A stretch of DNA of 64,000 nt from contig JAJTFC010000015.1 of NCBI GenBank assembly GCA_021298315.1, positions 1 to 64,000 of the forward strand, written 5' to 3'. Numbering within the stretch: the first letter of the stretch is position 1; each line of letters begins with the position of its first letter. This stretch comes from Planctomycetaceae bacterium (GTDB lineage: Bacteria; Planctomycetota; Planctomycetia; Pirellulales; Pirellulaceae). Made by a program: the position numbers and the translations under genes. This document shows, in pieces, positions 1 through 64,000 of this stretch. Under the pieces are notes generated by a model. It was not told the origin of the DNA. It searched no databases and saw nothing but the letters and a program-made list of their open reading frames with translations.

Positions 1-2
1 GG

Positions 3-431
3 ATTGTCGAGCCCTATTGGGACGATCAAGGTGGGGCGTTGTGTCCTATGGCAACTGGGGTATCCCATCACATTGGCCCATCGGGTGCCATCGAGCCGTG
101 CCCGATCATCCAGTTTGCCAAAGAAACGATCCATGACGGTCCGAGCATCTACCAGATCATGTCAAAATCCGAATTTCTTGAGGATTTTCGCAAGACTTCT
201 GCGGCCGCGACCCGAGGCTGCGTGGTGCTCGAACGCCCTGACTTGGTTAAGCAACTTGTCGTAAAACATTCCGCCGGCGACACCACGCAGAGGCAAGCCG
301 CCATGGTAGAATTAGAGGCCCTCGAATCGCGCACGAGCCAGCATCAGCCCGGAGAGGAAATCCCCGAGCAGAGCTGGGTTTACCGTTTTGCCAAGAAGCA
401 TTGGTACTTCGGTTTTGGTGCTTACACTTGA
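3..431 (+). CDS. Radical SAM protein, C-terminal SPASM-type part (5' end outside window)
   Basis: The frame is open from the first bases of the window, so the gene begins upstream and only about 142 residues are visible. The visible part has the SPASM-like pattern GPSGAIEPCPIIQFA, a later GCVVLE segment, and ends in RFAKKHWYFGFGAYT. Such C-terminal Cys motifs bind auxiliary Fe-S clusters in radical SAM enzymes; the SAM-binding CxxxCxxC core is not in the window, so family membership is inferred from this tail only. It stops 22 bp before the DUF116/polyprenyl synthase fusion and is in the same direction, so it is probably the first visible gene of the terpenoid operon. The substrate is unknown. 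Confidence 0.72.
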   Translation: MVEPYWDDQGGALCPMATGVSHHIGPSGAIEPCPIIQFAKETIHDGPSIYQIMSKSEFLEDFRKTSAAATRGCVVLERPDLVKQLVVKHSAGDTTQRQAAMVELEALESRTSQHQPGEEIPEQSWVYRFAKKHWYFGFGAYT

Positions 432-453
432 TCCGCTTGGAAAGAATTCACTG

Positions 454-2178
454 ATGCAGTTGCCCATACTGAGTTTGCCGCGTGCGGTTCCTGTCCAACG
501 CGAGCGGAAGCCTAAAGAGAACATCCCCCAGACGCGCACTGAGCGAGAGTCGATCCGAGCTCGACTCAGGCAGTACGTCGTCGACGCCAAATTGGTCGCT
601 CCCCTTTCGATCGCAGACCTTCGCAAACACTCCGAGATCTGCGTCGAAACTCAGGGGCTCGATCCGATCCACACCGACTATGTTGGCGTTTTGCTTAACA
701 GCGAAGTATGGCGGGATCAATTGGCCAAGGTTCCTTACGAGCGACGTTTGCTGCTGCTTCCAAAGTGCATGCGGATCGAGGACAAGTGCCCTGCCCCGTT
801 TGACGAGTTTGGGCTCTTGTGCAAGCAGTGTGGACTATGCACCATCCAGGAACTGCAAGAGGAAGCCGAACGGCTCGGTTATGCTGTGCTGGTGGCCGAG
901 GGTTCAGCCTTGGTCATGGCGATCATCGAAACAGGAAAGATCGACGCGATCGTCGGAGTCAGTTGTTTGAGCGTTCTTGAGAAAGCTTTCCCCTACATGG
1001 AATCTGCTGCCATACCCGGCGTAGCCATTCCGTTGCTGCAAGACGATTGCAAGGATGTGACGGTCGACTTGGAGTGGATCTGGGAAACGATCCACCTGAC
1101 GAGCCAAGACGCAACCTACCGCTTGAACCTCGATAGCCTTCGTAGCACCGTCAAGGAATGGTTCAGCGAAGATTCGCTCGAAGAGATCATGGGTCAAGCA
1201 CCGACGCAAACCGAAAAAATCGCGAGGGCTTGGTTGGCAAAAAATGGTAAGCGATGGAGGCCGTTTCTGACGGCCTGCGTATGGAAGTCGATGGTTGACG
1301 ATCCGGACCTTCCGGTTCCGATGTCTTTGAAGAAACTCGCCGTGGCAGCAGAGTGCTTCCACAAAGCTTCGTTGGTTCATGATGACATCGAGGACAACGA
1401 CGATTTCCGTTACGGTGAACCATCGCTGCATAACGAACAAGGTGTTGCCGTAGCACTCAACGTTGGGGACCTGCTTCTTGGAGATGGTTACGCCCTGATT
1501 GCCGAATGCGATCTGAGCGCCCAACAGCGAATAGCCATCAGCAGAGTCGCTGCCGCAGGGCATCGCACTTTGTGTTTAGGTCAAGGGGCAGAGTTCCAGT
1601 GGGCCAAATCCCCTGGGCCTTTGTCGTCGAGTGAAGTGCTCGATATTTTCCGCAAAAAAACCTCGACGGCCTTTGAAGTTGCCTTGCAGTTTGGTGCTTT
1701 GGCTGCTGGTGCCGACCAAAAGGTTTGCAGCATCATCTCTCGTTTTAGCGATGCACTTGGGATTGCTTATCAAATCCGCGATGACCTCGAAGACATGATC
1801 AGCGGCGATTCGATGAGCGACTTGATGGCAATGCGGCCATCGCTACCGTTAGCCCTATTGCATGAACGCGTTCGGGGCCAAGCTGCGCACAAATCGCTCG
1901 TCGAGAGAGCTTGGCGCAAGGCGTGTTCGAAAGAGGAGCTTATGCAAGTCGAGAAACTTTTCTCGGAGTATCAGATCGCCGATCGCTGTAAAGTCCTCCA
2001 GGAGTCCTACAAAGAAGAGGCTATCCGTTGTTTGACCGAACTGGAAAACCCGAGCGTCAAAGGGCTGCTTCGTCGTGTGATCAGCAAGATATTCACTGTG
2101 GAAGTGAAGGATTGGTGCAGTGAGTTTGAGACTAGAAATGCTGCAAGTCGCACGCCTAGCCCCCAAGTTGCTGGGTGA
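454..2178 (+). CDS. DUF116-like Cys-rich domain fused to polyprenyl diphosphate synthase
   Basis: A two-part protein of 574 residues. The N-terminal half has a dense cysteine set (KCMRIEDKCP near residue 105, LCKQCGLC near residue 125, then SCLS and DDCKD), which fits a DUF116-type Fe-S-binding domain. The C-terminal half is a trans-isoprenyl diphosphate synthase: GKRWRP, first aspartate-rich motif HDDIED (DDIED at about 310-314) and second motif QIRDDLED (443-447). Known members condense IPP with allylic diphosphates; chain length cannot be read here. I start at ATG 454, preceded by GGAAAG, because the longer frame (388) runs into the upstream gene. Its 3' end overlaps the next gene by 59 bp, which suggests translational coupling. 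The fusion itself is unusual. The Fe-S role is inference. Confidence 0.85.
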   Translation: MQLPILSLPRAVPVQRERKPKENIPQTRTERESIRARLRQYVVDAKLVAPLSIADLRKHSEICVETQGLDPIHTDYVGVLLNSEVWRDQLAKVPYERRLLLLPKCMRIEDKCPAPFDEFGLLCKQCGLCTIQELQEEAERLGYAVLVAEGSALVMAIIETGKIDAIVGVSCLSVLEKAFPYMESAAIPGVAIPLLQDDCKDVTVDLEWIWETIHLTSQDATYRLNLDSLRSTVKEWFSEDSLEEIMGQAPTQTEKIARAWLAKNGKRWRPFLTACVWKSMVDDPDLPVPMSLKKLAVAAECFHKASLVHDDIEDNDDFRYGEPSLHNEQGVAVALNVGDLLLGDGYALIAECDLSAQQRIAISRVAAAGHRTLCLGQGAEFQWAKSPGPLSSSEVLDIFRKKTSTAFEVALQFGALAAGADQKVCSIISRFSDALGIAYQIRDDLEDMISGDSMSDLMAMRPSLPLALLHERVRGQAAHKSLVERAWRKACSKEELMQVEKLFSEYQIADRCKVLQESYKEEAIRCLTELENPSVKGLLRRVISKIFTVEVKDWCSEFETRNAASRTPSPQVAG

Positions 2179-3010
2179 TTCGACCGATTTGGTCGCCGAT
2201 TTCTTTCGATCGCAGCATCACTCTAGCGGTGGTTTTTGCGATCGAGAGGGTAAGCCCGATTTGTATTACTCGACTTTCGGAATCGCTGGCTATGTGGCAC
2301 TTCAGTTGCCTTTGCCTATCGAGTCGATCGCCGGATATCTCCGATCGCAGCATGATCGTATCGACGAATTGAATTTGGTGGATCTGTCTTGCTTGGCCCG
2401 GTGTTGGGCGTTTTTGCCCAAGCCCCTATGGCCGGAGGATCTCCAGGCGAAAACGATCGCCCGCATGGAACGCTTTCGTGCCGAAGATGGCGGGTTTTTC
2501 ACCGAGCCTAGTGAGAACCATAGTTCCCTCTACGGATGCTTCGTCGCCGTCGGGCTTGCACAAGACATCGGGCACCTATTGGGGAGGGAGTCCGAAATGC
2601 TCAAGTGCATCCAAGGTAGACTCTCCCAAGATGGTGGATATTCAAACAGTCCAGATTTGCCCTTTGGCCTCGTGCCGACAACGGCGGCTGCCGCATCGTT
2701 GTTTAGGCACCTAGGTAGCCATGAAACAAACGGCGTGAGAGACTGGCTCTTGGCTCAGATGCACCAAGACGGCGGTTTTTGTGTCGGGCCTGGTATCGTC
2801 ATGCCGGATCTTCTCTCGACAGCTACCGCATTGCATGCCTTGAGCACCACTTCGTTTGACCTTGGGCTCATCGCAGAGAAGAATCTCGACTATCTCGATA
2901 CACTTTGGACGGCCCGCGGTGGATTTGTCGGGTCTTGGGAAGATGATGCGTTGGATATCGAATACACCTACTACGGGCTCTTGAGCCTCGGGCATTTGAG
3001 TTTCTGGTGA
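2120..3010 (+). CDS. Prenyltransferase/terpene-cyclase repeat protein (small alpha-barrel)
   Basis: A protein of 296 residues built of repeated helical units with DGG-type turns: DGGFFTEPSE, DGGYSNSPD and DGGFCVGPG, as in the prenyltransferase/squalene oxidase repeat superfamily. The C-terminal DIEYTYYGLLSLGHL resembles the end of protein-prenyltransferase beta subunits, but the usual zinc-ligand D-x-C segment is not evident, so protein prenylation is not supported. It starts at GTG 2120 with AAGGA at 2107-2111, inside the upstream polyprenyl synthase gene (ATG 2138 is the alternative), and ends 4 bp before the large cyclase. By context it may be a partner subunit or a second cyclase acting on the same polyprenoid. 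It lacks a DXDD motif, so catalysis of its own is uncertain. Confidence 0.75.
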   Translation: MSLRLEMLQVARLAPKLLGDSTDLVADFFRSQHHSSGGFCDREGKPDLYYSTFGIAGYVALQLPLPIESIAGYLRSQHDRIDELNLVDLSCLARCWAFLPKPLWPEDLQAKTIARMERFRAEDGGFFTEPSENHSSLYGCFVAVGLAQDIGHLLGRESEMLKCIQGRLSQDGGYSNSPDLPFGLVPTTAAAASLFRHLGSHETNGVRDWLLAQMHQDGGFCVGPGIVMPDLLSTATALHALSTTSFDLGLIAEKNLDYLDTLWTARGGFVGSWEDDALDIEYTYYGLLSLGHLSFW

Positions 3011-3014
3011 TGCA

Positions 3015-4934
3015 ATGAACTTCGATGTCTTGCTAAGCAATGCCAGAGAGACTCTTCTTGCAGAGCGTAACGAACAAGGGCATTGGGAAGGTCAGCTTTC
3101 AAGCAGCGCCCTTTCGACAGCTACGGCGGTGTGTGCTCTAGAAGCCTTCGTTGCTAAGGCATCAAGTCTTGAGTCAAGCCAGAGACATCGGATTCTCGAT
3201 CAGATTCATCAGGGTCGGGTCTGGTTGATCGAAAATCAAAATGCCGATGGGGGATGGGGAGATACGACCCAAAGCCATAGCAATATCAGCACCACCTTGT
3301 TGGTCTGGGGAGCCCTCAACACCAGCGATTCAAATTTGCCAGGACGCCTCGAAGCCGAATCCAAAGCCGAGGATTGGATTAAGCGTGCGGCAGGTAGTCT
3401 CAATCCTGCGGATATTGCTAGAGCCGTTCGGGCTCGCTATGGGAAAGACCAAACTTTTTCCGTTCCGATCCTCATGGCCCTAGCTTCCCGGGGTAGGCTA
3501 GGAAACTCCGAGCCCCAAAGTTGGAGACTTGTTCCTCAGCTCCCCTTCGAGTTGGCTGCGTGTCCGCGAAGTTGGTTTGCTGCGATGAAACTGCCCGTCG
3601 TGAGCTATGCCTTACCGGCTTTGATCGCCATCGGCTTGGTTAGGCATCGTAAAGCTCCTAGTCGCAATCCGATCGCTCGAATGGTTCGCAGTGTGGCGAC
3701 CAAGCGTTGTTTGAAGGTTCTCGAATCGATACAGCCTCAAAGCGGTGGATTTCTCGAAGCGATCCCGCTGACGAGCTTTGTTGCTATAGCGATGATCGGC
3801 GCAGGAGAGGTTGCGCATCCGACGGTCAGCAAGGGGGTTGCATTTCTTAACCAAACGTTTCGATCCGATGGTAGCTGGGCAATCGATACGCATCTTGCAA
3901 CCTGGGTCTCGACCCTTTCGATCAATGCGCTAAGCCAATCGCAGCAAGTGGACGAGGAATTCTACAAAACCGAATATTCGCTTATTCGTTGGATCTGCGA
4001 TCAGCAGTATCGAGAGGTCCATCCGTTTACCAATGCTGCCCCAGGAGGATGGTCTTGGACACCTTTAAGCGGAGGGGTTCCCGATGCGGACGATACTCCC
4101 GGTGCGATGCTGGCACTGAAGGTCTTCTACCAGCAAGCATCCGAAGATGCAAAACGACAAACCGAGATCAGCCGCCAGGCTCTTGCCGGTGCCAAGTGGC
4201 TCATGGATTTGCAAAACCGCGACGGTGGGATTCCTACCTTTTGTCGAGGCTGGGGAACGCTCCCGTTCGATCGATCGAATCCAGACATCACCGCCCATGC
4301 GATCCGAGCTTGGTTGGCTTGGCACGAGTTAGCCGAAAGCAGGCTCCAAGTTCGATTGCAAGGAGCCATCGAGCGAGCAATGCACTTCCTCAAAGATCGT
4401 CAAAGGCACGATGGGGCTTGGGTGCCCCTTTGGTTTGGAAACCAGTACGTGCAAGAGGAAGAAAACTTGACCTACGGCACGAGCCGCGTCTTGTTAGCCT
4501 GGAACGAGGCTCGCAAGTGGGATTGGCTCAAGCATAACGCAAGCTTACAGATCGATCGGCGAATCTCGTTGGCAGCTCGATGGCTTGCTGGGGCTCAGCA
4601 ATCCGATGGGAGTTGGACTGGTTCGGATCGCGGATCGTTACACAAAGACTTTGCCGACAGCGATCCGAGCCAACTCGGTTCGATCGAAGAGACGGCACTT
4701 GCCATCGAATCGCTCGCGGCGCTTTACCAAGACGGCATTGACGTGGAGCTTCGAGATGTCCTGTTTCGAGGGGTTGAGTGGATTGCAAGACGTACGAACG
4801 AGGGAACATACTTTCCGCCGAGTCCGATCGGATTTTACTTTGCCAAGCTTTGGTATTACGAGAAGCACTATCCGATCTGTTACAGTGTCGCCGCATTGGA
4901 ACGGGTCTCTAGAATAATGCAGGCAAACTCATGA
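3015..4934 (+). CDS. Squalene-hopene cyclase family class II terpene cyclase
   Basis: At 639 residues it has the usual length of squalene-hopene cyclases. The catalytic acid motif appears as VPDADDTPGA (D357-A-D359-D360), the DXDD form that protonates a terminal double bond. QW-type repeats are visible as QNADGGWGD near residue 75, QNRDGGIP near 400 and QQSDGSW near 530. The family cyclises squalene, tetraprenyl-curcumene or related linear polyprenoids at the membrane. The neighbouring gene is a polyprenyl diphosphate synthase and no squalene synthase or HpnC/D/E gene is visible, so the substrate may not be squalene; that is inference. The stop overlaps the start of the cysteine desulfurase gene (ATGA), which indicates one transcript and coupled translation. 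Confidence 0.85.
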   Translation: MNFDVLLSNARETLLAERNEQGHWEGQLSSSALSTATAVCALEAFVAKASSLESSQRHRILDQIHQGRVWLIENQNADGGWGDTTQSHSNISTTLLVWGALNTSDSNLPGRLEAESKAEDWIKRAAGSLNPADIARAVRARYGKDQTFSVPILMALASRGRLGNSEPQSWRLVPQLPFELAACPRSWFAAMKLPVVSYALPALIAIGLVRHRKAPSRNPIARMVRSVATKRCLKVLESIQPQSGGFLEAIPLTSFVAIAMIGAGEVAHPTVSKGVAFLNQTFRSDGSWAIDTHLATWVSTLSINALSQSQQVDEEFYKTEYSLIRWICDQQYREVHPFTNAAPGGWSWTPLSGGVPDADDTPGAMLALKVFYQQASEDAKRQTEISRQALAGAKWLMDLQNRDGGIPTFCRGWGTLPFDRSNPDITAHAIRAWLAWHELAESRLQVRLQGAIERAMHFLKDRQRHDGAWVPLWFGNQYVQEEENLTYGTSRVLLAWNEARKWDWLKHNASLQIDRRISLAARWLAGAQQSDGSWTGSDRGSLHKDFADSDPSQLGSIEETALAIESLAALYQDGIDVELRDVLFRGVEWIARRTNEGTYFPPSPIGFYFAKLWYYEKHYPICYSVAALERVSRIMQANS

Positions 4935-6103
4935 GCCAGGAGATCAGCAAGCCGGTTTACCTTGATTGCAACGCATCGAATCCGATCGAGCCGAGGGTCT
5001 TGCAAGCGATGCTTGAAGCCTATCGAGTTTTGCAAGGAAACGCTGGCAGTCCGCACCTTCACGGACAAAATGCCAAAGAGGCGGTGCATCGGGCTCGCGA
5101 TCAGATCGGTGCTGTGGTTGGTGCCAAACGCCATGAAGTCTATTTCACCAGCGGAGCAACCGAAGGCAATAACCTTGCGATTTTGGGATTGGCCCAACAG
5201 GGTAAAGCAACCGGAAAGATGCACATCGTCAGCTCGGCCATTGAGCACAAAGCGGTACTTGAACCGCTCGAACGCATGCGATCGATGGGATTCGAAATCA
5301 CCTTGATCAAACCTCAGAGCGACGGACGAGTCTCAAGCCAAGCGATGATCGATGCGATGCGGCCCGATACGTTGCTTGTGAGTCTCATGCACGTCAATAA
5401 CGAGACGGTGCACGTCAATAACGAGACGGGCATCGTTCAGCCCATCGATCAAGTCGCCCAAGGGGCACATGCAAGAGGCATTTGGATGCATGTGGATGCA
5501 GCTCAAGGATTCGCAAGAGACATCGAGCCATTGAGGCATCCGGGAATCATTTCAATGAGTGTCAGCGGGCACAAAATCTTTGGTCCGCAAGGGATCGGTG
5601 CTTTGATCATGCGCCGAAACAAAGACCATGACGGTGCTTTGGCACCGATCCTAGTCGGTGGTGGGCAAGAGCTAGGCTTGCGTCCAGGAACCCTTGCAGT
5701 TCCGCTGGTTGTCGGTTTTGGATTGGCAGCCGAACTTGCACTCCAAGAGCATGTAGCCCGAAAAGAAGCTTGCGAGCGACTCGGTGCAATCATCCATCAG
5801 TGGGCCATGAGCCATCGAGCAAAGATCCATGGGGAACCGCAGCATCGATTGCCGCATGTGATGAACATCTCGATTCCTGGTTGGGATGCAGACGAATTGC
5901 TTGAATCGATTCGAGATCACATCTCGATTTCCGATGGGGCCGCTTGCACGAGCGTTTGTGCGACGGCCAGTCACGTTCTATCGGCCATGGGGGTGCGTGA
6001 GCCAGAGTTAAGTGGAGCGGTGCGACTCTCTTGGTGCCATTTCACCGACGCAGAGTCGCTGCAAAGTGCATTGCAAGCCGCTGGGCAGATTCTAGGGAAA
6101 TAG
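4931..6103 (+). CDS. Cysteine desulfurase (NifS/IscS-like, class V aminotransferase fold)
   Basis: A PLP enzyme that moves sulfur from cysteine to an acceptor. Family features are VYLDCNASNP at the N-terminus, TSGATEGNN, HVDAAQGFA, the PLP lysine in SVSGHKIFGP (K215) and the persulfide cysteine loop GAACTSVC (C339). It overlaps the terpene cyclase gene by 4 bp (ATGA), so it is the last gene of the operon. It may feed sulfur into the Fe-S clusters of the radical SAM and DUF116 proteins, or supply sulfur to a product; both are inference. One oddity is that the conserved MHVNNETG segment is tandemly duplicated (seven extra residues, from 5389 to 5430), next to residues that contact PLP in this family. 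Activity is therefore not assured. Confidence 0.85.
   Translation: MSQEISKPVYLDCNASNPIEPRVLQAMLEAYRVLQGNAGSPHLHGQNAKEAVHRARDQIGAVVGAKRHEVYFTSGATEGNNLAILGLAQQGKATGKMHIVSSAIEHKAVLEPLERMRSMGFEITLIKPQSDGRVSSQAMIDAMRPDTLLVSLMHVNNETVHVNNETGIVQPIDQVAQGAHARGIWMHVDAAQGFARDIEPLRHPGIISMSVSGHKIFGPQGIGALIMRRNKDHDGALAPILVGGGQELGLRPGTLAVPLVVGFGLAAELALQEHVARKEACERLGAIIHQWAMSHRAKIHGEPQHRLPHVMNISIPGWDADELLESIRDHISISDGAACTSVCATASHVLSAMGVREPELSGAVRLSWCHFTDAESLQSALQAAGQILGK
5389..5430 (+). repeat. 21-bp tandem duplication inside cysteine desulfurase
   Basis: Two adjacent copies (5389-5409, 5410-5430) differ only in the last base. They encode HVNNETV-HVNNETG. IscS/NifS relatives have a single HVNNE(I/T)G here, so the extra copy is an in-frame insertion in a conserved part of the enzyme. 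Confidence 0.9.
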
Positions 6104-6106
6104 ACC

Positions 6107-6955
6107 CTATCGCCTTCGGGTTCTTTTTCTGACCCACCATCCCAAAGCCGCTATGCCCAGGAGAGACAGGCTACCTGGTTCGGGGACTGCCGAGTACTCG
6201 ATACGATCCATGGCAAAGTAAGCCGGGGTGTTCATGCCGAATTGCCCATTGTCGCTCGATGAGAGCGAGAACTTGAGCGAATCGATCACTCCCAAGTTAG
6301 CCAGATCGACGCGAGTCCATTGGTCAACGACGTAATCTTGATTGTTGTTCTCGAAGCGGTAGTCGGCTAGAAAAAAATCAATCGCAGCAGTTTGCGTAGA
6401 GCCTCGGAAGCCAAGAATCTGAAGTTTAAAGAAATCCGGATCGTTCCCTGAGGCACCCCCAAACTTCTTGGAAAACTGATCACCATCCTTCATCGAAAAA
6501 TAAGCGTATGCGGTATTGGAGATGTCGATCGATGCGACTTGGACTTGGGCACCAAAGGTGATGATCGAGTCACCTACAAACGAGTTGTAAGCGATCGCGT
6601 AGTGGGCTGAGCCCCCCGAGCCGGTTCCTGGTTTGGATGCATATTGGTTTTGGAATCCAGATTCGTTGCCGGCATTGACTCGCGAATAGGAAAAGCCAGA
6701 CCAATAGCCAAAGTTGAATTGGCTGTCGAAAGTATAGGAGTTTGAAAAACCAACAGTGCCACTTTTCCATCCTTGGCTGTTGGTTGTGTTGCTACCCAGA
6801 TCGCCGTTGTAGTACAAACCGTTGGAACCTTGGGAATAGAGCGAATTATCCTCGAAACCTACGATATCCCCGAGGCAAACCAAGGCAGGGAATAACAACA
6901 AGAGTGAAGCAAAAACGATTGTTTGCGCGGTGCGCAAATCACTAGCCAACAGCAT
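6107..6955 (-). CDS. DUF4465 domain protein with PEP-CTERM sorting signal
   Basis: A secreted protein of 282 residues. A signal peptide (TIVFASLLLLFPALVCLGD) precedes a DUF4465 domain with its typical segments: YWSGFSYSR, SAHYAIAYNSF, AYAYFSMKDGDQFSKKFGG, FFLADYRFEN and LSSSDNGQFGMNTPAYF. The C-terminus is a PEP-CTERM signal: VPEPGSLSLLGIAALGWWV followed by RKRTRRR. In other bacteria PEP-CTERM proteins are processed by exosortase; none is in this window. A cobalamin riboswitch lies directly upstream on the same strand, so expression should fall when B12 is plentiful. From memory, DUF4465 proteins occur in B12 uptake loci of Bacteroidetes; a role in capturing cobalamin at the surface is inferred from that and from the riboswitch. 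The gene converges with the terpenoid operon, with 3 bp between stops. Confidence 0.85.
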   Translation of the reverse strand: MLLASDLRTAQTIVFASLLLLFPALVCLGDIVGFEDNSLYSQGSNGLYYNGDLGSNTTNSQGWKSGTVGFSNSYTFDSQFNFGYWSGFSYSRVNAGNESGFQNQYASKPGTGSGGSAHYAIAYNSFVGDSIITFGAQVQVASIDISNTAYAYFSMKDGDQFSKKFGGASGNDPDFFKLQILGFRGSTQTAAIDFFLADYRFENNNQDYVVDQWTRVDLANLGVIDSLKFSLSSSDNGQFGMNTPAYFAMDRIEYSAVPEPGSLSLLGIAALGWWVRKRTRRR

Positions 6956-7024
6956 GGCAGTACCTTTGGAAATCGAGGAGGTTAATCACCGAAGCCGCCT
7001 CAATCCCGGAAGGCTACTGGCCAC

Positions 7025-7290
7025 GATTTCGTTTGGTAGGTCTTCTGACTTGCCGTACTCCAGAATCCCATTGCCTTCTCGGTCGCTGGGCGTTTCCCAG
7101 TTCCTGGGCGATCGCCTCGTGCGATCAACCCGACCAATGGCACTCTTCGATTGGAAGAATATCAATAGAAGGAGAATCTGTTGCTGCAAAGATTTGATTT
7201 GCAGTGACGACTTACAGCGGCCGGACCGTCCCGGATTTGCACCGGAGTTCCCTGTTGGCCTGCAGTTTGAAAACCGCAGGTCACCAAACG
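7025..7290 (-). ncRNA. Cobalamin (B12) riboswitch
   Basis: Read on the minus strand, this region has the hallmark blocks of the cobalamin aptamer in order. They are GGTGACCTGCGG near 7275-7286, GGGAACTCCGGTGCAAATCC with GACGGTCCGGCCGCTGTAAG (about 7212-7252; B12-box-like core), and AAGTCAGAAGACCTACC near 7036-7052 as the 3' conserved block. The aptamer ends about 70 nt before the ATG of the DUF4465 gene. The leader downstream contains GAGG and CCTC segments that could pair as an expression platform. A covariance-model search was not possible here, but the motif match is strong. Confidence 0.9.
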
Positions 7291-7361
7291 CTTTCATCAA
7301 GTGAGGTAGAGTACTCTAAAAAGTCACCGCGTCAACCATCGACTGCCCGATCCAAAATGTT

Positions 7362-9083
7362 TTACTCTGCAGGATCCTGGGGGTGTGGTTGCAAATCGAC
7401 CCTGACTCGCACGGAGTCAAAAACCAACAAGGACAACTGCTCGATCTGCCTCCAGCGTTTGATCGCCCGCTCGGTATCCTTTTGCTTTGCGCTGTACATC
7501 CGAGCCAACTGAATTGGACTCGGCTGGCCTGGCTTAGAAGCACCTGAGGCTGAGAACTTCCACTGATCGGCGGCCTGCTGTAACCAACCGTTGTATTGGG
7601 CTAGTCGACCGAGTACCGCAGCGGGATCCTTCGGGCCTATGGGTACCAGTGGGCCCCCTGCCTCTGAAGGGATCTGCACCCAAGAGTTGACTTGCCATTT
7701 CGAACCCGGCTTGCTCTGGACTGACAAAACCAACTCAGCCTCCAGATCGTCCATGCCGATTCGCCATGAGCCCGTCGTTTCGCCTAGGAGTTCCTGGGTC
7801 ATGGGTCCGACGATATGCAGTTTGTCTTCCATCCCTTGATCGAGACAGAGCGTGAAAATCCCCTTGGCTTTTTTTGGAGAGAAACCTCTTTCAACACGAA
7901 ACTCTCTTTTCTGAATTGCCTGTGAGATTACAAAGACCGATTCATCTTGAGCGGGTTGCTCTCCACGATCGGCTTTCGGGGTCGGCAACTCTTCGGTTTG
8001 TTGTTGTTGTTGGAGTTTTGGCTCTGGATCCTGAGTGCTTGCCAAGCGAACATTCATCTGCAGTGAATTAACGACCCAAGATTCCATGCTCCCGTTTTCG
8101 GTATCGAGACTAGCTACCGGATCTTGGGTCAGAGCATCATCGGTTCGAGTCAACTCGAGCTCCTCTTGAGCTTCGGTCACAATCGTCAACTCATCGATCA
8201 ACGCAGGAGAGGAGGTTTCCAGCGGCGTTGGATTCACGGCAAGCTTCGGTGCTGTCGTTTGTTCTTTTTTGACCTCGGAGACCATCGTCCATCCGAAGAT
8301 CGATGCTATCAGGACGAGACCTATGCATGTCATAAGCGTCGACGGCTTGGGCTTGGTGGATGCTTGGACGATCCTCTTTGGATTTGGTGCAACGGTCGGT
8401 TGATCGATCGAGGAAAATTCGAGACCGGACAAGGGGATCAAAAGTCCTGATTTGGACACGAGCAAACGATGGGCAATCATTGGCAGTTGCTTTTCGAGTT
8501 CGAATTGGCTGTCTGCGAAGTTCCACAATTGAAGTTGCCTGGTCCAGTCATCGCAAATGAGCTTGGGAGGCACCCCCAAGCGATCCAGAAGACTTGCCAA
8601 GAGCTCCCAAGGGGGGCTTTGGGTGTGATGTTCTGAGTAGCTTAATTGCCAAGCGATCCAGGGGGCCTCGTGAGGATCGACGCGCCGGATGATGCAAACG
8701 GGAAAGCTTTGGCTGAAATACTCCAGTTCAGGGGCACTATGAGCATTGAGAATTCTGCGCAAAATCTCCCGAGATTCCTTACTCAAAGAGAGTTTATAGA
8801 TCCTATCAGGCTCTTGGGGGTCAAGCTGCCTTGGCTCGAAGGACTCGTGCAAGTTTGTTGGGGTTGGCAGAATCAACCAAACTTCGTTGCCTTGCGGGGC
8901 ACTGTCGGTCGCAACGAGGGTTTCCGGGGGCCAATTTAACCGCAAAGTGTTGCAATCCGGGCCGCGATAGCGTTTCACGGCCCAGCTTTCGAAGCTCCAC
9001 TGCTCGCTAGGATCGGTCGATCCGGTGAGCAAATTCGCTTGTGATTTGAGCCAACGATCCAATGAGCTTGGGAAGTATTGCAT
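7362..9083 (-). CDS. Hypothetical protein with one central membrane segment
   Basis: I do not recognise a family in these 573 residues. The N-terminal 240 residues look cytoplasmic and globular, with tryptophan-rich segments (WQLSYSEHHTQSPPWELLASLLDRLG). A single membrane helix follows, around TLMTCIGLVLIASIFGWTMV near residue 250-270. A low-complexity acidic linker comes next (EAQEELELTRTDDAL, QQQQQTEELPTP), and then a C-terminal domain near 395-573 with SGSW/WRIG-type beta segments and a final helical part (KDTERAIKRWRQIEQLSLLVFDSVRVRV). The layout resembles a planctomycete membrane-anchored signalling or secretion-associated protein, but no function is claimed. It is divergent from the PPDK gene, with 145 bp between the starts. 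Confidence 0.7.
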   Translation of the reverse strand: MQYFPSSLDRWLKSQANLLTGSTDPSEQWSFESWAVKRYRGPDCNTLRLNWPPETLVATDSAPQGNEVWLILPTPTNLHESFEPRQLDPQEPDRIYKLSLSKESREILRRILNAHSAPELEYFSQSFPVCIIRRVDPHEAPWIAWQLSYSEHHTQSPPWELLASLLDRLGVPPKLICDDWTRQLQLWNFADSQFELEKQLPMIAHRLLVSKSGLLIPLSGLEFSSIDQPTVAPNPKRIVQASTKPKPSTLMTCIGLVLIASIFGWTMVSEVKKEQTTAPKLAVNPTPLETSSPALIDELTIVTEAQEELELTRTDDALTQDPVASLDTENGSMESWVVNSLQMNVRLASTQDPEPKLQQQQQTEELPTPKADRGEQPAQDESVFVISQAIQKREFRVERGFSPKKAKGIFTLCLDQGMEDKLHIVGPMTQELLGETTGSWRIGMDDLEAELVLSVQSKPGSKWQVNSWVQIPSEAGGPLVPIGPKDPAAVLGRLAQYNGWLQQAADQWKFSASGASKPGQPSPIQLARMYSAKQKDTERAIKRWRQIEQLSLLVFDSVRVRVDLQPHPQDPAE

Positions 9084-9228
9084 GGCTTGGGCAAGCTCTC
9101 CGGTAATTGACGGTTATTCCTTAGAGGCTTAAACTTTCCGGCTTAAGTCAACGGAGAGCTTAACGGCGGTAGGAAGCCGAAAGTCTCCATCAATTTAGCA
9201 CAATTTTTTTGGAGCCTTCGGTTCAGCT

Positions 9229-11882
9229 ATGGCAAACAAACTCATCTATTTCTTTGGCAAATCCAAAACCGACGGCAGCGGGGACATGAAGGCCCTGTTG
9301 GGGGGCAAGGGTGCCAACCTAGCTCAGATGACCAAGATTGGCTTGCCCGTTCCCTCCGGCTTTACCATCACCACCGAGGTTTGCGTCAACTATTACAAGA
9401 ACGGGCGAAAGTATCCAGCGGAGCTAGCGAGCGAACTGGAGAAGGCCGTCAAGTGGCTCGAGAAGGAGACCGGCAAAAAGTTTGGAGATGTCAAGAATCC
9501 GCTCTTGGTCTCGGTCCGTTCGGGAGCACGAGATTCCATGCCGGGCATGATGGACACTATTTTGAACTTGGGCCTCAACGATGCGGCCACCGAAGGGCTA
9601 GCAAACGCAACGAAGAACCCTCGATTCGCTTGGGACTCCTACCGTCGATTCATCCAGATGTATGGCGACGTGGTCATGGGCGTCCAAAAGAAGAACGAGA
9701 ACGACCACGAGCCGTTCGAGGAAGTCATGGATGGCTTGAAGCACGAAGCCAAAGTCAAGGAAGACACCGAGCTGACCGCAGAGCACCTTCAAGAGCTTGT
9801 TAAGAGGTACAAGAAACTCATCAAGGAGCGAACCGGCAAGGCGTTTCCGACCGAGCCGATGAAGCAACTCGAAGGTTCCGTTCAGGCCGTCTTTGGCTCC
9901 TGGATGAACGAGCGAGCTATTTTGTATCGTCAAAAGTACCGAATCCCAGACGAGTGGGGTACAGCCGTCAACGTCCAGAGCATGGTCTTCGGGAACATGG
10001 GTGAGGATTGCGCTACGGGTGTAGCTTTCACTCGCGACCCAGCCAACGGTGAAAACGTCTTCTATGGCGAGTACTTGGTCAACGCTCAGGGCGAAGACGT
10101 CGTGGCGGGCGTTCGAACTCCGCTAAAGATTTCGGAGATGGCCAAGGACAAGATCCTCGGGCCAGCTTACAAGGAACTCGTCGAAGTTCGAAAGACTCTC
10201 GAACGAAACTTTGGGGATGTCCAAGACTTCGAGTTTACCATCGAAAACAAGAAGCTCTACATGCTTCAGACTCGCCATGGCAAGCGAACCGCATTGGCTT
10301 ATGTGAAAATCGCTCACGACATGGTCAAGGAAAAGCTCATGACACCCGAGCATGCGATCAAGTCGGGTGATCCAGAAGCCCTCAACCAGTTGCTACAGCC
10401 AATCTTCGACACCAAGGCTTATGACAAGGCCAAGAAGGATGGTCGATTGATGGCCGTTGGATTGCCTGCAGGTCCTGGTGCCGCTTCGGGTGCCGTGGTC
10501 TTTACCGCTGGTAGAGCAGAGGAACTTGCAGCCAAGTGTCAGCACGTGGTTCTGGCCCGTATCGAAACGAGCCCCGAAGACCTTCGCGGTATGATCGCCG
10601 CAGACGGTATTCTCATGGCTCGCGGTCCACTGGCGAAGTATTCCATGGCAAGATCGACACAGCCGATAGCGAGCTCAAGCAAGTCCTTGTCGGCAAGACC
10701 CTCAAGCCCAAGGACTCGAAGGTCTTCCAGTACTATGACTTCATCATGAAGCTTGCTGACAAGTACCGAACGCTTGGGCTTCGCACCAACGCGGACCAAC
10801 CCGATCAAGTTCTAAACGCGGTGGCGTTTGGGGCCGAAGGAATCGGTCTGTGCCGAACCGAGCACATGTTCTTCGAAGGGGATCGAATCATCGCCGTTCG
10901 GCAAATGATCTTGGCCAAGTCCGAAGACGCTCGCAAGAGTGCTTTGGCTAAGCTCCTTCCTTATCAGCAAAAGGACTTCGAAGGGATCTTCCGAGCTCTC
11001 GATGGATTGCCAGCATGCGTGCGTTTGCTCGATCCGCCTCTCCATGAATTCTTGCCACAATCGGACAACAAGAAGGGGCAAGAAGAGGTCGCCAAGCAGC
11101 TTGGGACCACCGTGGCTGAAGTTGCCAAGATGGTCAATGAGCTCCATGAGTTCAATCCAATGCTCGGCTTCCGTGGTTGCCGTTTGGGGATTATTCGTCC
11201 CGAGATCACCGAGATGCAAGCACGCGCGATTTTCCAAGCTGCCGTGACGGTGCTCAAAGAAGGGGTCAAGGTTAAGCCAGAGGTGATGGTGCCGCTGGTG
11301 GGCTTCAAGCGAGAACTCGATTTGCAAGTCGAGATCGTCCATCGAGTTGCAGCAGAAGTCATGAAGGCTAGCGGCAAGAAATTTGCTTATAGCGTCGGAA
11401 CGATGATCGAAGTCCCACGTGGAGCGATCACTGCCGATGAGATTGCACAGACCGCTGAGTTCTTCTCGTTTGGAACCAACGACTTGACCCAAACAGCATT
11501 GGGTATGAGCCGTGACGATTCAGGTTCATTCTTGCCAGCTTACCAAGGTCTTGAGATCATCAAAGCCAATCCATTTGCCTCGATCGATCGGGGTGGTGTT
11601 GGCCAGTTGATGAAGATCGGCGTTGAGAAGGGGCGATCGACCCGCAACGATTTGAAGATCGGGATTTGCGGTGAGCATGGTGGCGATCCGAGTTCGGTCG
11701 AGTTCTGCCATATGATCGGATTGAACTATGTGAGCTGCAGTCCGTTCCGTGTTCCTATCGCGAGACTTGCCGCCGCCCAAGCTGCTCTGCGTCATCCGGC
11801 AAATGCACCTTCAGCCAAAGTGCTCAAGGACAGCAAGCCAGCCAAGGGTGCAACGAAGTCCAAGACGGTTTCGAAGCGATAG
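9229..11882 (+). pseudogene. ppdK: Pyruvate phosphate dikinase, internally deleted and frameshifted
   Basis: PPDK interconverts pyruvate, ATP and Pi with PEP, AMP and PPi. The N-terminal ATP-grasp part is intact ([38 protein letters not shown]). The C-terminal PEP-binding barrel is also intact ([31 protein letters not shown], catalytic-type Cys in [14 protein letters not shown]). At about 10621-10626 the sequence jumps from GILMARG straight to STGEVFHG in another frame. Relatives have about 50 residues there, including the phospho-histidine segment GGMTSHAAVVAR. The gene is therefore split over two frames (first frame to stop at 10749; second frame resumes near 10626) and the swivelling His domain is largely missing. 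It cannot make a normal enzyme as written. Either the gene is a recent pseudogene or the sequence has a local deletion error. Flanking codons look otherwise unaffected. Confidence 0.88.
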
Positions 11883-11901
11883 TTTCTAGACCGTGAGTTT
11901 T

Positions 11902-11975
11902 GATCAGTCGGATCGATCGGATCCGACTGATCCGTCTGATCCGTCTGATCCGTCTGATCAGACAGATCAGTCATT
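11902..11975. repeat. Perfect hairpin plus 9-bp tandem repeats between convergent genes
   Basis: GATCAGTCGGATC (11902-11914) and GATCCGACTGATC (11920-11932) form a 13-bp perfect stem with a 5-nt loop. This runs into units of the 9-mer TCTGATCCG and close variants to about 11975, a GATC-dense stretch. It lies between the stop of the PPDK gene (+) and the stop of the DUF423 gene (-). There is no T-run, so it is not a typical intrinsic terminator, but the RNA would fold in either direction. Confidence 0.75.
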
Positions 11976-12380
11976 GATCCTCGCAAGCGCAGAGGCCGCT
12001 AGGCAGATCCAGCCGAGGATAAAGAGCATTCCGCCGATGGGTACGATACTCCAATGAATGATTTCATCGGCAAAGACCATGGAGTAGAGTCCGCCTGAGA
12101 ATCCGACAGTTCCCAAGAGCATCAGCACCGCAGAAACCTTGGCAAGCCTTGATCGGGAAACGTATTGGGTTGCGGCCAAAACTAAAATGCCGAGGGCATG
12201 GAACATCTGGTAACGTGTCGCCAGTTCGCATTGATGAAGCTTCTTGTCGATCTGCTCCTGGTTAAAGCCTTGAGCTTCGAGGCGTTTGGGCAGGCTATGA
12301 GCGCCCAGGGCTCCGATAGCAACAGAGATTGCTCCTGAGATTGCAGCTAGAATGATGAGTGTGCGTGCAGAATTGTTCAT
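11967..12380 (-). CDS. DUF423 family membrane protein
   Basis: A small integral membrane protein of 137 residues with about four helices (IILAAISGAISVAIGALGAHSL, FHALGILVLAATQYV, VSAVLMLLGTVGFSGGLYSMVF, VPIGGMLFILGWICLAASAL). The GALGAHSLP start, the TRYQMFHALG segment and the final PIGGxxFILGW are the recognisable DUF423 (YgdD-like) pattern. The function is unknown in the family. It follows thymidine kinase by 40 bp on the same strand, so the two may be co-transcribed. Its 3' end reaches into the 9-bp repeat tract. Confidence 0.85.
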   Translation of the reverse strand: MNNSARTLIILAAISGAISVAIGALGAHSLPKRLEAQGFNQEQIDKKLHQCELATRYQMFHALGILVLAATQYVSRSRLAKVSAVLMLLGTVGFSGGLYSMVFADEIIHWSIVPIGGMLFILGWICLAASALARIND

Positions 12381-12420
12381 GTTCAGGGGCCGAACTTGGG
12401 GTTGGATTGGATGTAAAGGA

Positions 12421-13038
12421 TTAATTTCCGAGGTCTTCGAAAGGGAGTTGATCGGAGGATCGTTCGATAAGCCCCTCGTAAAAGTGCCTCCGGCAGACGG
12501 TTACATAGCGATCATTTCCACCGATTTGGATTTGCTCTCCGTCGCGAACGGGTCTCCCTTGCGAATCGATTCGCAGAACCATCGTTGCTTTGCGACCACA
12601 GTGGCAGATCGTTTTGATCTCATGCAGACTGTCGGCCCAAGCTAGCAGATACTGGCTACCTTCAAACAGGTTTCCTTGGAAGTCCGTGCGGAGTCCGTAA
12701 GTAAGTACGGGAATGGAAAGTCGATCAGCGATGTCTCCCAATTGGCGAACCTGGGCTTTGGTCAAAAACTGGGCTTCATCGACCAGGACGCAGTGGATTG
12801 TCGAGGAAGTGTGCTCGCGCTGGGTGATTCTAAATAGATTGTCAGCGGGTTGGAAGGAAATTGCATCCGAGGAGAGTCCGATTCGCGAGCTGACTTTTCC
12901 TTTCCCAAAACGGTCATCGATTTCCGGCCCGAAGACCAGCGTACGCATGCCGCGTTCTCGATAGTTGTAGCTCGACTGAAGCAAAATGGTGGATTTGCCT
13001 GCGTTCATCGTCGAGTAGTAAAAATAGAGTTTGGCCAC
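12421..13038 (-). CDS. tdk: Thymidine kinase
   Basis: It phosphorylates thymidine with ATP in the salvage pathway. This is a type II (TK1-like) enzyme of 205 residues: P-loop [11 protein letters not shown] near residue 11, Walker B-like VLVDEAQFL near 86, the lasso region [26 protein letters not shown], and zinc-ligand cysteines in ICHCGRKA and in VCRRHFYEG. All key elements are visible and the length is normal for the family. It is divergent from the ABC ATPase gene. Confidence 0.93.
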
Positions 13039-13131
13039 GTGAATTCTGCTTAGGAAACGGCAAGCCCTCGGGAGGAGGTATTTTTAAAGACCTATACGTG
13101 AAAGCTAAATCGTAACGTAAAATGCAGGAAT

Positions 13132-13902
13132 ATGAATACAGACCCTGCGATTGAAATCTCGGACCTGACAGTGGCTTATGAGCGCAAGCCGGTGCTTTGG
13201 GAGATCAATCTGTCGGTACCGCAAGGTGTCTTGGGTGGAATCGTAGGCCCAAACGGTGCTGGCAAGAGCACCTTGATCAAGGCTCTATTAGAATTGGTGC
13301 CCCGCGTTAGCGGGACAATCAAGGTGTTTGGCAATCAGATCGCCTCGGAGCGTCATCGGATTGCCTATGTACCTCAGCGTGAAAGCGTCGACTGGGACTT
13401 TCCCTCGAGCGTCCTGGACGTGGTTCTGATGGGTTTGTATCGAGAGATCGGTTGGTTTCGCAGGATCAAACGATCGCATCGTCAGAGAGCTTTAGAAGCC
13501 CTGGAACAAGTGGGAATCGCCGACTTGAAGGATCGTCAGATCAGTCAACTTTCGGGAGGACAGCAGCAGCGCACCTTCCTCGCAAGAGCCTTGGTTCAGT
13601 CCTCACAGATCCTATTGCTCGATGAGCCATTTGCCGCAGTCGATGCGGCTACCGAACAATCGATCATCGAAGTTCTGCGCCAGCAACGAGACTTGGGCAA
13701 GACGATCTTCGTGGTTCATCACGATCTCCATACGGTACCGCAGTACTTCGATCATGTCCTGCTCATCAATGTTCATGCGGTCGCTTGGGGCCCCATCGAG
13801 CAAGTCTTTACCGAGGAGAATCTCAAGCGGACTTATGGAGGCCGCCTGACGATTCTCGAAGAGGTCACCGAAGCGATGCGTCGAAGTGCACGACAGCGTT
13901 GA
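13132..13902 (+). CDS. ABC transporter ATP-binding protein, manganese/zinc type
   Basis: The ATPase subunit of a probable metal importer. It has Walker A GPNGAGKST near 38-46, Q-loop YVPQRESVDWDFP, signature LSGGQQQR near 141, Walker B ILLLDEPFAAVD and the H-loop VVHHDLHTV. The VPQRxxVDWxFP segment is typical of the MntB/SitB/ZnuC branch, and the 256-residue length fits. No permease or solute-binding gene is adjacent on either side, so this copy is an orphan in the window and must pair with subunits encoded elsewhere. The metal cannot be named from the ATPase alone. Confidence 0.85.
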   Translation: MNTDPAIEISDLTVAYERKPVLWEINLSVPQGVLGGIVGPNGAGKSTLIKALLELVPRVSGTIKVFGNQIASERHRIAYVPQRESVDWDFPSSVLDVVLMGLYREIGWFRRIKRSHRQRALEALEQVGIADLKDRQISQLSGGQQQRTFLARALVQSSQILLLDEPFAAVDAATEQSIIEVLRQQRDLGKTIFVVHHDLHTVPQYFDHVLLINVHAVAWGPIEQVFTEENLKRTYGGRLTILEEVTEAMRRSARQR

Positions 13903-13917
13903 CAGCAAGAGTTACTC

Positions 13918-14526
13918 TTATTCGTACAGCAACTCGGCTTCTTGCACATTGCTTGACGTGAAAGTGACTCCATCGTAGATATCTCGCAGAGCCAATTTGC
14001 ATGACAGGCTCGGCAATTCGATGATTGCGTTGATTCCTTCAACGAGTTCTCTAGCGAAACGCCCATCAATCCGTCGCAGGACGATCGCGATGGGTTGGTG
14101 TTGCTCTAAAACGATGTAATAGTCCAAAGAGGCGATTTGAGTGTAGGCGAAAAGTTTTTCATCGAGGTCATACCTACGAGTCGAAGCCGACAGAATCTCG
14201 ATAATCAACTTGGGGTGATCCTGGAAGGGATCTGATTCAGGGTTCGGATCGCAAACGACTTGGAGGTCAGGGTAATAGAATCGAGTCAATCCTCGTTGCT
14301 CAATGCGCACCTTGGTATCTGAATTGCATGGCTGACACGGTTTACCCTGCAATTGTTTCATCAACTGGAAGGTGCAGTTGATACAAACGCGATTGTGACG
14401 ATTGGTAGCCCCAGTCATCGCCCTAACCCAGCCATCGACGTACTCATGCTTGATCTCCGAGGAAGATCCCTCTTGGATCAGATATTCATCCGCACCGATA
14501 TAGTCTGGTTTTTCGGCACCGCTCAT
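13918..14526 (-). CDS. Uma2 family (DUF820) restriction-endonuclease-fold protein
   Basis: A protein of 202 residues with the Uma2/DUF820 pattern: EYLIQEGSSSEIKHEYVDGWV at the start, then PDLQVVCD, and the PD-(D/E)xK-like core LIIEILSASTRRYDLDEKL. It ends with a beta segment and the phrase IIELPSLSCKLALRDIYDGV. The fold is nuclease-like, but activity and targets of this family are unproven; copies are numerous in cyanobacteria and planctomycetes. It lies between the ABC ATPase (convergent, 15 bp apart) and nagA (same strand, 25 bp downstream of nagA stop). Confidence 0.85.
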   Translation of the reverse strand: MSGAEKPDYIGADEYLIQEGSSSEIKHEYVDGWVRAMTGATNRHNRVCINCTFQLMKQLQGKPCQPCNSDTKVRIEQRGLTRFYYPDLQVVCDPNPESDPFQDHPKLIIEILSASTRRYDLDEKLFAYTQIASLDYYIVLEQHQPIAIVLRRIDGRFARELVEGINAIIELPSLSCKLALRDIYDGVTFTSSNVQEAELLYE

Positions 14527-14551
14527 GATCTTGATTGCCTTTGTCTAATGT

Positions 14552-15817
14552 CTAAGACGCACGTTGCCCAGGGCAGTAATAGACCTTTTGAACCCTTAGT
14601 TTTTTGTCGAGCACAAGCACATCGGCCCGTTTGCCGACTTCGAGGCTACCGCACTGGCCGTCGATTCCGGTGCGTTGTGCGGGGGTAAGACTCGCCATGC
14701 GGACGATGTCAAACAAAGGGATCTTCGTCACACTTGCCATATGCCTAACGCAGTGATCCAGCGCCACAATCGAACTTGCAAGTCCCCCTGTGGGACTGAG
14801 CCCGACTTTGCCGTTGCTTTCGATCCATACATCTTCCTGCGGGTGTCCAAAAGCATATTTTCCAGCGGGCATATCCAAAGCGCGACTCGTGTCGCTGACC
14901 AAACAGAGCATCGATGGCTTTTTCATTTGCCAAGCAAACTGCAAGAGCTCAGGTGAAAGATGGTACCCATCTGCGATCACCTCGGTGCTCATGGTTTCAT
15001 GAGCCAGCACGAATTCAAGCATGCTTCCTTGCATCGGAGTACCGAGCCTGGTGCGGACCGAGGCGACCGAGGACATCGCGCACCAAAAATGATCGACGTG
15101 GGACATGCCACAGCGATGGGCATTGGCCATCTCGTTCCAGCTCGAGTTGGAGTGTCCGCAAGTCACAAGGCATCCTCGCTTCTTGGCATAGCGATAAAAA
15201 TCGCTGCAGCCATCGAGTTCGGCAGCACAAGTCGCGATGCCTATCGGCCCGGCCTTAAAGTACGCTTCGAACTCCGATCGCACTGGTGCCCGACATCCCT
15301 CCTTGCGGTGGCACCCGGACTTTTCAGGGGTAAAGTAAGGGCCATACAAGTGGACGCCTTGGATCGTCGGCAGGCTCGCATCGCCGGATCGGATCGTCGC
15401 ATCGCCGGATCGGATCGTCGCATCGCCGGATCGGATCGTCGCATCGACCGACTTGATCATGCGAATAATCGACTCGTGCGAACCGGTCGTTGTGGTTGGA
15501 AAAAGAGTCGTCGTGCCGTGTCGCAGATGGGTTTTGCAAGCAGTTTCGATGGCTTTGACATCGCCATCCATAAAGTCTGCACCTCCTCCACCATGCACAT
15601 GGATATCGACCCAACCCGGGGAGATGTAACTACCCGTCGCGTCGATCACTTGGACATCCTTGGATATCCGTTTGGGTATCGCCCCGATTCGAGTCAGCCG
15701 TCCAGCGGCCCATTCAACATAGGCGTCTTGGACCACTCGATCGGGCAAGATCGCAGCACCGCCGACAAGGGCCAAGCGCTGGGGGTCTTCAGGTTGCTGC
15801 GGGAAGAGTTTACTCAT
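14552..15817 (-). CDS. nagA: N-acetylglucosamine-6-phosphate deacetylase
   Basis: It removes acetate from GlcNAc-6-P in amino-sugar catabolism or cell-wall recycling. Amidohydrolase features are visible: GWVDIHVHGGGGADFMDG, HLYGPYF in place of the usual HLEGPF, CGHSNSSWNEM, SHVDHFWCAM, VIADGYHLS, and MCLVSDTSRALDMPAG with the catalytic Asp. The start is set at ATG 15817 because it overlaps the TGA of the upstream gene (ATGA); the longer frame to 15895 lies inside that gene. It is the last gene of a four-gene operon. An expanded DATIRSG repeat sits in the segment before the HLYGPYF motif. The glutamate of HLEGP is tyrosine here, so metal binding may differ from the E. coli enzyme. Confidence 0.82.
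   Translation of the reverse strand: MSKLFPQQPEDPQRLALVGGAAILPDRVVQDAYVEWAAGRLTRIGAIPKRISKDVQVIDATGSYISPGWVDIHVHGGGGADFMDGDVKAIETACKTHLRHGTTTLFPTTTTGSHESIIRMIKSVDATIRSGDATIRSGDATIRSGDASLPTIQGVHLYGPYFTPEKSGCHRKEGCRAPVRSEFEAYFKAGPIGIATCAAELDGCSDFYRYAKKRGCLVTCGHSNSSWNEMANAHRCGMSHVDHFWCAMSSVASVRTRLGTPMQGSMLEFVLAHETMSTEVIADGYHLSPELLQFAWQMKKPSMLCLVSDTSRALDMPAGKYAFGHPQEDVWIESNGKVGLSPTGGLASSIVALDHCVRHMASVTKIPLFDIVRMASLTPAQRTGIDGQCGSLEVGKRADVLVLDKKLRVQKVYYCPGQRAS
15378..15440 (-). repeat. Three tandem 21-bp units inside nagA
   Basis: Three identical 21-bp copies (15378-15398, 15399-15419, 15420-15440), plus partial flanks, encode repeated DATIRSG in the NagA protein. The unit length is a multiple of three, so the frame is kept. 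Confidence 0.93.
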
Positions 15818-16617
15818 GCGCCACGCGAAAGAATGACCAGTAATGCAATGAACAGAGACAAAGCGATGGTGGCTAATAAGCCCAAGACCATCCATTGCTT
15901 TTTGAGCTGTTTTTTCTTTTTCATCGCAAGGGCTGCTTTGTTGGTTGCAGGACCGCTTGGAGTCAAAGGCGTTACTCCCGGGGGGGCCGCGTTGAGGCGT
16001 ATCTCTTGGCCAAGCGTTGCGACTGCTGGAGGTGGAACGTCGACCGGAGAGTTTTGCGACAGGTTCGATTGGCCTCCGAAGGGTTCAGGAACAAGCTCGC
16101 GGGCCGGGAACCATGTCTCTAGGCCATCGCGCCACAAGAGCGAATCGGCAGTGACCCGCTTCTCGGCGATCCAGTCCAGGAGCATCTGAGTGGTCGCAGG
16201 TCCGTACTGACCTCCGCTAGGAGGCCTGACAAACCATCGAGCATCCAGCAGTGGCAATAGGCTCGTGGGCATCGCAAGCGGGTCAGAAGCTCCGGCAGTT
16301 GCCGTCGGCTTGAGATCGCTCGATGGGGCTTGAACTTTCGAAGCCTCTGGTTTTGCGGTAGTCGCCTTCGATGGTATTGGCGTAGCCGATTTTGGCAGAG
16401 CCGCTTTAGCCGTATCCGGTTTAGGTGCGTTGTTGGCTCGCGACTTTGCTGTCACTGGGATGGCTGCTGACTCCTCGACAGCCAATGAAAAATCGGAATC
16501 CTTGGCAGGGACTCGAAATGATCCTTGGCACTTGGGGCACTTGCCTCGCTTGCCAGCTTGATAGTCTTTCACGTGCAGCGGATGATTGCACATGTGGCAA
16601 CTGAATCGAATACCCAT
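15814..16617 (-). CDS. Zinc-ribbon and GYF_2 domain protein with C-terminal membrane anchor
   Basis: The N-terminus is a short zinc ribbon, CHMCNHPLHV...GKCPKCQGSF. A long Ala/Pro/Lys-rich linker follows (about residues 35-130), then a GYF_2 domain (WFVRPPSGGQYGP, LLDWIAEKRVTADSLLWRDGLETWFPA). A C-terminal membrane helix (MVLGLLATIALSLFIALLVIL) anchors it. GYF_2 domains in bacteria are thought to bind proline-rich partners; the partner is unknown. I start at ATG 16617, where the zinc ribbon begins; the longer frame to 16779 would overlap the upstream cytochrome gene. It is 4 bp from that gene and overlaps nagA by 4 bp, so translation is probably coupled. Confidence 0.82.
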   Translation of the reverse strand: MGIRFSCHMCNHPLHVKDYQAGKRGKCPKCQGSFRVPAKDSDFSLAVEESAAIPVTAKSRANNAPKPDTAKAALPKSATPIPSKATTAKPEASKVQAPSSDLKPTATAGASDPLAMPTSLLPLLDARWFVRPPSGGQYGPATTQMLLDWIAEKRVTADSLLWRDGLETWFPARELVPEPFGGQSNLSQNSPVDVPPPAVATLGQEIRLNAAPPGVTPLTPSGPATNKAALAMKKKKQLKKQWMVLGLLATIALSLFIALLVILSRGA

Positions 16618-16621
16618 AGCT

Positions 16622-17581
16622 TTATCGATAAGTTTCGTGGCACTTGTTGCAAGATTGGTCAATTTTAGCCACAGCTCCTCGAGCAAGCTCTGCGTCTTTA
16701 TTCTTGACAGCTTTGAGCGTCTCTTTGGCAGCAGAGAGCATGGCCGTGGCAAACTGAACGTAACTTTCATCGTCCGCATCGGTCATTCCCTCTTGGACTA
16801 GGATCTGACCATAAGCTGCAATGAGTTCGGCGTACTTGGTTACTTCGTCCAGGTTATTGTTGAAGTTATCCTCGTTGCTGGTGTTGGGGGCAAGGTTTTC
16901 GCGAAGAGCCCATTCGAGGATTTGCATCGTAGGGCCTCGGTCGGCTGTATCGGCCCAAGTTGTCTCTTCGGCAGTCCCATTGAGCTTGGTTCCTTTGAGG
17001 AGATCTTGGAGATCCTGTTGCCTGAGCTTGGCTTCGTTGTATACAGGCTGCGTGCCGACTTTGCAGTTGGCTGCCATACGAGCGAAGGCCGTTCTGGCGT
17101 AGGGAGCGGAGTTCTTCCATCGGATCTCTTCTGGATACTGAGCGATGATCCCCATGAGTGAGCCCAGGAGGGTAAACTCTCGACGGGCTTCCCCATAGCC
17201 GCCGCTAGCAAACTTTGCCGGAGTGGTGATGATCCCATCGACCCGAGACTTGGACTCTTTGACAAGATCTTCGATTGTCGAGCCATTGATGAGTTGTTTC
17301 CAAATGTCGTTTCCCTTGGCGACTACTTCGGTCGCTCCCGCGTCGCCCGAGGATTCCATGGGAACTTCGGCAACTTGAGCCGGTCCACCGAGCGTCGCAG
17401 ATCCTTGAAGTTGGGATCGAGCGTCGGCAAAAAAGATCCCTGAGAACTCATTGGTTTGGAATTGGGGTGGTTTGGCTCGATCGGGTTTACGAATCGATTT
17501 TTGAGCCAAACTGTAACTACCAAAGCTGGCTGACAGAATCAGACCTGCTAGCAGCATTCTTTTTTTGAGGGATCTTTGCAT
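16622..17581 (-). CDS. Secreted cytochrome c-prime-like protein with C-terminal CxxCH
   Basis: A signal peptide (MLLAGLILSASFGSYSLAQ) is followed by about 300 mostly helical residues. A single heme c motif, CNKCHETYR, sits at the extreme C-terminus, as in cytochrome c-prime-like four-helix proteins (members carry CxxCH near the end of the last helix). Electron transfer or gas binding is possible; the sequence does not tell which. It is the second gene of the operon that ends with nagA, 7 bp after the membrane protein gene and 4 bp before the GYF_2 gene. Confidence 0.75.
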   Translation of the reverse strand: MQRSLKKRMLLAGLILSASFGSYSLAQKSIRKPDRAKPPQFQTNEFSGIFFADARSQLQGSATLGGPAQVAEVPMESSGDAGATEVVAKGNDIWKQLINGSTIEDLVKESKSRVDGIITTPAKFASGGYGEARREFTLLGSLMGIIAQYPEEIRWKNSAPYARTAFARMAANCKVGTQPVYNEAKLRQQDLQDLLKGTKLNGTAEETTWADTADRGPTMQILEWALRENLAPNTSNEDNFNNNLDEVTKYAELIAAYGQILVQEGMTDADDESYVQFATAMLSAAKETLKAVKNKDAELARGAVAKIDQSCNKCHETYR

Positions 17582-17588
17582 GGGAAAG

Positions 17589-18500
17589 TCAGCTGGGGTT
17601 AAGCTGGCCTGGGTTGGATCTCATGGTAGAAGGACTATCGGTCTTAGGATGCTCTCCGACAGAGCTCATCATAGCATTTTCCCTCTTGGTGATGGCAGAC
17701 GAAAAAGGCACAGGGGACAAAAAGCAAGCGACGAGTCCTCCACAGAGCAGGCCTGTGCATATCGCCCAGCCGACGGTTGAAAGCTGGCTGTAGAGCATCG
17801 GGGAACTATAGCGATAGCCGTAGTTGATGCCTAAGTGTTTAAAGGTTTTATCGGTCCGTATCGAAGAAGGGAGTTGGCCCATGCTCGAGTCGGATCCCGA
17901 GGCATACTTGTACTGCTGGTAGGCTGGGCCTGAGGTTTTCTTGCTTTCCGCGAAGTACTTCAGGTGCTCATCGACATCGGTACCCATGGAACCCATCAGC
18001 AGTGAAACGGCAAATCCGCTCCAAAACGCGCGGTAGCGTCCATGGGTAGAACCGATGAAGGCAAGAACCAAAGCCGATTGGATCGGGATAAGCCCTTCGA
18101 GAATTCGATAGGTTCGCAGGCTCCCTTGCGTCAAGTGCAAGACGACAAGCACAACGGTAAAGACCAGGAATGCACCCGTGGCCCAAAGGGATAAAGAGAG
18201 CATGAAGGATTTCACAAAGGTGATCCGATCCTCAAGGCTATCGATCACTTCATGGATTTGCTCGAGTCGTGTGACGACAAGAATGGCAAAGCAACATGCT
18301 AAGAGCAGAAAAGCTACGGAGTGCCAAATCACTTGCCCAGTTTTTGAAAATTCTAGATAGGACCAACGGTTAAGCAGTGATGAAGCGACAACGGTCACCA
18401 GCAAAATGGATGCGAACATCACGAGGATCGCAAACCACTTGGGCTTGTCGGCCGACTGATCGATTCGATCCAACGGATTGATAGAATGCTTTGGGCTCAT
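17589..18500 (-). CDS. Hypothetical integral membrane protein, five or so helices
   Basis: A protein of 303 residues with no family I recognise. Membrane segments are visible at WFAILVMFASILLVTVVASSLL, VIWHSVAFLLLACCFAILVV, SLWATGAFLVFTVVLVVLHL, ALVLAFIGSTHG plus FWSGFAVSLLMG, and VGWAICTGLLCGGLVACFLS. An extramembrane loop of about 60 residues (EHLKYFAESKKTSGPAYQQYKY onward) lies before the last helix. It is the first gene of the operon leading to the cytochrome, the GYF_2 protein and nagA, and is divergent from the PSD1 cytochrome gene. Confidence 0.72.
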   Translation of the reverse strand: MSPKHSINPLDRIDQSADKPKWFAILVMFASILLVTVVASSLLNRWSYLEFSKTGQVIWHSVAFLLLACCFAILVVTRLEQIHEVIDSLEDRITFVKSFMLSLSLWATGAFLVFTVVLVVLHLTQGSLRTYRILEGLIPIQSALVLAFIGSTHGRYRAFWSGFAVSLLMGSMGTDVDEHLKYFAESKKTSGPAYQQYKYASGSDSSMGQLPSSIRTDKTFKHLGINYGYRYSSPMLYSQLSTVGWAICTGLLCGGLVACFLSPVPFSSAITKRENAMMSSVGEHPKTDSPSTMRSNPGQLNPS

Positions 18501-18529
18501 CGGTATCTACCTTATGAAAAGGGTACAAG

Positions 18530-18558
18530 TTGGCGTAGCGTCCCGCATGAAGTATACT
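18530..18558 (+). promoter_or_regulatory. Sigma70-like promoter for PSD1 cytochrome gene
   Basis: TTGGCG (18530-18535) and TATACT (18553-18558) with a 17-bp spacer, about 75 bp before the GTG start at 18633. Confidence 0.5.
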
Positions 18559-18632
18559 GACGAGCCCGGGGGGACTGTTGAATTTGGTATATCTATCCCC
18601 CCTACCCTCCTTGGACATCTAGGAATTCAGCC

Positions 18633-21600
18633 GTGCATCGAGCCTTATGGACTGCGAGAATGGCCTTGGTCTTGGCGCTGGTTGCGGCGCAGTTACCGGC
18701 TGTTTTGCTGGCCGGCGAGCCGATCGGCTCGATCGACAACCGAGTCGTCTCGCTCCTGGCAGCCCGCTGCTTGGAATGCCACAGCACCAAGGATCCATCC
18801 GGCGGTTTAGACTTAACCTCCCAAACGGGATTGGAAAAAGGAGCCGACTCAGGTTCGGTTCTCAACGAGCCATGGGATTCAAGCACCCTTTGGCGGGTGA
18901 TTTCCGAAAAGGAAATGCCTCCCAAAGCAGCGCTTTCGGAAAAAGAAATCGAACTTCTGAGAACTTGGATTTCCCAAGGCGCGGCCCTGCCTTCTGAGCC
19001 CATCGACCGTCTTGGGATCAGCTCCGAGTATCGAGCGGGCTACGATTGGTGGTCGCTGAGCGAGCTTCGTCCGAACGATTTGCAGACATCAACAGACCGA
19101 GGATCGCCTAGAGCGAATTTTAGGATACGCAATTTCGTCGACGCTTATGTCTTGGACAAGCTTGACTCGCAAGGCTTAAAACCCAGCCCACAGGCATCCC
19201 CGCGATCCTTGATTCGGAGGCTTTACAATGATTTGACTGGACTGCCTCCGAGTTTCGCGAAGGTTCAAGCCTTCGAGCAAGATCCCAGCGAGGAAGCCTA
19301 CTTGGCGATCGTCGAAGAACTCCTAAACTCCCCAGCCTATGGAGAGCGTTGGGCGAGGCACTGGTTGGATGTTGTGCGTTATGGCGAGAGCGATGGGTTC
19401 GAGCGGAATTATCCGCGACTCCATAGCTGGCACTATCGCGACTGGGTGATTCAGGCGCTCAACAACGATGTGCCTTACGATCGTTTTGTGCAAATGCAGA
19501 TCGCAGGGGATCAGATCGAGCCGAACCAAGAAGGTTATTCGGCGGTGGGTTTTCTGGTCTCGGGTGTCCACAACACAGTTGTCGGATCGAGCGATCGGAT
19601 GAAACGCATTGCCCAGCAAGACGAGCTCGAAGAAAAAATCGGGACCATGTCCCAAGCCTTTCTAGGCCTGACGGCCCAGTGCGCTAGGTGCCACGAACAC
19701 AAATTCGATCCGATCAGTTCGGAATCCTACTATCGACTCGCCGCTGCGATCCAAGGTGTAGCCCATGGCGAGCGAGAGTTGGTCGATCCAGAGCAGGAAC
19801 GACAAGAAAGGAACTTGGAACTCCAGCGCGCTAAAATCCTTAAAGATCTCAGAGAGCTCGAACAGCGAGCTTTGCGCCTTGCGGTCAACCAGCAGACCGA
19901 TGAATCATCGGTTCCCCTCCCGGTGGCAGCTTGGAACTTTGAAACCCCATCAGAGTCAACCGAAGATTCAGCTGGCAATTCAACTGAGCGAACTTTCTAC
20001 GACAGCGTTCGAGGCCTTGTCGGGCGATGGAATGGGAGCCCCGAGGCGCTCCAAGCAAGTCGCTCTGGCAAGGGGTTGGTGCTCGATGGAAAATCGTATT
20101 TGGAAACCGAACCGATCGATTTTGCAATCGAAGAAAAGACCCTGGCGGCTTGGGTGAAGATCGACCTGCTGGATCAAGCCGGAGGAGGCGTGCTGAGCAT
20201 TCAGACCCTCGATGGTGGGGTCTTTGATGCGATCGTTTATGGCGAAAGAGAACCGCGCCAGTGGATGGCCGGGAGCAATGGTTTTGCTCGATCCAATTCT
20301 TTTGGGGGAACCCAGGAAACAAGCGATCGAGTTCATATCGCGATCCGCACCAAAGCCGACGGAACGATCGAAGCATTTCGAAACGGTTTGCCCTATGGAA
20401 AAGGCTATCGAACGGGTTTACAAAAATTCCAAGAAGGCAAATCGCAATTGCTCCTGGGACTGCGCCATGGCCCGGCCGGGGGAAATCGCTGGCTAAGCGG
20501 AGTGATCTATCAAGCAGTTTGTTTCGATACGGCTCTGAGCGACCAAGCGATTGCCAAGCTTGCTCAGACTCCACAGATGCAGTGGAATCTACAAGCTGCT
20601 TGGAAATCCCTTGGCGAGACGTTTATCGCCCAACGGCAAGAGTACCGAGATGAGATTCATCGGATCGATCGAGAGCTTCGAGATATCCGCACGACGCTTA
20701 AGCAAAAGGTCTACAGCGTCGTGTCGAGCCCTTCGGTTGGATCGACGAAAGTCTTGATTCGTGGGGATGTTTACAAAGAGGGAACCGAAGTTCGAGCAGG
20801 TGGGATCGATACCGTCGGAGGTCCACGCGGGGACTTTGGATTGCCCGCAGATGCCACCGATGGCCAGCGCCGATTGGCCTTGGCCAAGTGGATCACCCAA
20901 GCGAATCGTCCGTTGCTGGCCCGGGTGATCGTCAATCGACTTTGGCACTATCACTTTGGCATAGGCATTGTCGAAACACCGAATGATTTTGGATTCAATG
21001 GCGCAAGACCATCCCATCGCGAATTGCTCGATGCGCTAGCCAAGGAATTCCTCGATGGTGGAATGAGGCTCAAGTCGCTTCATCGTTTGATCGTTACATC
21101 GAGTGTTTATCGGCAGTCGACGCAACCGCGTGAGGATGGGATTTCTAAGGATGCATCGAATCGACTTTTGTGGCGTTATCCAGTCCGCCGACTCGACGGC
21201 GAATCGGCAAGAGACTCGATGCTCGATATTGCAGGATTGCTCGACAGGAAAACAGGAGGTCCTGGGTATGTCGATGTCGATTACAAGGATACCAACGGAA
21301 CGACTTATTATGTCCCTAAGTCCCAGGAACCTCCGGAGTGTTTTCGCAGAACCGTCTACCGCTTTAATCCTCGATGCGAACGGGTTTCGATGCTCGATGT
21401 TCTGGATTGTCCCGACCCATCGGCAACGGCCCCAAAACGGGCGATGACCACCACGCCGCTTCAGGCACTGAGCCTGCTCAATAGCTCGTTCGTCTTTCAA
21501 ATGTCCGACGCCTTGGTCGATCGATGGAGCAAAGAAGGTTCGAGCCAAGCAGCGATCCGGGGGTTGTTTCAAAGCGTTCTGCTTAGGGATCCGACTCCTG

Positions 21601-21698
21601 AGGAGTTGCTGCAGGCTCAAGTTTTAGTCGGCGAGCATGGACTCAGGGCACTTGCCCGCGCTTTATGGAACTCCAACGAATTCTTAGTGCTGGACTAA
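18633..21698 (+). CDS. PSD1-type cytochrome with DUF1549, LamG-like and DUF1553 domains
   Basis: A planctomycete secreted protein of 1021 residues. A signal peptide (MALVLALVAAQLPAVLLAG) precedes a planctomycete cytochrome c domain (CLECHSTKDPSGGLDL, then KEMPPKAALS). DUF1549 follows (YNDLTGLPPS, ERWARHWLDVVRYGES, then a second CxxCH as CARCHEHKFDPI). A concanavalin/LamG-like insert occupies about residues 430-640 (AWNFETPSES, LAAWVKIDLLD), and DUF1553 forms the C-terminus (LARVIVNRLWHYHFGIGIVETPNDFG, LWRYPVRRLDGE). The GTG start has AGGAA 7 bp upstream. It precedes a DUF1501 gene by 2 bp, the standard pair in planctomycetes. The pair is usually guessed to act on polysaccharides or in electron transfer; the activity is unproven. 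Confidence 0.88.
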   Translation: MHRALWTARMALVLALVAAQLPAVLLAGEPIGSIDNRVVSLLAARCLECHSTKDPSGGLDLTSQTGLEKGADSGSVLNEPWDSSTLWRVISEKEMPPKAALSEKEIELLRTWISQGAALPSEPIDRLGISSEYRAGYDWWSLSELRPNDLQTSTDRGSPRANFRIRNFVDAYVLDKLDSQGLKPSPQASPRSLIRRLYNDLTGLPPSFAKVQAFEQDPSEEAYLAIVEELLNSPAYGERWARHWLDVVRYGESDGFERNYPRLHSWHYRDWVIQALNNDVPYDRFVQMQIAGDQIEPNQEGYSAVGFLVSGVHNTVVGSSDRMKRIAQQDELEEKIGTMSQAFLGLTAQCARCHEHKFDPISSESYYRLAAAIQGVAHGERELVDPEQERQERNLELQRAKILKDLRELEQRALRLAVNQQTDESSVPLPVAAWNFETPSESTEDSAGNSTERTFYDSVRGLVGRWNGSPEALQASRSGKGLVLDGKSYLETEPIDFAIEEKTLAAWVKIDLLDQAGGGVLSIQTLDGGVFDAIVYGEREPRQWMAGSNGFARSNSFGGTQETSDRVHIAIRTKADGTIEAFRNGLPYGKGYRTGLQKFQEGKSQLLLGLRHGPAGGNRWLSGVIYQAVCFDTALSDQAIAKLAQTPQMQWNLQAAWKSLGETFIAQRQEYRDEIHRIDRELRDIRTTLKQKVYSVVSSPSVGSTKVLIRGDVYKEGTEVRAGGIDTVGGPRGDFGLPADATDGQRRLALAKWITQANRPLLARVIVNRLWHYHFGIGIVETPNDFGFNGARPSHRELLDALAKEFLDGGMRLKSLHRLIVTSSVYRQSTQPREDGISKDASNRLLWRYPVRRLDGESARDSMLDIAGLLDRKTGGPGYVDVDYKDTNGTTYYVPKSQEPPECFRRTVYRFNPRCERVSMLDVLDCPDPSATAPKRAMTTTPLQALSLLNSSFVFQMSDALVDRWSKEGSSQAAIRGLFQSVLLRDPTPEELLQAQVLVGEHGLRALARALWNSNEFLVLD

Positions 21699-21700
21699 GC

Positions 21701-23137
21701 ATGATCAACCCACCGAAGATTTCGACTCGCAGAGATTGGCTTGATTGGTCCGGACGGGGCCTTGGAGCGACAGCCTTGCTGTCGCTGCTATCTCAAGATG
21801 GACTACTTGGGCAAGTCGCACGCGGCAAAGAATTCAGTCGCCCAAAGCCCAAGGCAAAACGGGCCATCCAGATCTGCCTCGTTGGGGGTTTAAGCCACCT
21901 GGATTCCTTCGACTACAAACCCGAGCTTGAAAAACTCCACGGCAAAACGCTTCAGACGCAGGAGAAGCCCGATATCTTTTTCGGCCAAATGGGATTGCTG
22001 CGCAAGAGCGATTGGGAATTTCGTCCCCGTGGCCAAAGTGGGCTCGAACTATCCGAATTGTTTCCAGGTATCGCAGCCCAAGCCGATCGCTTGACGGTGA
22101 TTCGTTCGATGGTAACCGAGTCGGCCAATCACACTCCGGCTTTGTTCTTCGAGAACAGTGGGTTTGAGTTCAACGGGTTTCCATCGATGGGCAGTTGGCT
22201 TTCGTATGGGCTCGGTTCGATCGCCGAAGATCTACCGGCGTATGTCGTGTTGCCCGATGGTCGTGGAGGCCCCAACGGAGGAGCCTCTAATTGGACCCAT
22301 GGTTTTCTGCCAGGAGAGCATCAAGGAGTTGTATTTCAAGCCAACGGACAACCCGTGAGGGATTTGCAACCTGCTCGAGAGCTCAGTCGGCAAGAGGATC
22401 GTGCCACATGGGCGATGGTGGATTTTCTCAATAGAAAACACCAAGCCGAACATGGTGCGGAGGATTTGTTGTCATCGAGGATCCAGAGCTACGCTTTGGC
22501 GGCAAAGATGCAGATGTCGGTTCCGCAAGTAGCAGACTTGGATCAAGAAACTCAGGCAACTCAAACTCTCTATGGCTTGGATCGTGCCGAGACATCCGAC
22601 ATGGGGCGACGTTGTTTGCTGGGTCGAAGACTCTTAGAGCGCGGTGTTCGATTCGTTCAACTCTATTCGGGAGGACCCATTGCAGGGACGCCGCGAACCA
22701 GTTGGGATGCCCATGAGAATGTGCTTGAGAACCATGCGGCCGAAGCTCGGCGGATCGATCAGCCGATCGCCGCTTTGCTTGAAGACTTAAAAGCCCGAGG
22801 GATGCTCGACGATACATTGGTGCTTTTTACGACCGAATTTGGTCGAACTCCTTTTTCGCAATCCGCAGCCGACGTAGCGGGCCCTGGCAGGGATCACAAT
22901 CGCTATGCGTTTAGTTGCTGGATGGCAGGAGCGGGCCTCAAGCCAGGATTCGCATATGGACGATCCGACGAGATCGGTTGGAAGACCGTTGAGAATCCAG
23001 TTACATGGCACGATTTCCACGCCACGGTTTTGAATCTATTTGGAATCGACCACACGGAATTGACCTACTATCACAATGGGATCCATCGACGATTGACCAA
23101 CGTCCATGGAGAGATTGTCCATGGGGTTCTCAGCTAG
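21701..23137 (+). CDS. DUF1501 family protein (sulfatase-like fold), secreted by Tat-like signal
   Basis: A protein of 478 residues starting at ATG 21701. The frame is open to 21665, but that start would lie inside the previous gene. The N-terminus has a twin-arginine-like motif, STRRDWLDWSGRGLGATALLSLL. DUF1501 hallmarks follow: QICLVGGLSHLDSFDYKPELEKLHGK, FRPRGQSGLELSELFPGIA, LTVIRSMVTES, RRLLERGVRFVQLYSGG, DTLVLFTTEFGRTPFSQ and GRDHNRYAFSCWMAG. The fold is related to alkaline phosphatase/sulfatase enzymes. It directly follows the PSD1 gene and surely belongs to the same transcript. Substrate unknown. Confidence 0.88.
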   Translation: MINPPKISTRRDWLDWSGRGLGATALLSLLSQDGLLGQVARGKEFSRPKPKAKRAIQICLVGGLSHLDSFDYKPELEKLHGKTLQTQEKPDIFFGQMGLLRKSDWEFRPRGQSGLELSELFPGIAAQADRLTVIRSMVTESANHTPALFFENSGFEFNGFPSMGSWLSYGLGSIAEDLPAYVVLPDGRGGPNGGASNWTHGFLPGEHQGVVFQANGQPVRDLQPARELSRQEDRATWAMVDFLNRKHQAEHGAEDLLSSRIQSYALAAKMQMSVPQVADLDQETQATQTLYGLDRAETSDMGRRCLLGRRLLERGVRFVQLYSGGPIAGTPRTSWDAHENVLENHAAEARRIDQPIAALLEDLKARGMLDDTLVLFTTEFGRTPFSQSAADVAGPGRDHNRYAFSCWMAGAGLKPGFAYGRSDEIGWKTVENPVTWHDFHATVLNLFGIDHTELTYYHNGIHRRLTNVHGEIVHGVLS

Positions 23138-23140
23138 GGC

Positions 23141-23647
23141 CTATTGCCCTATTAAACCGGCTTGAGTTAGGGCTTGGTCAAGTCGGTTGCGGAGAAGATC
23201 CATTTGGTCATGGCACAGCGATTGACCGACCTGGCTAGCTAGAAACAGCGCCGCATAGAGGATCATCGAGGGAACTGCCACGACCCAACCCCAGGGGAAA
23301 TGACCGACCATCCACTGGGATCCCCCAAAGAGGATCGCGAAAAAAATGCAGCAAAAAAGGGCTAGGTAAAAGATCCAAATCAACGTCCAAAGGTTCGGGC
23401 GTGGAGCAAAACGTCCGATGAGCTTGCATGCTGTCGGATCATCGGCATCTACAAAGTAAACCGATAAGTGGGGTGACCAGAGTCGATGCAAATGGTCTTC
23501 GAGGTGAAACTCCGAATATTCGCCATGAACCATATAAAGCGATTCGGGTTTTTTGGTTTTCATCACGGCTTCGAAAACCGAAATCGCCTGAGACTTTGGG
23601 CACCCTATGGGTATTTGGAATGTAGGGCGAATCGATAGCCCAAACAT
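23141..23647 (-). CDS. Hypothetical protein with two membrane helices
   Basis: I place the start at ATG 23647, 7 nt after the stop of the Lon-domain gene; the longer frame (23710) overlaps that gene. The soluble first part (SVYFVDADDPTACKLIGRFAPRPN) is followed by two hydrophobic helices (LWTLIWIFYLALFCCIFFAILFGG and WGWVVAVPSMILYAALFLASQ) and a basic/acidic tail (MDLLRNRLDQALTQAG). There is no recognised family. Its position suggests co-expression with the Lon-domain protein. It converges with the DUF1501 gene, with 3 bp between stops. Confidence 0.65.
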   Translation of the reverse strand: MFGLSIRPTFQIPIGCPKSQAISVFEAVMKTKKPESLYMVHGEYSEFHLEDHLHRLWSPHLSVYFVDADDPTACKLIGRFAPRPNLWTLIWIFYLALFCCIFFAILFGGSQWMVGHFPWGWVVAVPSMILYAALFLASQVGQSLCHDQMDLLRNRLDQALTQAGLIGQ

Positions 23648-23654
23648 AGGAGCG

Positions 23655-24377
23655 CTAGTTGACACTAAACGGAGGAGGGTTGCCGTCGAACGATCGGATC
23701 GGCTTTTCATTGGCTAGAGTATTGGATTTGCTTGTGTTTGCCCAGTGTACCAATTGCTCTGCGAGAATCTGATAACGCACCTGAACCCGATGCTCACCCA
23801 AGAGCACTTGTTTGATCGCCTGGGGAAAGTTGATGGCATAAGCGATCACGTCGGTCAGGGAACCTAAAGGAATGTGCTGGCTGAGCAAATCGCTAAAGGC
23901 ATCTGACTGAGCAAGGTCTTCTGGAAGAGCTGGCCGGAAGAGTTTCAGGAGCTCTAGCCGTGCGGCTTCCTGCGCCACTGGGTCTTCCATCGGAATGTCC
24001 TCGATGATTTCCACGCGCGCTTTGCGGAACTGAACGTCCTCGGTCAATTCCTCGATGATCCGGGCCCTCTGGATTCCGGCCAGGAGAATGTTGTGGCGGC
24101 CATCCCCGACGGGAGTATGCGAAACGACTCGACCGATACATACGAACTTCGATAGCTTGGGAACCAGCTCGTAATGGGACTCCCAGCCGGGTTCTAAAAC
24201 GGCCATGGTGATCAAATGATCCGACTCCAAGGCTTCGCTTAGCATCTCGCAATAGCGGGGTTCGAAGATGTGCAGAGCCTGAATCACATGCGGGAACATC
24301 ACCAGATTCGGGAGCGGAAAAAGGCGGACTATTCCGTCAAAGTCGGTTGGAAGCCCTAATTTTTCCCAGTTTCCCAT
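23655..24377 (-). CDS. LON substrate-binding domain protein (stand-alone)
   Basis: A protein of 240 residues that resembles only the N-terminal substrate-binding domain of Lon protease: RLFPLPNLVMFPHVIQALHIFEPRYCEML, then LITMAVLEPGWE and CIGRVVSHTPVGDGRHNILLAGIQRARIIEE. The AAA+ and protease parts are absent, as in many stand-alone LON-domain proteins in bacteria. The role is unknown; substrate recognition or an adaptor function is possible. It is the first gene of a two-gene unit with the small membrane protein downstream. Confidence 0.87.
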   Translation of the reverse strand: MGNWEKLGLPTDFDGIVRLFPLPNLVMFPHVIQALHIFEPRYCEMLSEALESDHLITMAVLEPGWESHYELVPKLSKFVCIGRVVSHTPVGDGRHNILLAGIQRARIIEELTEDVQFRKARVEIIEDIPMEDPVAQEAARLELLKLFRPALPEDLAQSDAFSDLLSQHIPLGSLTDVIAYAINFPQAIKQVLLGEHRVQVRYQILAEQLVHWANTSKSNTLANEKPIRSFDGNPPPFSVN

Positions 24378-24878
24378 GTGGCTTGCTCGAGCAAACTCGA
24401 TGCTTTCTCAAGAAATTCGCGTTAGTTTTCCGAATGCTGCGCGGAGTATTGTAGGGGCTCGTCCAGTTGTGTCCCGAACGATCAAACCAAAGCTAAAGAT
24501 TAATGGCGTAAAAAACGCCAGTATAAGTTTTTATAACAACGAAAGGTCATGAAGAGGTTTGTTTGGGCGCGGGTGTATCGCGCAAGCTACGCGCCGGGTG
24601 CAGGAGTGACGACAGTTAAAAATATTGCCGTTTTGCTTGGAAGAATCGAAAAAGTTGAGGGTACAAGTTGCGCGTTTGTACACTATAATGGGGGGATCCC
24701 TCCCAGGTTGCGGACCGAATGCTTACAAAACGGCTAGCTTGATTCGCAACAAGCTTGCTGTTGATCACACGAGCACCCGCAAGCTAAATCCCACCCAGAT
24801 GCGATCAGAACAACGTTCGTGATCCTGAAATTATTGACTGAACAATCAACCTGTTTCCAAACGCGTGTAGGAGTTCGA
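24378..24878. other. 501-bp intergenic region between divergent genes
   Basis: It holds the upstream regions of the LON-domain gene (-) and the DUF1501 operon (+). Visible items are a small hairpin GGCGTAAAAAACGCC near 24503-24517 and the GTACAA/TTGTAC inverted repeat with a TATAAT box at 24661-24689. The short frames at 24549-24822 overlap each other and show no family features, so I do not call them genes. No tRNA-like cloverleaf was seen. Confidence 0.6.
24661..24689 (+). promoter_or_regulatory. Inverted repeat overlapping a TATAAT -10 box (candidate operator)
   Basis: GTACAA (24661-24666), 9-nt spacer, TTGTAC (24676-24681), then a perfect TATAAT at 24684-24689. No good -35 match lies 17 bp upstream, so the promoter may rely on an activator or the repeat may be a repressor site. 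It is 190 bp upstream of the DUF1501 start. Confidence 0.4.
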
Positions 24879-26183
24879 ATGATGAGATGCTTAGGTAACC
24901 CAATGGGACGTCGTGGCTTTCTAACCGTTGGTGCTGTGGGAGGTCTGGGATTGACCCTAGGCGACATGTTCCGCATGCAAGCTCGCGCCGACAAGAAACA
25001 CTACGATTTCATCGAAGCAAAGGCCGAGAGCGTCATTCATATCTTCTTGCCCGGTGGTATCGCTCACCAAGAAACCTTTGATCCTAAGCCTTACAGTCCG
25101 CTTGAGTATCGCGGCGAGATGAAGACGATCAAGACCAAGACGGGCGATGTTTTTTGCGAGACAGTCCCGCGTCTGGCAAGCATCTCAGACAAATTCACGG
25201 TGATCCGCTCGCTGACTCACGGGGAAGCAGCCCACGAACGTGGGACTCACAACATGTTCACCGGTTACAAGCCCTCGCCGGCTTTGTCCTATCCGAGTTT
25301 CGGCTCAGTGGTCAGCCATGAGTATGGCCCTCGCAACAACCTGCCACCGTATGTTGCGATTCCCAATAACCCCAATGAGTTCTCCGGATCAGGCTACCTT
25401 AGCTCCAGCTATGGCCCTTTCAGCCTAGGTGCAGATCCTGCTAACAAAGGATTCAAAGTCCAAGACTTGAACCTCCAAGGGGACGTCGACATGGCACGCT
25501 TTGGTCGTCGCCGATCGGCGCTTCAAGCAGTCAATGAATATTTTGAGTCCAAGCAGAAATCCGACAATCTCACGGCTATGGACACGTTCTACGAGCGAGC
25601 TTACTCGCTGATCAGTTCTGACTCTGCCCGGGAAGCCTTCAACATTGAGGCCGAAGACAACGCGTTGCGAGACAAATACGGACGCAATCCCGCTGGCCAG
25701 CGGCTGCTCATGGCTCGTCGCTTGGTTGAAGCCGGTTCTCGCATGGTGACCGTCACTTATGGCGGTTGGGATATGCACGGACAGATCGCTGCGAGCATGC
25801 GACGCGACGTGCCACCTCTTGATCAAGCCCTTGCAACCCTTATCGAGGATCTCGAAGCTCGAGGGCTTTTGAGCAAGACCTTGGTCATGGTCAGCAGCGA
25901 ATTTGGTCGTACCCCCAAGATCAACAACGATGCAGGTCGAGACCACTGGCCAAAGGTTTTCAGCGTTATGCTCGCCGGTGGTGGCATCAAGGGTGGATTG
26001 ATCTATGGCTCGTCGGATGCAACAGCAACCGAGCCCGAGTTCGATCCTGTATCCCCAGAGGATTTGGCTACAACGATGTATCACTTGCTCGGTATCGTCG
26101 CCGACAAAGAGCTTATGGCTCCGGGCGATCGTCCAATCGAGATCTGCGATGGTGGCAAGGTGGTCACCGATTTGCTCGCTTAA
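24879..26183 (+). CDS. DUF1501 family protein, Tat-like signal
   Basis: Second DUF1501 protein of the window, 434 residues. I start at ATG 24879, which has TAGGAG 5 nt before it, rather than at 24819. The N-terminus (MGRRGFLTVGAVGGLGLTLGDMF) is a Tat-type signal. Family motifs are VIHIFLPGGIAHQETFDPKP, LASISDKFTVIRSLTHGEAAHERGTHNMFTGY, RLLMARRLVEAGSRMVTVTYGGWDMH, TLVMVSSEFGRTPKINNDAGRDHWPKVFSVMLAGGG and MYHLLGI. It begins a four-gene operon with the PPC protein, the PSD1 cytochrome and the WD40-cytochrome protein. The GGWDxH and EFGRTP/DHW motifs likely bind metal, by analogy with the alkaline phosphatase fold. Confidence 0.88.
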   Translation: MMRCLGNPMGRRGFLTVGAVGGLGLTLGDMFRMQARADKKHYDFIEAKAESVIHIFLPGGIAHQETFDPKPYSPLEYRGEMKTIKTKTGDVFCETVPRLASISDKFTVIRSLTHGEAAHERGTHNMFTGYKPSPALSYPSFGSVVSHEYGPRNNLPPYVAIPNNPNEFSGSGYLSSSYGPFSLGADPANKGFKVQDLNLQGDVDMARFGRRRSALQAVNEYFESKQKSDNLTAMDTFYERAYSLISSDSAREAFNIEAEDNALRDKYGRNPAGQRLLMARRLVEAGSRMVTVTYGGWDMHGQIAASMRRDVPPLDQALATLIEDLEARGLLSKTLVMVSSEFGRTPKINNDAGRDHWPKVFSVMLAGGGIKGGLIYGSSDATATEPEFDPVSPEDLATTMYHLLGIVADKELMAPGDRPIEICDGGKVVTDLLA

Positions 26184-26243
26184 AGGTATCGGCAAACTCC
26201 CCTTCCAACGCGTTGACTCTGAATAAAAAGCGACGAGGTCGTC

Positions 26244-28727
26244 ATGATGATTTGGTCGATGGCAATCGGTATGCCTATGATGCTTCGCTCTAGGTACAAA
26301 CTAACCTTAGCGATCCCTTTCCTGTGGTGTGCATTTGCCATGATGGGATGGACAGCCTTGAAGGCTTCGCAACCCGAAGCCAATGCGTTGTCGGTTATCG
26401 GAGTGCAACGGGGTCAATCCGTTGAAGTGCAAATTTCAGGGGCTCGCTTGGGCGATGCTCGAGAATTACTCTTCTACACTCCTGGTCTGACCGCTAGCAA
26501 CATCACCAAGGTTGACGATAACAACATCAAAGTCACGATCGCCGCTGCGGCGGATGCTAAGCCCCAACTGCATCCGTTCCGAGTCATCACCGCAACTGGT
26601 CAGAGCAATCTTCGGCTCTTTGGTGTCTCGGCATTGCCAAGCGTTGCTGAAGTCGAGCCAAACAGCGAATTGACGAAGGCTCAGGAGATCGCTTTTAACT
26701 CGACGATCGATGGTGTTGTACTGAATGAAGACGTCGACTATTACTCGGTCGAATTAGAAGCTGGCCAACGCCTAAACGTCGAACTCGAAGGCCTTAGGCA
26801 CGCCTATCTAAACAACTTCTTCGACCCTTACGTTGCTATCTATGATTCCAACCGCTTCGAAATCACCGCCAGCGACGACTCGGTTTTCTTGCAACAAGAT
26901 TGCCTCTGCTCGATGGTAGCACCGGCCAAAGGTCGCTACATCATCGAAGTTCGAGAAAGCAGTTTCGGTGGCAACGACCAGTGCAAGTACCGATTGCACG
27001 TCGGGGGCTTTCCTCGCCCTGTAGCGATCTTGCCAGCCGGTGGCCCGCCCGGTCAACCTTTGACAGCAACTTGCATCGATCTGCTCGGCAATACCTGGCA
27101 AGAAACCTTTGATATACCTGCAGACGCACGTACCAAGTCCGCAGGAGTGTGGTCCCAACAAGGAGGTTTGATCGCTCCTTCTCCGAACATGTTGCGTGTC
27201 AACTCGCTACCGAACGTGTTGGAAAGCGAGCCGAATTCAGACTTCAACGCCATACCGACTTCCCATCCAGTGCCGGTGGCCTTCAATGGTGTTTTGGAAT
27301 CCGAACAGGATCGAGACTATTGGGTATTCGAAGCCAAGAAAGACCAACAGCTCGACATCAACATTCATGCTAGAACCCCATTGCGATCTCAAGTCGATCC
27401 AGTCTTGCAGATCTTCAAGGTCGGCGGAGGCGGACTTGCATCCAACGACGACCAAGGCGGTCCGGATAGCTACCTGAGTTTCAAGGTTCCCGAGGATGGC
27501 AAGTATGCCGTTTGTGTTTCGGATCATTTGGGGCGGGGTGGCAGGCATTTTGTTTATCGAGTCGAAGTGGCTCCTGCGGAAGCCGAGGTTCAAACAACGG
27601 TCAACGAACAAGAGCGTTACGTATCCCAAGTCGTCAATGTGCCCAAGGGTGCACGGATGGCCATTGAAGCTAACTTGGTCCGCAAGAACGTCGGGGGCGA
27701 AGGACGCATCAGCGTTCCAGATCTTCCCGCAGGTGCTACCCATTCTGACGGTTTGGTAGCGGCAGATCAAAGTTTGATTCAGATGATCTTTCGAGCTGCA
27801 CCCGATGCAGCTAACGCCTCGAAGCTTGTCGACCTCTCAGCAAGCTTAACCATTTCCCCCGAAAGAACGCTTACCGGGTTTCTCAACCAAAGAACACAAT
27901 TGATTCGAGGCCAGAACAACGTCGATGTCTGGGGTATGTGGCACGACCGCTTGGCCGTCAACATCGTCGATGCGGTGCCGTATGATATTGAAATCGTGCA
28001 GCCCCAAGTTCCGATCGTTCGAAACGGTTCGATGAACTTGACCATCAATGCCAAACGCAATCCAGGTTTTGACAAACCGATCAACGTCAGATTGCTGACT
28101 GCACCTCCGGGCATTGGAGCCTCACCGGTGACTATCCCTGGGGATCAGTCAACCGTTCAGATGAGCATTACAGCCAACAACCAAGCAGCGATTCGCAAAT
28201 CGCCGATTCTGGTACTGGCCAGCACCGACAGCGGCTTTGGACCTGTGACGATCGCATCGGAGTTTATCGAACTGGATGTCCAGGACGCATTGTTTCAGTT
28301 CAAATTCACCAAGACCATGGCCGAGCAAGGCAAACCTGCTGATGTGGTTGTTGGAATCGAACTAAAGCGTCCTGCTGAGGGAACCGTTGAAGTGGAGATT
28401 TTGGGGCTGCCTCCAGGAACCACCTGTGCGACTCCAAAGCTAGCCTTGGCCGCCGATGCCAAGCAGTTGGTATTTCCGCTGACGATCCCCCCGGAGACCC
28501 GAGCGGGAAATTACAAGACGATTGTGGCTCGCGGTACGGTCACCAACGATAAAGGTTTGATCTCTCAAACCAATGGCAATGCCGAGGTGCAGATCGATGT
28601 GCCGGTGGCCCCGCCCCCTGCCCCGGCTGCAGCAGCTCCGATGCCTACTCCTGCTCCGGCTGCTCCGACCGAAAAACCACTGAGCCGACTCGAACAACTG
28701 CGTCAGCAAAAAGGCGCCAAGCCTTAA
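26244..28727 (+). CDS. Secreted PPC-domain (pre-peptidase C-terminal) repeat protein
   Basis: An envelope protein of 827 residues with a long leader (FLWCAFAMMGWTALKASQ). Two PPC-like segments are visible, each opened by VEPNSELTKAQEI / SEPNSDFNAIPTS and followed by EDVDYYSVELEAGQRLNVELEG or EQDRDYWVFEAKKDQQLDINIHA and a YIIEVRE/YAVCVSD strand. Beta-rich domains follow, and a Pro/Ala tail (APPPAPAAAAPMP) leads to a final coiled segment. The start has GAGG at 26235-26238. It lies between a DUF1501 gene and a PSD1 gene in one operon; in planctomycetes this trio recurs. A role in substrate binding or in holding the partners is inference. Confidence 0.83.
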   Translation: MMIWSMAIGMPMMLRSRYKLTLAIPFLWCAFAMMGWTALKASQPEANALSVIGVQRGQSVEVQISGARLGDARELLFYTPGLTASNITKVDDNNIKVTIAAAADAKPQLHPFRVITATGQSNLRLFGVSALPSVAEVEPNSELTKAQEIAFNSTIDGVVLNEDVDYYSVELEAGQRLNVELEGLRHAYLNNFFDPYVAIYDSNRFEITASDDSVFLQQDCLCSMVAPAKGRYIIEVRESSFGGNDQCKYRLHVGGFPRPVAILPAGGPPGQPLTATCIDLLGNTWQETFDIPADARTKSAGVWSQQGGLIAPSPNMLRVNSLPNVLESEPNSDFNAIPTSHPVPVAFNGVLESEQDRDYWVFEAKKDQQLDINIHARTPLRSQVDPVLQIFKVGGGGLASNDDQGGPDSYLSFKVPEDGKYAVCVSDHLGRGGRHFVYRVEVAPAEAEVQTTVNEQERYVSQVVNVPKGARMAIEANLVRKNVGGEGRISVPDLPAGATHSDGLVAADQSLIQMIFRAAPDAANASKLVDLSASLTISPERTLTGFLNQRTQLIRGQNNVDVWGMWHDRLAVNIVDAVPYDIEIVQPQVPIVRNGSMNLTINAKRNPGFDKPINVRLLTAPPGIGASPVTIPGDQSTVQMSITANNQAAIRKSPILVLASTDSGFGPVTIASEFIELDVQDALFQFKFTKTMAEQGKPADVVVGIELKRPAEGTVEVEILGLPPGTTCATPKLALAADAKQLVFPLTIPPETRAGNYKTIVARGTVTNDKGLISQTNGNAEVQIDVPVAPPPAPAAAAPMPTPAPAAPTEKPLSRLEQLRQQKGAKP

Positions 28728-28762
28728 ACAGCCGTAACACTCCGACTACCGATAGTTTAATC

Positions 28763-31271
28763 ATGCGAACTTTAAGATTTACAAGAACAAGCCTATTGCT
28801 AGGCGCTCTTGCTTTTGGGTGGCCAGCAGTTGGGTCTTTGCCGATATCAGCCCAGGATCCAGCACCAGCGGCTAATCCAGCGCCTGCGACAGATCCTGCA
28901 CCGACTCCTGCACCGACTCCTGCACCGATCGCTTGCGGTCTATCCGCCGGCGATCAAGATCAGTGCCTCGAACGATCTGCAGCATGTGATTGCCGTAGCG
29001 ACCAGGTCCGATGGGATTACCATCGACGTATCGGATCAAGTCCAGTGGAAATTGGAGAATCCTGCGGTTGCCAAACTAGAGAATTTGGTGATCTATCCGG
29101 TGGCTGATGGAGCAACTCAGTTGGTCGTCAGTTTCAATGGGTTAGAAGCTCGATCCACATTGGAGATCACCCAAAGCCAGACCCCTCGAACCGTAGGATT
29201 CGAGAGGGATGTGCTACCGATTTTCACCAAGGTTGGTTGCAATACCGGATCGTGTCACGGGGCTGCACGGGGCAAGGATGGCTTTCGACTGAGCCTATTT
29301 GGATTCGATCCATTAGGGGATTATCAGAGAATCACTCGTGAAATCGGGATTCGCCGTATCAATCTAGCGGTACCCGATCAAAGCTTGCTGTTGCTCAAGG
29401 CTACCGGAAGCGTGCAGCATTCGGGCGGCAAGAAGATTGAACCCGGTAGCAAACACTATCAAACAGTTCTCGCGTGGCTTCAAGCTGGTGCACCGGCAGA
29501 TGCGGCTCGTCCTCCGGCGGTCACCAAAGTCGATTTATACCCGACGCAAATGGTCCTCGAGGGAGAAGGTGCCAAGGAGCGATTGGTGGCAGTAGCCACT
29601 TACGCCGATGGCACCCAGCGTGATGTTTGGGATCTTGCTGGCTTTACGACCAACAACGAGCGAACCGGAGCGGTCGATGCCAACGGGACAGTCACCAGTG
29701 GAGTCCGCGGCGAAGCTTTCGTGATGGCCCGCTTTGATACCCACACCGTCGGCACCCAAGTTTTGGCCTTGCCGGCTGGAATGCAGTATGAGTTCAAGCC
29801 TAGCCCAGGCAACTACATCGACGCGTTGGTGGATGCGAAGCTGTTGAAACTCCGTTTGCCAGCCAGCGGACTTTGCTCCGACGATGAGTTTGTTCGCCGA
29901 GTCACGGTAGACATTACCGGGTTGTTGCCGACCGAAGAAGAGACAACCAACTTTCTTGCAAGCACCGATCCGAACAAGCGTGGGGCATTGATCGAGACCC
30001 TCTTAGGTCGCAAGGAGTTCAGCGAAATTTGGGCGATGAAGTGGGCTGATCTATTGATGATCAAAAGCAACAATCAGGTCTCCTACAAAGCGGCTTATCT
30101 CTATTACAACTGGCTGATCAATCAGATCGCCTCAAACACACCGCTTGATAAGATTGTTCGTGAGTTGCTCACGGCAACGGGTGGTACGTTTCAAAACCCT
30201 TCGACAAACTTTTACCAAGTCGAGCAAGACCGCTTGAAGATGTCTGAGAATGTCGCCCAGGTCTTTATGGGCATTCGAACTCAGTGTGCTCAGTGCCACA
30301 ATCACCCGTTCGATCGATGGACGATGGACGACTACTATGGCTTTGCTGCTTTCTTCTCTCAAGTCGGAAGAAAGCAAAGTGAAGACTACCGTCAGATCCT
30401 GGTCTTTAACGGTGGGGGTGGCGAAGTCAATCACCCCGTTGGAGGGGCCGTTGTCAAGCCGCGATTTTTAGGTGGTGGGCCTGCGGCCACCGATGGCAAG
30501 GATCGTCGTGTGGTGCTAGCCGAGTGGATGACTAGCAATGAGAATCCATTCTTTGCAAAGAGTGTAGCGAACCGAATTTGGGCACACTTTGCAGGTGTAG
30601 GAATCGTCAATCCGGTGGATGATTTCCGCGCTAGCAATCCGGCAAGCAATCCGGAGTTGCTCGATGCACTCGCTGCAAAAATCATCGAGTACAAGTATGA
30701 CATCAAGCAACTGGTGCGAGACATCTGCAATTCGCAGACTTATCAACGAACCACCGTACCGGTTCCTGGCAACGAGGACGATTTGCGGAACTACTCGCAT
30801 GCGACGGTTCGTCGGATCCCTGCCGAGAACATGCTCGATTGCATTTCCCAGGTGACAACGACCAAAGACAAATTCCGTGGATTGCCTCTTGGTGCCCGTG
30901 CGGTTCAAATCGCCGATGGAGCCACGAGCAATTATTTCTTGAATACCTTCGGTCGAAGTGCTCGGGCAACTGTCTGTGCTGACGAAGCGACTACGGACCC
31001 ATCGTTATCCCAAGCCCTCCACTTGATCAATGGTGGAACCATCAGCGGCAAGATCAACCAAGGTCAATTGATTCAGAATTGGAAGAAGGACGGCCTGACG
31101 CCCGATGCGATTATCGATCGGATTTATTTGCGGTGTCTATCTAGAAAGCCAACGGAATCAGAGCGAGCGAGGCTCATGCAACTGATCAGCGAATCGGCTA
31201 ATCCCGACCAAGGGCTTCACGATGTTTTTTGGGCGGTTCTCAATAGCCGCGAGTTCATTTTCAATCACTAA
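28763..31271 (+). CDS. PSD1-type protein: Ig-like, CX4CH heme, DUF1549, DUF1553; frameshift near start
   Basis: The signal peptide (MRTLRFTRTSLLLGALAFGWPAVG) lies in one frame and everything after about 28928 in another. The switch happens in a Pro/Ala/Thr repeat (PAPTPAPTPAP), where one extra base around 28928 would explain it. Downstream come an Ig-like domain (SDGITIDVSDQVQWKLENPAVAKLE), a cytochrome-like domain with CNTGSCHGAARGKDGFRLSLFGFDP (two Cys four residues apart before His), DUF1549 (CAQCHNHPFDRWTMDDYYGFAAFF) and DUF1553 (SVANRIWAHFAGVGIVNPVDDFR, RRIPAENMLDCI). The body is intact for about 780 residues. As written, the signal peptide is not joined to the body; a base error or slippage is the likeliest cause. 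Third gene of the operon. Confidence 0.82.
28897..28930 (+). repeat. 12-bp repeats (Thr-Pro-Ala-Pro coding) at the frameshift site
   Basis: Consecutive CTGCACCGACTC-type units encode TPAP repeats in the linker after the signal peptide. The reading frame changes at the end of this tract, as expected for slippage or a base-call error in a repeat. Confidence 0.75.
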
Positions 31272-31298
31272 CTGACACTAACAAGATCAAGACCTCCG

Positions 31299-33782
31299 AT
31301 GCGCAACCATCGATCTGTCTATTTCAGTGCATTGGCTCCCATGTTGGCAGGAGCCTTTGCAAGTTCCCTTACCATGTGCTTGCATGCCCAAGACGCGGCG
31401 AAGATCACCTACGATGATCATATCAAGCCGATCTTTCGCGAGCATTGCTCGTCGTGCCACAACAACAACGCAAAGAAAGGTGGCTTGTCGTTAGAGAGCT
31501 ATCAAGCGACCATGGCAGGTGGCAGTAGCGGTGAGGTCTTAGTGGCTGGCGATTTGGATTCTTCGAGGCTCTATGCGCTGACGGCTCACAAAGAGCAACC
31601 GACGATGCCTCCGATGCAGGATAAGATCGCTCAGGCCAAGATCGATCTTCTCAAGACCTGGGTCGAACAAGGGATGCCTGAGAATAGTGGTTCTGCGATT
31701 CGCAAACCGATGGCCAATGCAGCGGCAATCAGCGTGGCAGCAGCAGGTCGTCCCGAAGGACCACCGCCGATGCCTGCGTCGGTTCTCAAACAAACGCCTC
31801 TGTTTACCGCTAAAGCTTCGTCGATCTCCGCACTTGGCGCTGCACCTTGGTCCCCCTTGATCGCCGTAGGTGGGCAACGTCAAGTCAGCTTGTACCACTC
31901 GATCACTGGACAATTGATGGGGATTTTGCCTTTCCCAGAGGGTGAGCCACAATCGATCACATTTTCGCGCGATGGCAAGTTGATCTTGATCGGTGGTGGT
32001 CGTCATAGTGTCGATGGTTATGCGGTCCTATGCGATTTGGCAACTGGAAATAGAATCGCCAAGGTAGGTGATGAGCTCGATATCGTGATGGCAGCCGACA
32101 TCAGTGATGACAATCGCTTGATTGCTGTAGCCGGTCCACAAAAGATGGTTCGCGTTTACGATACGCTTACCGGCGAGCGCAAATGGGAACAAAAGAAGCA
32201 CACCGACTGGATCTATGCCGTTCGCTTCAGTCCGGATGGATTGCTGTTGGCAACAGCCGATCGCGCTGCGGGTTTGGTGATTTGGGAATCGGCAACCGGG
32301 AAAATGTATGCCGATCTTCAAGGCCATAAGAATGAGATACGCTCGCTGGCTTGGCGACCCGATTCGGGAGCTGTTGTGAGCGCGTCGCTCGACGGTACGC
32401 TCAAGATGTGGGACATGAACGAGAGCAAGCTGCTCAAGTCCTGGGATGCGCACCCAGGAGGAGCCGCAGCGATCGCTATCGCCAACGATGGCGTTATGGT
32501 TTCAACGGGTAAGGATCGCAAGGTTAAGGTTTGGGATGCGGCCGGGAACGCTGCAGGAGAGATGCCAGCGCTTGATGAAGCTGGACAGGAAGTTGCCATC
32601 ACGGTCGACTCGCAACACGTTGTGGCTGGAGATTGGCTCGGAAATGTTCGAGTGTGGCTCAGGGCCGATCCAAAGGATGAGAAGAGGCTAGCGGCCAACC
32701 CGGTAACTCTCGAAATGGCGATTGCTTCCAATAAAGATCGCCATGCCCAATTGTCCGCTGCTGCCCAAGCTGCTGTTGCCGAGCTTACCCAGCAGGTAGC
32801 TCAGACTGCGGCAGTTCAAAAAGCCAATACCGACCACCAAAATTTGATCGCCACCTACGTGGCCCAAATCACAGAAACCACGAATGTTTCGAATCAGCTC
32901 AAGGCGACGGTCGATATGTACGCGGTTCAGATCCCTGCCAAACAAGCAGAGGTTGCCAAGGTTGCAGAAGCGATCGTGGCAAAAACTGCTCAGGTCAACC
33001 AAGCCACTGCGGAAAAGAAGCAAGCTGATGATGCTTTAGTTGCATTGCAAAAGCAGAAGGAAGGCCAAGTGCCCGACCCGGCAGCATTGGACAATCAGAT
33101 CGCCGAAGCGGGCAAGGTGGTCGAGGCCAAGGCTGCAGCTCTAACGCAGCTGTCCAATGAGCTCAACGCACTCAATGCTCAGAAGGCCCAGTTTGATAAA
33201 GAAGTTGTAGACCTTACGGCTGCCAATGCGGCCAAGGCCAAAGAGTACGCCGATGCGATGAACAAACTCGCCGAGCTGAATAAAACCAAGGCTGCAGCAG
33301 ACAAACGCCTAGAGGAGTTGGTGGCCGAACTCAAGGTAGCTACTGACAAGCAGGCGGCGGCCCAGGCCAAGGCCGATGGTGCTAATGCCTCAGCCAACGG
33401 ACTTGCTGCCGAGATCGCTGCATTGGAGCAAGAATTGGTTCGGTTTAACGGATTGGCCAACGATTATGCGACTAAGAAGACCGCCTTGGAAACAGCGATC
33501 GCTCAAGTGAACGCTGAGGCACAGCCCATTCAAAACAACTTGGTTGCCGTCAAGTCCAAGATGGATCAGACGCAAGCCGCGATTGCTCAACTTGAAAAGC
33601 AATTGGCTGAATTGCAAGCGATGATGGCTGCCACTCAAGAGGCCAAGAATAACTTGGCCAAGGAGATGGCACCCCATCAGCAAGCGCTCGATGCGGTTAT
33701 GACAAAACTACAACAAACTCAAGGAGAGCTCAACGGCGTTGCCGCTCAGCAGAAACTCTTCGAGGAGTCCTATAAGAAGTAG
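31299..33782 (+). CDS. PSD1-type cytochrome with WD40 propeller and long coiled coil
   Basis: A protein of 827 residues. A signal peptide (LAPMLAGAFASSLTMCLHAQ) precedes a planctomycete cytochrome domain (FREHCSSCHNNNAKKGGLSL, then EQPTMPPMQDKI). A WD40-like propeller spans about residues 175-465 (AVRFSPDGLLLATADRAAG, VVSASLDGTLKMWDMNES, MVSTGKDRKVKVWDAAG). The last 340 residues are Ala/Gln/Lys-rich heptads that look like a long coiled coil. It ends the operon begun at 24879. A coiled-coil rod attached to an extracytoplasmic cytochrome-propeller suggests a structural or cross-linking role, but this is inference. The next gene converges 4 bp away. Confidence 0.85.
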   Translation: MRNHRSVYFSALAPMLAGAFASSLTMCLHAQDAAKITYDDHIKPIFREHCSSCHNNNAKKGGLSLESYQATMAGGSSGEVLVAGDLDSSRLYALTAHKEQPTMPPMQDKIAQAKIDLLKTWVEQGMPENSGSAIRKPMANAAAISVAAAGRPEGPPPMPASVLKQTPLFTAKASSISALGAAPWSPLIAVGGQRQVSLYHSITGQLMGILPFPEGEPQSITFSRDGKLILIGGGRHSVDGYAVLCDLATGNRIAKVGDELDIVMAADISDDNRLIAVAGPQKMVRVYDTLTGERKWEQKKHTDWIYAVRFSPDGLLLATADRAAGLVIWESATGKMYADLQGHKNEIRSLAWRPDSGAVVSASLDGTLKMWDMNESKLLKSWDAHPGGAAAIAIANDGVMVSTGKDRKVKVWDAAGNAAGEMPALDEAGQEVAITVDSQHVVAGDWLGNVRVWLRADPKDEKRLAANPVTLEMAIASNKDRHAQLSAAAQAAVAELTQQVAQTAAVQKANTDHQNLIATYVAQITETTNVSNQLKATVDMYAVQIPAKQAEVAKVAEAIVAKTAQVNQATAEKKQADDALVALQKQKEGQVPDPAALDNQIAEAGKVVEAKAAALTQLSNELNALNAQKAQFDKEVVDLTAANAAKAKEYADAMNKLAELNKTKAAADKRLEELVAELKVATDKQAAAQAKADGANASANGLAAEIAALEQELVRFNGLANDYATKKTALETAIAQVNAEAQPIQNNLVAVKSKMDQTQAAIAQLEKQLAELQAMMAATQEAKNNLAKEMAPHQQALDAVMTKLQQTQGELNGVAAQQKLFEESYKK

Positions 33783-33786
33783 CTAC

Positions 33787-34770
33787 CTATTTCTTTGCCA
33801 TCCGCGTGTTCTGAATAATGTAAAGCTTGGGATCATCGACAATCCAGTCGGTGGTCCAATCCCGTCCGTTATCTCCGTTGACTACGTTGTAGAAGAACGA
33901 TCGGAGTTCTTCGCAACGATATCCGTAGGGCATCGAAGTCGCGATATAGTCCTCTCGACGAAGTTCTTCAACACCTGGTCTTGCGAAGTAGTGAACCAAT
34001 CCATCTGGGGTGAACGATAGTCCGAGAGTCCACCAACCTGTTACAGGGATTTCAGGGCCTAGGAAATCCCCTCCGTTGCGATCTGCGCGGACTCGGAAGT
34101 ACGCATAAGGAACGTTCTTGCCGTCGACTTGCTTGGTGCCCCTTAGGATAAACAAGCCTGGCCAGTAGACTTCGTCCTTCTGAGATTTACTCGAGAAGAG
34201 AAACTTGGTCTTGTTCTCCATGACGGTCGTCTCGACTGCGGCTCGGAAGGCAAAGTGAGGGCCGTTTCGGTTTTCCCATTCATCCAAGGGTGGGATGAAA
34301 ACGCGTGTTGTCACGTTTGGCGACTGAGAGACCTTCAGAGTCCCTCCGAGTCGGTATTGCACGTTGCAGATGAAATCGTCCTGATGCATTTTGTGACTAG
34401 GGCGATTTGGAATCCCTGTGTACAGGGACTTCATGAGCATCGAACCCTGGCTGCCGGGAATTCCACCCGGAGGGGTCGGAACCCGTTTTACGATATCAGG
34501 ATGCCCTCGCTTGGCCCCTTCGTACCATCGGCCGTTGGTCGATTTACCCATCGGCTGACGTTGGTTTTCGTCGATGTCTTCAGTGCTCTTTGGGTTATTT
34601 GGTATAAAGTCCCACGATTCGTCCTCGAAGTCATCGCCGACTTGATTGAGTTGTACGCCGGTGCCGGGCACGACGATGTCGCTGCGGGATTGAGCTAGCA
34701 AGGGCAATGCCGTCGCAGAAAGAAAGCTCAAAAGTGCAAAACAACGAGCGATTGGATGGATTCTGCGCAT
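33787..34770 (-). CDS. Secreted hypothetical protein
   Basis: A protein of 327 residues with a clear signal peptide (CFALLSFLSATALPLLAQ). The start at ATG 34770 has GAGG upstream; the longer frame to 34797 lacks support. The mature part is rich in aromatic residues and beta segments, for example WDFIPNNPKSTEDIDENQRQ, DDFICNVQYRLGGTL, FAFRAAVETTVMENKTKF and GWWTLGLSFTPDGLVHYFARPG. That pattern is reminiscent of a laminin-G/concanavalin-type sandwich, but I do not recognise a named family. It is likely periplasmic or at the surface. Divergent from the UPF0104 gene. Confidence 0.72.
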   Translation of the reverse strand: MRRIHPIARCFALLSFLSATALPLLAQSRSDIVVPGTGVQLNQVGDDFEDESWDFIPNNPKSTEDIDENQRQPMGKSTNGRWYEGAKRGHPDIVKRVPTPPGGIPGSQGSMLMKSLYTGIPNRPSHKMHQDDFICNVQYRLGGTLKVSQSPNVTTRVFIPPLDEWENRNGPHFAFRAAVETTVMENKTKFLFSSKSQKDEVYWPGLFILRGTKQVDGKNVPYAYFRVRADRNGGDFLGPEIPVTGWWTLGLSFTPDGLVHYFARPGVEELRREDYIATSMPYGYRCEELRSFFYNVVNGDNGRDWTTDWIVDDPKLYIIQNTRMAKK

Positions 34771-34939
34771 ATCAACCTCACGAATAGAAACCCCCACTAG
34801 GGGAGCAGATATAGATCGATGCAGTCGGTATCGGACTGCAGAGAAGGAAAAACCGAAGTTTTCGTTTTGTCTGAGAAAACTTGCCCAGATTCCCTAGTTC
34901 TGCCAATCGGTTACTTGGCTGCGAAACAGCCAGCAAGCC

Positions 34940-34968
34940 TCGGCGAGAGGGATTTTCGTAGCTATACT
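34940..34968 (+). promoter_or_regulatory. Possible sigma70-like promoter for the UPF0104 gene
   Basis: TATACT at 34963-34968 with TCGGCG 17 bp upstream, a weak -35. It is about 40 bp before the start codon. Speculative. Confidence 0.3.
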
Positions 34969-35006
34969 ATCACTACCGTCGATTCTATCTTTTTTCACGA
35001 GTGTCC

Positions 35007-36101
35007 ATGGCCTTTCCAGAGCAATCTGATCCTGACTCGAAAACCGAGTCCCCGTACACCCCTTATGTGGATCAAAGCGAGGGGCTTGGTGCAGGTCCTA
35101 CGCTGGGTCGCTTCGGTGACGCATTCAAATTCACCGCCGTCATCGTGGTGATGCTCGTGGCTATGTGGTTTGTTTCCAAGAAGCTTAAGGGGGTGACTTG
35201 GGAAGAGGTAAAAAATGGTTTTGAGAGTTTGCCTCTAATCCATGTTATCGGTGCGTTGATCCTCACGGCCATCAACTACTTGATACTCACAGGCTATGAC
35301 TGGATCGCCATTCGATTTATGAGAAAGCAGCTATCGTTCCGACGAATGATGGCAGGAGCGATCGTCGGTTACGCCTCTGGCAATGTGCTTGGCTGGCTCT
35401 TTGGTGGTAATGTAGCTCGGTATCGGATGTATTCGAAGTGGGGGTTTAGTACACTTGAGATCATCGGATTGGTATCGATTTTGTCCGTCACTTTTTGGCT
35501 CGGACTGTTTCTGCTTGCTGGCATCGCTTTTATTGCCTTACCGATCCATTTGCCACCTTCGGTAGAAGAGCACTTCAAGATCGAGTCCAAGCTCTTTGGA
35601 GATATCCAATTGAGCCACCAGATGTTTGGCTACATCTTTCTAGGGTGTGTGCTCGCTTATTTGGGCGCTTGCTTACTGATTCGAAAGCCCGTTCGTTTTA
35701 AGGGGATGTCGATTTCATTACCCCCTTTTAGACTTTCGGCGATGCAATTGGTGGTGTCTGCCCTGGATTTTTTGCTTGCTACGACAACTCTGTATATCTT
35801 ACTTCCGCCCGATATCGTGGGTCCGGATAAGATCAACTTTTCGACTGTACTAATCGCTTACCTGACGGCTCAGATCGCTGCCGTACTGACTCACGTGCCC
35901 GGTGGATACGGACTACTCGAAGGGATCCTCTTAGCGTTTCTTGAAGGATCTGGAACCGACAGAACCGCTTCGATCGTGGCGGCAGTGATCATGTTTCGAA
36001 TCATTTATTATCTGATCCCCTTTTGCATCGCGGGGATCCTGTTTGTCATCAACGAGTATTCCCCGGGTCTCAAGCAAGCGGATCAGGCCGATGGGATCTG
36101 A
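35007..36101 (+). CDS. UPF0104 / LPG-synthase TM-domain flippase-like membrane protein
   Basis: An integral membrane protein of about 364 residues (a GTG two codons earlier, at 35001, is an alternative start). Helices are visible at FTAVIVVMLVAMWFV, VIGALILTAINYLIL, GLVSILSVTFWLGLFLLAGIAFIAL, GYIFLGCVLAYLGACLLI, LDFLLATTTLYILLPP and the last pair around MFRIIYYLIPFCIAGILFVI. Characteristic UPF0104 segments are GYASGNVLGWLFGGNVARYRMYSKWGFS and HVPGGYGLLEGILLAFL. Related MprF N-terminal domains flip lysyl-phosphatidylglycerol; the substrate here is unknown. It overlaps the EpmB-like gene by 11 bp, so translation is probably coupled. Confidence 0.84.
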   Translation: MAFPEQSDPDSKTESPYTPYVDQSEGLGAGPTLGRFGDAFKFTAVIVVMLVAMWFVSKKLKGVTWEEVKNGFESLPLIHVIGALILTAINYLILTGYDWIAIRFMRKQLSFRRMMAGAIVGYASGNVLGWLFGGNVARYRMYSKWGFSTLEIIGLVSILSVTFWLGLFLLAGIAFIALPIHLPPSVEEHFKIESKLFGDIQLSHQMFGYIFLGCVLAYLGACLLIRKPVRFKGMSISLPPFRLSAMQLVVSALDFLLATTTLYILLPPDIVGPDKINFSTVLIAYLTAQIAAVLTHVPGGYGLLEGILLAFLEGSGTDRTASIVAAVIMFRIIYYLIPFCIAGILFVINEYSPGLKQADQADGI

Positions 36102-37110
36102 TCGGCACATCGAGTCGATCGCGGTAACTTGGCAAGAGTCCCTCAGGCGAGCAGTACGTTCGGTCGAGGAACTCTTGACGCTACTGTCTTTGACACGCGA
36201 GCAATTGCCTGAGTTGGATTCGAATCCCAATTTTCCGCTCTTGGTACCGCGCGAATACATTGAAAGGATGGAAAAATCCGACTCCTGTGATCCGCTGCTT
36301 CTGCAGGTATTGCCTTTAGCCCAAGAAAACGCTCAAGTAACAGGCTTTGGATTCGATCCTGTGGGAGATGGTTTATCCGCACGCTCTGCGGGTGTTCTTC
36401 ACAAATACCAATCCAGAGCGCTGCTGATCGCAACAGGCCTTTGTGCCGTACATTGCAGGTACTGCTTTCGACGACACTATCCTTACGAAGACTCTCCCAC
36501 TAGTCTTTCGCAGTGGGACGATTCGCTCAGATACATTCAAGACCATCGGGCGATCGAGGAAGTCATCTTGTCGGGAGGGGATCCACTGTCGTTGGGAAAC
36601 GCCAAGCTCTTTGGCTTGATCAACAGAATTTCGAGCATCGAACATGTCTCGCGAATTCGGATCCATACCCGATTTCCGGTAATGATTCCAAATCGTATCG
36701 ATGCGGATTTCATCGAGCAACTGGAAGCGATTGTGGGAGCGGAGTCTTCTAAGTCGATCTACATGGTTCTGCATGTGAATCATGCCAATGAAATCGATCG
36801 GCCATTGATGCAGGCTATTGCAAAACTACGACGATCCTCGGTGGTGCTATTGAATCAGGCGGTTTTGTTGCGTGGAGTCAACGACACACTAGAGGCCCAA
36901 AAAGATCTTTGCAGGAAACTCGCTGATTCGGGCGTGATCCCCTACTATTTGCATCAACTCGATCGAGTCGCAGGCGCAGCCCACTACGAGTGCGATGAGA
37001 GTCTCGGAGAAGCATTGGTCGCTGGACTTCGCCGAGAATTATCTGGCTATGCGGTTCCTCGATTCGTCAAGGAAACCGCAGGCGAACTGAGCAAAACCCT
37101 GATTCTTTAA
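36091..37110 (+). CDS. epmB: EpmB-like radical SAM lysine 2,3-aminomutase
   Basis: The EpmB family isomerises L-lysine to (R)-beta-lysine for attachment to elongation factor P. It has the radical SAM cysteines in CAVHCRYCFRRHYPYED, the GGDPLSL SAM-contact motif, HTRFPVMIPNRI, YMVLHVNHANEI, LLNQAVLLRGVNDT and YYLHQLDRVAGAAHYE. The size (339 residues) fits EpmB rather than the longer clostridial KamA, which has extra N- and C-terminal parts. I chose ATG 36091, overlapping the end of the upstream gene; ATG 36043 is deeper inside it. No EpmA or efp gene is next to it. The PLP lysine is likely in the final KETAGELSKTLIL segment. Confidence 0.85.
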   Translation: MGSDRHIESIAVTWQESLRRAVRSVEELLTLLSLTREQLPELDSNPNFPLLVPREYIERMEKSDSCDPLLLQVLPLAQENAQVTGFGFDPVGDGLSARSAGVLHKYQSRALLIATGLCAVHCRYCFRRHYPYEDSPTSLSQWDDSLRYIQDHRAIEEVILSGGDPLSLGNAKLFGLINRISSIEHVSRIRIHTRFPVMIPNRIDADFIEQLEAIVGAESSKSIYMVLHVNHANEIDRPLMQAIAKLRRSSVVLLNQAVLLRGVNDTLEAQKDLCRKLADSGVIPYYLHQLDRVAGAAHYECDESLGEALVAGLRRELSGYAVPRFVKETAGELSKTLIL

Positions 37111-38258
37111 CGGCTCGTGCCATTGGCAAGGCCTCGGTATCCAAGCGTATAAGTCTGGGGCTCTTTGGCTGTTGGATTCTGCGGCATCGAAGGTTTGCTG
37201 TTTATTTTGGAAGCAACTCCAGAGAGAGTCTCGATGCGCAATTTTTGATCCTGAAAATTCATGATCGCGACCCTAACATCCACTGGTAAGGCTGAGAGAC
37301 GGGTGTGATGAAACATACCCGGTTTGTAAACAATCGCATCGAGCCAGTTGTCAGGGATTTCAGGCTCATAAAGATCAAGCTTCGCTCCGATCTTGTGAAA
37401 TGGGGTTGGGAAGCTCCTCTGCTCAATGGTCTTTGAAAACAACTTTACGCAGCGAATCAAGTTGGCTTGGTGCTTGACGTACTCGCCTGCTGCGGCGCTG
37501 GCCACCGAATCGTTTTCTTGGTACACGGCCACAACAAAGGACTGACGGGCAAGAACCCCCTCCTTGCGGTAATGGGGAGGCTCAAGTCCAGCAGCTTGGA
37601 CCGTTACGTCCATCAAATCCGCTCTCCAATTTTCTGGAACGCTCAGCAAGACACCGAGTTTTCTCGAACCCTCGATGGTCGTTTGACTATTGGGCCTCAT
37701 CTTGAAATAGACTCCCCGCTGCCGATTGGTTGTGCCAGCAGCAACCGTCAGTTCTCTGGCTGGCCGCTGAAGAAACTGAACGCTTTGCGATTGATAATCG
37801 GATTGGTTCCAAGCACCCGAGACACTTCCGATACCTGGGTAACCACCGAAGCCCTGGAGATTCCCATCGCGGGCCTGATCCCGCTCTTGCAGAACTTGCA
37901 CCGGACCGTCGATGTCCGACTGCAGTTCGGTTCTTGGCCAGTAGTCGACCACGACCACGTCATCACGCCGGCATACGGCTTGAACCATGATTTCCTTGAC
38001 CGCTTGTTCCGCACCAGGCTGGAAAAGTGTCGAAACATCGAGTTCGAGCGAGACCAGTCGGGAGTTGGGTGTCCTTGCAAAGGCCGAGTGTGCGTAGAGG
38101 GAACGCACGGGTGCCGATGCATTGACGTCAAAAGCTACCTGGCCCAATACACCAGCACTGAATTGAACGAACAACCATAGGGCCAGCATCCTTGCAAACC
38201 TTTTCGGATTGCACTTGATCGCTTGGAGCAGCGCGTAACAGGTCAGCAGTAAAAGCAT
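37107..38258 (-). CDS. Secreted hypothetical protein
   Basis: A protein of 383 residues. The start at ATG 38258 has a near-perfect AAGGAGGT a few bases upstream, which settles it against the frame to 38288. A hydrophobic signal-like stretch (MLALWLFVQFSAGVLGQ) is preceded by MLLLLTCYALLQAIKCNPKRFA. The mature part includes RLVSLELDVSTLFQPGAEQAVKEIMVQAVCRRDDVVVVDYWPRTELQSDIDGP and LGVLLSVPENWRADLMDVTVQAAGLEPP, suggesting beta domains. There is no recognised family. The 3' end touches the EpmB-like gene (4-bp overlap of stops). Confidence 0.75.
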   Translation of the reverse strand: MLLLLTCYALLQAIKCNPKRFARMLALWLFVQFSAGVLGQVAFDVNASAPVRSLYAHSAFARTPNSRLVSLELDVSTLFQPGAEQAVKEIMVQAVCRRDDVVVVDYWPRTELQSDIDGPVQVLQERDQARDGNLQGFGGYPGIGSVSGAWNQSDYQSQSVQFLQRPARELTVAAGTTNRQRGVYFKMRPNSQTTIEGSRKLGVLLSVPENWRADLMDVTVQAAGLEPPHYRKEGVLARQSFVVAVYQENDSVASAAAGEYVKHQANLIRCVKLFSKTIEQRSFPTPFHKIGAKLDLYEPEIPDNWLDAIVYKPGMFHHTRLSALPVDVRVAIMNFQDQKLRIETLSGVASKINSKPSMPQNPTAKEPQTYTLGYRGLANGTSR

Positions 38259-38563
38259 TTTTCTTACCTCCTTGGATTGTCTTGGCACCTAGAGCGAATA
38301 ACTTAGAGCAACTAACGTTCCATCCTGGACATAAGATTCCTAAACATTCCGTTTTTTGAAACCAGACCTCACTATTTGCAATAAACGATCCAGTTTAATG
38401 CCAGCATCTGTTGAGATACTCGGTCAAATTTTCAAAACACGACGGTTGCTTTGTAATCCTAGAAGCAGGTTTTTCAAAGGCAAGACTTGAGGTTAGAATC
38501 GTGAAACGATGAGATTGCGTATCTTATCTAGTTTCACACATCCATAGATTCAAAGGTGATTGC
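38259..38563. other. 305-bp divergent intergenic region
   Basis: The region lies between two outward-facing genes and so should hold both promoters. The plus-strand part is AT-rich near 38480-38560, but I could not find a convincing -35/-10 pair. No RNA gene is visible. Confidence 0.5.
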
Positions 38564-39055
38564 ATGAGAGCTCAAGACGTATTGAAAGCATCGCTCAAAA
38601 CCACGCAAATGGTTTACTCTAGTTACATTAGCGATCTGACCGACGCTGAACTCATGATGCGTCCTGGTCCTGGTTGCAATCACATCGCTTGGCAACTTGG
38701 TCACCTCATCAGTTCCAATACAAGCATTCTCAATTCGATTCTCCCTGGTTCAGCCCCAGCTCTGCCCGAAGGTTTTGATGCGATGCACTCGAAGGCGACT
38801 GCCGCCAGTGATGATCCCAAGGATTTTATGACGAAAGTTCAGTACGAAGAATTATTCGCCAAACTGGACTCAGCGATCTTGACCGCCATTGATCGGCTAA
38901 GCGACCAAGACCTTGAAAAACCAAGTCCTGAGTACTGGCGTGGAAAGTTTCCGACCATTGGATCTTTGGCGGTGATCCTTGTGTCCCACACGATGATGCA
39001 TGTGGGCCAGTGGGTGCCAGTTCGCCGCAAACTCCAAAAGCCAGTCTTGATCTAG
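38564..39055 (+). CDS. DinB-family protein
   Basis: A helical-bundle protein of 163 residues. The N-terminal helix (VLKASLKTTQMVYSSYISDLTDAELMMRPGPGCNHIAWQLGHLISS) and the C-terminal histidines (SHTMMHVGQWVPVRRKL) fit the DinB/DfsB fold, in which three histidines bind a metal: H in NHIAWQLGH and H in SHTMMHVGQ. Family members include thiol transferases such as bacillithiol S-transferases. No function can be assigned here. It is a single gene, convergent with the giant cytochrome gene. Confidence 0.82.
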   Translation: MRAQDVLKASLKTTQMVYSSYISDLTDAELMMRPGPGCNHIAWQLGHLISSNTSILNSILPGSAPALPEGFDAMHSKATAASDDPKDFMTKVQYEELFAKLDSAILTAIDRLSDQDLEKPSPEYWRGKFPTIGSLAVILVSHTMMHVGQWVPVRRKLQKPVLI

Positions 39056-39062
39056 GAAATCT

Positions 39063-42000
39063 TTAATTCCCGGCGGGTACCAGCTTTAAAAAGTCGATGC
39101 CGACCATGTAGCCGGGAGCCGCATCGGGATGCTTGCCCAAGATCTGCACCTTCAGAACATGTTTCCCTTGAGTCAAACTTCTTGAGGGAAACTTTAGTAG
39201 ACCTGTGGTGATCACATCGGGAGTATTGTACGCATCGACAGGTTCGCCAAGGGGAACTTCATCGAGTAGCAACTGGACGATGGCATAGTCCCTGGCCTTG
39301 GTCAAAACGATCTGCGGTTCGTACTTACCTTCTTGCGGGATCTCGAATTCCAAGCTCAGAGTGTCCACAGGTTGGCCTCCGGTCCACCATAGCTGCTGGC
39401 CCGAAGACCATCGGTCTTTGGCAAACCCTCGCATGTCTTGTCCCTGAGCATTGCCACGGCTTTTCTGAAGCACCTTCATCGATTCGCCTTCGACGGCTCC
39501 GAGCACATTTCCTTTGGAGTCAAAATCCGGGCGAGGTCCTCGAAGTGGGACTTGGGCGGGACTAGCCAAATAGCCGATCAGATCTCTGATCTCCTCTGGT
39601 TGCATTTGCTCGAGGAGTCCGTTGGGCATAAGCGATAACTCCGAGAGCTTTCGCTGTGCGATTTCATCCTTGGCAACAACCACTAGATCGTTGATCGTCT
39701 TGAGGGTCACCGCACTATCGGTCTCCTTGGTAATCAATCCCGATAGAACTCTTCCGTCATCGAGTTGCAGCAACGTCATCTGGTAATCCTTGCCCACGAC
39801 CGCATTGGGCGCGACGAGGTTCTCAAGGATGTAGTTCAAATCAGCTCGATTCGAGCCGGTCAGGTCTGGGCCAACTTTTTCTCCGGCACCGAAGAGTTGA
39901 TGGCATGCCAGGCAGTGCTTGTTGAAATGCAATCGACCTTGGCTCACATCCGCCTTGGCCAATTCTTTCTTGGTCAACTGCGATTTGTATTTCTCGATGG
40001 CTTGTTGTTGCTCTTCGGAGGAGGTGCCGACTTTGCCCCAGGATTTGGTGATACGCTCGACAAGCGGTTTGTCATTGAGGCTGACCATCTGACGGACGTG
40101 GAACGCGTGCACATCCGATCTTGCGACTTTTCCAGACTCAACCGCATCGAGAAGTTTTTCAGCAAACGGGGCTCGAGAGACCAGGGTTGCAACGGCATCC
40201 TCGCGTGCGTTTTTGTTCAGTTGGGGATAGAGTGCGAGCAGTTTTTCGGCTGCTTGGGAATCCGCAACTGCCGATAAAGCTTTGATTGCAGGTGACTGCA
40301 ATTCCTGTGTATCAAGGATCGCATAGAGGCTTGGAGCGAGCTCCTTATCGCGGCCTTTGACCAAAATATCCAAAGCTCCAAGCCGCTCAGCCATCGATCG
40401 ATCTTTATCGACCAAGCGTTGACGAAGTTGCGGGAAGGCTCGCTGGTCGCCAAAGGCCACCGCTGCCCGAAGCGCCAAATCCCTGATCTCAGGCTCCTGG
40501 GCTTTTGAGAGTTGCTCGTAGGCTTCCTTCCAATTCTGAGGCTGGAGCACATTGACGCGTCCCTCCATCGATTGGAGTACTTGCTCGAGGGTTTCCTTCT
40601 GCTTGGGTGCTGGCCATGAAGTCATTTGGTAAACCAAGGCTTCGAGACCTTGGGCATCAGACGCTGCGCGGCGTACGATGTACTGAGCAACCAATCCCAA
40701 ACGACTTGCAGCGGCTAATTCTAAAGCCCTCTTGGGATCCTTAGTCACCAGCGGCTCGATTCCATACCAACTCACCAAAGGAATATTCTTATCCTTGTTA
40801 TCTGCTTCATGGCTCAGGAGGCCTTGGGCAATCCCCCAGCGCTGATCGAGTTCCAGGCGCTGAATCGCTGAAGCCAAATAGAGTCTGACCATAGGATCTG
40901 TTTTGCCATTGGACGCGATTTGTTCGAATTTTGCGAGAACCGATGGACTGACTTTTTTGTCTTCGCAAAGCAATTGGATCGCCCAAGCCACTGCGTAAGG
41001 GGAAGGATGATCTAAGAGCGATTCGAGTTTCGCATCATCGAGCAAGCCTGTTGCGTGTGCAAGCCACAGACCTCGAAGCACTCGCGTTTCGTCTTCGCTG
41101 GCTACAAGCTCTTGCACTTGCTTAGCCACTACATCGCGATCCAGCTTTCCAGCAGCCGATCGCTCTTGGAGTATCCTTCGAGAAATTCGCACATACCAAT
41201 CGTTTTTATGCCAAGCGAGCTTGGCCAACTCCCCATCGCTGAGCTTCGACAAATCGACCGCTTGGCGATCGGGAACTCCATAGGCGATGTTGTAGACGCG
41301 TCCATTGGTGCGGTCCCAAATTTCCGGATTCACTCGGTGGCAAGCGTTTCGATCGTACCAATCGATCAGGTAGACAGATCCGTCTGGCCCAGTGCGCAGA
41401 TTGATTCCACGAAACCAGCGATCGTTGGCAAGGAGCAAGTCATCACCATGCTTGCCAACATAACCGCTTGCGTCCCGAAACAAGCGATCCATGTTGACGC
41501 GATTACCGTGTACATTGTTGAAGAAAATGTGGTTGCGGTACCGATCAGGCCAATTGTCGCCAAGATAGATCATCCCACCGCAATGCGCGTGGCCACCTCC
41601 GGCGTCGGAAGTATCATCTTGGATACCTGGTTCATGTCCCCACCATGCATGATCTCCGATGTTGCCGGCGTAATGCAAGTGATCGGCGATGGTCTTGATA
41701 TCCGAGTAGACGTAGCGATTAAAGTGCTCGCCTGCTTGCCGTTGATAATGAGCACCTTGGATCACATGGTAAAGATGCGGAATAACGCAAGCCGTGATGA
41801 AGGCTTGGCCATGATCATTGAAATCCACCCCCCAAGGATTGCTTGTTCCCCAAGCAAAAACTTCAAAAGTGTGCTGCGTTGGATGGTATCGCCATACAGC
41901 AGCATTCATTGGAACCCGTTGGTCATCGGGTGTACCGGGTTTGCCAACCTTGCTGTGAGTAAAGACCCCGTGGCAACCGTAGAGCCATCCGTCTGGGCCC

Positions 42001-43733
42001 CAGTTGAATGCATTCAAAGTTTCGTGGGTGTCTTGGTAACCAAAGCCGTCGAGCAACACCTGAGGCTTTGCATCAGGAATATCATCGCCATTTGCATCGG
42101 GAATAAATAGCAAGTAGGGTGCTGCTCCGACCCACACGCCACCAAAGCCGACTTCGAGCCCACTGACGAGATTAAGTCCTTCAATGAACTGCTTGCGGCT
42201 ATCGAATACTCCGTCTTGATTGGTGTCTTCCAAGATGATGATTTTGTCGATTCCTTGGCCTTCAGGAGCTCGCTTGGGGTACGTGTAGGCTTCGGCAACC
42301 CACAGTCGCCCTCGGTGGTCGAAGGCCATGGCGACGGGTTGATGAATTTGCGGTTCGCCTGCAGCAAGCTGGACATGGAAGCCTTCGGGCACCGTCATAT
42401 GGGCTGCGGCATCGATACCCGTCAGATCCTCTTTGAGCTCTCGTCTAGGTTTGGCCTGAGCAGCTTGGTATGCAATGCCATGCAATTGATTTTGCTCATG
42501 CCGCAGAACATGACAGCCAAGCATTCCTCCGACAACGATATCGAGCGACTGATTCGAATCGACATCGGCGATGACGATCTGGCGTCCTATACCAGAGGAA
42601 TCGTCGGCAAGGTGCGGGATCCACTGGATCCCTTCTTCAGAGCGTTTGAGTTCAAACCAATAGATAACCGCGCCCGCATCCCACTCTGAACTTTGTCGGT
42701 GGTGAGACCAATACGTTTTTCCAGTGATGATGTCCTGCAGTCCATCCCCATTGATGTCAGCCATCTTGACCGAGTGCAGTTCCGAGATGTGGATACCATA
42801 AGGGTTCTCCGACGGCTTGCTACCCATGATCAAATGCCGCTTGAATTCGCGCTCGCCTGCAGAGGACTTTTTCTGTTCCCACCAGACCAATCCGTAACCG
42901 TGCGCATCGAGGCTGGTGATGACATCGTTGAGTCCATCGGCGTTGACATCGTATGCGAACATGTCGGCGCCACCTGGACAAAACGGAACCGCTTCAAAGT
43001 CCCACAATGCCTGGCCCTTCGCACCTGGATTTTTGAACCAACCGTTATTGGCAATCACATCGAGTTTTCCATCGCCATCGACGTCGCCAACCCCAAGAGC
43101 ATGTCCGAAACGTTCGTGCGCGACGACTTCCGATATTCGAGTGAACTTCCAAGCGTCAAAACTCACGCCGGAAGGCTCGGCGTATCCGAACATACCGGCA
43201 CGCGTACAAACCAATTCGGGTTTGCCATCCCCCGTTATATCGGTGAAAGCTGGAGATTCGTTCGAGACCCAATCGAATACCTGATGCTTAGTCCAGTGAC
43301 CGTGAGCTGCGACCTCCTTGCCTGGGTTCTCATACACATAAGCCGGTGTGCCTGGGAAGCCGACGGTGAGCACATCGTTGAATCCATCGCCGTTGAAGTC
43401 ATGAATCCAAGCGAAGAAGTGATCCGCATAAGCATTCATCGGCTGGGGTTTAGGAGCGTAAATCTCGTGCGAGACTTTAAACTCTGGGCCTTCGAACCAG
43501 TAAGGGCCATAGACGACATCAGGATTGCTGTCTGCGTTAAGATCACCGACTCCTGCACCTTCGCTAAAATAAGTCTTCGTAAGCGATTGCCGATTGAATG
43601 TGTGGACCATGCCTCGATCCGACGGTTCTTGTGCGACAAGCAAAGGAGCATTGCAAGCGAGCAAAAGAGCCAAGAAGGCAAAGATTCTTTGTGGGATGAA
43701 TCGGCCAGTGGAGGTAAGGATCAAGGGAATCAT
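39063..43733 (-). CDS. FG-GAP propeller, membrane-bound dehydrogenase, HEAT and cytochrome c fusion
   Basis: About 1556 residues. I place the start at ATG 43733, giving the signal peptide IFAFLALLLACNAPLLVAQ; an upstream frame reaches 43808. The order is: FG-GAP/VCBS-like repeats (residues ~40-400, DLNADSNPDVVYG, DFNGDGFNDVLTV, DINGDGLQDIITG); a planctomycete-type membrane-bound dehydrogenase propeller (~440-830, GRLWVAEAYTYP, FNWGPDGWLYGCHGV, DGSVYLIDWYDR); HEAT-like helices (~850-1230); a heme c domain (FNKHCLACHQLFGAGEKVGPDLTG), followed by ILENLVAPNAVVGKDYQ; and a C-terminal beta-sandwich of carbohydrate-binding type. This family is widespread in planctomycetes and is thought to oxidise sugars at the envelope. 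Substrate unknown. It is a single-gene unit. Confidence 0.87.
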   Translation of the reverse strand: MIPLILTSTGRFIPQRIFAFLALLLACNAPLLVAQEPSDRGMVHTFNRQSLTKTYFSEGAGVGDLNADSNPDVVYGPYWFEGPEFKVSHEIYAPKPQPMNAYADHFFAWIHDFNGDGFNDVLTVGFPGTPAYVYENPGKEVAAHGHWTKHQVFDWVSNESPAFTDITGDGKPELVCTRAGMFGYAEPSGVSFDAWKFTRISEVVAHERFGHALGVGDVDGDGKLDVIANNGWFKNPGAKGQALWDFEAVPFCPGGADMFAYDVNADGLNDVITSLDAHGYGLVWWEQKKSSAGEREFKRHLIMGSKPSENPYGIHISELHSVKMADINGDGLQDIITGKTYWSHHRQSSEWDAGAVIYWFELKRSEEGIQWIPHLADDSSGIGRQIVIADVDSNQSLDIVVGGMLGCHVLRHEQNQLHGIAYQAAQAKPRRELKEDLTGIDAAAHMTVPEGFHVQLAAGEPQIHQPVAMAFDHRGRLWVAEAYTYPKRAPEGQGIDKIIILEDTNQDGVFDSRKQFIEGLNLVSGLEVGFGGVWVGAAPYLLFIPDANGDDIPDAKPQVLLDGFGYQDTHETLNAFNWGPDGWLYGCHGVFTHSKVGKPGTPDDQRVPMNAAVWRYHPTQHTFEVFAWGTSNPWGVDFNDHGQAFITACVIPHLYHVIQGAHYQRQAGEHFNRYVYSDIKTIADHLHYAGNIGDHAWWGHEPGIQDDTSDAGGGHAHCGGMIYLGDNWPDRYRNHIFFNNVHGNRVNMDRLFRDASGYVGKHGDDLLLANDRWFRGINLRTGPDGSVYLIDWYDRNACHRVNPEIWDRTNGRVYNIAYGVPDRQAVDLSKLSDGELAKLAWHKNDWYVRISRRILQERSAAGKLDRDVVAKQVQELVASEDETRVLRGLWLAHATGLLDDAKLESLLDHPSPYAVAWAIQLLCEDKKVSPSVLAKFEQIASNGKTDPMVRLYLASAIQRLELDQRWGIAQGLLSHEADNKDKNIPLVSWYGIEPLVTKDPKRALELAAASRLGLVAQYIVRRAASDAQGLEALVYQMTSWPAPKQKETLEQVLQSMEGRVNVLQPQNWKEAYEQLSKAQEPEIRDLALRAAVAFGDQRAFPQLRQRLVDKDRSMAERLGALDILVKGRDKELAPSLYAILDTQELQSPAIKALSAVADSQAAEKLLALYPQLNKNAREDAVATLVSRAPFAEKLLDAVESGKVARSDVHAFHVRQMVSLNDKPLVERITKSWGKVGTSSEEQQQAIEKYKSQLTKKELAKADVSQGRLHFNKHCLACHQLFGAGEKVGPDLTGSNRADLNYILENLVAPNAVVGKDYQMTLLQLDDGRVLSGLITKETDSAVTLKTINDLVVVAKDEIAQRKLSELSLMPNGLLEQMQPEEIRDLIGYLASPAQVPLRGPRPDFDSKGNVLGAVEGESMKVLQKSRGNAQGQDMRGFAKDRWSSGQQLWWTGGQPVDTLSLEFEIPQEGKYEPQIVLTKARDYAIVQLLLDEVPLGEPVDAYNTPDVITTGLLKFPSRSLTQGKHVLKVQILGKHPDAAPGYMVGIDFLKLVPAGN

Positions 43734-43873
43734 GAAAGATCGATTGCTGGAAGGGGACTTGGGAGGGGACATAGCATCGCTGGAAACGATGCCTGTTAAG
43801 ACCTTCATTCTATCCGAAACCGCTGGGACTTGCGAACTGTCGATAGGACCCGAGTGTTTTAAGCGTTTAAGCG

Positions 43874-44614
43874 TTAGACATAACCCTGATGAACCGGCTT
43901 GATGACTAGCTCAGGAATATGAACTCTCGGAGGCAATGCAATGATCGACGCGACGACTTGTCCAACATCGCTTGGACGCAAGATCAATTGTCGCTGTTCT
44001 TCGGAAACGGGAACAGGCCGTTGTTCGAGAATCGGCGTATCGACTTCGCCAGGATAGATATTGGTGACCCGGACTCCTTCAGCACCGACTTCGTTGGCCA
44101 CGCAGGTTCCAAGAGCGGTCATGGCAAACTTGCTAGCCGCATAAGCGACACCTCCTAGCGCCAAGGCTCGTTTTCCGGTGACGCTTGATATGTTGATGAT
44201 CGTCCCGCTGTGACGGGCTCGCATTTCGGGCAGCGTGGCGTAGATCATGTTGTAAGCTCCCGTGGCATTGATCGCCATGACATCGTCCCATTGCTGGGGT
44301 TGCATTTGCCCGATGGTGCGATTTTTTATGTTAACCCCTGCTGCATTCACGAGGATATCGATCCGATCCCATCGCTTGCGCACTTGGTCAACGAAATCCT
44401 CTACACTGGTTCGATCCGTCACATCTAAAGGCAGGCCGATGACCTCTGGGTTCCCAGTGGCTCTAAGTTGGTTTGCAGCTTGTTCGACGACATCATTGCG
44501 TCTAGAGCCGATGGCCACGCGAAGACCCGCTTTGGCTAGGGCTTCTGCGATTCCAAGTCCGATACCGGTTGCGCCGCCCGTTACAATGGCGACTTGAGGA
44601 GAATGGGTGTTCAT
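43874..44614 (-). CDS. Short-chain dehydrogenase/reductase
   Basis: A protein of 246 residues with the classical SDR signature: cofactor loop TGGATGIGLGIAEA, adenine-binding LDVTDRTS, NAAGVN for NNAG, active-site Ser in INISSVTGKRAL, the catalytic YAASKFA (Tyr and Lys), and the PGEVDTP segment after it. The R in IGSRRND suggests NADP(H), a common rule but not proof. The substrate is unknown. It is upstream of the giant cytochrome gene on the same strand, but the 140-bp gap leaves co-transcription open. Confidence 0.88.
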   Translation of the reverse strand: MNTHSPQVAIVTGGATGIGLGIAEALAKAGLRVAIGSRRNDVVEQAANQLRATGNPEVIGLPLDVTDRTSVEDFVDQVRKRWDRIDILVNAAGVNIKNRTIGQMQPQQWDDVMAINATGAYNMIYATLPEMRARHSGTIINISSVTGKRALALGGVAYAASKFAMTALGTCVANEVGAEGVRVTNIYPGEVDTPILEQRPVPVSEEQRQLILRPSDVGQVVASIIALPPRVHIPELVIKPVHQGYV

Positions 44615-44824
44615 GCTGGGGTTTCTAAAGTCAAGTAGAATGGTTGCAGGCGGATTTAGAAGAAACTTATGGTAGTCGCAGACAGCGAATCGCCCAAGGG
44701 CACTGAACTTTAAGAAAATCTCAGAAATCGGCTAAGAAAAGCTTTTGCTCTACGTTAACTGGGTGTCAGCACGAGGCACTGGGCCTTGTGATTGCCCCAA
44801 TGACTAACAGGTAATGGTTCCATT

Positions 44825-45355
44825 GTGGCTTCAAAGGAACAATCCAGCATCGAAGATTCCCATTGGTTGCGGTCGGTATTTGACCGTCTGGAGCGTCCGC
44901 TGCTTGCCTATTGCGGACGGCTCACAGGGGGCGATGCGGACAGAGCGCAAGATTGCGTGCAAGAAGCCTTTCTTCGATTGTGCAAAACCTCGCGGGCTCA
45001 AGTCGAGTCCTATGTCGACGCGTGGTTATTCAAAACATGTCGGAACATAGCGATGGATATCCATCGACAGGAGTCGCGTATGGCTAAGCAATCCCATGAA
45101 TTATCTGCGACGGCAGTGGCGTCGAGAGAAACGGATCCTCAGGAGGCGATCGTCGATCGAGAACAGAGGGCGACGCTCCAGGAATGTATCGGTAGCCTGC
45201 CGGCATTGGAAAAGGAGGCCGTGTTGCTGCGTTTAGGCCAAGGACTTTCCTACAAACAGATTTCGGAAGTGATGGATCTGAGTGTCTCGCATGTCGGAGT
45301 GCTGTTGCATCAGGCGCTCGGACGTTTGCGCTCGACGATGAACCCCAGCAAATGA
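44825..45355 (+). CDS. ECF-type RNA polymerase sigma factor
   Basis: A protein of 176 residues, GTG start at 44825. Region 2 is visible as LLAYCGRLTGGDADRAQDCVQEAFLRL and WLFKTCRNIAMD. Region 4 is LPALEKEAVLLRLGQGLSYKQISEVMDLSVSHVGVLLHQALGRLRS with the helix-turn-helix. It sits 78 bp upstream of a membrane protein that starts with an anti-sigma-like domain, so they probably form a sigma/anti-sigma pair. The promoter it uses, and its regulon, are unknown. Confidence 0.9.
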   Translation: MASKEQSSIEDSHWLRSVFDRLERPLLAYCGRLTGGDADRAQDCVQEAFLRLCKTSRAQVESYVDAWLFKTCRNIAMDIHRQESRMAKQSHELSATAVASRETDPQEAIVDREQRATLQECIGSLPALEKEAVLLRLGQGLSYKQISEVMDLSVSHVGVLLHQALGRLRSTMNPSK

Positions 45356-45433
45356 AACCAAAGACATTACGGTTTTAATAGCATTCGACCCACGAACAAA
45401 ACACTAAGCGTACAAGCATACAAAGAGACCATT

Positions 45434-47722
45434 ATGTCAGAGAGAAACGAACACGAAGCCCAAAACAGCGCCAAGTCCATCGAAGGTTGGTATTTGACCG
45501 CTTATGCTCTTGGGGAGCTCGACGAGGACTCGCGAAAGGTCTTGGAGGCTTGGTTGACCAAGCATCCCGAAGCGCATCAAGAGATCGAAGCGATTCGGCA
45601 GACCGCATCGCGTGTCGAGCGAGAATTGACGAGCTTACCCGTAAACTTGCAACTCGACTCGACTCGAAGTAACAAGATCAAAGAAGCGATTGCCTCGGTG
45701 GCAACTGCGAAAACGCCCTCGCAGATCAATATTCAAAGCGACGCTATCGCTCCCAATAATATTCGCCATAGAAGAATTCTCTTTGCGATCACCACGGGGC
45801 TTGCTGCCGCTTTAGCTGGCATTGCATTTTGGGTTAATCAGCCACACGCAAACAAGAGCCTGGTCTCTGCCCCTGCAAATCAAGTTCCAACGGATAGCAA
45901 ATCTATTGCGGCAAAGGACACCGCGTCCCGGGAGCTTTTTTATGAAGAAGAGTTCGTCCAAACTGAGCGATTCATCGACTCGGAAAAGCATTTGGCTGAA
46001 GTTTCTGCGGATACTTCTGAAAGCAAATTGGAGTTCCGTCGCAGGGGGACTGCAGGAGGTATGGGTGGCATGGGATCGCCCGGAGGTGGGGCAGGCTTAC
46101 CCAGTGGTGGTGGATTATCAGCTGCAAATATCGCTAAAGACGACCGACTTGAATTGAGGATGGACAAGAAATCGTCCGAGGGACTCGCGCCAGGTTTTCA
46201 GAGAGATTTCGATTTCCCAGAAGAGCTTAAAAGCAACGTACCGAGTTTGCGCAGGGTTCAAGAAAGCTCGGATCGAGTTAGCGGAGATCGATTCGACCCG
46301 ATCCCCGAGACACCTTTTTCGAGTGTATCGAAGGAACCACTTTCGACCTTCTCGATCGACGTCGATACCGCATCGTATTCGAAGTTGCGTCAGTACGTTC
46401 TGGAGAACAATGTCGTGCCACCGGCTAGTTCGATCCGAATCGAAGAATGGCTCAATTATTTTGACTATAAGTATCCTGGGCCTGCTGGCGACGATCCTTT
46501 TGCCGCGCACATGAAGATGGGCGATTGCCCTTGGAATGCCAAGCACAAGTTGGTTCGCGTGGCGATCCAAGCCAAGAAGGTTGCTAACCAGGATCGGCCC
46601 AAGTCGAACCTTGTGTTTCTCATCGACGTCTCGGGATCGATGGCTGATGCCAATAAGCTTCCGTTGGTCAAACGAACGCTTGGGCTTTTGACGGCCCAGT
46701 TACGAGAGCAAGATCGGGTAGCGATTGCGGTCTATGCCGGTGCATCTGGATGCGTCTTGCCCAGCACAAGCGGAGTGCAAAAGGATCAGATCCTTGCATC
46801 GATCAATGAGCTTCAATCTGGAGGCTCTACCAACGGCGGCTCGGGGATCGAACTGGCTTATCGAATCGCCAAGGAGAACTTCATACCCGGTGGCGTCAAC
46901 CGAGTGATCTTGTGCACCGACGGGGATTTCAACGTGGGGGTTACGGGAACCGATGCATTGGTATCGATGATGCAAGAGCAGGCCAAGAGCAATATTTTTT
47001 TGACTTGTTTGGGTTATGGGATCGGGAACTACAACGATTCGATGATGGAGCAAATCTCGGACAAAGGAAATGGGACTTATGCGATGGTCGACAGCGAAAT
47101 GGAGGCTCGTCGGGTAATGACCGAGCAACTCTCAGGAACGCTTGTGACGGTCGCCAAGGATGTGAAGATTCAAATCGAATTTAATCCTGCGAAAGTTCAC
47201 TCGTACCGCCTGATCGGTTATGAGAACCGGAGGTTAGCGGCTGCAGACTTCAATAACGACAGGAAGGATGCTGGCGAGATTGGAGCTGGGCATCGAGTGA
47301 CGGCTCTCTACGAGATCGTGCCTGTAGGCCAGGAGGAGAGCATTCCAGGTACGGTCGACGAACTGCGATTCTCAAAAGCTCAAAAGCAAGAGCCTAGCCC
47401 AGTGGCCGAGGGTTCCGTGACGTCGAAGGATTGGCTGTTGCTCAAGATCCGTTCGAAGCAACCCGAATCGAGCCAGAGCACCAAGCAGGAGTTTGTTTTA
47501 GGGGAGGTTGCCAACGAGATTGCTTACGCGGGCGAGCAAAGCGATTTCGACTGGGCTCTGAGCGTTGCCGAGTTTGGGTTGCTGATGCGTCAGAGCCAAC
47601 TGGCTCCTGGGATGGACTGGGACAAGATGCTCTCGAGGGCAATGGACGCCACGGGCTCGGATCCCTATCGTCGCGAATGCGTCACGATCATGCAAAGGGC
47701 GAAAGCTTTGTCGAATCGCTAG
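45434..47722 (+). CDS. Membrane anti-sigma-like protein with VWA domain (YfbK-like)
   Basis: A protein of 762 residues. The N-terminus (YLTAYALGELDEDSRKVLEAWLTKHPEAHQEIEAIRQT) resembles anti-sigma factor N-termini. One membrane helix follows (ILFAITTGLAAALAGIAFWV, near residue 115-135), then a Gly-rich linker (GGMGGMGSPGGG). The periplasmic part has the YfbK N-terminal segment (STFSIDVDTASYSKLRQYV), a VWA domain with MIDAS motif DVSGSMADANKL and a DUF3520-like C-terminus (KVHSYRLIGYENRRLA, WALSVAEFGLLMRQSQ). The upstream neighbour is an ECF sigma factor, so I infer that the cytoplasmic end holds the sigma factor and the VWA part senses an envelope signal. A strong terminator follows. Confidence 0.83.
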   Translation: MSERNEHEAQNSAKSIEGWYLTAYALGELDEDSRKVLEAWLTKHPEAHQEIEAIRQTASRVERELTSLPVNLQLDSTRSNKIKEAIASVATAKTPSQINIQSDAIAPNNIRHRRILFAITTGLAAALAGIAFWVNQPHANKSLVSAPANQVPTDSKSIAAKDTASRELFYEEEFVQTERFIDSEKHLAEVSADTSESKLEFRRRGTAGGMGGMGSPGGGAGLPSGGGLSAANIAKDDRLELRMDKKSSEGLAPGFQRDFDFPEELKSNVPSLRRVQESSDRVSGDRFDPIPETPFSSVSKEPLSTFSIDVDTASYSKLRQYVLENNVVPPASSIRIEEWLNYFDYKYPGPAGDDPFAAHMKMGDCPWNAKHKLVRVAIQAKKVANQDRPKSNLVFLIDVSGSMADANKLPLVKRTLGLLTAQLREQDRVAIAVYAGASGCVLPSTSGVQKDQILASINELQSGGSTNGGSGIELAYRIAKENFIPGGVNRVILCTDGDFNVGVTGTDALVSMMQEQAKSNIFLTCLGYGIGNYNDSMMEQISDKGNGTYAMVDSEMEARRVMTEQLSGTLVTVAKDVKIQIEFNPAKVHSYRLIGYENRRLAAADFNNDRKDAGEIGAGHRVTALYEIVPVGQEESIPGTVDELRFSKAQKQEPSPVAEGSVTSKDWLLLKIRSKQPESSQSTKQEFVLGEVANEIAYAGEQSDFDWALSVAEFGLLMRQSQLAPGMDWDKMLSRAMDATGSDPYRRECVTIMQRAKALSNR

Positions 47723-47749
47723 CAGGAATCGATCGAAGGCGAAACGAAA

Positions 47750-47778
47750 ACAGCCCGCAACGTGCGGGCTGTTTTTTT
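47750..47778 (+). terminator. Intrinsic terminator after VWA gene, likely bidirectional
   Basis: ACAGCCCGCA - ACG - TGCGGGCTGT (10-bp stem) followed by a run of seven T. On the minus strand the stem is followed by four T, so it could also end the convergent polysaccharide export transcript. Confidence 0.93.
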
Positions 47779-47798
47779 ATTGAGTTCAGCTACTTCGG

Positions 47799-49166
47799 CT
47801 AGCGATTTTGAAGTGCATACTGGATTCCGAAGGTGAAGAAGGTTCCCAGACCGAAGTTCAGAATTTCTTCGCCGGCTTTGTAGCGGAGTATCAAAATATC
47901 GCCTGGTTGAACGAGGATCCGTTCGCGAGGATCCACATTGGCTCGGGCAAGATCCACAGCGATTGTGATCTGACCATTGCAAGGTGTTTTACGAAGCACA
48001 TAGAGCATACCCGGGGGAACTTGGCCGAGCATACCGCCAATTCCACCGATGCCTCCCATGCCTCCTTGACCACCCATTCCGCCCCGACTTCCTCCGATCG
48101 ATCCGCCGGACAGGGACATGGCTGTCAAGACATCCAGGTCGTAATCGCGTGGAATCCTGTGCTCGCCACCACCTAGCATCCCACCGGTGTAATAAACCTC
48201 AGCGTCTCTAGATTCGATGTAGACAATATCGCCATCCTCAAGAATCATGTCTTCGATTCCAAACTGAGGTATTACACCGGGTGGCAGTCGCAAGGGGATT
48301 TTCAAAATCGAGGGGTCATCCGGGAGCGGAGGAGGGCAACCGCAGGGGTCAGGATTGCAATAGTACTGTTGGTAGAACTGTTGTACGAACTCGTCTCGTC
48401 GGCGTTGGTCGGCTTTGGATGCACGAAGGATTCTCACTTCGTTTTTGGCGTTAACACCAGGCAGTCCGCCAGACTCCATGAGTGCGTTGAGAACATCGTT
48501 TTGATAAGCCTTGAGCTTGAGCATTCTACCCGAGGCGCTGTAGTCGGTTCCGCGAGTGAAACCACCTTGCCCGCCTCCGCCTCCACCGCCACCGCTGAGG
48601 TCTTGTCGGATGACAATGACGTTGTAGGTTCTTTCCTTCATCAGCGTGACGATCGGTTGCAGTCGACTTGACTCGCGAAGGATTTCCGAATCGAGGTAGT
48701 ACTTACGAATCAGATCCCGCGTTTGATCGATGGTTAGCCCTCTGACTTTGATCGGCTCAAGGTTAGGGAGTTGGATTGTTCCATCATTAATCACAGCGAT
48801 GGGGTAACCCAAAGACGGATCAAGTTGGCTGTTTGCGTCTGGATAATGAACAGGAGGGGGCTCTGGTGGCCGATCCGGCGGAACGAATGGCAAAATACCT
48901 TCGATGTACACGCCGAGAATATCGCCGTCATCCAACAAATAGTCCCGGGGCGGTTCCTGTGCCAGACGTGCTGGATCCAGGGGTACGAGATTGTTCTTGC
49001 TCTGTGCCAAGAACTGCGGAGGAACTCTGCGGGCAGGAACTCCCGAAATCGGTTGTGTAAGGGTAGAGCAACCCGTGCTGAGTCCACCCAAAACAACCAG
49101 TCCGATGGTACCGGCTCGTTGCATCCAACTGGTCAGTCGTTCTGCGAATCTGTATTTGATTTTCAT
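47799..49166 (-). CDS. Polysaccharide export lipoprotein (Wza/Poly_export type)
   Basis: A protein of 455 residues with a lipobox (VVLGGLSTGCS). A Poly_export segment (RDYLLDDGDILGVYIEGILP, then YPIAVINDGTIQLPNLEPIKVRGLTIDQTRDLI) is followed by SLBB-like beta-grasp parts and a Gly-rich insert (GGMGGQGGMGGIGG). Cysteine-rich YYCNPDPCGCPPP sits in the middle. Family members form the outer-membrane channel for capsule or EPS export. The gene downstream of the next one (O-antigen ligase, divergent) fits the same theme. The Gly-rich insert is unusual. Confidence 0.85.
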   Translation of the reverse strand: MKIKYRFAERLTSWMQRAGTIGLVVLGGLSTGCSTLTQPISGVPARRVPPQFLAQSKNNLVPLDPARLAQEPPRDYLLDDGDILGVYIEGILPFVPPDRPPEPPPVHYPDANSQLDPSLGYPIAVINDGTIQLPNLEPIKVRGLTIDQTRDLIRKYYLDSEILRESSRLQPIVTLMKERTYNVIVIRQDLSGGGGGGGGQGGFTRGTDYSASGRMLKLKAYQNDVLNALMESGGLPGVNAKNEVRILRASKADQRRRDEFVQQFYQQYYCNPDPCGCPPPLPDDPSILKIPLRLPPGVIPQFGIEDMILEDGDIVYIESRDAEVYYTGGMLGGGEHRIPRDYDLDVLTAMSLSGGSIGGSRGGMGGQGGMGGIGGIGGMLGQVPPGMLYVLRKTPCNGQITIAVDLARANVDPRERILVQPGDILILRYKAGEEILNFGLGTFFTFGIQYALQNR

Positions 49167-49226
49167 TTGCTTGTACTTCGTGTTTAGGACTACTTACCTA
49201 AATTAATTGCCAAACGATGCTCAGAG

Positions 49227-49931
49227 CTAAGGCTGACCGATCGGACTGGGCACCAATGGATTGGGTACAACCGGATTTGGAATCACTTGAGGAGTGACGC
49301 TTGGAGCAAGATTTGGAATTGGTGCAACCTGAGGTGCGACAACTTCGGATTCAATGAATCCCATCGGCACTTCCCCTTGTACACCCGCAGGCCCTAGTAA
49401 GGATCGATTGCGATCGAACTGCGGTACTGGATATTGCCCGTTGTACTGATTGGGCATCAAGTTGTGTTCGACGTACTGTTTTTGAATGGCGGACGATGTT
49501 TGGATTTGGTTCCACATACCCACCCCTTCCTCCTCTGCAGCTTGGGCTCCATGAGGGAAACCAGCAAACCAAGCGGCCACGCGGGCTTGACCCTCGGCCG
49601 ATTGGTAGCACCAGTTCCAATATTCCACAGGTGGGAAAGCTGGCGTGCAACCGCTACCGCTGTCTGCGACCTGCATGTAGCCCGCACGAAAACCACGCTG
49701 GAAATCCTTCAGATACTTCTGGTCCACAAAGCAATGCTTACGAGCATGCCAAGCCTTGCCAGACATCGAATAAGCACGGCTGCTCATGATGTACTCATTC
49801 AAGTCGTTGTTGTACTTGAACAAGTTGGTCAGTCCGGTAACGGCTGTGCAACCTGTGCTCGACAGTACACCCATTCCCAGCAGAGCGAGCATTACCACGG
49901 CTTTGCCGTCTACTCGTCGTTTTTGAAACAT
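49227..49931 (-). CDS. Planctomycete lipoprotein of unknown function
   Basis: A protein of 234 residues with a lipobox-like leader (MLALLGMGVLSSTGC). The mature part begins VTGLTNLFKYNNDLNEYIMSSRAYSMSGKAWHARKHCF, followed by DFQRGFRAGYMQVADSGSGCTPAFPPVEYWNWCYQSAEGQARVAAWFAGFPHGAQAA. The C-terminal 60 residues are Pro/Val/Asn-rich low complexity. The conserved half occurs next to polysaccharide export genes in planctomycetes as far as I recall; I do not know its function. It precedes the export gene on the same strand, 60 bp apart, so co-transcription is likely. Confidence 0.7.
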   Translation of the reverse strand: MFQKRRVDGKAVVMLALLGMGVLSSTGCTAVTGLTNLFKYNNDLNEYIMSSRAYSMSGKAWHARKHCFVDQKYLKDFQRGFRAGYMQVADSGSGCTPAFPPVEYWNWCYQSAEGQARVAAWFAGFPHGAQAAEEEGVGMWNQIQTSSAIQKQYVEHNLMPNQYNGQYPVPQFDRNRSLLGPAGVQGEVPMGFIESEVVAPQVAPIPNLAPSVTPQVIPNPVVPNPLVPSPIGQP

Positions 49932-50189
49932 CGACGATTCCCCTTTTTTGCGTATGTATTGGCCGGAATGCTAGCAAGGCACCACCGGCCCGACGATGAA
50001 TACCGACTATCCATCCGTCGATTTATCGCTTAGGGGAGTCGTTAGAATTTAATGATTATCGGGGTAGTGCATCGAATTCGGCTTTTTTGGTCTATTCCAA
50101 TAGTAGCATTCCCGATCAGGGCCTTTTGGATTGACCCAATCGCTTCGGATGACGATGGAAACAAAAGAAAGAGGGCTTATTGGTGATCA

Positions 50190-52904
50190 GTGGAAAAAGC
50201 TAAACGACCAAACAGAGAGAGCAATTTTGTGCAAAGCCGCAACGAGGGAATCCTAACCAAAGCGATCCGTTGGTTACTGCTAATTATTCTCTTTGTGACT
50301 CCTTGGTTCTATGGTGGGGCGACTTGGTCTTTCCAATACGTTCTTTTCTTTTCCGCTAGTTTCCTTGCAGCCTTTTTCGCACTTGTTTGCATAGCCGGTA
50401 AGGGAAGTGCCTTCCAGGAAAGAAATCCACCGCTTGTGGCTTGGCTTTTTGTTTTTCTTGGTCTTTTCGCACAACTTCAGAGCATTCGCGTATGGGATTT
50501 GGAAACTCCTAAGCTGTCGGTTTTCCCTTCCTTGGAGACACAGCGATGGGCACTTGGTTTGAGTGGTTCAGCAAAAGCACCCGTTGGGTGTGATCTCGAT
50601 GGGATCGAACCCGAACATCGAAGACTTGCTTTGAGTGTTGAACCACTAACGACACGTGGGGCTTCAAGTAGCTTGTTTGTCTGCGGCCTATTGGTATGGG
50701 GTGCAAGTTGTGTTTGGGGGCATCGCAAAGCTTATCCTTTGTTGCTCATCTCGATCACGCTTTTAGGTTTAATTCTCGGGACATATGGGCTTGTAGGTGC
50801 ATTTCTACGATCCAAGCCAAATCTGTTGGGGCTAACCTATGGTTCCTCGTTTTCGGTCTTCGTGTCGAAAAACTCAGCGGGTGCATTTCTAAACATCACC
50901 TTGGCCGCTGCGATCGGTCTTGCAGTCTGGAGCGGCGAAAAAATATTCAGTTCCGTTTCACGCCAAATGCTTACACGAGACATGCGGCAATGGCCCTGGA
51001 ACGCCAAGTTTCAGTATGGCCTTAAGACCACGATCGAAAAATTAGACCTTCGTGCGATCGTCTCGGGGCTCTGTGTCTTGCTGCTGGCTTTCTGTATGGC
51101 CATGAGTCTTTGCCGAGGTGCGTTTATCAGCGGGATACTTGCGGTCTTTGTTGCTATAGCCATAGCTTGGCCTGGAAAGAAGCCAGCCGCGCTTGTATTT
51201 GCTTGCTTTGCGGCGATGCTCTGCAGCGTGATTGCCATGGCGATCTTGCAGATCGATCAGACAGCGGCGAGTCGAATGGAAAGCATCGAAAGCATAGACA
51301 TTCAGACCGAGAAGAACTCCGGGCGACTTTATATTTGGGGTGTTGCAGCCCGAGCTGCGATGAATTTCGGATGGGCTGGATCTGGGCACGGTACCTTCCA
51401 TGTCGCTGCCTTGCCCTTTCAAGACCCATCATCGAGAGGATGGTACTATCATGCTGAGAGCCTCTTTGCCGAGATTCTTGTAACGCTAGGTTATGTTGGA
51501 ATTATCGCGACAATTGTCGGATTGCTCGTTAGTGCTTATTGCCTGATGAACATCTTTCACTCACCTCGGTTTCGTGACTACTTGGCCCTCCAAGTCGCAG
51601 GCGCATTTTTTCTTGCGAGCCAAACACTTCATGCCTGCATCGACTTTGCATGGGTCTTACCAGGCGTTTATGTACCGAGCGCTATTTTTCTTGGGGCTAT
51701 CGACGGAGGATGGAGAGAATCGAGGCTCGCCTATCAGCGAATCCATCTTCCAACACTTTCCGATAGTCCGCCAACAGAGCGTCGTTTAGCACGTGTTTCG
51801 GGGCTGGCCTTCTCAGGGATATGCCTAATATTTTTGATGTTCAATCAAGACACCGTCTCGGTTCTAGCCCTTTCGGAAAGACTGGAAAAACAGATCCAAA
51901 CCGATGGCCCTCCGGAGGCCTCCGGCTCGATTGTCCAAGAGTGGACAGATTCCTGCGTCGATGCCTTTTCGGCAAGCAGGATCGATAGGGTGTACCAAAG
52001 CCCGATACTCATGCGACTCCTGGCAGATGGAATTGTTTACGACACGCGTAAGGAGAGATGGGAAAAACGCCCCTTGGTCGCATCGAGCGAGCTTGCATGG
52101 AATCAAACTCGCCCAGTTGTTCTGAGAATTGCTTTGGATGCGGCTAATGAGAACGACCGTGCTTTGATCCTTGATTCTCTTGGAGGAAAGTCCACCCTAG
52201 ATGCCTTCACAAGAGCCAATTATTGGTACACCCGAGGGCAGTTGCTATCGCCCTTGGACTGGCGATTGGTCTGGGGTCGAATGGCTACGGCAATGCAATG
52301 CACTCCTGAGCAACTCAAGCCCCTAGCTCCGGTGCTTGCTCGGACCTCGGCCCATAGACCTTCAAACTTAACGACTAGTTCATTGCTCCTGTATAGCGTT
52401 CTGAGCGATCAAGAAAAACTCGAGCTTTGGCAAAGAGCAATCCGCGCCAGCCTCGCAGAATCCATTCCTATTGCCGAGATCATGACCAAAACTCAAAAAG
52501 ATGGTCAGATTCCTATCGAGACTTTTCCCGAAGATCCACAAGTACTTCGCAAACTCTACAACGAGATCTTCACGGCAAAAGACTTTCCCATTACGCACGA
52601 AGTTCTTGCGGAAAGGTTGATTCAAGCAAGCCTTAGAACCAAGTGGACTGGATTGCGAAAAGCAAGTTGGCTGGCCGACGTTGCCAGAGAGACTGGAAAT
52701 GCCGACTTGGAAATTGAGAACCTGACAATTATCCTGGGACTCGATCGTAGCAATATCCCACTCCTTAAGCGAATCCTCACCCTGCATATCGAGAAGAAAC
52801 AAGCTGAGAAAGCTCGAGGATTTCTGAGGCAACTTGTGCGGGCTGCTCCAAGCGATCCTTCGATCGAATCATTCAATCAACAACTCGCTGGAATCGAACC
52901 TTGA
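50190..52904 (+). CDS. O-antigen ligase/Wzy-like polymerase with C-terminal helical part
   Basis: A membrane protein of 904 residues, GTG start at 50190. About 11 helices are spread from residue 25 to 565 (WLLLIILFVTPWFYGGATW, LLISITLLGLILGTYGLVGAF, VSGLCVLLLAFCMAMSLCRGAFISGIL, GIIATIVGLLVSAYCLM). The O-antigen ligase core is recognisable around FVSKNSAGAFLNITLAA and the loop WAGSGHGTFHVAALPFQD. The last 330 residues are soluble and helical, with TPR-like spacing (PTLSDSPPTERR onward). It could join or polymerise surface glycans; substrate unknown. Its TGA overlaps the TTG start of the next gene. Confidence 0.82.
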   Translation: MEKAKRPNRESNFVQSRNEGILTKAIRWLLLIILFVTPWFYGGATWSFQYVLFFSASFLAAFFALVCIAGKGSAFQERNPPLVAWLFVFLGLFAQLQSIRVWDLETPKLSVFPSLETQRWALGLSGSAKAPVGCDLDGIEPEHRRLALSVEPLTTRGASSSLFVCGLLVWGASCVWGHRKAYPLLLISITLLGLILGTYGLVGAFLRSKPNLLGLTYGSSFSVFVSKNSAGAFLNITLAAAIGLAVWSGEKIFSSVSRQMLTRDMRQWPWNAKFQYGLKTTIEKLDLRAIVSGLCVLLLAFCMAMSLCRGAFISGILAVFVAIAIAWPGKKPAALVFACFAAMLCSVIAMAILQIDQTAASRMESIESIDIQTEKNSGRLYIWGVAARAAMNFGWAGSGHGTFHVAALPFQDPSSRGWYYHAESLFAEILVTLGYVGIIATIVGLLVSAYCLMNIFHSPRFRDYLALQVAGAFFLASQTLHACIDFAWVLPGVYVPSAIFLGAIDGGWRESRLAYQRIHLPTLSDSPPTERRLARVSGLAFSGICLIFLMFNQDTVSVLALSERLEKQIQTDGPPEASGSIVQEWTDSCVDAFSASRIDRVYQSPILMRLLADGIVYDTRKERWEKRPLVASSELAWNQTRPVVLRIALDAANENDRALILDSLGGKSTLDAFTRANYWYTRGQLLSPLDWRLVWGRMATAMQCTPEQLKPLAPVLARTSAHRPSNLTTSSLLLYSVLSDQEKLELWQRAIRASLAESIPIAEIMTKTQKDGQIPIETFPEDPQVLRKLYNEIFTAKDFPITHEVLAERLIQASLRTKWTGLRKASWLADVARETGNADLEIENLTIILGLDRSNIPLLKRILTLHIEKKQAEKARGFLRQLVRAAPSDPSIESFNQQLAGIEP

Positions 52905-54181
52905 AACGCGTTTGCATCATCAACGTCGTTGGACTTGTCGGAGAACTGCTACCCTACGCTCCTCGAATAAATCAACTCGGGATTTGCCGTAGCTACCGAC
53001 CGCCGATCCCCGCCGTAACTTGCACGGTCCAAGCGACCATGCTAACCGGGACGATGCCCAAGCAACATGGGATCGTCGGCAACGGTTGGTATGATCGCGA
53101 CTTTGCCGACATCCGTTTTTGGCAGCAATCGAACCGTCTGATATCGGGGGAACTGCTCTATCAAGGCATCGACACGGCCAAGATGTTCTGGTGGTTCAAT
53201 CAACACTCGCAAGTACACTACAGCGCGACCCCCAAACCCCATTACGGGTGCGACGGTTCAAAAGTCTTCGATATCATCGACGATACAGGTTGCCAATTGG
53301 TCAAGCATCTTGGGCCATTTCCCTTCTTCTCGTTTTGGGGACCAAATGCAGGTCTACCGGCAAGCGATTGGATCGCACGAGCAACCGCCAAAGTTCTGCG
53401 AGAAAACAAGCCGCAACTGACGCTTTGCTATCTGCCTCATCTCGACTACGACTTCCAACGCTTGGCCAAACCGAGCCTCGAGCGGGTCGCCGAAGTGGAT
53501 CGCTGCGCGGCGATGGTCATCGATGCAGCACAAGACATCGATGCAATCCCAATCATCGTATCGGAGTACGGTTTGGTTCCCGTCTGCAGGCCTGTGGCCA
53601 TCAATCGAATACTCAGGCAAGCCGGAATGCTGACGGTGCGTCAAGGCCCCTTTGGCGAGATGCTTGTCCCGGGCGATTGCCGAGCTTTTGCCGTTGCCGA
53701 TCATCAAGTCGCCCATGTGTATGTAAACGACCCAGGTGCTTTGCATGAAGTCCGCGAAATACTTCTGAAACAACCCGGTATTCAATCCGTAGTCCATCCC
53801 GAAGAACTCCAACTCAATCACCCACGAAGCGGTGATTGGATCGCCTTGGCTCAGAGCGATTCATGGTTCACCTATTACTACTGGAATGACGACAAACTCG
53901 CTCCTGACTTTGCAAGAACCGTCGATATCCATCGCAAACCCGGATACGACCCTTGCGAACTTTTCATCACCTCGAAAGCTCGTGCGATGTTTCGCCTGGC
54001 TCAAAAAAAACTCGGGCTGCGGATGAAAATGGATGTAATACCGCTTGATCCGACACTCGTCGGCGGGAGCCACGGGTTGGTCAATGCGATCGATCAAAAT
54101 CCAATCATCATTGGGCCAGATGCTCCAGAGGATATCCTTCAATTCAAGGATTACATCCGAGGTCTCTTGCAAGTGCCCTAG
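52901..54181 (+). CDS. Alkaline phosphatase superfamily (phosphodiesterase-like) protein
   Basis: A protein of 426 residues. The start is TTG 52901, overlapping the upstream TGA by 3 bp (TTGA). The N-terminus is CIINVVGLVGELL, and the nucleophile region reads IPAVTCTVQATMLTGTMPKQHGIVGNGWYDRD, like nucleotide pyrophosphatase/phosphodiesterases, with the metal-binding triad partly visible in SEYGL and GGSHGL. LPHLDYDFQRLAKPSLERVAEVDR carries another candidate metal site. It may act on a glycan or lipid diphosphate made with the neighbouring ligase; that is inference. No signal peptide is seen, so a cytoplasmic location is likely. Confidence 0.82.
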   Translation: MKRVCIINVVGLVGELLPYAPRINQLGICRSYRPPIPAVTCTVQATMLTGTMPKQHGIVGNGWYDRDFADIRFWQQSNRLISGELLYQGIDTAKMFWWFNQHSQVHYSATPKPHYGCDGSKVFDIIDDTGCQLVKHLGPFPFFSFWGPNAGLPASDWIARATAKVLRENKPQLTLCYLPHLDYDFQRLAKPSLERVAEVDRCAAMVIDAAQDIDAIPIIVSEYGLVPVCRPVAINRILRQAGMLTVRQGPFGEMLVPGDCRAFAVADHQVAHVYVNDPGALHEVREILLKQPGIQSVVHPEELQLNHPRSGDWIALAQSDSWFTYYYWNDDKLAPDFARTVDIHRKPGYDPCELFITSKARAMFRLAQKKLGLRMKMDVIPLDPTLVGGSHGLVNAIDQNPIIIGPDAPEDILQFKDYIRGLLQVP

Positions 54182-54195
54182 TCGGCCCTAAAGCA

Positions 54196-55059
54196 CTAGA
54201 CCAACCTCTCTCCCCGACCGTATCGACTCGCAGCCGATTGATACAAATCAAGTGCCTGCGGAAGTTTCTGGGCAAGATCGGCCGCTCTGCGTTGATCGCT
54301 CGGATGCGTCGATGCCCACTCCGGCGGCGCCTGGTCGCTTGACTTGGCATTCCCAAAACGCCCCCAAAAAAGCGGTGCCTCGGCGGGATCATAACCGGCC
54401 TTGGCCATCAACTGAATCCCTATCTCGTCAGCCTCGCTTTCATGATGCCGGCTATAGGGAAGCAAGATCCCGTATTGAGTCCCAGTTCCAAAGGCTCGCA
54501 TGGCAAGCTCTCGCGTCATTGGAGTCGTTTCGCTCATCGCCCAGCCAAGGACGGCTCCGGCACCCTGTACGCCGGCTTGCTGACTCATCCGCTCCGCACC
54601 GTGATGAGCAAGCGCATGAGCAATCTCATGACTCATGACCACGGCCAATCCAGCTTCGTTCTGGCAAAGCGGGACAATCCCCTCATAAATAGCGACTTTG
54701 CCCCCTGGCAAACAGAATGCATTTTGTGTCGGGCTCGCCAAAAGCCGAAACTCCCACTGAAACCCTGGTGCGTTGGCTACCGCCGCAATCCTTTGACCCG
54801 TGCGATGCACCGCATCGATCCATGCCTGGTTCTGCGATGGTGTCGATTTGGAGATCACATCCGCGTAACTTTGTTCACCCAGCGACATTTCCATCGACTT
54901 AGGAATAAACACCAATTGACGACGACCCGTCATGGGCGCCGATCGGCAACCGCAACAATACGAAACCCCTAAAGACCCCATCGAGGCCAGCAATTGCCGA
55001 CGACTAAGTCGAAAACCACGGTCACCCTGCGATGGTTTCTGGTATAAAAATCGATTCAT
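54196..55059 (-). CDS. M48 family metallopeptidase, lipoprotein or Tat-type leader
   Basis: A protein of 287 residues, start set at ATG 55059 with an AGAGGG upstream; a longer frame reaches 55083. The leader is LSRRQLLASMGSLGVSYCCGC. The zinc site is HEIAHALAHHGAERM, with the third ligand in ESEADEIGIQLMAKAGYDP; a downstream HPSDQRRAADL fits the M48 (BepA/OMA1-like) pattern. In E. coli BepA this family edits outer-membrane assembly; a similar envelope quality-control role is a guess here. It converges with the phosphodiesterase gene. Confidence 0.87.
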   Translation of the reverse strand: MNRFLYQKPSQGDRGFRLSRRQLLASMGSLGVSYCCGCRSAPMTGRRQLVFIPKSMEMSLGEQSYADVISKSTPSQNQAWIDAVHRTGQRIAAVANAPGFQWEFRLLASPTQNAFCLPGGKVAIYEGIVPLCQNEAGLAVVMSHEIAHALAHHGAERMSQQAGVQGAGAVLGWAMSETTPMTRELAMRAFGTGTQYGILLPYSRHHESEADEIGIQLMAKAGYDPAEAPLFWGRFGNAKSSDQAPPEWASTHPSDQRRAADLAQKLPQALDLYQSAASRYGRGERLV

Positions 55060-55228
55060 AAGGATCCATCCCTCTTTGGCCATATCTACAGATTCCCCGA
55101 CAAAAATACAGCAAAAGCGGGGGTGAATCCAAGACCGATTCCCACTGACCCTAGTCCCCTGGATGCTCTAAAATACCAATTCTCCAAAAAGCATCCGAAA
55201 TTCGTATCCTCTCGTCGAATTCGTAGCC

Positions 55229-56005
55229 ATGACAATCCGCATCGATTTGAAGCTAGCCATCGAGGAGTTCGAGCAATTCGGATTCTATATGGCCCGAAGA
55301 TTGTTTGCCGCTGATGAAATGCAAGCATTGCTGAAGTTTGCTAGGGGCGATTCGCAGTTGGCACAAGAAGCCTACGTGCGCAAAGACGCTAGCGGAGGGC
55401 AAAGCAAATTGGCGCTTCGAAACGATTTGGATGATCGCTCACCTTATACGGCAATCGTTCGCTCGCATCGGATCGCTACGACGATGCAGGAACTCTTGGG
55501 AGATGAGGTGTACCATTACCATCACAAGATGATGCTCAAAGAACCACTAGTGGGAGGGGCTTGGGAATGGCACCAAGACTATGGATACTGGTACAACAAC
55601 GGATGCTTGTACCCTGACATGGCTAGCTGTTTGATTGCAGTGGATCGCGCCACGCAGGCCAACGGATGTTTGCAGGTTTTAAGAGGTTCGCATCGCATCG
55701 GACGCATTGAGCATTTTACGACTGGAGACCAAAAGGGGGCGGATGCTGCACGTGTCGCTCAAGCGATCCAACGCCACGAATTGGTCTTCTGCGAAATGGA
55801 ACCTGGCGATGCTCTTTTTTTCCATGGGAACTTACTGCACTCTTCGAGCAAGAACTTAAGCCACCAGCCCCGTTGGTCTTTGATCTGTTGCTACAACACC
55901 AAACACAATGATCCCTACATCACCGACGGTCGACATCCGAACTACTCTCGGCTCGAAATCTGGGAAGACGATCGTGTTCATCAGGAGTTACTAAAACAGC
56001 TATGA
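55229..56005 (+). CDS. Phytanoyl-CoA dioxygenase (PhyH) family protein
   Basis: A protein of 258 residues in the Fe(II)/2-oxoglutarate oxygenase superfamily. The metal ligands are visible as HQD in WEWHQDYGYWYNNG and the distal His in FFHGNLLHSSSKNLS; the 2-oxoglutarate-binding Arg is likely in QPRWSLICCYNTKHND. It overlaps the sialidase-like gene by 4 bp (ATGA), so the pair is coupled. The substrate is unknown; members hydroxylate lipids, sugars or small metabolites. Confidence 0.85.
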   Translation: MTIRIDLKLAIEEFEQFGFYMARRLFAADEMQALLKFARGDSQLAQEAYVRKDASGGQSKLALRNDLDDRSPYTAIVRSHRIATTMQELLGDEVYHYHHKMMLKEPLVGGAWEWHQDYGYWYNNGCLYPDMASCLIAVDRATQANGCLQVLRGSHRIGRIEHFTTGDQKGADAARVAQAIQRHELVFCEMEPGDALFFHGNLLHSSSKNLSHQPRWSLICCYNTKHNDPYITDGRHPNYSRLEIWEDDRVHQELLKQL

Positions 56006-57180
56006 AACATTTACTTCAATTGACTTTGACGGTATTTCTTTTTTTCGAACTGAACTCTGCGTATCCCCAAGAACCCCATTTCAGCTCCGAATTGGTTTTT
56101 CCATTGAGAGCCGAACACAATCACGCACCGAGTATCGTCGAACTTGCGGATGGCTCGATGCTTGCCTCTTGGTACCGAGGTTCCGGCGAACGCAAAGCGG
56201 ACGATGTTTCCATCTATGGTGCGCGATTGGCCAAGGATACCACGGATTGGTCTGATGATTTTATGATGACCGATACGCCTGGGTTTCCAGATGGCAACAC
56301 AGCGATGATGGTCGACTCACGAGGACACCTCCATCTGTTTTGGCCGTTGGTGCTTGCCAATACATGGGAGTCCTGCGTCAGCCAGCAATTGGTTTCTTTC
56401 AACCCAAGCGGCATAGGGTGTCCAAAGTGGGATCGCAAAGAAAGTCTCTGGCTCAAGCCCGAAGACTTCAGCGGCCAGGCGATAACAAAGCTCGATGCGT
56501 TGCTCCCGACGATTCCAAAACCACTCCCTGAAAATTTGCAAAAACATATCACTGAAGTGCGAGAGCGACTGACAGACAAACTCTACCAGAGGCTCGGTTG
56601 GCAAACACGCTGCAAACCCACTGTTCTAGACTCCGGAAGAATCCTGCTTCCACTCTATTCAGACACCTACTCTTTCTCCCTCATGGCCATCAGCGATGAT
56701 CATGGTCTAAGCTGGAGAGCAAGCAAACCGCTGATGGGTTTTGGAAACATTCAGCCGACTGTCTTGCAAAAAAAAGACGGCACGCTTGTGGCCTACATGC
56801 GAGAAAACGGTTTCACCGGAAAGATTCGCAAGGCAACCTCAAGCGACCAAGGCGAAAGCTGGTCGGATGTCACAAGCATCGAGCTGGTCAATCCTGGATC
56901 TGGCTTGGATGCGGTAAAGCTTTCCAACGGCAACTGGGTTTTGATTTACAATGATACGCCTCAAGGTCGCAATCAATTAGCAGTGGCTCTATCGCGCGAC
57001 GAAGGCAGCAGTTGGTCATCCCCTAAATATCTCGAAAAAGAAAAAGAGGGTTCGTTTCATTATCCAGCGATCATCCAGGGCCGTGATGGTCGAATCCATG
57101 CCATCTACAGTTACTTTGTCCTCGGTGGAAAAAGCATGAAGCATGCCCAGTTCAGTGAGTCTTGGATCGAGTCCCCATGA
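56002..57180 (+). CDS. Secreted sialidase-like protein with Asp boxes
   Basis: A protein of 392 residues. A signal peptide (LLQLTLTVFLFFELNSAYPQ) is followed by a six-bladed propeller with the Asp-box pattern SxDxGxxW three times: SDDHGLSW, SSDQGESW and SRDEGSSW. An RIP-like start motif (NHAPSIVELADGSMLASWYRG) precedes them. It may be a sialidase or another glycoside hydrolase of the same fold; the catalytic set was not checked residue by residue. It is coupled to the PhyH gene. Confidence 0.83.
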   Translation: MKHLLQLTLTVFLFFELNSAYPQEPHFSSELVFPLRAEHNHAPSIVELADGSMLASWYRGSGERKADDVSIYGARLAKDTTDWSDDFMMTDTPGFPDGNTAMMVDSRGHLHLFWPLVLANTWESCVSQQLVSFNPSGIGCPKWDRKESLWLKPEDFSGQAITKLDALLPTIPKPLPENLQKHITEVRERLTDKLYQRLGWQTRCKPTVLDSGRILLPLYSDTYSFSLMAISDDHGLSWRASKPLMGFGNIQPTVLQKKDGTLVAYMRENGFTGKIRKATSSDQGESWSDVTSIELVNPGSGLDAVKLSNGNWVLIYNDTPQGRNQLAVALSRDEGSSWSSPKYLEKEKEGSFHYPAIIQGRDGRIHAIYSYFVLGGKSMKHAQFSESWIESP

Positions 57181-57331
57181 TCCTCTATGCATACGCTGCA
57201 GAAGTTTTAAAACGGAGAATTTCACTTCGCGATCCGAGACACTTGCCGTATCGATCCGAACCGGTGTTGAGAGTATAGTACAATTATCTGAGCGATTACA
57301 GACACCCTTTGAGAACCATCAGGAACCCTCC

Positions 57332-58207
57332 ATGCGAACTTACCTCTTCTGGGCACTAATGATAGTTTTTACGTCGATCGCGTCTGCCCAAACTCCTCAG
57401 CAAATGGATAACAGCCTTGGAATGAAACTCGTGCTGATCCCAAGCGGCCAGTTCACCATGGGATCGACTCCCGGTGACTTGCAATCCGATGATGACGAAA
57501 AGCAATTTCAGGTGAGCATCTCCAAACCCTTTTACATGGGGGCTACCGAGGTGACTCAAGGCCAGTACCAAAAGGTGATGGGGGTAAACCCAAGTAGTTC
57601 TAAAGACCCTCAAGACAATGCAAGATCTGCAAATAGGCCAGTCGAACAGGTCTCCTGGGAAGATGCTGTCGAGTTTTGCAAACGACTAAGCATGATGTCT
57701 GACGAAAAGCAAAACAAACGCGTGTATCGATTACCGACCGAAGCCCAATGGGAATACGCGTGTCGAGCAGGCCAAAAGGGGCCATTCGGATATGACTCAG
57801 GTACGGGAGAACTTGGACAGTTCGCTTGGTTTGCTAACAACTCTGGGGATAAGCCGATCGATAGCCAGGAGGTTTGGAAAGCAACCAAAGAAGATCTTGA
57901 TGAGTATTTGAAGGTGCTCAAGGAGAATCGCTGTCGAACTCACCCGGTAGCTCAAAAGAAGCCCAACGCATGGGGCCTGTATGATATGCACGGGAACGTT
58001 TGGGAATGGTGCGCAGATTGGTACAGCGATTACCCCAAGGGACAAGCGACCGACCCATCTGGGCCACAAAAAGGAACCGACCGAGTGGTCCGAGGTGGAG
58101 GATTTCACTTCCAATCTCAAGACTGTCGATCCGCCGAAAGGCATGGAAGCTTTCCAGCCAATCGGGTTGATGATCTGGGATTCAGAGTCGTCGTTGCGAT
58201 CGATTAG
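57332..58207 (+). CDS. Formylglycine-generating-enzyme (SUMF1) family protein
   Basis: A secreted protein of 291 residues, start at ATG 57332 after CAGGA; the earlier frame to 57143 is not needed. Signal peptide LFWALMIVFTSIASAQ. Family motifs: NSLGMKLVLIPSGQFTMGS, NRPVEQVSWEDAVEFCKRLS, YRLPTEAQWEYACRAG, LYDMHGNVWEWCADWY, RVVRGGGFHFQSQDCRSAERHG. True FGEs use two active-site cysteines near the C-terminus; here CRSAERHG supplies only one candidate, so sulfatase maturation is doubtful. It ends with a stop overlapping the giant gene's stop on the other strand. Confidence 0.85.
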   Translation: MRTYLFWALMIVFTSIASAQTPQQMDNSLGMKLVLIPSGQFTMGSTPGDLQSDDDEKQFQVSISKPFYMGATEVTQGQYQKVMGVNPSSSKDPQDNARSANRPVEQVSWEDAVEFCKRLSMMSDEKQNKRVYRLPTEAQWEYACRAGQKGPFGYDSGTGELGQFAWFANNSGDKPIDSQEVWKATKEDLDEYLKVLKENRCRTHPVAQKKPNAWGLYDMHGNVWEWCADWYSDYPKGQATDPSGPQKGTDRVVRGGGFHFQSQDCRSAERHGSFPANRVDDLGFRVVVAID

Positions 58208-61200
58208 AACTCCCGCGACAACTGACCGATGGCCTTGTCAATGACGACAGGTGGTGCTGCCATTGGCCTTGCTGCGCTACTCCCCTCCCCTTCACCACCG
58301 CTTGTGCTCGTGCTAGCGGGTGTGACGGGGGTGAAGTTCAATTCGCTTGGAGCAGCCTGGATTCTGAACAAATGGTTCGCACCATCTTTGGCCCGCAGGC
58401 GAACTCGTGGATCGCTAGTAGCCAAAGTCGTTGTGACGGCTTTGTTGGTTGCGTCTGTCGCATTGATCGTCAACTGAGTGGCTGCTTGGTTAAGCGTCAC
58501 CTGGATGTTTGTGTAGCTGCGCCAATCTTTCACGCCATCATGCCAAAGAGCTTGCTGATTAGGCTGAACAGCCAATGTGATCCCTTTCCGCAACGCCTTG
58601 GAAGTAAAGTCGCGGATATCCATGAACTTCGGATCCCGGGTACCTACATTCAGCGGCGTGCTTAGAGAGTCTCCGTCGCTCGGTGCAGAAACAACGTTTG
58701 CAGCAGTCTGAGCGGTAGCGAAGAACGGAAGTGGGGGAACCGAGAATTTATAAGTCCCAGGCCCAACATCAGGCACTTTAACCAGGGAACCAGATTGCTG
58801 GGGGATCAGACTAATCGGGGTGCCATTGACACCAGCTCCATCGATCTGCTGGGCATCGACCCGCACGCCTTGAACCGAGGTGTTGGTTGTCACACCCACA
58901 GCCCGTGGTGTGAAGTTCACGACATTGAGCTTAACGTTCGCTGTCGAGGACAGACCATTTCCATCGCTGATGGTGTAGGTGAAGTTGACTTCACCGGTGA
59001 AATTAGCGGAAGGAGCCGAATAGAGCAAGGACTTCTTGTCTGTTGAAATCGCAACAGATCCTTTACCTGTTTCAGGCTGAGTAACTGCTGAGATTGTCAA
59101 TGTCTCATTGGTATCAACATTGGTATCGTTTGCCAGGACATTGAGGCTTTGATTAGCCGCAGTTGATACGGTGAGTTGATCAGCAACCGCATTGGGGGCG
59201 TCATTGACCGAGGTCACTGTGACCGTGGCCGTTGCCTGGGCCGTGCCTCCATTGCTGCTCCTGACGGTGTAAACCACCGTGTCGGTACCGACAAAGTTTG
59301 CATTCGGTTTGTAAAGAATACGATCCTTTGCAGCGTTGGTGTTTACGGTTCCATTGCTAGCTTGGGCCGAAGCGATCGAAAGAGTATCTCCTGCGACAGC
59401 GGGCAAGTCATTCGCAAGCACATCGAGTTCGGTCTCCGCGCTGTCTTCGACTACGCTAAAAGACTCTCCAGTGACCGTCGGTGCCGGTACTGCAACCTGT
59501 ACATTGACTGTAACATTGCCAGTGGCTGTGCCCCCTTTACCATCGCTGATCGTATAAGTGAACGTGTCGGCACCAACAAAGTTTGCTTTCGGTGTGTACA
59601 GAACTCCATTGCCACCCGTAGCAACCTTCACAGTGCCACCTTGGCTTGTGGCCCCAACGCTTGTGACGATGAGTGTCTCGGCTGTATCAGGACCGCTGGT
59701 GTCGTTGCCCAGCACGTTCAAGAACACGTCGGTTTGATTGGATTTGACCGTGTCGAAGATATCATTGACAGCCACTGGATTATCGTTGACGGCCTGGACG
59801 TTCATCGTGACTGTCGCGGTGTTCGTGACTCCCGCTTGGTCTCGAACGACGTAGGTGAATTTCTCTGCTCCATTGAAGTTGGGAGCCGGTGTATAGACGA
59901 GTGTCTTTTCTCCACTGGCGATCGAGACGGTCCCACCTTTATCTGGCGTTGATACCGAGACGAGGGTCAGGACGGTGTTTGAACCACTGGCGATCGTATC
60001 GTTGGCAAGCACATCGATCGAATTGTTGGTGGTATCTTCGTTGACGCTAAAGCTATCGTCGACTGCTGTAAAGCTCGAAGAAACATTCAAAGACTTCGAA
60101 TCAAAAAGCACGCGATTGGCTGGTACGCCGGAATTGACCGAATCCAAGAAGAGCCCGAATGCTTTGTTCCCTTCGTCTGCTTCATCCATCGTGAACTTGG
60201 CAGTGCCTCCAGCTTTAGCCCGCATGCGCACGGTGATGAAGTTCTGCGGATCGCGACCTGGTCCGGCCGTAAGCGAAGAGAAGGCACCGAGTTCGTTGAT
60301 CAATCCTGGGACAGATAGATCCCCAGATTTCCCGTTTTGGAAGAGTGGATCGTAGGTAATCGGGTTTGTCGCCACTGGCTCAACCTTGGTCGAATCATAA
60401 TTCAGGTCGATATACGCCGTAAAGACACCTTCGCCGGTTCCCGAACCGTTTGTGCGAAGGTCTTGTACGACGAGTTTAACGAGGAATTCCTGGCCAGCAG
60501 CGATGCTTGTCAACGGCTGACCGCTGAGGGTCTGTAGGAACATATCCACAGCGATCTTTGCCGTGTCGGCAACCGAAATCGCCAATGTTTGTGAGGCGAT
60601 GTTTCCTGCCTTGTCCTGCAGCTTGAGAATCGCCGTTTGCGGACCGAGTTGGCTTGATGTGGGAGTCCAAGAGATCAAACCGGTTTGCTGATCGATGCTC
60701 ATGCCTGCTGGAGCGTTGTCCAAAACATAACGCAACCCCTGCCCCTCTTCGGGATGATTGAGATCAAAATTCAGAGGCGTACCGACATTGGCGCGGGTTG
60801 GCAATTCACTGTTAACGATAGCCGCAGGAGCAACGTTGTCGTAAACGATCGACAAGGCTGGAGAGGCTACAGAAGTTGTTCCACTAACGGTCTGAACTGC
60901 AACAATCGAATAAGTGCCGCTACCAAGCGGAGCGATCTGATTGGTTGTGATGGTGGTCGTGTCGCCGGTAGCAACCGCTGAACCGATGACTTGATTGCCG
61001 ATTTTGAGCTGAACGTTTGCACCGGTCGTTGTACCAGAGACGAGGAATTGAAGGTTGCCTGCGCTGGTCACGTTGTCCGAATCGCTCGTTCCTGTGTCGC
61101 TTGAGGCTACCAGATCGACCGCCGTTGGTGCAGTGACCGTTGCAGGAACATTAAACGTCAAGACCTGGGCATCATCAGAGCTACTTGCCGCCGAGGTCGA

Positions 61201-62820
61201 GGCAGGTCGAACACTGACTCGGACTTGGAATTGACCACTAAAGTTGGCAGGAGCCGTCACCGACAAGAGTCCAGTTTGGCTGTTCATGTTGAATTGATAA
61301 GGGACCGTTCCTTGACGTGTCGCGTCGTAAGCGACCGCATCTCCTTCCTTATCTTGGCTACCGAGTTGGACCGTTACGGTTTGTCCAGCAGCGATGGGAG
61401 GAACATTGATGTCGTTTAGGAACGGTGCACCGTTAGATGTATCGGCAGCAGCAGTGGCCGTGAATGTGCGCGAGAAAGATTGCCCCGTGCTGTTGGTAAC
61501 CGTCACAGTGATGTTCGAAGTCCCACTAGTGGCCAACGACTTCAATCGCACCAATCCGTTCTTGGTGTCATTGAAAATCTCCATCGACTTGATCACCACT
61601 TCATTGACCGGTCGGCTGACTTCTCCAGAGGACTGACTGGTGACCTTGGTTCTGGAGATTCCCTCGCGAACCGCTTCCCCTTCAATCAATTGACCGAAGA
61701 TAGAGTGCTTGAAGTCTAGGTGCCGTGTGGCGACCTCGGTAATGAAGAATTGCGAGTCATTGGTGTCGGGGCCTGCCTTGGCATAAGACAATACGCCAGA
61801 GCGATTGTGTTGGAGATTCAAATTGAACTGGTCGTCGAAATCACTGAGCGTCGATCCCCCGCTACCGGTCCCAGTCGGATCACCGGCCTGAATCATGAAA
61901 CCATCGACCACGCGATGGAAGATAATGTCGCTGTTGGCAGTTTGATTGTAAAAGCCAGAGTTGACGAGTTGTTCGAATTGATCCACTGGCCTGGATGCTT
62001 CATCGGGGAACAATCGGAAGACCATTTCCCCATAGCCATTGACGACCATACGCACCGATTTAGGGTTGCTGACCATTTCGGCCGTGATCACATTCGGATT
62101 GCTGCTGGTGACCGTTACGGTCAGAGGACCTCCATTCGGATCGTAGGTATCAATCGGCACATGAACAGGAGATCGAAACCGCACGGTTTGATTAGGAACC
62201 TCAACGAACGTCGGATCAATACCCGTAGGAACAGCCACGCCCGAGATCGTCGAAAGCTGCTCGATGGTTTGAAGTCCCGTTGCGATTTGCCCATTGGCGA
62301 ACTTCCAGGTCGGGAACGTGGTGATGTTCTCGGCCGTTCCGGTCGCATTGGTTGTCCGATCCGGATTGGAGACTTCGATAAACGGCAGGTAGTTCTTACC
62401 TTCTTGAAAGAGTTTCTTTTGTTCCGTGCAGACCGTGCACCAGTCGGCACCATAAAACTTCGCACCGGCTGTGGTAAGTGCTTTGGCAAATGCCACCAGA
62501 TCAACCGCAGCAGTGGCTTCCCCTTCGGCAACCAATCCCGAGCGAGTCGAAGATCGAGTTGGCATGGAGACTTCGGTTGCCGAGGCTGCCATGGACTGAG
62601 CCAATAGGGATTGCGACTGTTCCGAGGCAGCTTCGTAGAAGTCGTTGGCCATAAGCTCCCGGCGCTCGAGTGGTTCGAAGCGGATTTGGCGAGTCTGTTG
62701 ATGGCTGGCCTGGAGATTTTCTCCGAGGATTCTCCGAACGAGCAATTTGCCCCGGGTTTCTTGGGAAACCCACGAACGGAAACTTCGAAGTCGACCTTGC
62801 AGAGAAGCTTTTTGATTCAT
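58204..62820 (-). CDS. Giant surface protein: thioredoxin-like, cyclophilin, cohesin-like and cadherin-like repeats
   Basis: About 1538 residues, start taken at ATG 62820 (GAGAT upstream). The N-terminal tag FEPLERRELMAN is a planctomycete FEPLE/LEPR-type export or anchoring motif. A thioredoxin-like domain comes first (AKFYGADWCTVCTEQKKL, CxxC). A cyclophilin-type PPIase follows (DEASRPVDQFEQLVNSGFYNQTANSDIIFHRVVDGFMIQAGDPTGTG, then GVLSYAKAGPDTNDSQFFITEVATRHLDFKHSIFGQLIEG). After that come Ig/cadherin-like parts, a cohesin-like segment (FTAYIDLNYDSTKVEPV) and four or so repeats with SVNEDTT, NPVAVND, VLANDT and PNFNGAEKFTYVVRD motifs. A folding/redox head on a long adhesion stalk is my reading. 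The C-terminal tail ends with VIDKAIGQLSREF. Confidence 0.85.
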   Translation of the reverse strand: MNQKASLQGRLRSFRSWVSQETRGKLLVRRILGENLQASHQQTRQIRFEPLERRELMANDFYEAASEQSQSLLAQSMAASATEVSMPTRSSTRSGLVAEGEATAAVDLVAFAKALTTAGAKFYGADWCTVCTEQKKLFQEGKNYLPFIEVSNPDRTTNATGTAENITTFPTWKFANGQIATGLQTIEQLSTISGVAVPTGIDPTFVEVPNQTVRFRSPVHVPIDTYDPNGGPLTVTVTSSNPNVITAEMVSNPKSVRMVVNGYGEMVFRLFPDEASRPVDQFEQLVNSGFYNQTANSDIIFHRVVDGFMIQAGDPTGTGSGGSTLSDFDDQFNLNLQHNRSGVLSYAKAGPDTNDSQFFITEVATRHLDFKHSIFGQLIEGEAVREGISRTKVTSQSSGEVSRPVNEVVIKSMEIFNDTKNGLVRLKSLATSGTSNITVTVTNSTGQSFSRTFTATAAADTSNGAPFLNDINVPPIAAGQTVTVQLGSQDKEGDAVAYDATRQGTVPYQFNMNSQTGLLSVTAPANFSGQFQVRVSVRPASTSAASSSDDAQVLTFNVPATVTAPTAVDLVASSDTGTSDSDNVTSAGNLQFLVSGTTTGANVQLKIGNQVIGSAVATGDTTTITTNQIAPLGSGTYSIVAVQTVSGTTSVASPALSIVYDNVAPAAIVNSELPTRANVGTPLNFDLNHPEEGQGLRYVLDNAPAGMSIDQQTGLISWTPTSSQLGPQTAILKLQDKAGNIASQTLAISVADTAKIAVDMFLQTLSGQPLTSIAAGQEFLVKLVVQDLRTNGSGTGEGVFTAYIDLNYDSTKVEPVATNPITYDPLFQNGKSGDLSVPGLINELGAFSSLTAGPGRDPQNFITVRMRAKAGGTAKFTMDEADEGNKAFGLFLDSVNSGVPANRVLFDSKSLNVSSSFTAVDDSFSVNEDTTNNSIDVLANDTIASGSNTVLTLVSVSTPDKGGTVSIASGEKTLVYTPAPNFNGAEKFTYVVRDQAGVTNTATVTMNVQAVNDNPVAVNDIFDTVKSNQTDVFLNVLGNDTSGPDTAETLIVTSVGATSQGGTVKVATGGNGVLYTPKANFVGADTFTYTISDGKGGTATGNVTVNVQVAVPAPTVTGESFSVVEDSAETELDVLANDLPAVAGDTLSIASAQASNGTVNTNAAKDRILYKPNANFVGTDTVVYTVRSSNGGTAQATATVTVTSVNDAPNAVADQLTVSTAANQSLNVLANDTNVDTNETLTISAVTQPETGKGSVAISTDKKSLLYSAPSANFTGEVNFTYTISDGNGLSSTANVKLNVVNFTPRAVGVTTNTSVQGVRVDAQQIDGAGVNGTPISLIPQQSGSLVKVPDVGPGTYKFSVPPLPFFATAQTAANVVSAPSDGDSLSTPLNVGTRDPKFMDIRDFTSKALRKGITLAVQPNQQALWHDGVKDWRSYTNIQVTLNQAATQLTINATDATNKAVTTTLATSDPRVRLRAKDGANHLFRIQAAPSELNFTPVTPASTSTSGGEGEGSSAARPMAAPPVVIDKAIGQLSREF

Positions 62821-63101
62821 CTTTGTAATCTCTTTTCCTATCGACGATTCTTGCCAGAGCGTTGGGGTACTGGCCATATTGGGACCCGGACTGGTCGTTT
62901 TTTTCAGGATAATTGGTAAAACCCGGAAAAACGCCGTGTCAACCCGTCAGAGCCTTAGACGTTTTTTCGGTCTTTGGGTTCCGAAACCCGTCCAAAACCC
63001 AGATTTTCCCGAGTTGAGCTAGGCAACCGGGCAATCGATTTGCATAATACGCAATCCTCATACCTTTCGGCTAAATATTTCGAAACGAGTCTGGAAAAGC
63101 C

Positions 63102-63266
63102 ATGGCCAAGAGCAAGAAAAAGAAAGAAACCACTTACTTGGTATGCCAAGAAACCGGCGACATCAACTACGTGTTGCTTCGCAAGCCGGGGGCTGAAAAA
63201 TTGCAGCTCAAAAAGTACTCTCCAAGGCTGCGTCGAGTGACGCTCCACACCGAGAAGCGCAAGTAA
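63102..63266 (+). CDS. rpmG: Ribosomal protein L33
   Basis: A 54-codon gene. MAKSKKKKETTYLVCQETGD and the tail KYSPRLRRVTLHTEKRK match bacterial L33, including the KYSPxLRR helix and the Lys/Arg-rich end. Only one cysteine is present, so it is a zinc-free form lacking the paired CxxC motifs. Its upstream gene is the giant surface protein on the other strand. Confidence 0.93.
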   Translation: MAKSKKKKETTYLVCQETGDINYVLLRKPGAEKLQLKKYSPRLRRVTLHTEKRK

Positions 63267-63570
63267 GCCGAATCGGCTTGTAGGTAAAAGTCTCTAAATG
63301 AGACAAGCCGCAAGGATCTGCCAAGGCTCGGTGGACTTAATCCCCTCCACTGAGTCGTATCGGTACGCAGCGCCTCGGGGAATCTAACGTCCATGGCTCA
63401 AACGTCCATGGCTCTGTCGAGTCCGCTCTCTGACCACTGGATCTGACCATCGCTCTTGGGTCTTAGCCCAACCACCGGGCCACAGTGGAAACCAATCCTG
63501 TTTTTGGCTACAGTGGGTGTATTGTCCTGCCCCGCACACAACCCGCCTCGAAACACAGGAAACTCTTCGG
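63267..63570. other. 304-bp intergenic region after L33
   Basis: A short stem AAGCCG-AAT-CGGCTT overlaps the L33 stop and could weakly end transcription. A duplicated AACGTCCATGGCTC occurs near 63388-63415. No RNA gene or convincing promoter was seen. Confidence 0.55.
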
Positions 63571-64000
63571 ATGGATAGTTGCAGCTCAAAGAGCACCAAG
63601 CCCTCTGCATGGCCTAGCCTTTCACCCCTGGCCCTCACCCAGTTGCTCGGGATGTTCTTGCTGGGACTTGCCGGACACGCTACGGCCGAAGCCCAAGACC
63701 TCTTCCCCGACAAAGCTCTCGAAGCAGTTGTCCGAAAGGAGGTCTTTGAGAAACGCTACAACACCGAACCACTGACCATGGATGATGTAAAAAACATCTC
63801 CCAAGTCGTCGGAAAGGGCAAAGGTATCAAAAGCCTAGAAGGTATTCAGCACTGCAAAGCTCTGATGAAGATCGACCTCGAAAAAAATGAGATCGCCGAT
63901 CTTGCTCCTATCCGCGAATTAAAGCTGCTTCAATCGGTCGACCTAGCATCCAACAAGATCCAGTCCCTCGAACCCTTAACGGGTTTGACCGGCATCCAAT
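63571..64000 (+). CDS. Leucine-rich-repeat protein, N-terminal part (3' end outside window)
   Basis: ATG 63571 with CAGGA upstream. A signal peptide-like stretch (LALTQLLGMFLLGLAGHATAEA) is followed by repeated LRR units: IKSLEGIQHCKALMKIDLEKNEIADLAPIRELKLLQSVDLASNKIQSLEPLTGL. The pattern LxxLDLxxNxI places it with internalin-type LRRs. The open frame reaches the last base, so the gene continues. Likely secreted or surface-exposed; the ligand is unknown. Confidence 0.83.
   Translation, partial: MDSCSSKSTKPSAWPSLSPLALTQLLGMFLLGLAGHATAEAQDLFPDKALEAVVRKEVFEKRYNTEPLTMDDVKNISQVVGKGKGIKSLEGIQHCKALMKIDLEKNEIADLAPIRELKLLQSVDLASNKIQSLEPLTGLTGIQ

Follow-up and report, generated by a model that had tools for sequence, protein, structure and literature searches.

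In the sporulene/sesquarterpene route of Bacillus (heptaprenyl synthase, YtpB and SqhC), a long-chain polyprenyl diphosphate is made and then taken up by a DxDD cyclase. Other parts of the locus described here have also been met elsewhere. Psta_0175 of Pirellula staleyi is mentioned, in one sentence of the consulted part of the source, as a DUF116-polyprenyl synthetase fusion (PMC5898192). In the sHdr sulfur oxidation system, the lipoyl protein LbpA is marked by two strictly conserved cysteines near its two ends (PMC6067878).

Here we describe a planctomycete locus in which a fusion of this kind and a DxDD cyclase lie side by side with radical SAM, Fe-S and lipoyl genes. We think it rather probable that this is an operon for a cyclised polyprenoid that is independent of squalene and is tailored by the Fe-S, radical SAM and lipoyl genes. 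Our search of the open literature, with most subscription journals and preprints lying outside it, returned nothing on the operon beyond the passing mention of the fusion.

A nine-gene operon split over two contigs

The window (the whole stretch of DNA analysed, 64,000 nucleotides) starts with the 3' half of a nine-gene operon, genes five (in part) to nine, as the contig starts inside the operon (Table 1). The remaining half, four further genes and most of the radical SAM gene, is found on another contig of this genome, C98. A sequence-only reading of the window had taken the operon to have five genes; it has nine, and the window holds the cut-off second half. Its five reading frames are present at the positions and in the order it gave, four of them with significant Pfam matches. 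The overlaps it noted (2120/2178 and 4931/4934) and its gaps of at most 22 bp agree with the recomputed spacing: in order, a 22 bp gap, a 59 bp overlap, a 4 bp gap and a 4 bp overlap. The frame of the fusion gene is open from a TTG at 388, with a likely ATG start at the position in the table.

Table 1. Genes of the operon, with their positions in the window where they lie in it.
Feature	Position	Strand	Family match or remark
Genes 1-4: GcvH-like lipoyl protein, CobW-type GTPase, four-cysteine protein, ferredoxin-like protein	on contig C98		
Radical SAM gene, 3' part	3..431	+	contig begins inside gene; rest on C98
DUF116 + trans-polyprenyl diphosphate synthase fusion	454..2178	+	PF01976 E 8.6e-35, PF00348 E 2.8e-38
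Small alpha-alpha toroid protein, prenyltransferase/terpene cyclase type	2120..3010	+	GTG start; PF00432 E 3.6e-13
Predicted class II terpene cyclase, separate family	3015..4934	+	PF13243 (SQHop_cyclase_C) E 2.9e-28
NifS/DndA-like cysteine desulfurase	4931..6103	+	PF00266 (Aminotran_5) E 2.5e-57

That the operon is conserved, as had been proposed, is borne out. All nine genes stand in the same order on a single contig in three relatives (L085, L087 and L088; in L085 the ninth gene is interrupted by the contig end), and the operon recurs across Planctomycetota, Verrucomicrobiota and Acidobacteriota. Because the desulfurase matches in Verrucomicrobiota (28-34% identity) may be other class V enzymes, the cluster counts use the first eight genes: of 40 neighbourhoods of the phylum, 13 have all eight inside the fetched stretch, as do 17 of 80 neighbourhoods of named genomes from three phyla. 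Since gene order is preserved in distant genomes, chance clustering can be excluded. The desulfurase gene itself varies in position, adjoining the cyclase gene in some relatives and preceding the gcvH-like gene in others.

The cyclase family is widespread, with at least 577 confirmed loci in one scan of one genome collection. Within the genus of the window, 25 of 27 genomes carry it, its own genome counted. Where the cyclase stands alone in Verrucomicrobiota, five neighbouring families were scanned (DCC1-like, deaminase, NUDIX and BON-like among them) and none hints at terpenoids. A comparison with PHROGs gave nothing informative. Upstream on C98 there is also a fragment of a membrane-protein reading frame, for which only three relatives have a similar frame at the corresponding place.

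A cyclase family apart from squalene-hopene cyclases

The expected DXDD motif is present as DADD (residues 357-360), and His428 is invariant among the 20 proteins aligned. The nearest solved relative is squalene-hopene cyclase (SHC, 1gsz), with a profile match of E 1.5e-37. In all 20 proteins the positions aligned to SHC residues D374, D376, D377, W312, F365, Y420, H451 and W489 are occupied by D, D, D, W, W, F, H and W, respectively; W312, F365, Y420 and W489 are the four positions at which the cavity aromatics were compared, and for these and H451 we presume the roles known from SHC.

An ordinary SHC can be rejected as the identity of this protein. It scores 67.6 bits against TIGR01507, and its orthologue in L085 scores 75.7, both far below the cut-off of 431.1. 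In a tree drawn without OSC, SqhC and diterpene cyclases, 34 cyclase rows split from seven SHC rows at 100/100. Judged by these scores and this clade, the cyclase is a predicted DxDD family separate from squalene-hopene cyclases, in line with the earlier view that it is no standard SHC.

The partner of the cyclase

Over 246 genomes of the phylum, 56 have both the cyclase and the fusion, one has the cyclase only, five the fusion only and 184 neither, so that presence and absence of the two agree in 240. The five fusion-only genomes, including G087, which is 99% complete, speak against the route that we prefer. Among the named loci, 48 of 80 have no fusion match inside the fetched stretch, many stretches being short; in 38 searched genomes without a fusion near the cyclase, the fusion is found elsewhere in 34.

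For squalene/phytoene synthases (SQS_PSY) the picture is different. Over 60 near relatives, 39 have both the cyclase and an SQS_PSY enzyme, 10 the cyclase only (including G287, a single contig), 10 SQS_PSY only and one neither, i.e. there is no association (p 0.67). In a second set of 40 cyclase carriers, sharing G000 and G167 with the first, 34 have SQS_PSY and six do not. Several of the genomes with the cyclase and without SQS_PSY are 99% complete. These counts support a dedicated polyprenyl synthase, and not squalene synthase, as the genomic partner of the cyclase.

The same data bear on a diverged squalene cyclase: Hpn genes elsewhere would make squalene, the cyclase would cyclise it, and the adjoining polyprenyl synthase would serve another purpose. 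The sequence-only reading had seen no HpnC/D/E; however, contig C102 of the same genome encodes HpnC (270.3 bits for a cut-off of 250.45) and a fusion of HpnE (344.2 bits, cut-off 283.05) with an HpnD-like domain that stays below its own cut-off (156.7 against 278.6). Beyond the cyclase, this genome (about 90% complete) has no PF13243 match that exceeds 35 bits or covers over half the profile. Squalene is therefore available to the cyclase in this genome, and this, together with SHC as the nearest solved relative and SQS_PSY in most carriers of the second set, favours such an enzyme. On the other hand, the cyclase is retained in the genomes lacking SQS_PSY, the two genes are unassociated, and separate SHC-type enzymes coexist with the cyclase in G107 (669 bits, TIGR01507) and G158 (a partial one, adjoining HpnH) and, as judged from motif and tree, also in G141 and G076. 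We thus regard a diverged squalene cyclase as improbable. The earlier reading had named, as counting against it, a cyclase inside the SHCs with Hpn genes elsewhere in the genome: the Hpn genes are there, while the cyclase is not inside the SHCs.

The fusion and its proposed product

The fusion of a DUF116-like domain to a polyprenyl synthase was read correctly, both families being matched (Table 1). Its DUF116 part has seven invariant cysteines; a fold search with the model of this domain had no hit at E 0.001 or below. In the synthase part both aspartate-rich motifs are kept (D310, D311 and D314, and D444 and D447, invariant in all 19 fusion proteins aligned), with N at the first position of the second motif in some relatives. 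Five residues before the first motif all 19 have Ala, where the two short-chain synthases compared have Tyr. The product might thus be a linear polyprenyl diphosphate longer than C20, the chain length being read from this one residue.

DUF116 also invites another interpretation, in which a redox-active polyprenoid, quinone-like or containing sulfur, is made for electron transfer, with DUF116 and the Fe-S proteins as its redox partners and not as biosynthetic enzymes. In the consulted part of one study, DUF116 is argued from its gene neighbours to serve electron transfer (PMC5898192), and Fe-S and lipoyl proteins are indeed within the cluster. However, none of the nine genes matches a UbiA-type ring prenyltransferase by Pfam, and we give this interpretation a low probability.

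Radical SAM, toroid and carrier proteins

The piece of the radical SAM gene in the window matches no Pfam or NCBIfam family when taken alone. Its assignment is secured by 70% identity to part of the complete radical SAM protein of a relative (residues 255-396) and by the remaining part at C98:3-1052 (PF04055, E 6.6e-15). The CX3CX2C motif (C58, C62 and C65, L046 numbering) is invariant in the radical SAM proteins of 18 of 18 relatives, as are three further C-terminal cysteines (C268, C287 and C327) and G282; these four would fit the first part of a SPASM motif.

The small protein has prenyltransferase repeats, as had been noted, and in a PDB profile search it matches terpene cyclases and protein prenyltransferase beta subunits. 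In the latter the zinc ligands are Asp, Cys and His. An alignment of 18 toroid proteins has no conserved DxDD, a single nearly invariant His (H239) and no conserved Cys, so that the zinc site of protein prenyltransferases is incomplete in these proteins.

Of the upstream products, the GcvH-like protein (PF01597, E 1.6e-21) has an invariant lipoyl-accepting lysine, K82, in 16 of 16 proteins, and scores 76.5 bits against the GcvH equivalog TIGR00527, below the threshold of 115.85; by profile it is an ordinary lipoyl-domain protein. For the four-cysteine protein (127 aa) a kinship with the N-terminal domain of HdrA was considered because of a resemblance, and was dropped as unsupported: HdrA appears neither in a profile search of the PDB nor in the list of 50 fold matches, of which none is significant. 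The desulfurase, also named correctly at the outset, has TIGR03235 as its best NCBIfam model, at 392.7 bits and below the cut-off of 480.

SPASM-type enzymes commonly have peptides as substrates. The operon could accordingly serve to modify a protein or a protein-bound cofactor, with the radical SAM enzyme and the GcvH-like carrier at its core and the prenyl chain built and cyclised on the carrier as an anchor or cofactor. The recurrence of the upstream parts in 40 loci (GcvH-like 23, four-cysteine 17, ferredoxin-like 31) agrees with this. The incomplete zinc site of the toroid protein and the ordinary profile of the carrier do not, and we find such a modification unlikely.

A possible pathway

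In the squalene-independent route that we prefer, the synthase half of the fusion would make the linear diphosphate, and the cyclase would protonate a double bond of the chain or a derivative and close the rings, with the small toroid protein perhaps as its prenyl-binding partner. Gene order suggests tailoring by the Fe-S genes: the radical SAM enzyme would act on the product and be fed by two Fe-S proteins, the ferredoxin-like one and DUF116, the lipoyl protein would be a swinging-arm carrier, and sulfur and metal would come from the desulfurase and the CobW-type GTPase. Substrate, chain length, step order and the role of every Fe-S gene are putative in this scheme.

Taken further, and more tentatively, this may be an undescribed pathway, widespread in at least three phyla, to a new class of cyclic polyprenoids: made from a dedicated long-chain polyprenyl diphosphate, free of squalene and finished by radical SAM and lipoyl/Fe-S chemistry. 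The result would be a membrane lipid or a terpenoid cofactor unlike hopanoids, sterols, sporulenes and quinones. If the preferred reading is right, a terpenoid that is common among bacteria of soil and water has escaped notice. Cyclic terpenoids leave molecular fossils, and we know of no terpenoid route that combines a lipoyl carrier with radical SAM chemistry.

Comparison with known systems

The proposed route shares with the Bacillus sporulene route a polyprenyl diphosphate of long chain followed by a DxDD cyclase. It differs in that no class I cyclase family is matched among the nine genes, and to our knowledge the Bacillus route has nothing equivalent to the Fe-S, radical SAM and lipoyl genes. 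Psta_0175 has the identical domain fusion in a pirellula-type planctomycete; the operon, the cyclase and a pathway are absent from the consulted part of that account (PMC5898192). As with LbpA, a GcvH-like lipoyl protein is encoded next to Fe-S genes; however, the two conserved cysteines of LbpA have no match here among the invariant or nearly invariant columns of the 16 GcvH-like proteins, none of which is a Cys.

Like HpnH, the adenosyl-hopene transferase, the radical SAM enzyme is encoded close to a cyclase. In contrast, two relatives' radical SAM proteins score 34.1 and 42.7 bits against TIGR03470 (cut-off 225.05), while HpnH beside an SHC in the phylum scores 387 and 362. Finally, the cyclase resembles squalene-hopene cyclase (TIGR01507, 1gsz) in its fold by profile, the DxDD acid, the equivalent of His451 and the aromatics at the four cavity positions, but it falls below the family cut-off, forms its own clade and tracks the polyprenyl synthase fusion rather than squalene synthase.

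A nine-gene operon split over two contigs

Contig C152, whose bases 1-64000 form the window, starts at window base 1, so the operon is broken off there. As a sequence-only reading had described, five consecutive frames run on the plus strand up to base 6103 in the ORF listing. These frames and their order stand, but the operon is bigger and comprises nine genes. Its end is probably at 6103, since the first sizeable frame beyond, 6107-6955, is reversed.

The full-length radical SAM protein of a relative matches the window's own genome twice, on C152 and at the end of contig C98 (4544 bases), which carries the other genes (see the first table). The ends of the two contigs share an overlap of 292 bases (96.6% identity), which we read as strain variation within the metagenome assembly. 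Nor is this overlap the sole basis of the link: all nine genes are found in the same order on a single contig in three close relatives, two of them named Pirellula (loci L085, L087 and L088). The L085 desulfurase is truncated by the contig end, and those of L085 and L087 were seen by tblastn only.

Features by contig, the C98 genes in order towards the break
Contig	Feature	Position	Strand	Remark
C98	Membrane-protein fragment	4116-4544	-	Upstream of GcvH-like gene; 63-64% identity to same-place ORF in L085, L087, L088
C98	GcvH-like protein			158 aa
C98	CobW-type GTPase			367 aa; CxCC motif
C98	Four-cysteine protein			127 aa
C98	Ferredoxin-like protein			300 aa
C98	Radical SAM protein			350 residues of it
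C152	Radical SAM 3' end		+	
C152	DUF116-polyprenyl synthase fusion	454-2178	+	
C152	Small toroid protein	2120-3010	+	Prenyltransferase repeats
C152	DxDD cyclase	3015-4934	+	
C152	Cysteine desulfurase	4931-6103	+	
C152	Frame with presumed PEP-CTERM-like tail	6107-6955	-	Faces operon
C152	Presumably pyruvate phosphate dikinase-like	9229-11882	+	Overlapping frames 9229-10749 and 10536-11882, as if frameshifted, real or assembly-made
C102	HpnC, then HpnD-like/HpnE fusion	229-3644	-	Own genome (L084)
L049	Sodium:solute symporter	12531-14300		Near cyclase

Conservation of the neighbourhood

Matches to the cyclase occur in 61 of 246 genomes of the phylum, and 57 were kept; G023, G026, G071 and G100 were dropped, their sole match being 27-30% identical and of the squalene-hopene cyclase (SHC) type. 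Neighbourhoods of 40 among these 57 were analysed. A single scan across named genomes confirmed at least 577 cyclase loci. The best 80 of these belong, by record title, to Planctomycetota, Verrucomicrobiota, Acidobacteriota, Hydrogenedentota and Omnitrophota, with one unclassified.

Cyclase loci with a match to each operon gene
Gene	40 phylum loci (>40 bits)	Best 80 named loci
Fusion	36	32 (including L105, synthase part only, 28% identity)
Ferredoxin-like	31	25
Toroid	27	45
Radical SAM	24	21
GcvH-like	23	20
Four-cysteine	17	24
GTPase	16	21
Desulfurase	13	24

The expectation that the genes are kept together in relatives is borne out: genes one to eight all lie within the stretch at 13 of the 40 phylum loci and at 17 of the best 80 of at least 577, these 17 coming from Planctomycetota, Verrucomicrobiota and Acidobacteriota. 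Short contigs make up many of the 80 stretches, so a gene missing there carries little weight. A symporter gene lies near the cyclase in three of the 40 phylum neighbourhoods (L049, L053 and L064), identified by Pfam scan for L049.

With a profile score over 200 bits taken to mark the fusion (other synthases reach 179 at most), 56 of the 246 genomes have both cyclase and fusion, one only the cyclase (G010, 89% complete), five only the fusion and 184 neither; since related genomes are not independent, a p value for this association cannot be read literally. The fusion-only genomes are G087, 99% complete, and G028, G041, G065 and G075, 79-90% complete. G098 was counted from a fragment of the synthase part and G075 from one of the DUF116 part. 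At 48 of the best 80 named loci there is no local fusion match; it was found elsewhere in the genome in 34 of the 38 searched, split or partial in three (G318, G319 and G334).

Squalene genes

Of the squalene-making genes HpnC, HpnD and HpnE, earlier described as not visible beside the operon, HpnC and HpnE as well as an HpnD-like domain do exist in the own genome, on contig C102. HpnC scores 270.3 bits (cut-off 250.45), while the HpnD-like domain, at 156.7 bits, is under its cut-off of 278.6 and is fused to HpnE (344.2 bits, cut-off 283.05). A genome search found no second strong cyclase match. Among 60 near relatives, the own genome included, 39 have the cyclase and a squalene/phytoene synthase family (SQS_PSY) enzyme, 10 only the cyclase (G255, G272, G273, G276, G279, G280, G282, G287, G290 and G296, with G287 a single contig), 10 only SQS_PSY and one neither, showing no association (Fisher p 0.67). 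Of 40 cyclase carriers in another set, which has G000 (the own genome) and G167 in common with the first, 34 do have SQS_PSY, which speaks for a dependence; however, it is absent in six, of which G057 and G200 are 99% complete. By co-occurrence, the cyclase is not tied to squalene synthase.

The original observation holds, with a greater extent than described. The safest statement is that this is a conserved terpenoid cyclisation operon, not dependent on squalene synthase and, within the scope of our open-access literature search, apparently undescribed. We found no description of the cyclase family or the operon in open-access papers; the DUF116-polyprenyl synthase fusion alone turned up, mentioned in a single sentence of PMC5898192, where an electron-transfer role is argued for DUF116.

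Proteins around the cyclase

In an alignment of the window's fusion with 18 selected from 36 relatives, both aspartate motifs of the synthase part are conserved, and the residue five before the first is Ala in 19 of 19 proteins and Tyr in two aligned short-chain synthases. A small residue at this position allows longer chains, so a product longer than C20 is likely rather than certain. Seven Cys are invariant in the DUF116 part, whose structure model is an alpha/beta fold (mean pLDDT 78.5) with no significant match in a fold search.

CX3CX2C and three more Cys are invariant in the radical SAM protein (18 chosen of 44 usable proteins). The lipoyl lysine is kept in 16 of 16 GcvH-like proteins (15 chosen of 41 usable, plus the own protein, which scores under the GcvH cut-off). 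Among 18 aligned toroid proteins (17 chosen of 68 usable, plus the own) no conserved DxDD or Cys was found and one His is nearly invariant, so that a zinc prenyltransferase is less likely than a binding partner. For the four-cysteine protein, the model made from L085 is a small alpha/beta fold (pLDDT 87.7) with no significant fold match, many of those listed being flavodoxins and designed Rossmann folds.

Comparison with squalene-hopene cyclases

As proposed earlier, the cyclase falls outside the standard SHCs: it reaches 67.6 bits for TIGR01507 (cut-off 431.1), against 669 and 701 for two SHCs from this phylum, and 34 cyclases and seven SHCs, a chosen subset free of OSC, SqhC and diterpene cyclases, lie on opposite sides of a 100/100 branch. 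Genes for HpnH, the adenosyl-hopene transferase, adjoin the 701-bit SHC (HpnH 387 bits) and the partial SHC of G158 (362 bits). An SHC adjoins HpnH at L188 and L190, in two planctomycete genomes; L190 is the locus of G158, with the partial SHC, and this genome also has the operon cyclase.

Among solved structures, the best match to a profile built from 20 cyclases is SHC (1gsz, E 1.5e-37), with lanosterol synthase at 6e-22. SHC residues D374, D376, D377 and H451 align to invariant D357, D359, D360 and H428 of the cyclase, and W312, F365, Y420 and W489 to invariant W297, W348, F409 and W473. The position numbers come from the alignment; in SHC the first four residues belong to the acid motif and its His, and the other four are the aromatic cavity positions that were compared. 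Such conservation fits a proton-started cyclisation of an alkene.
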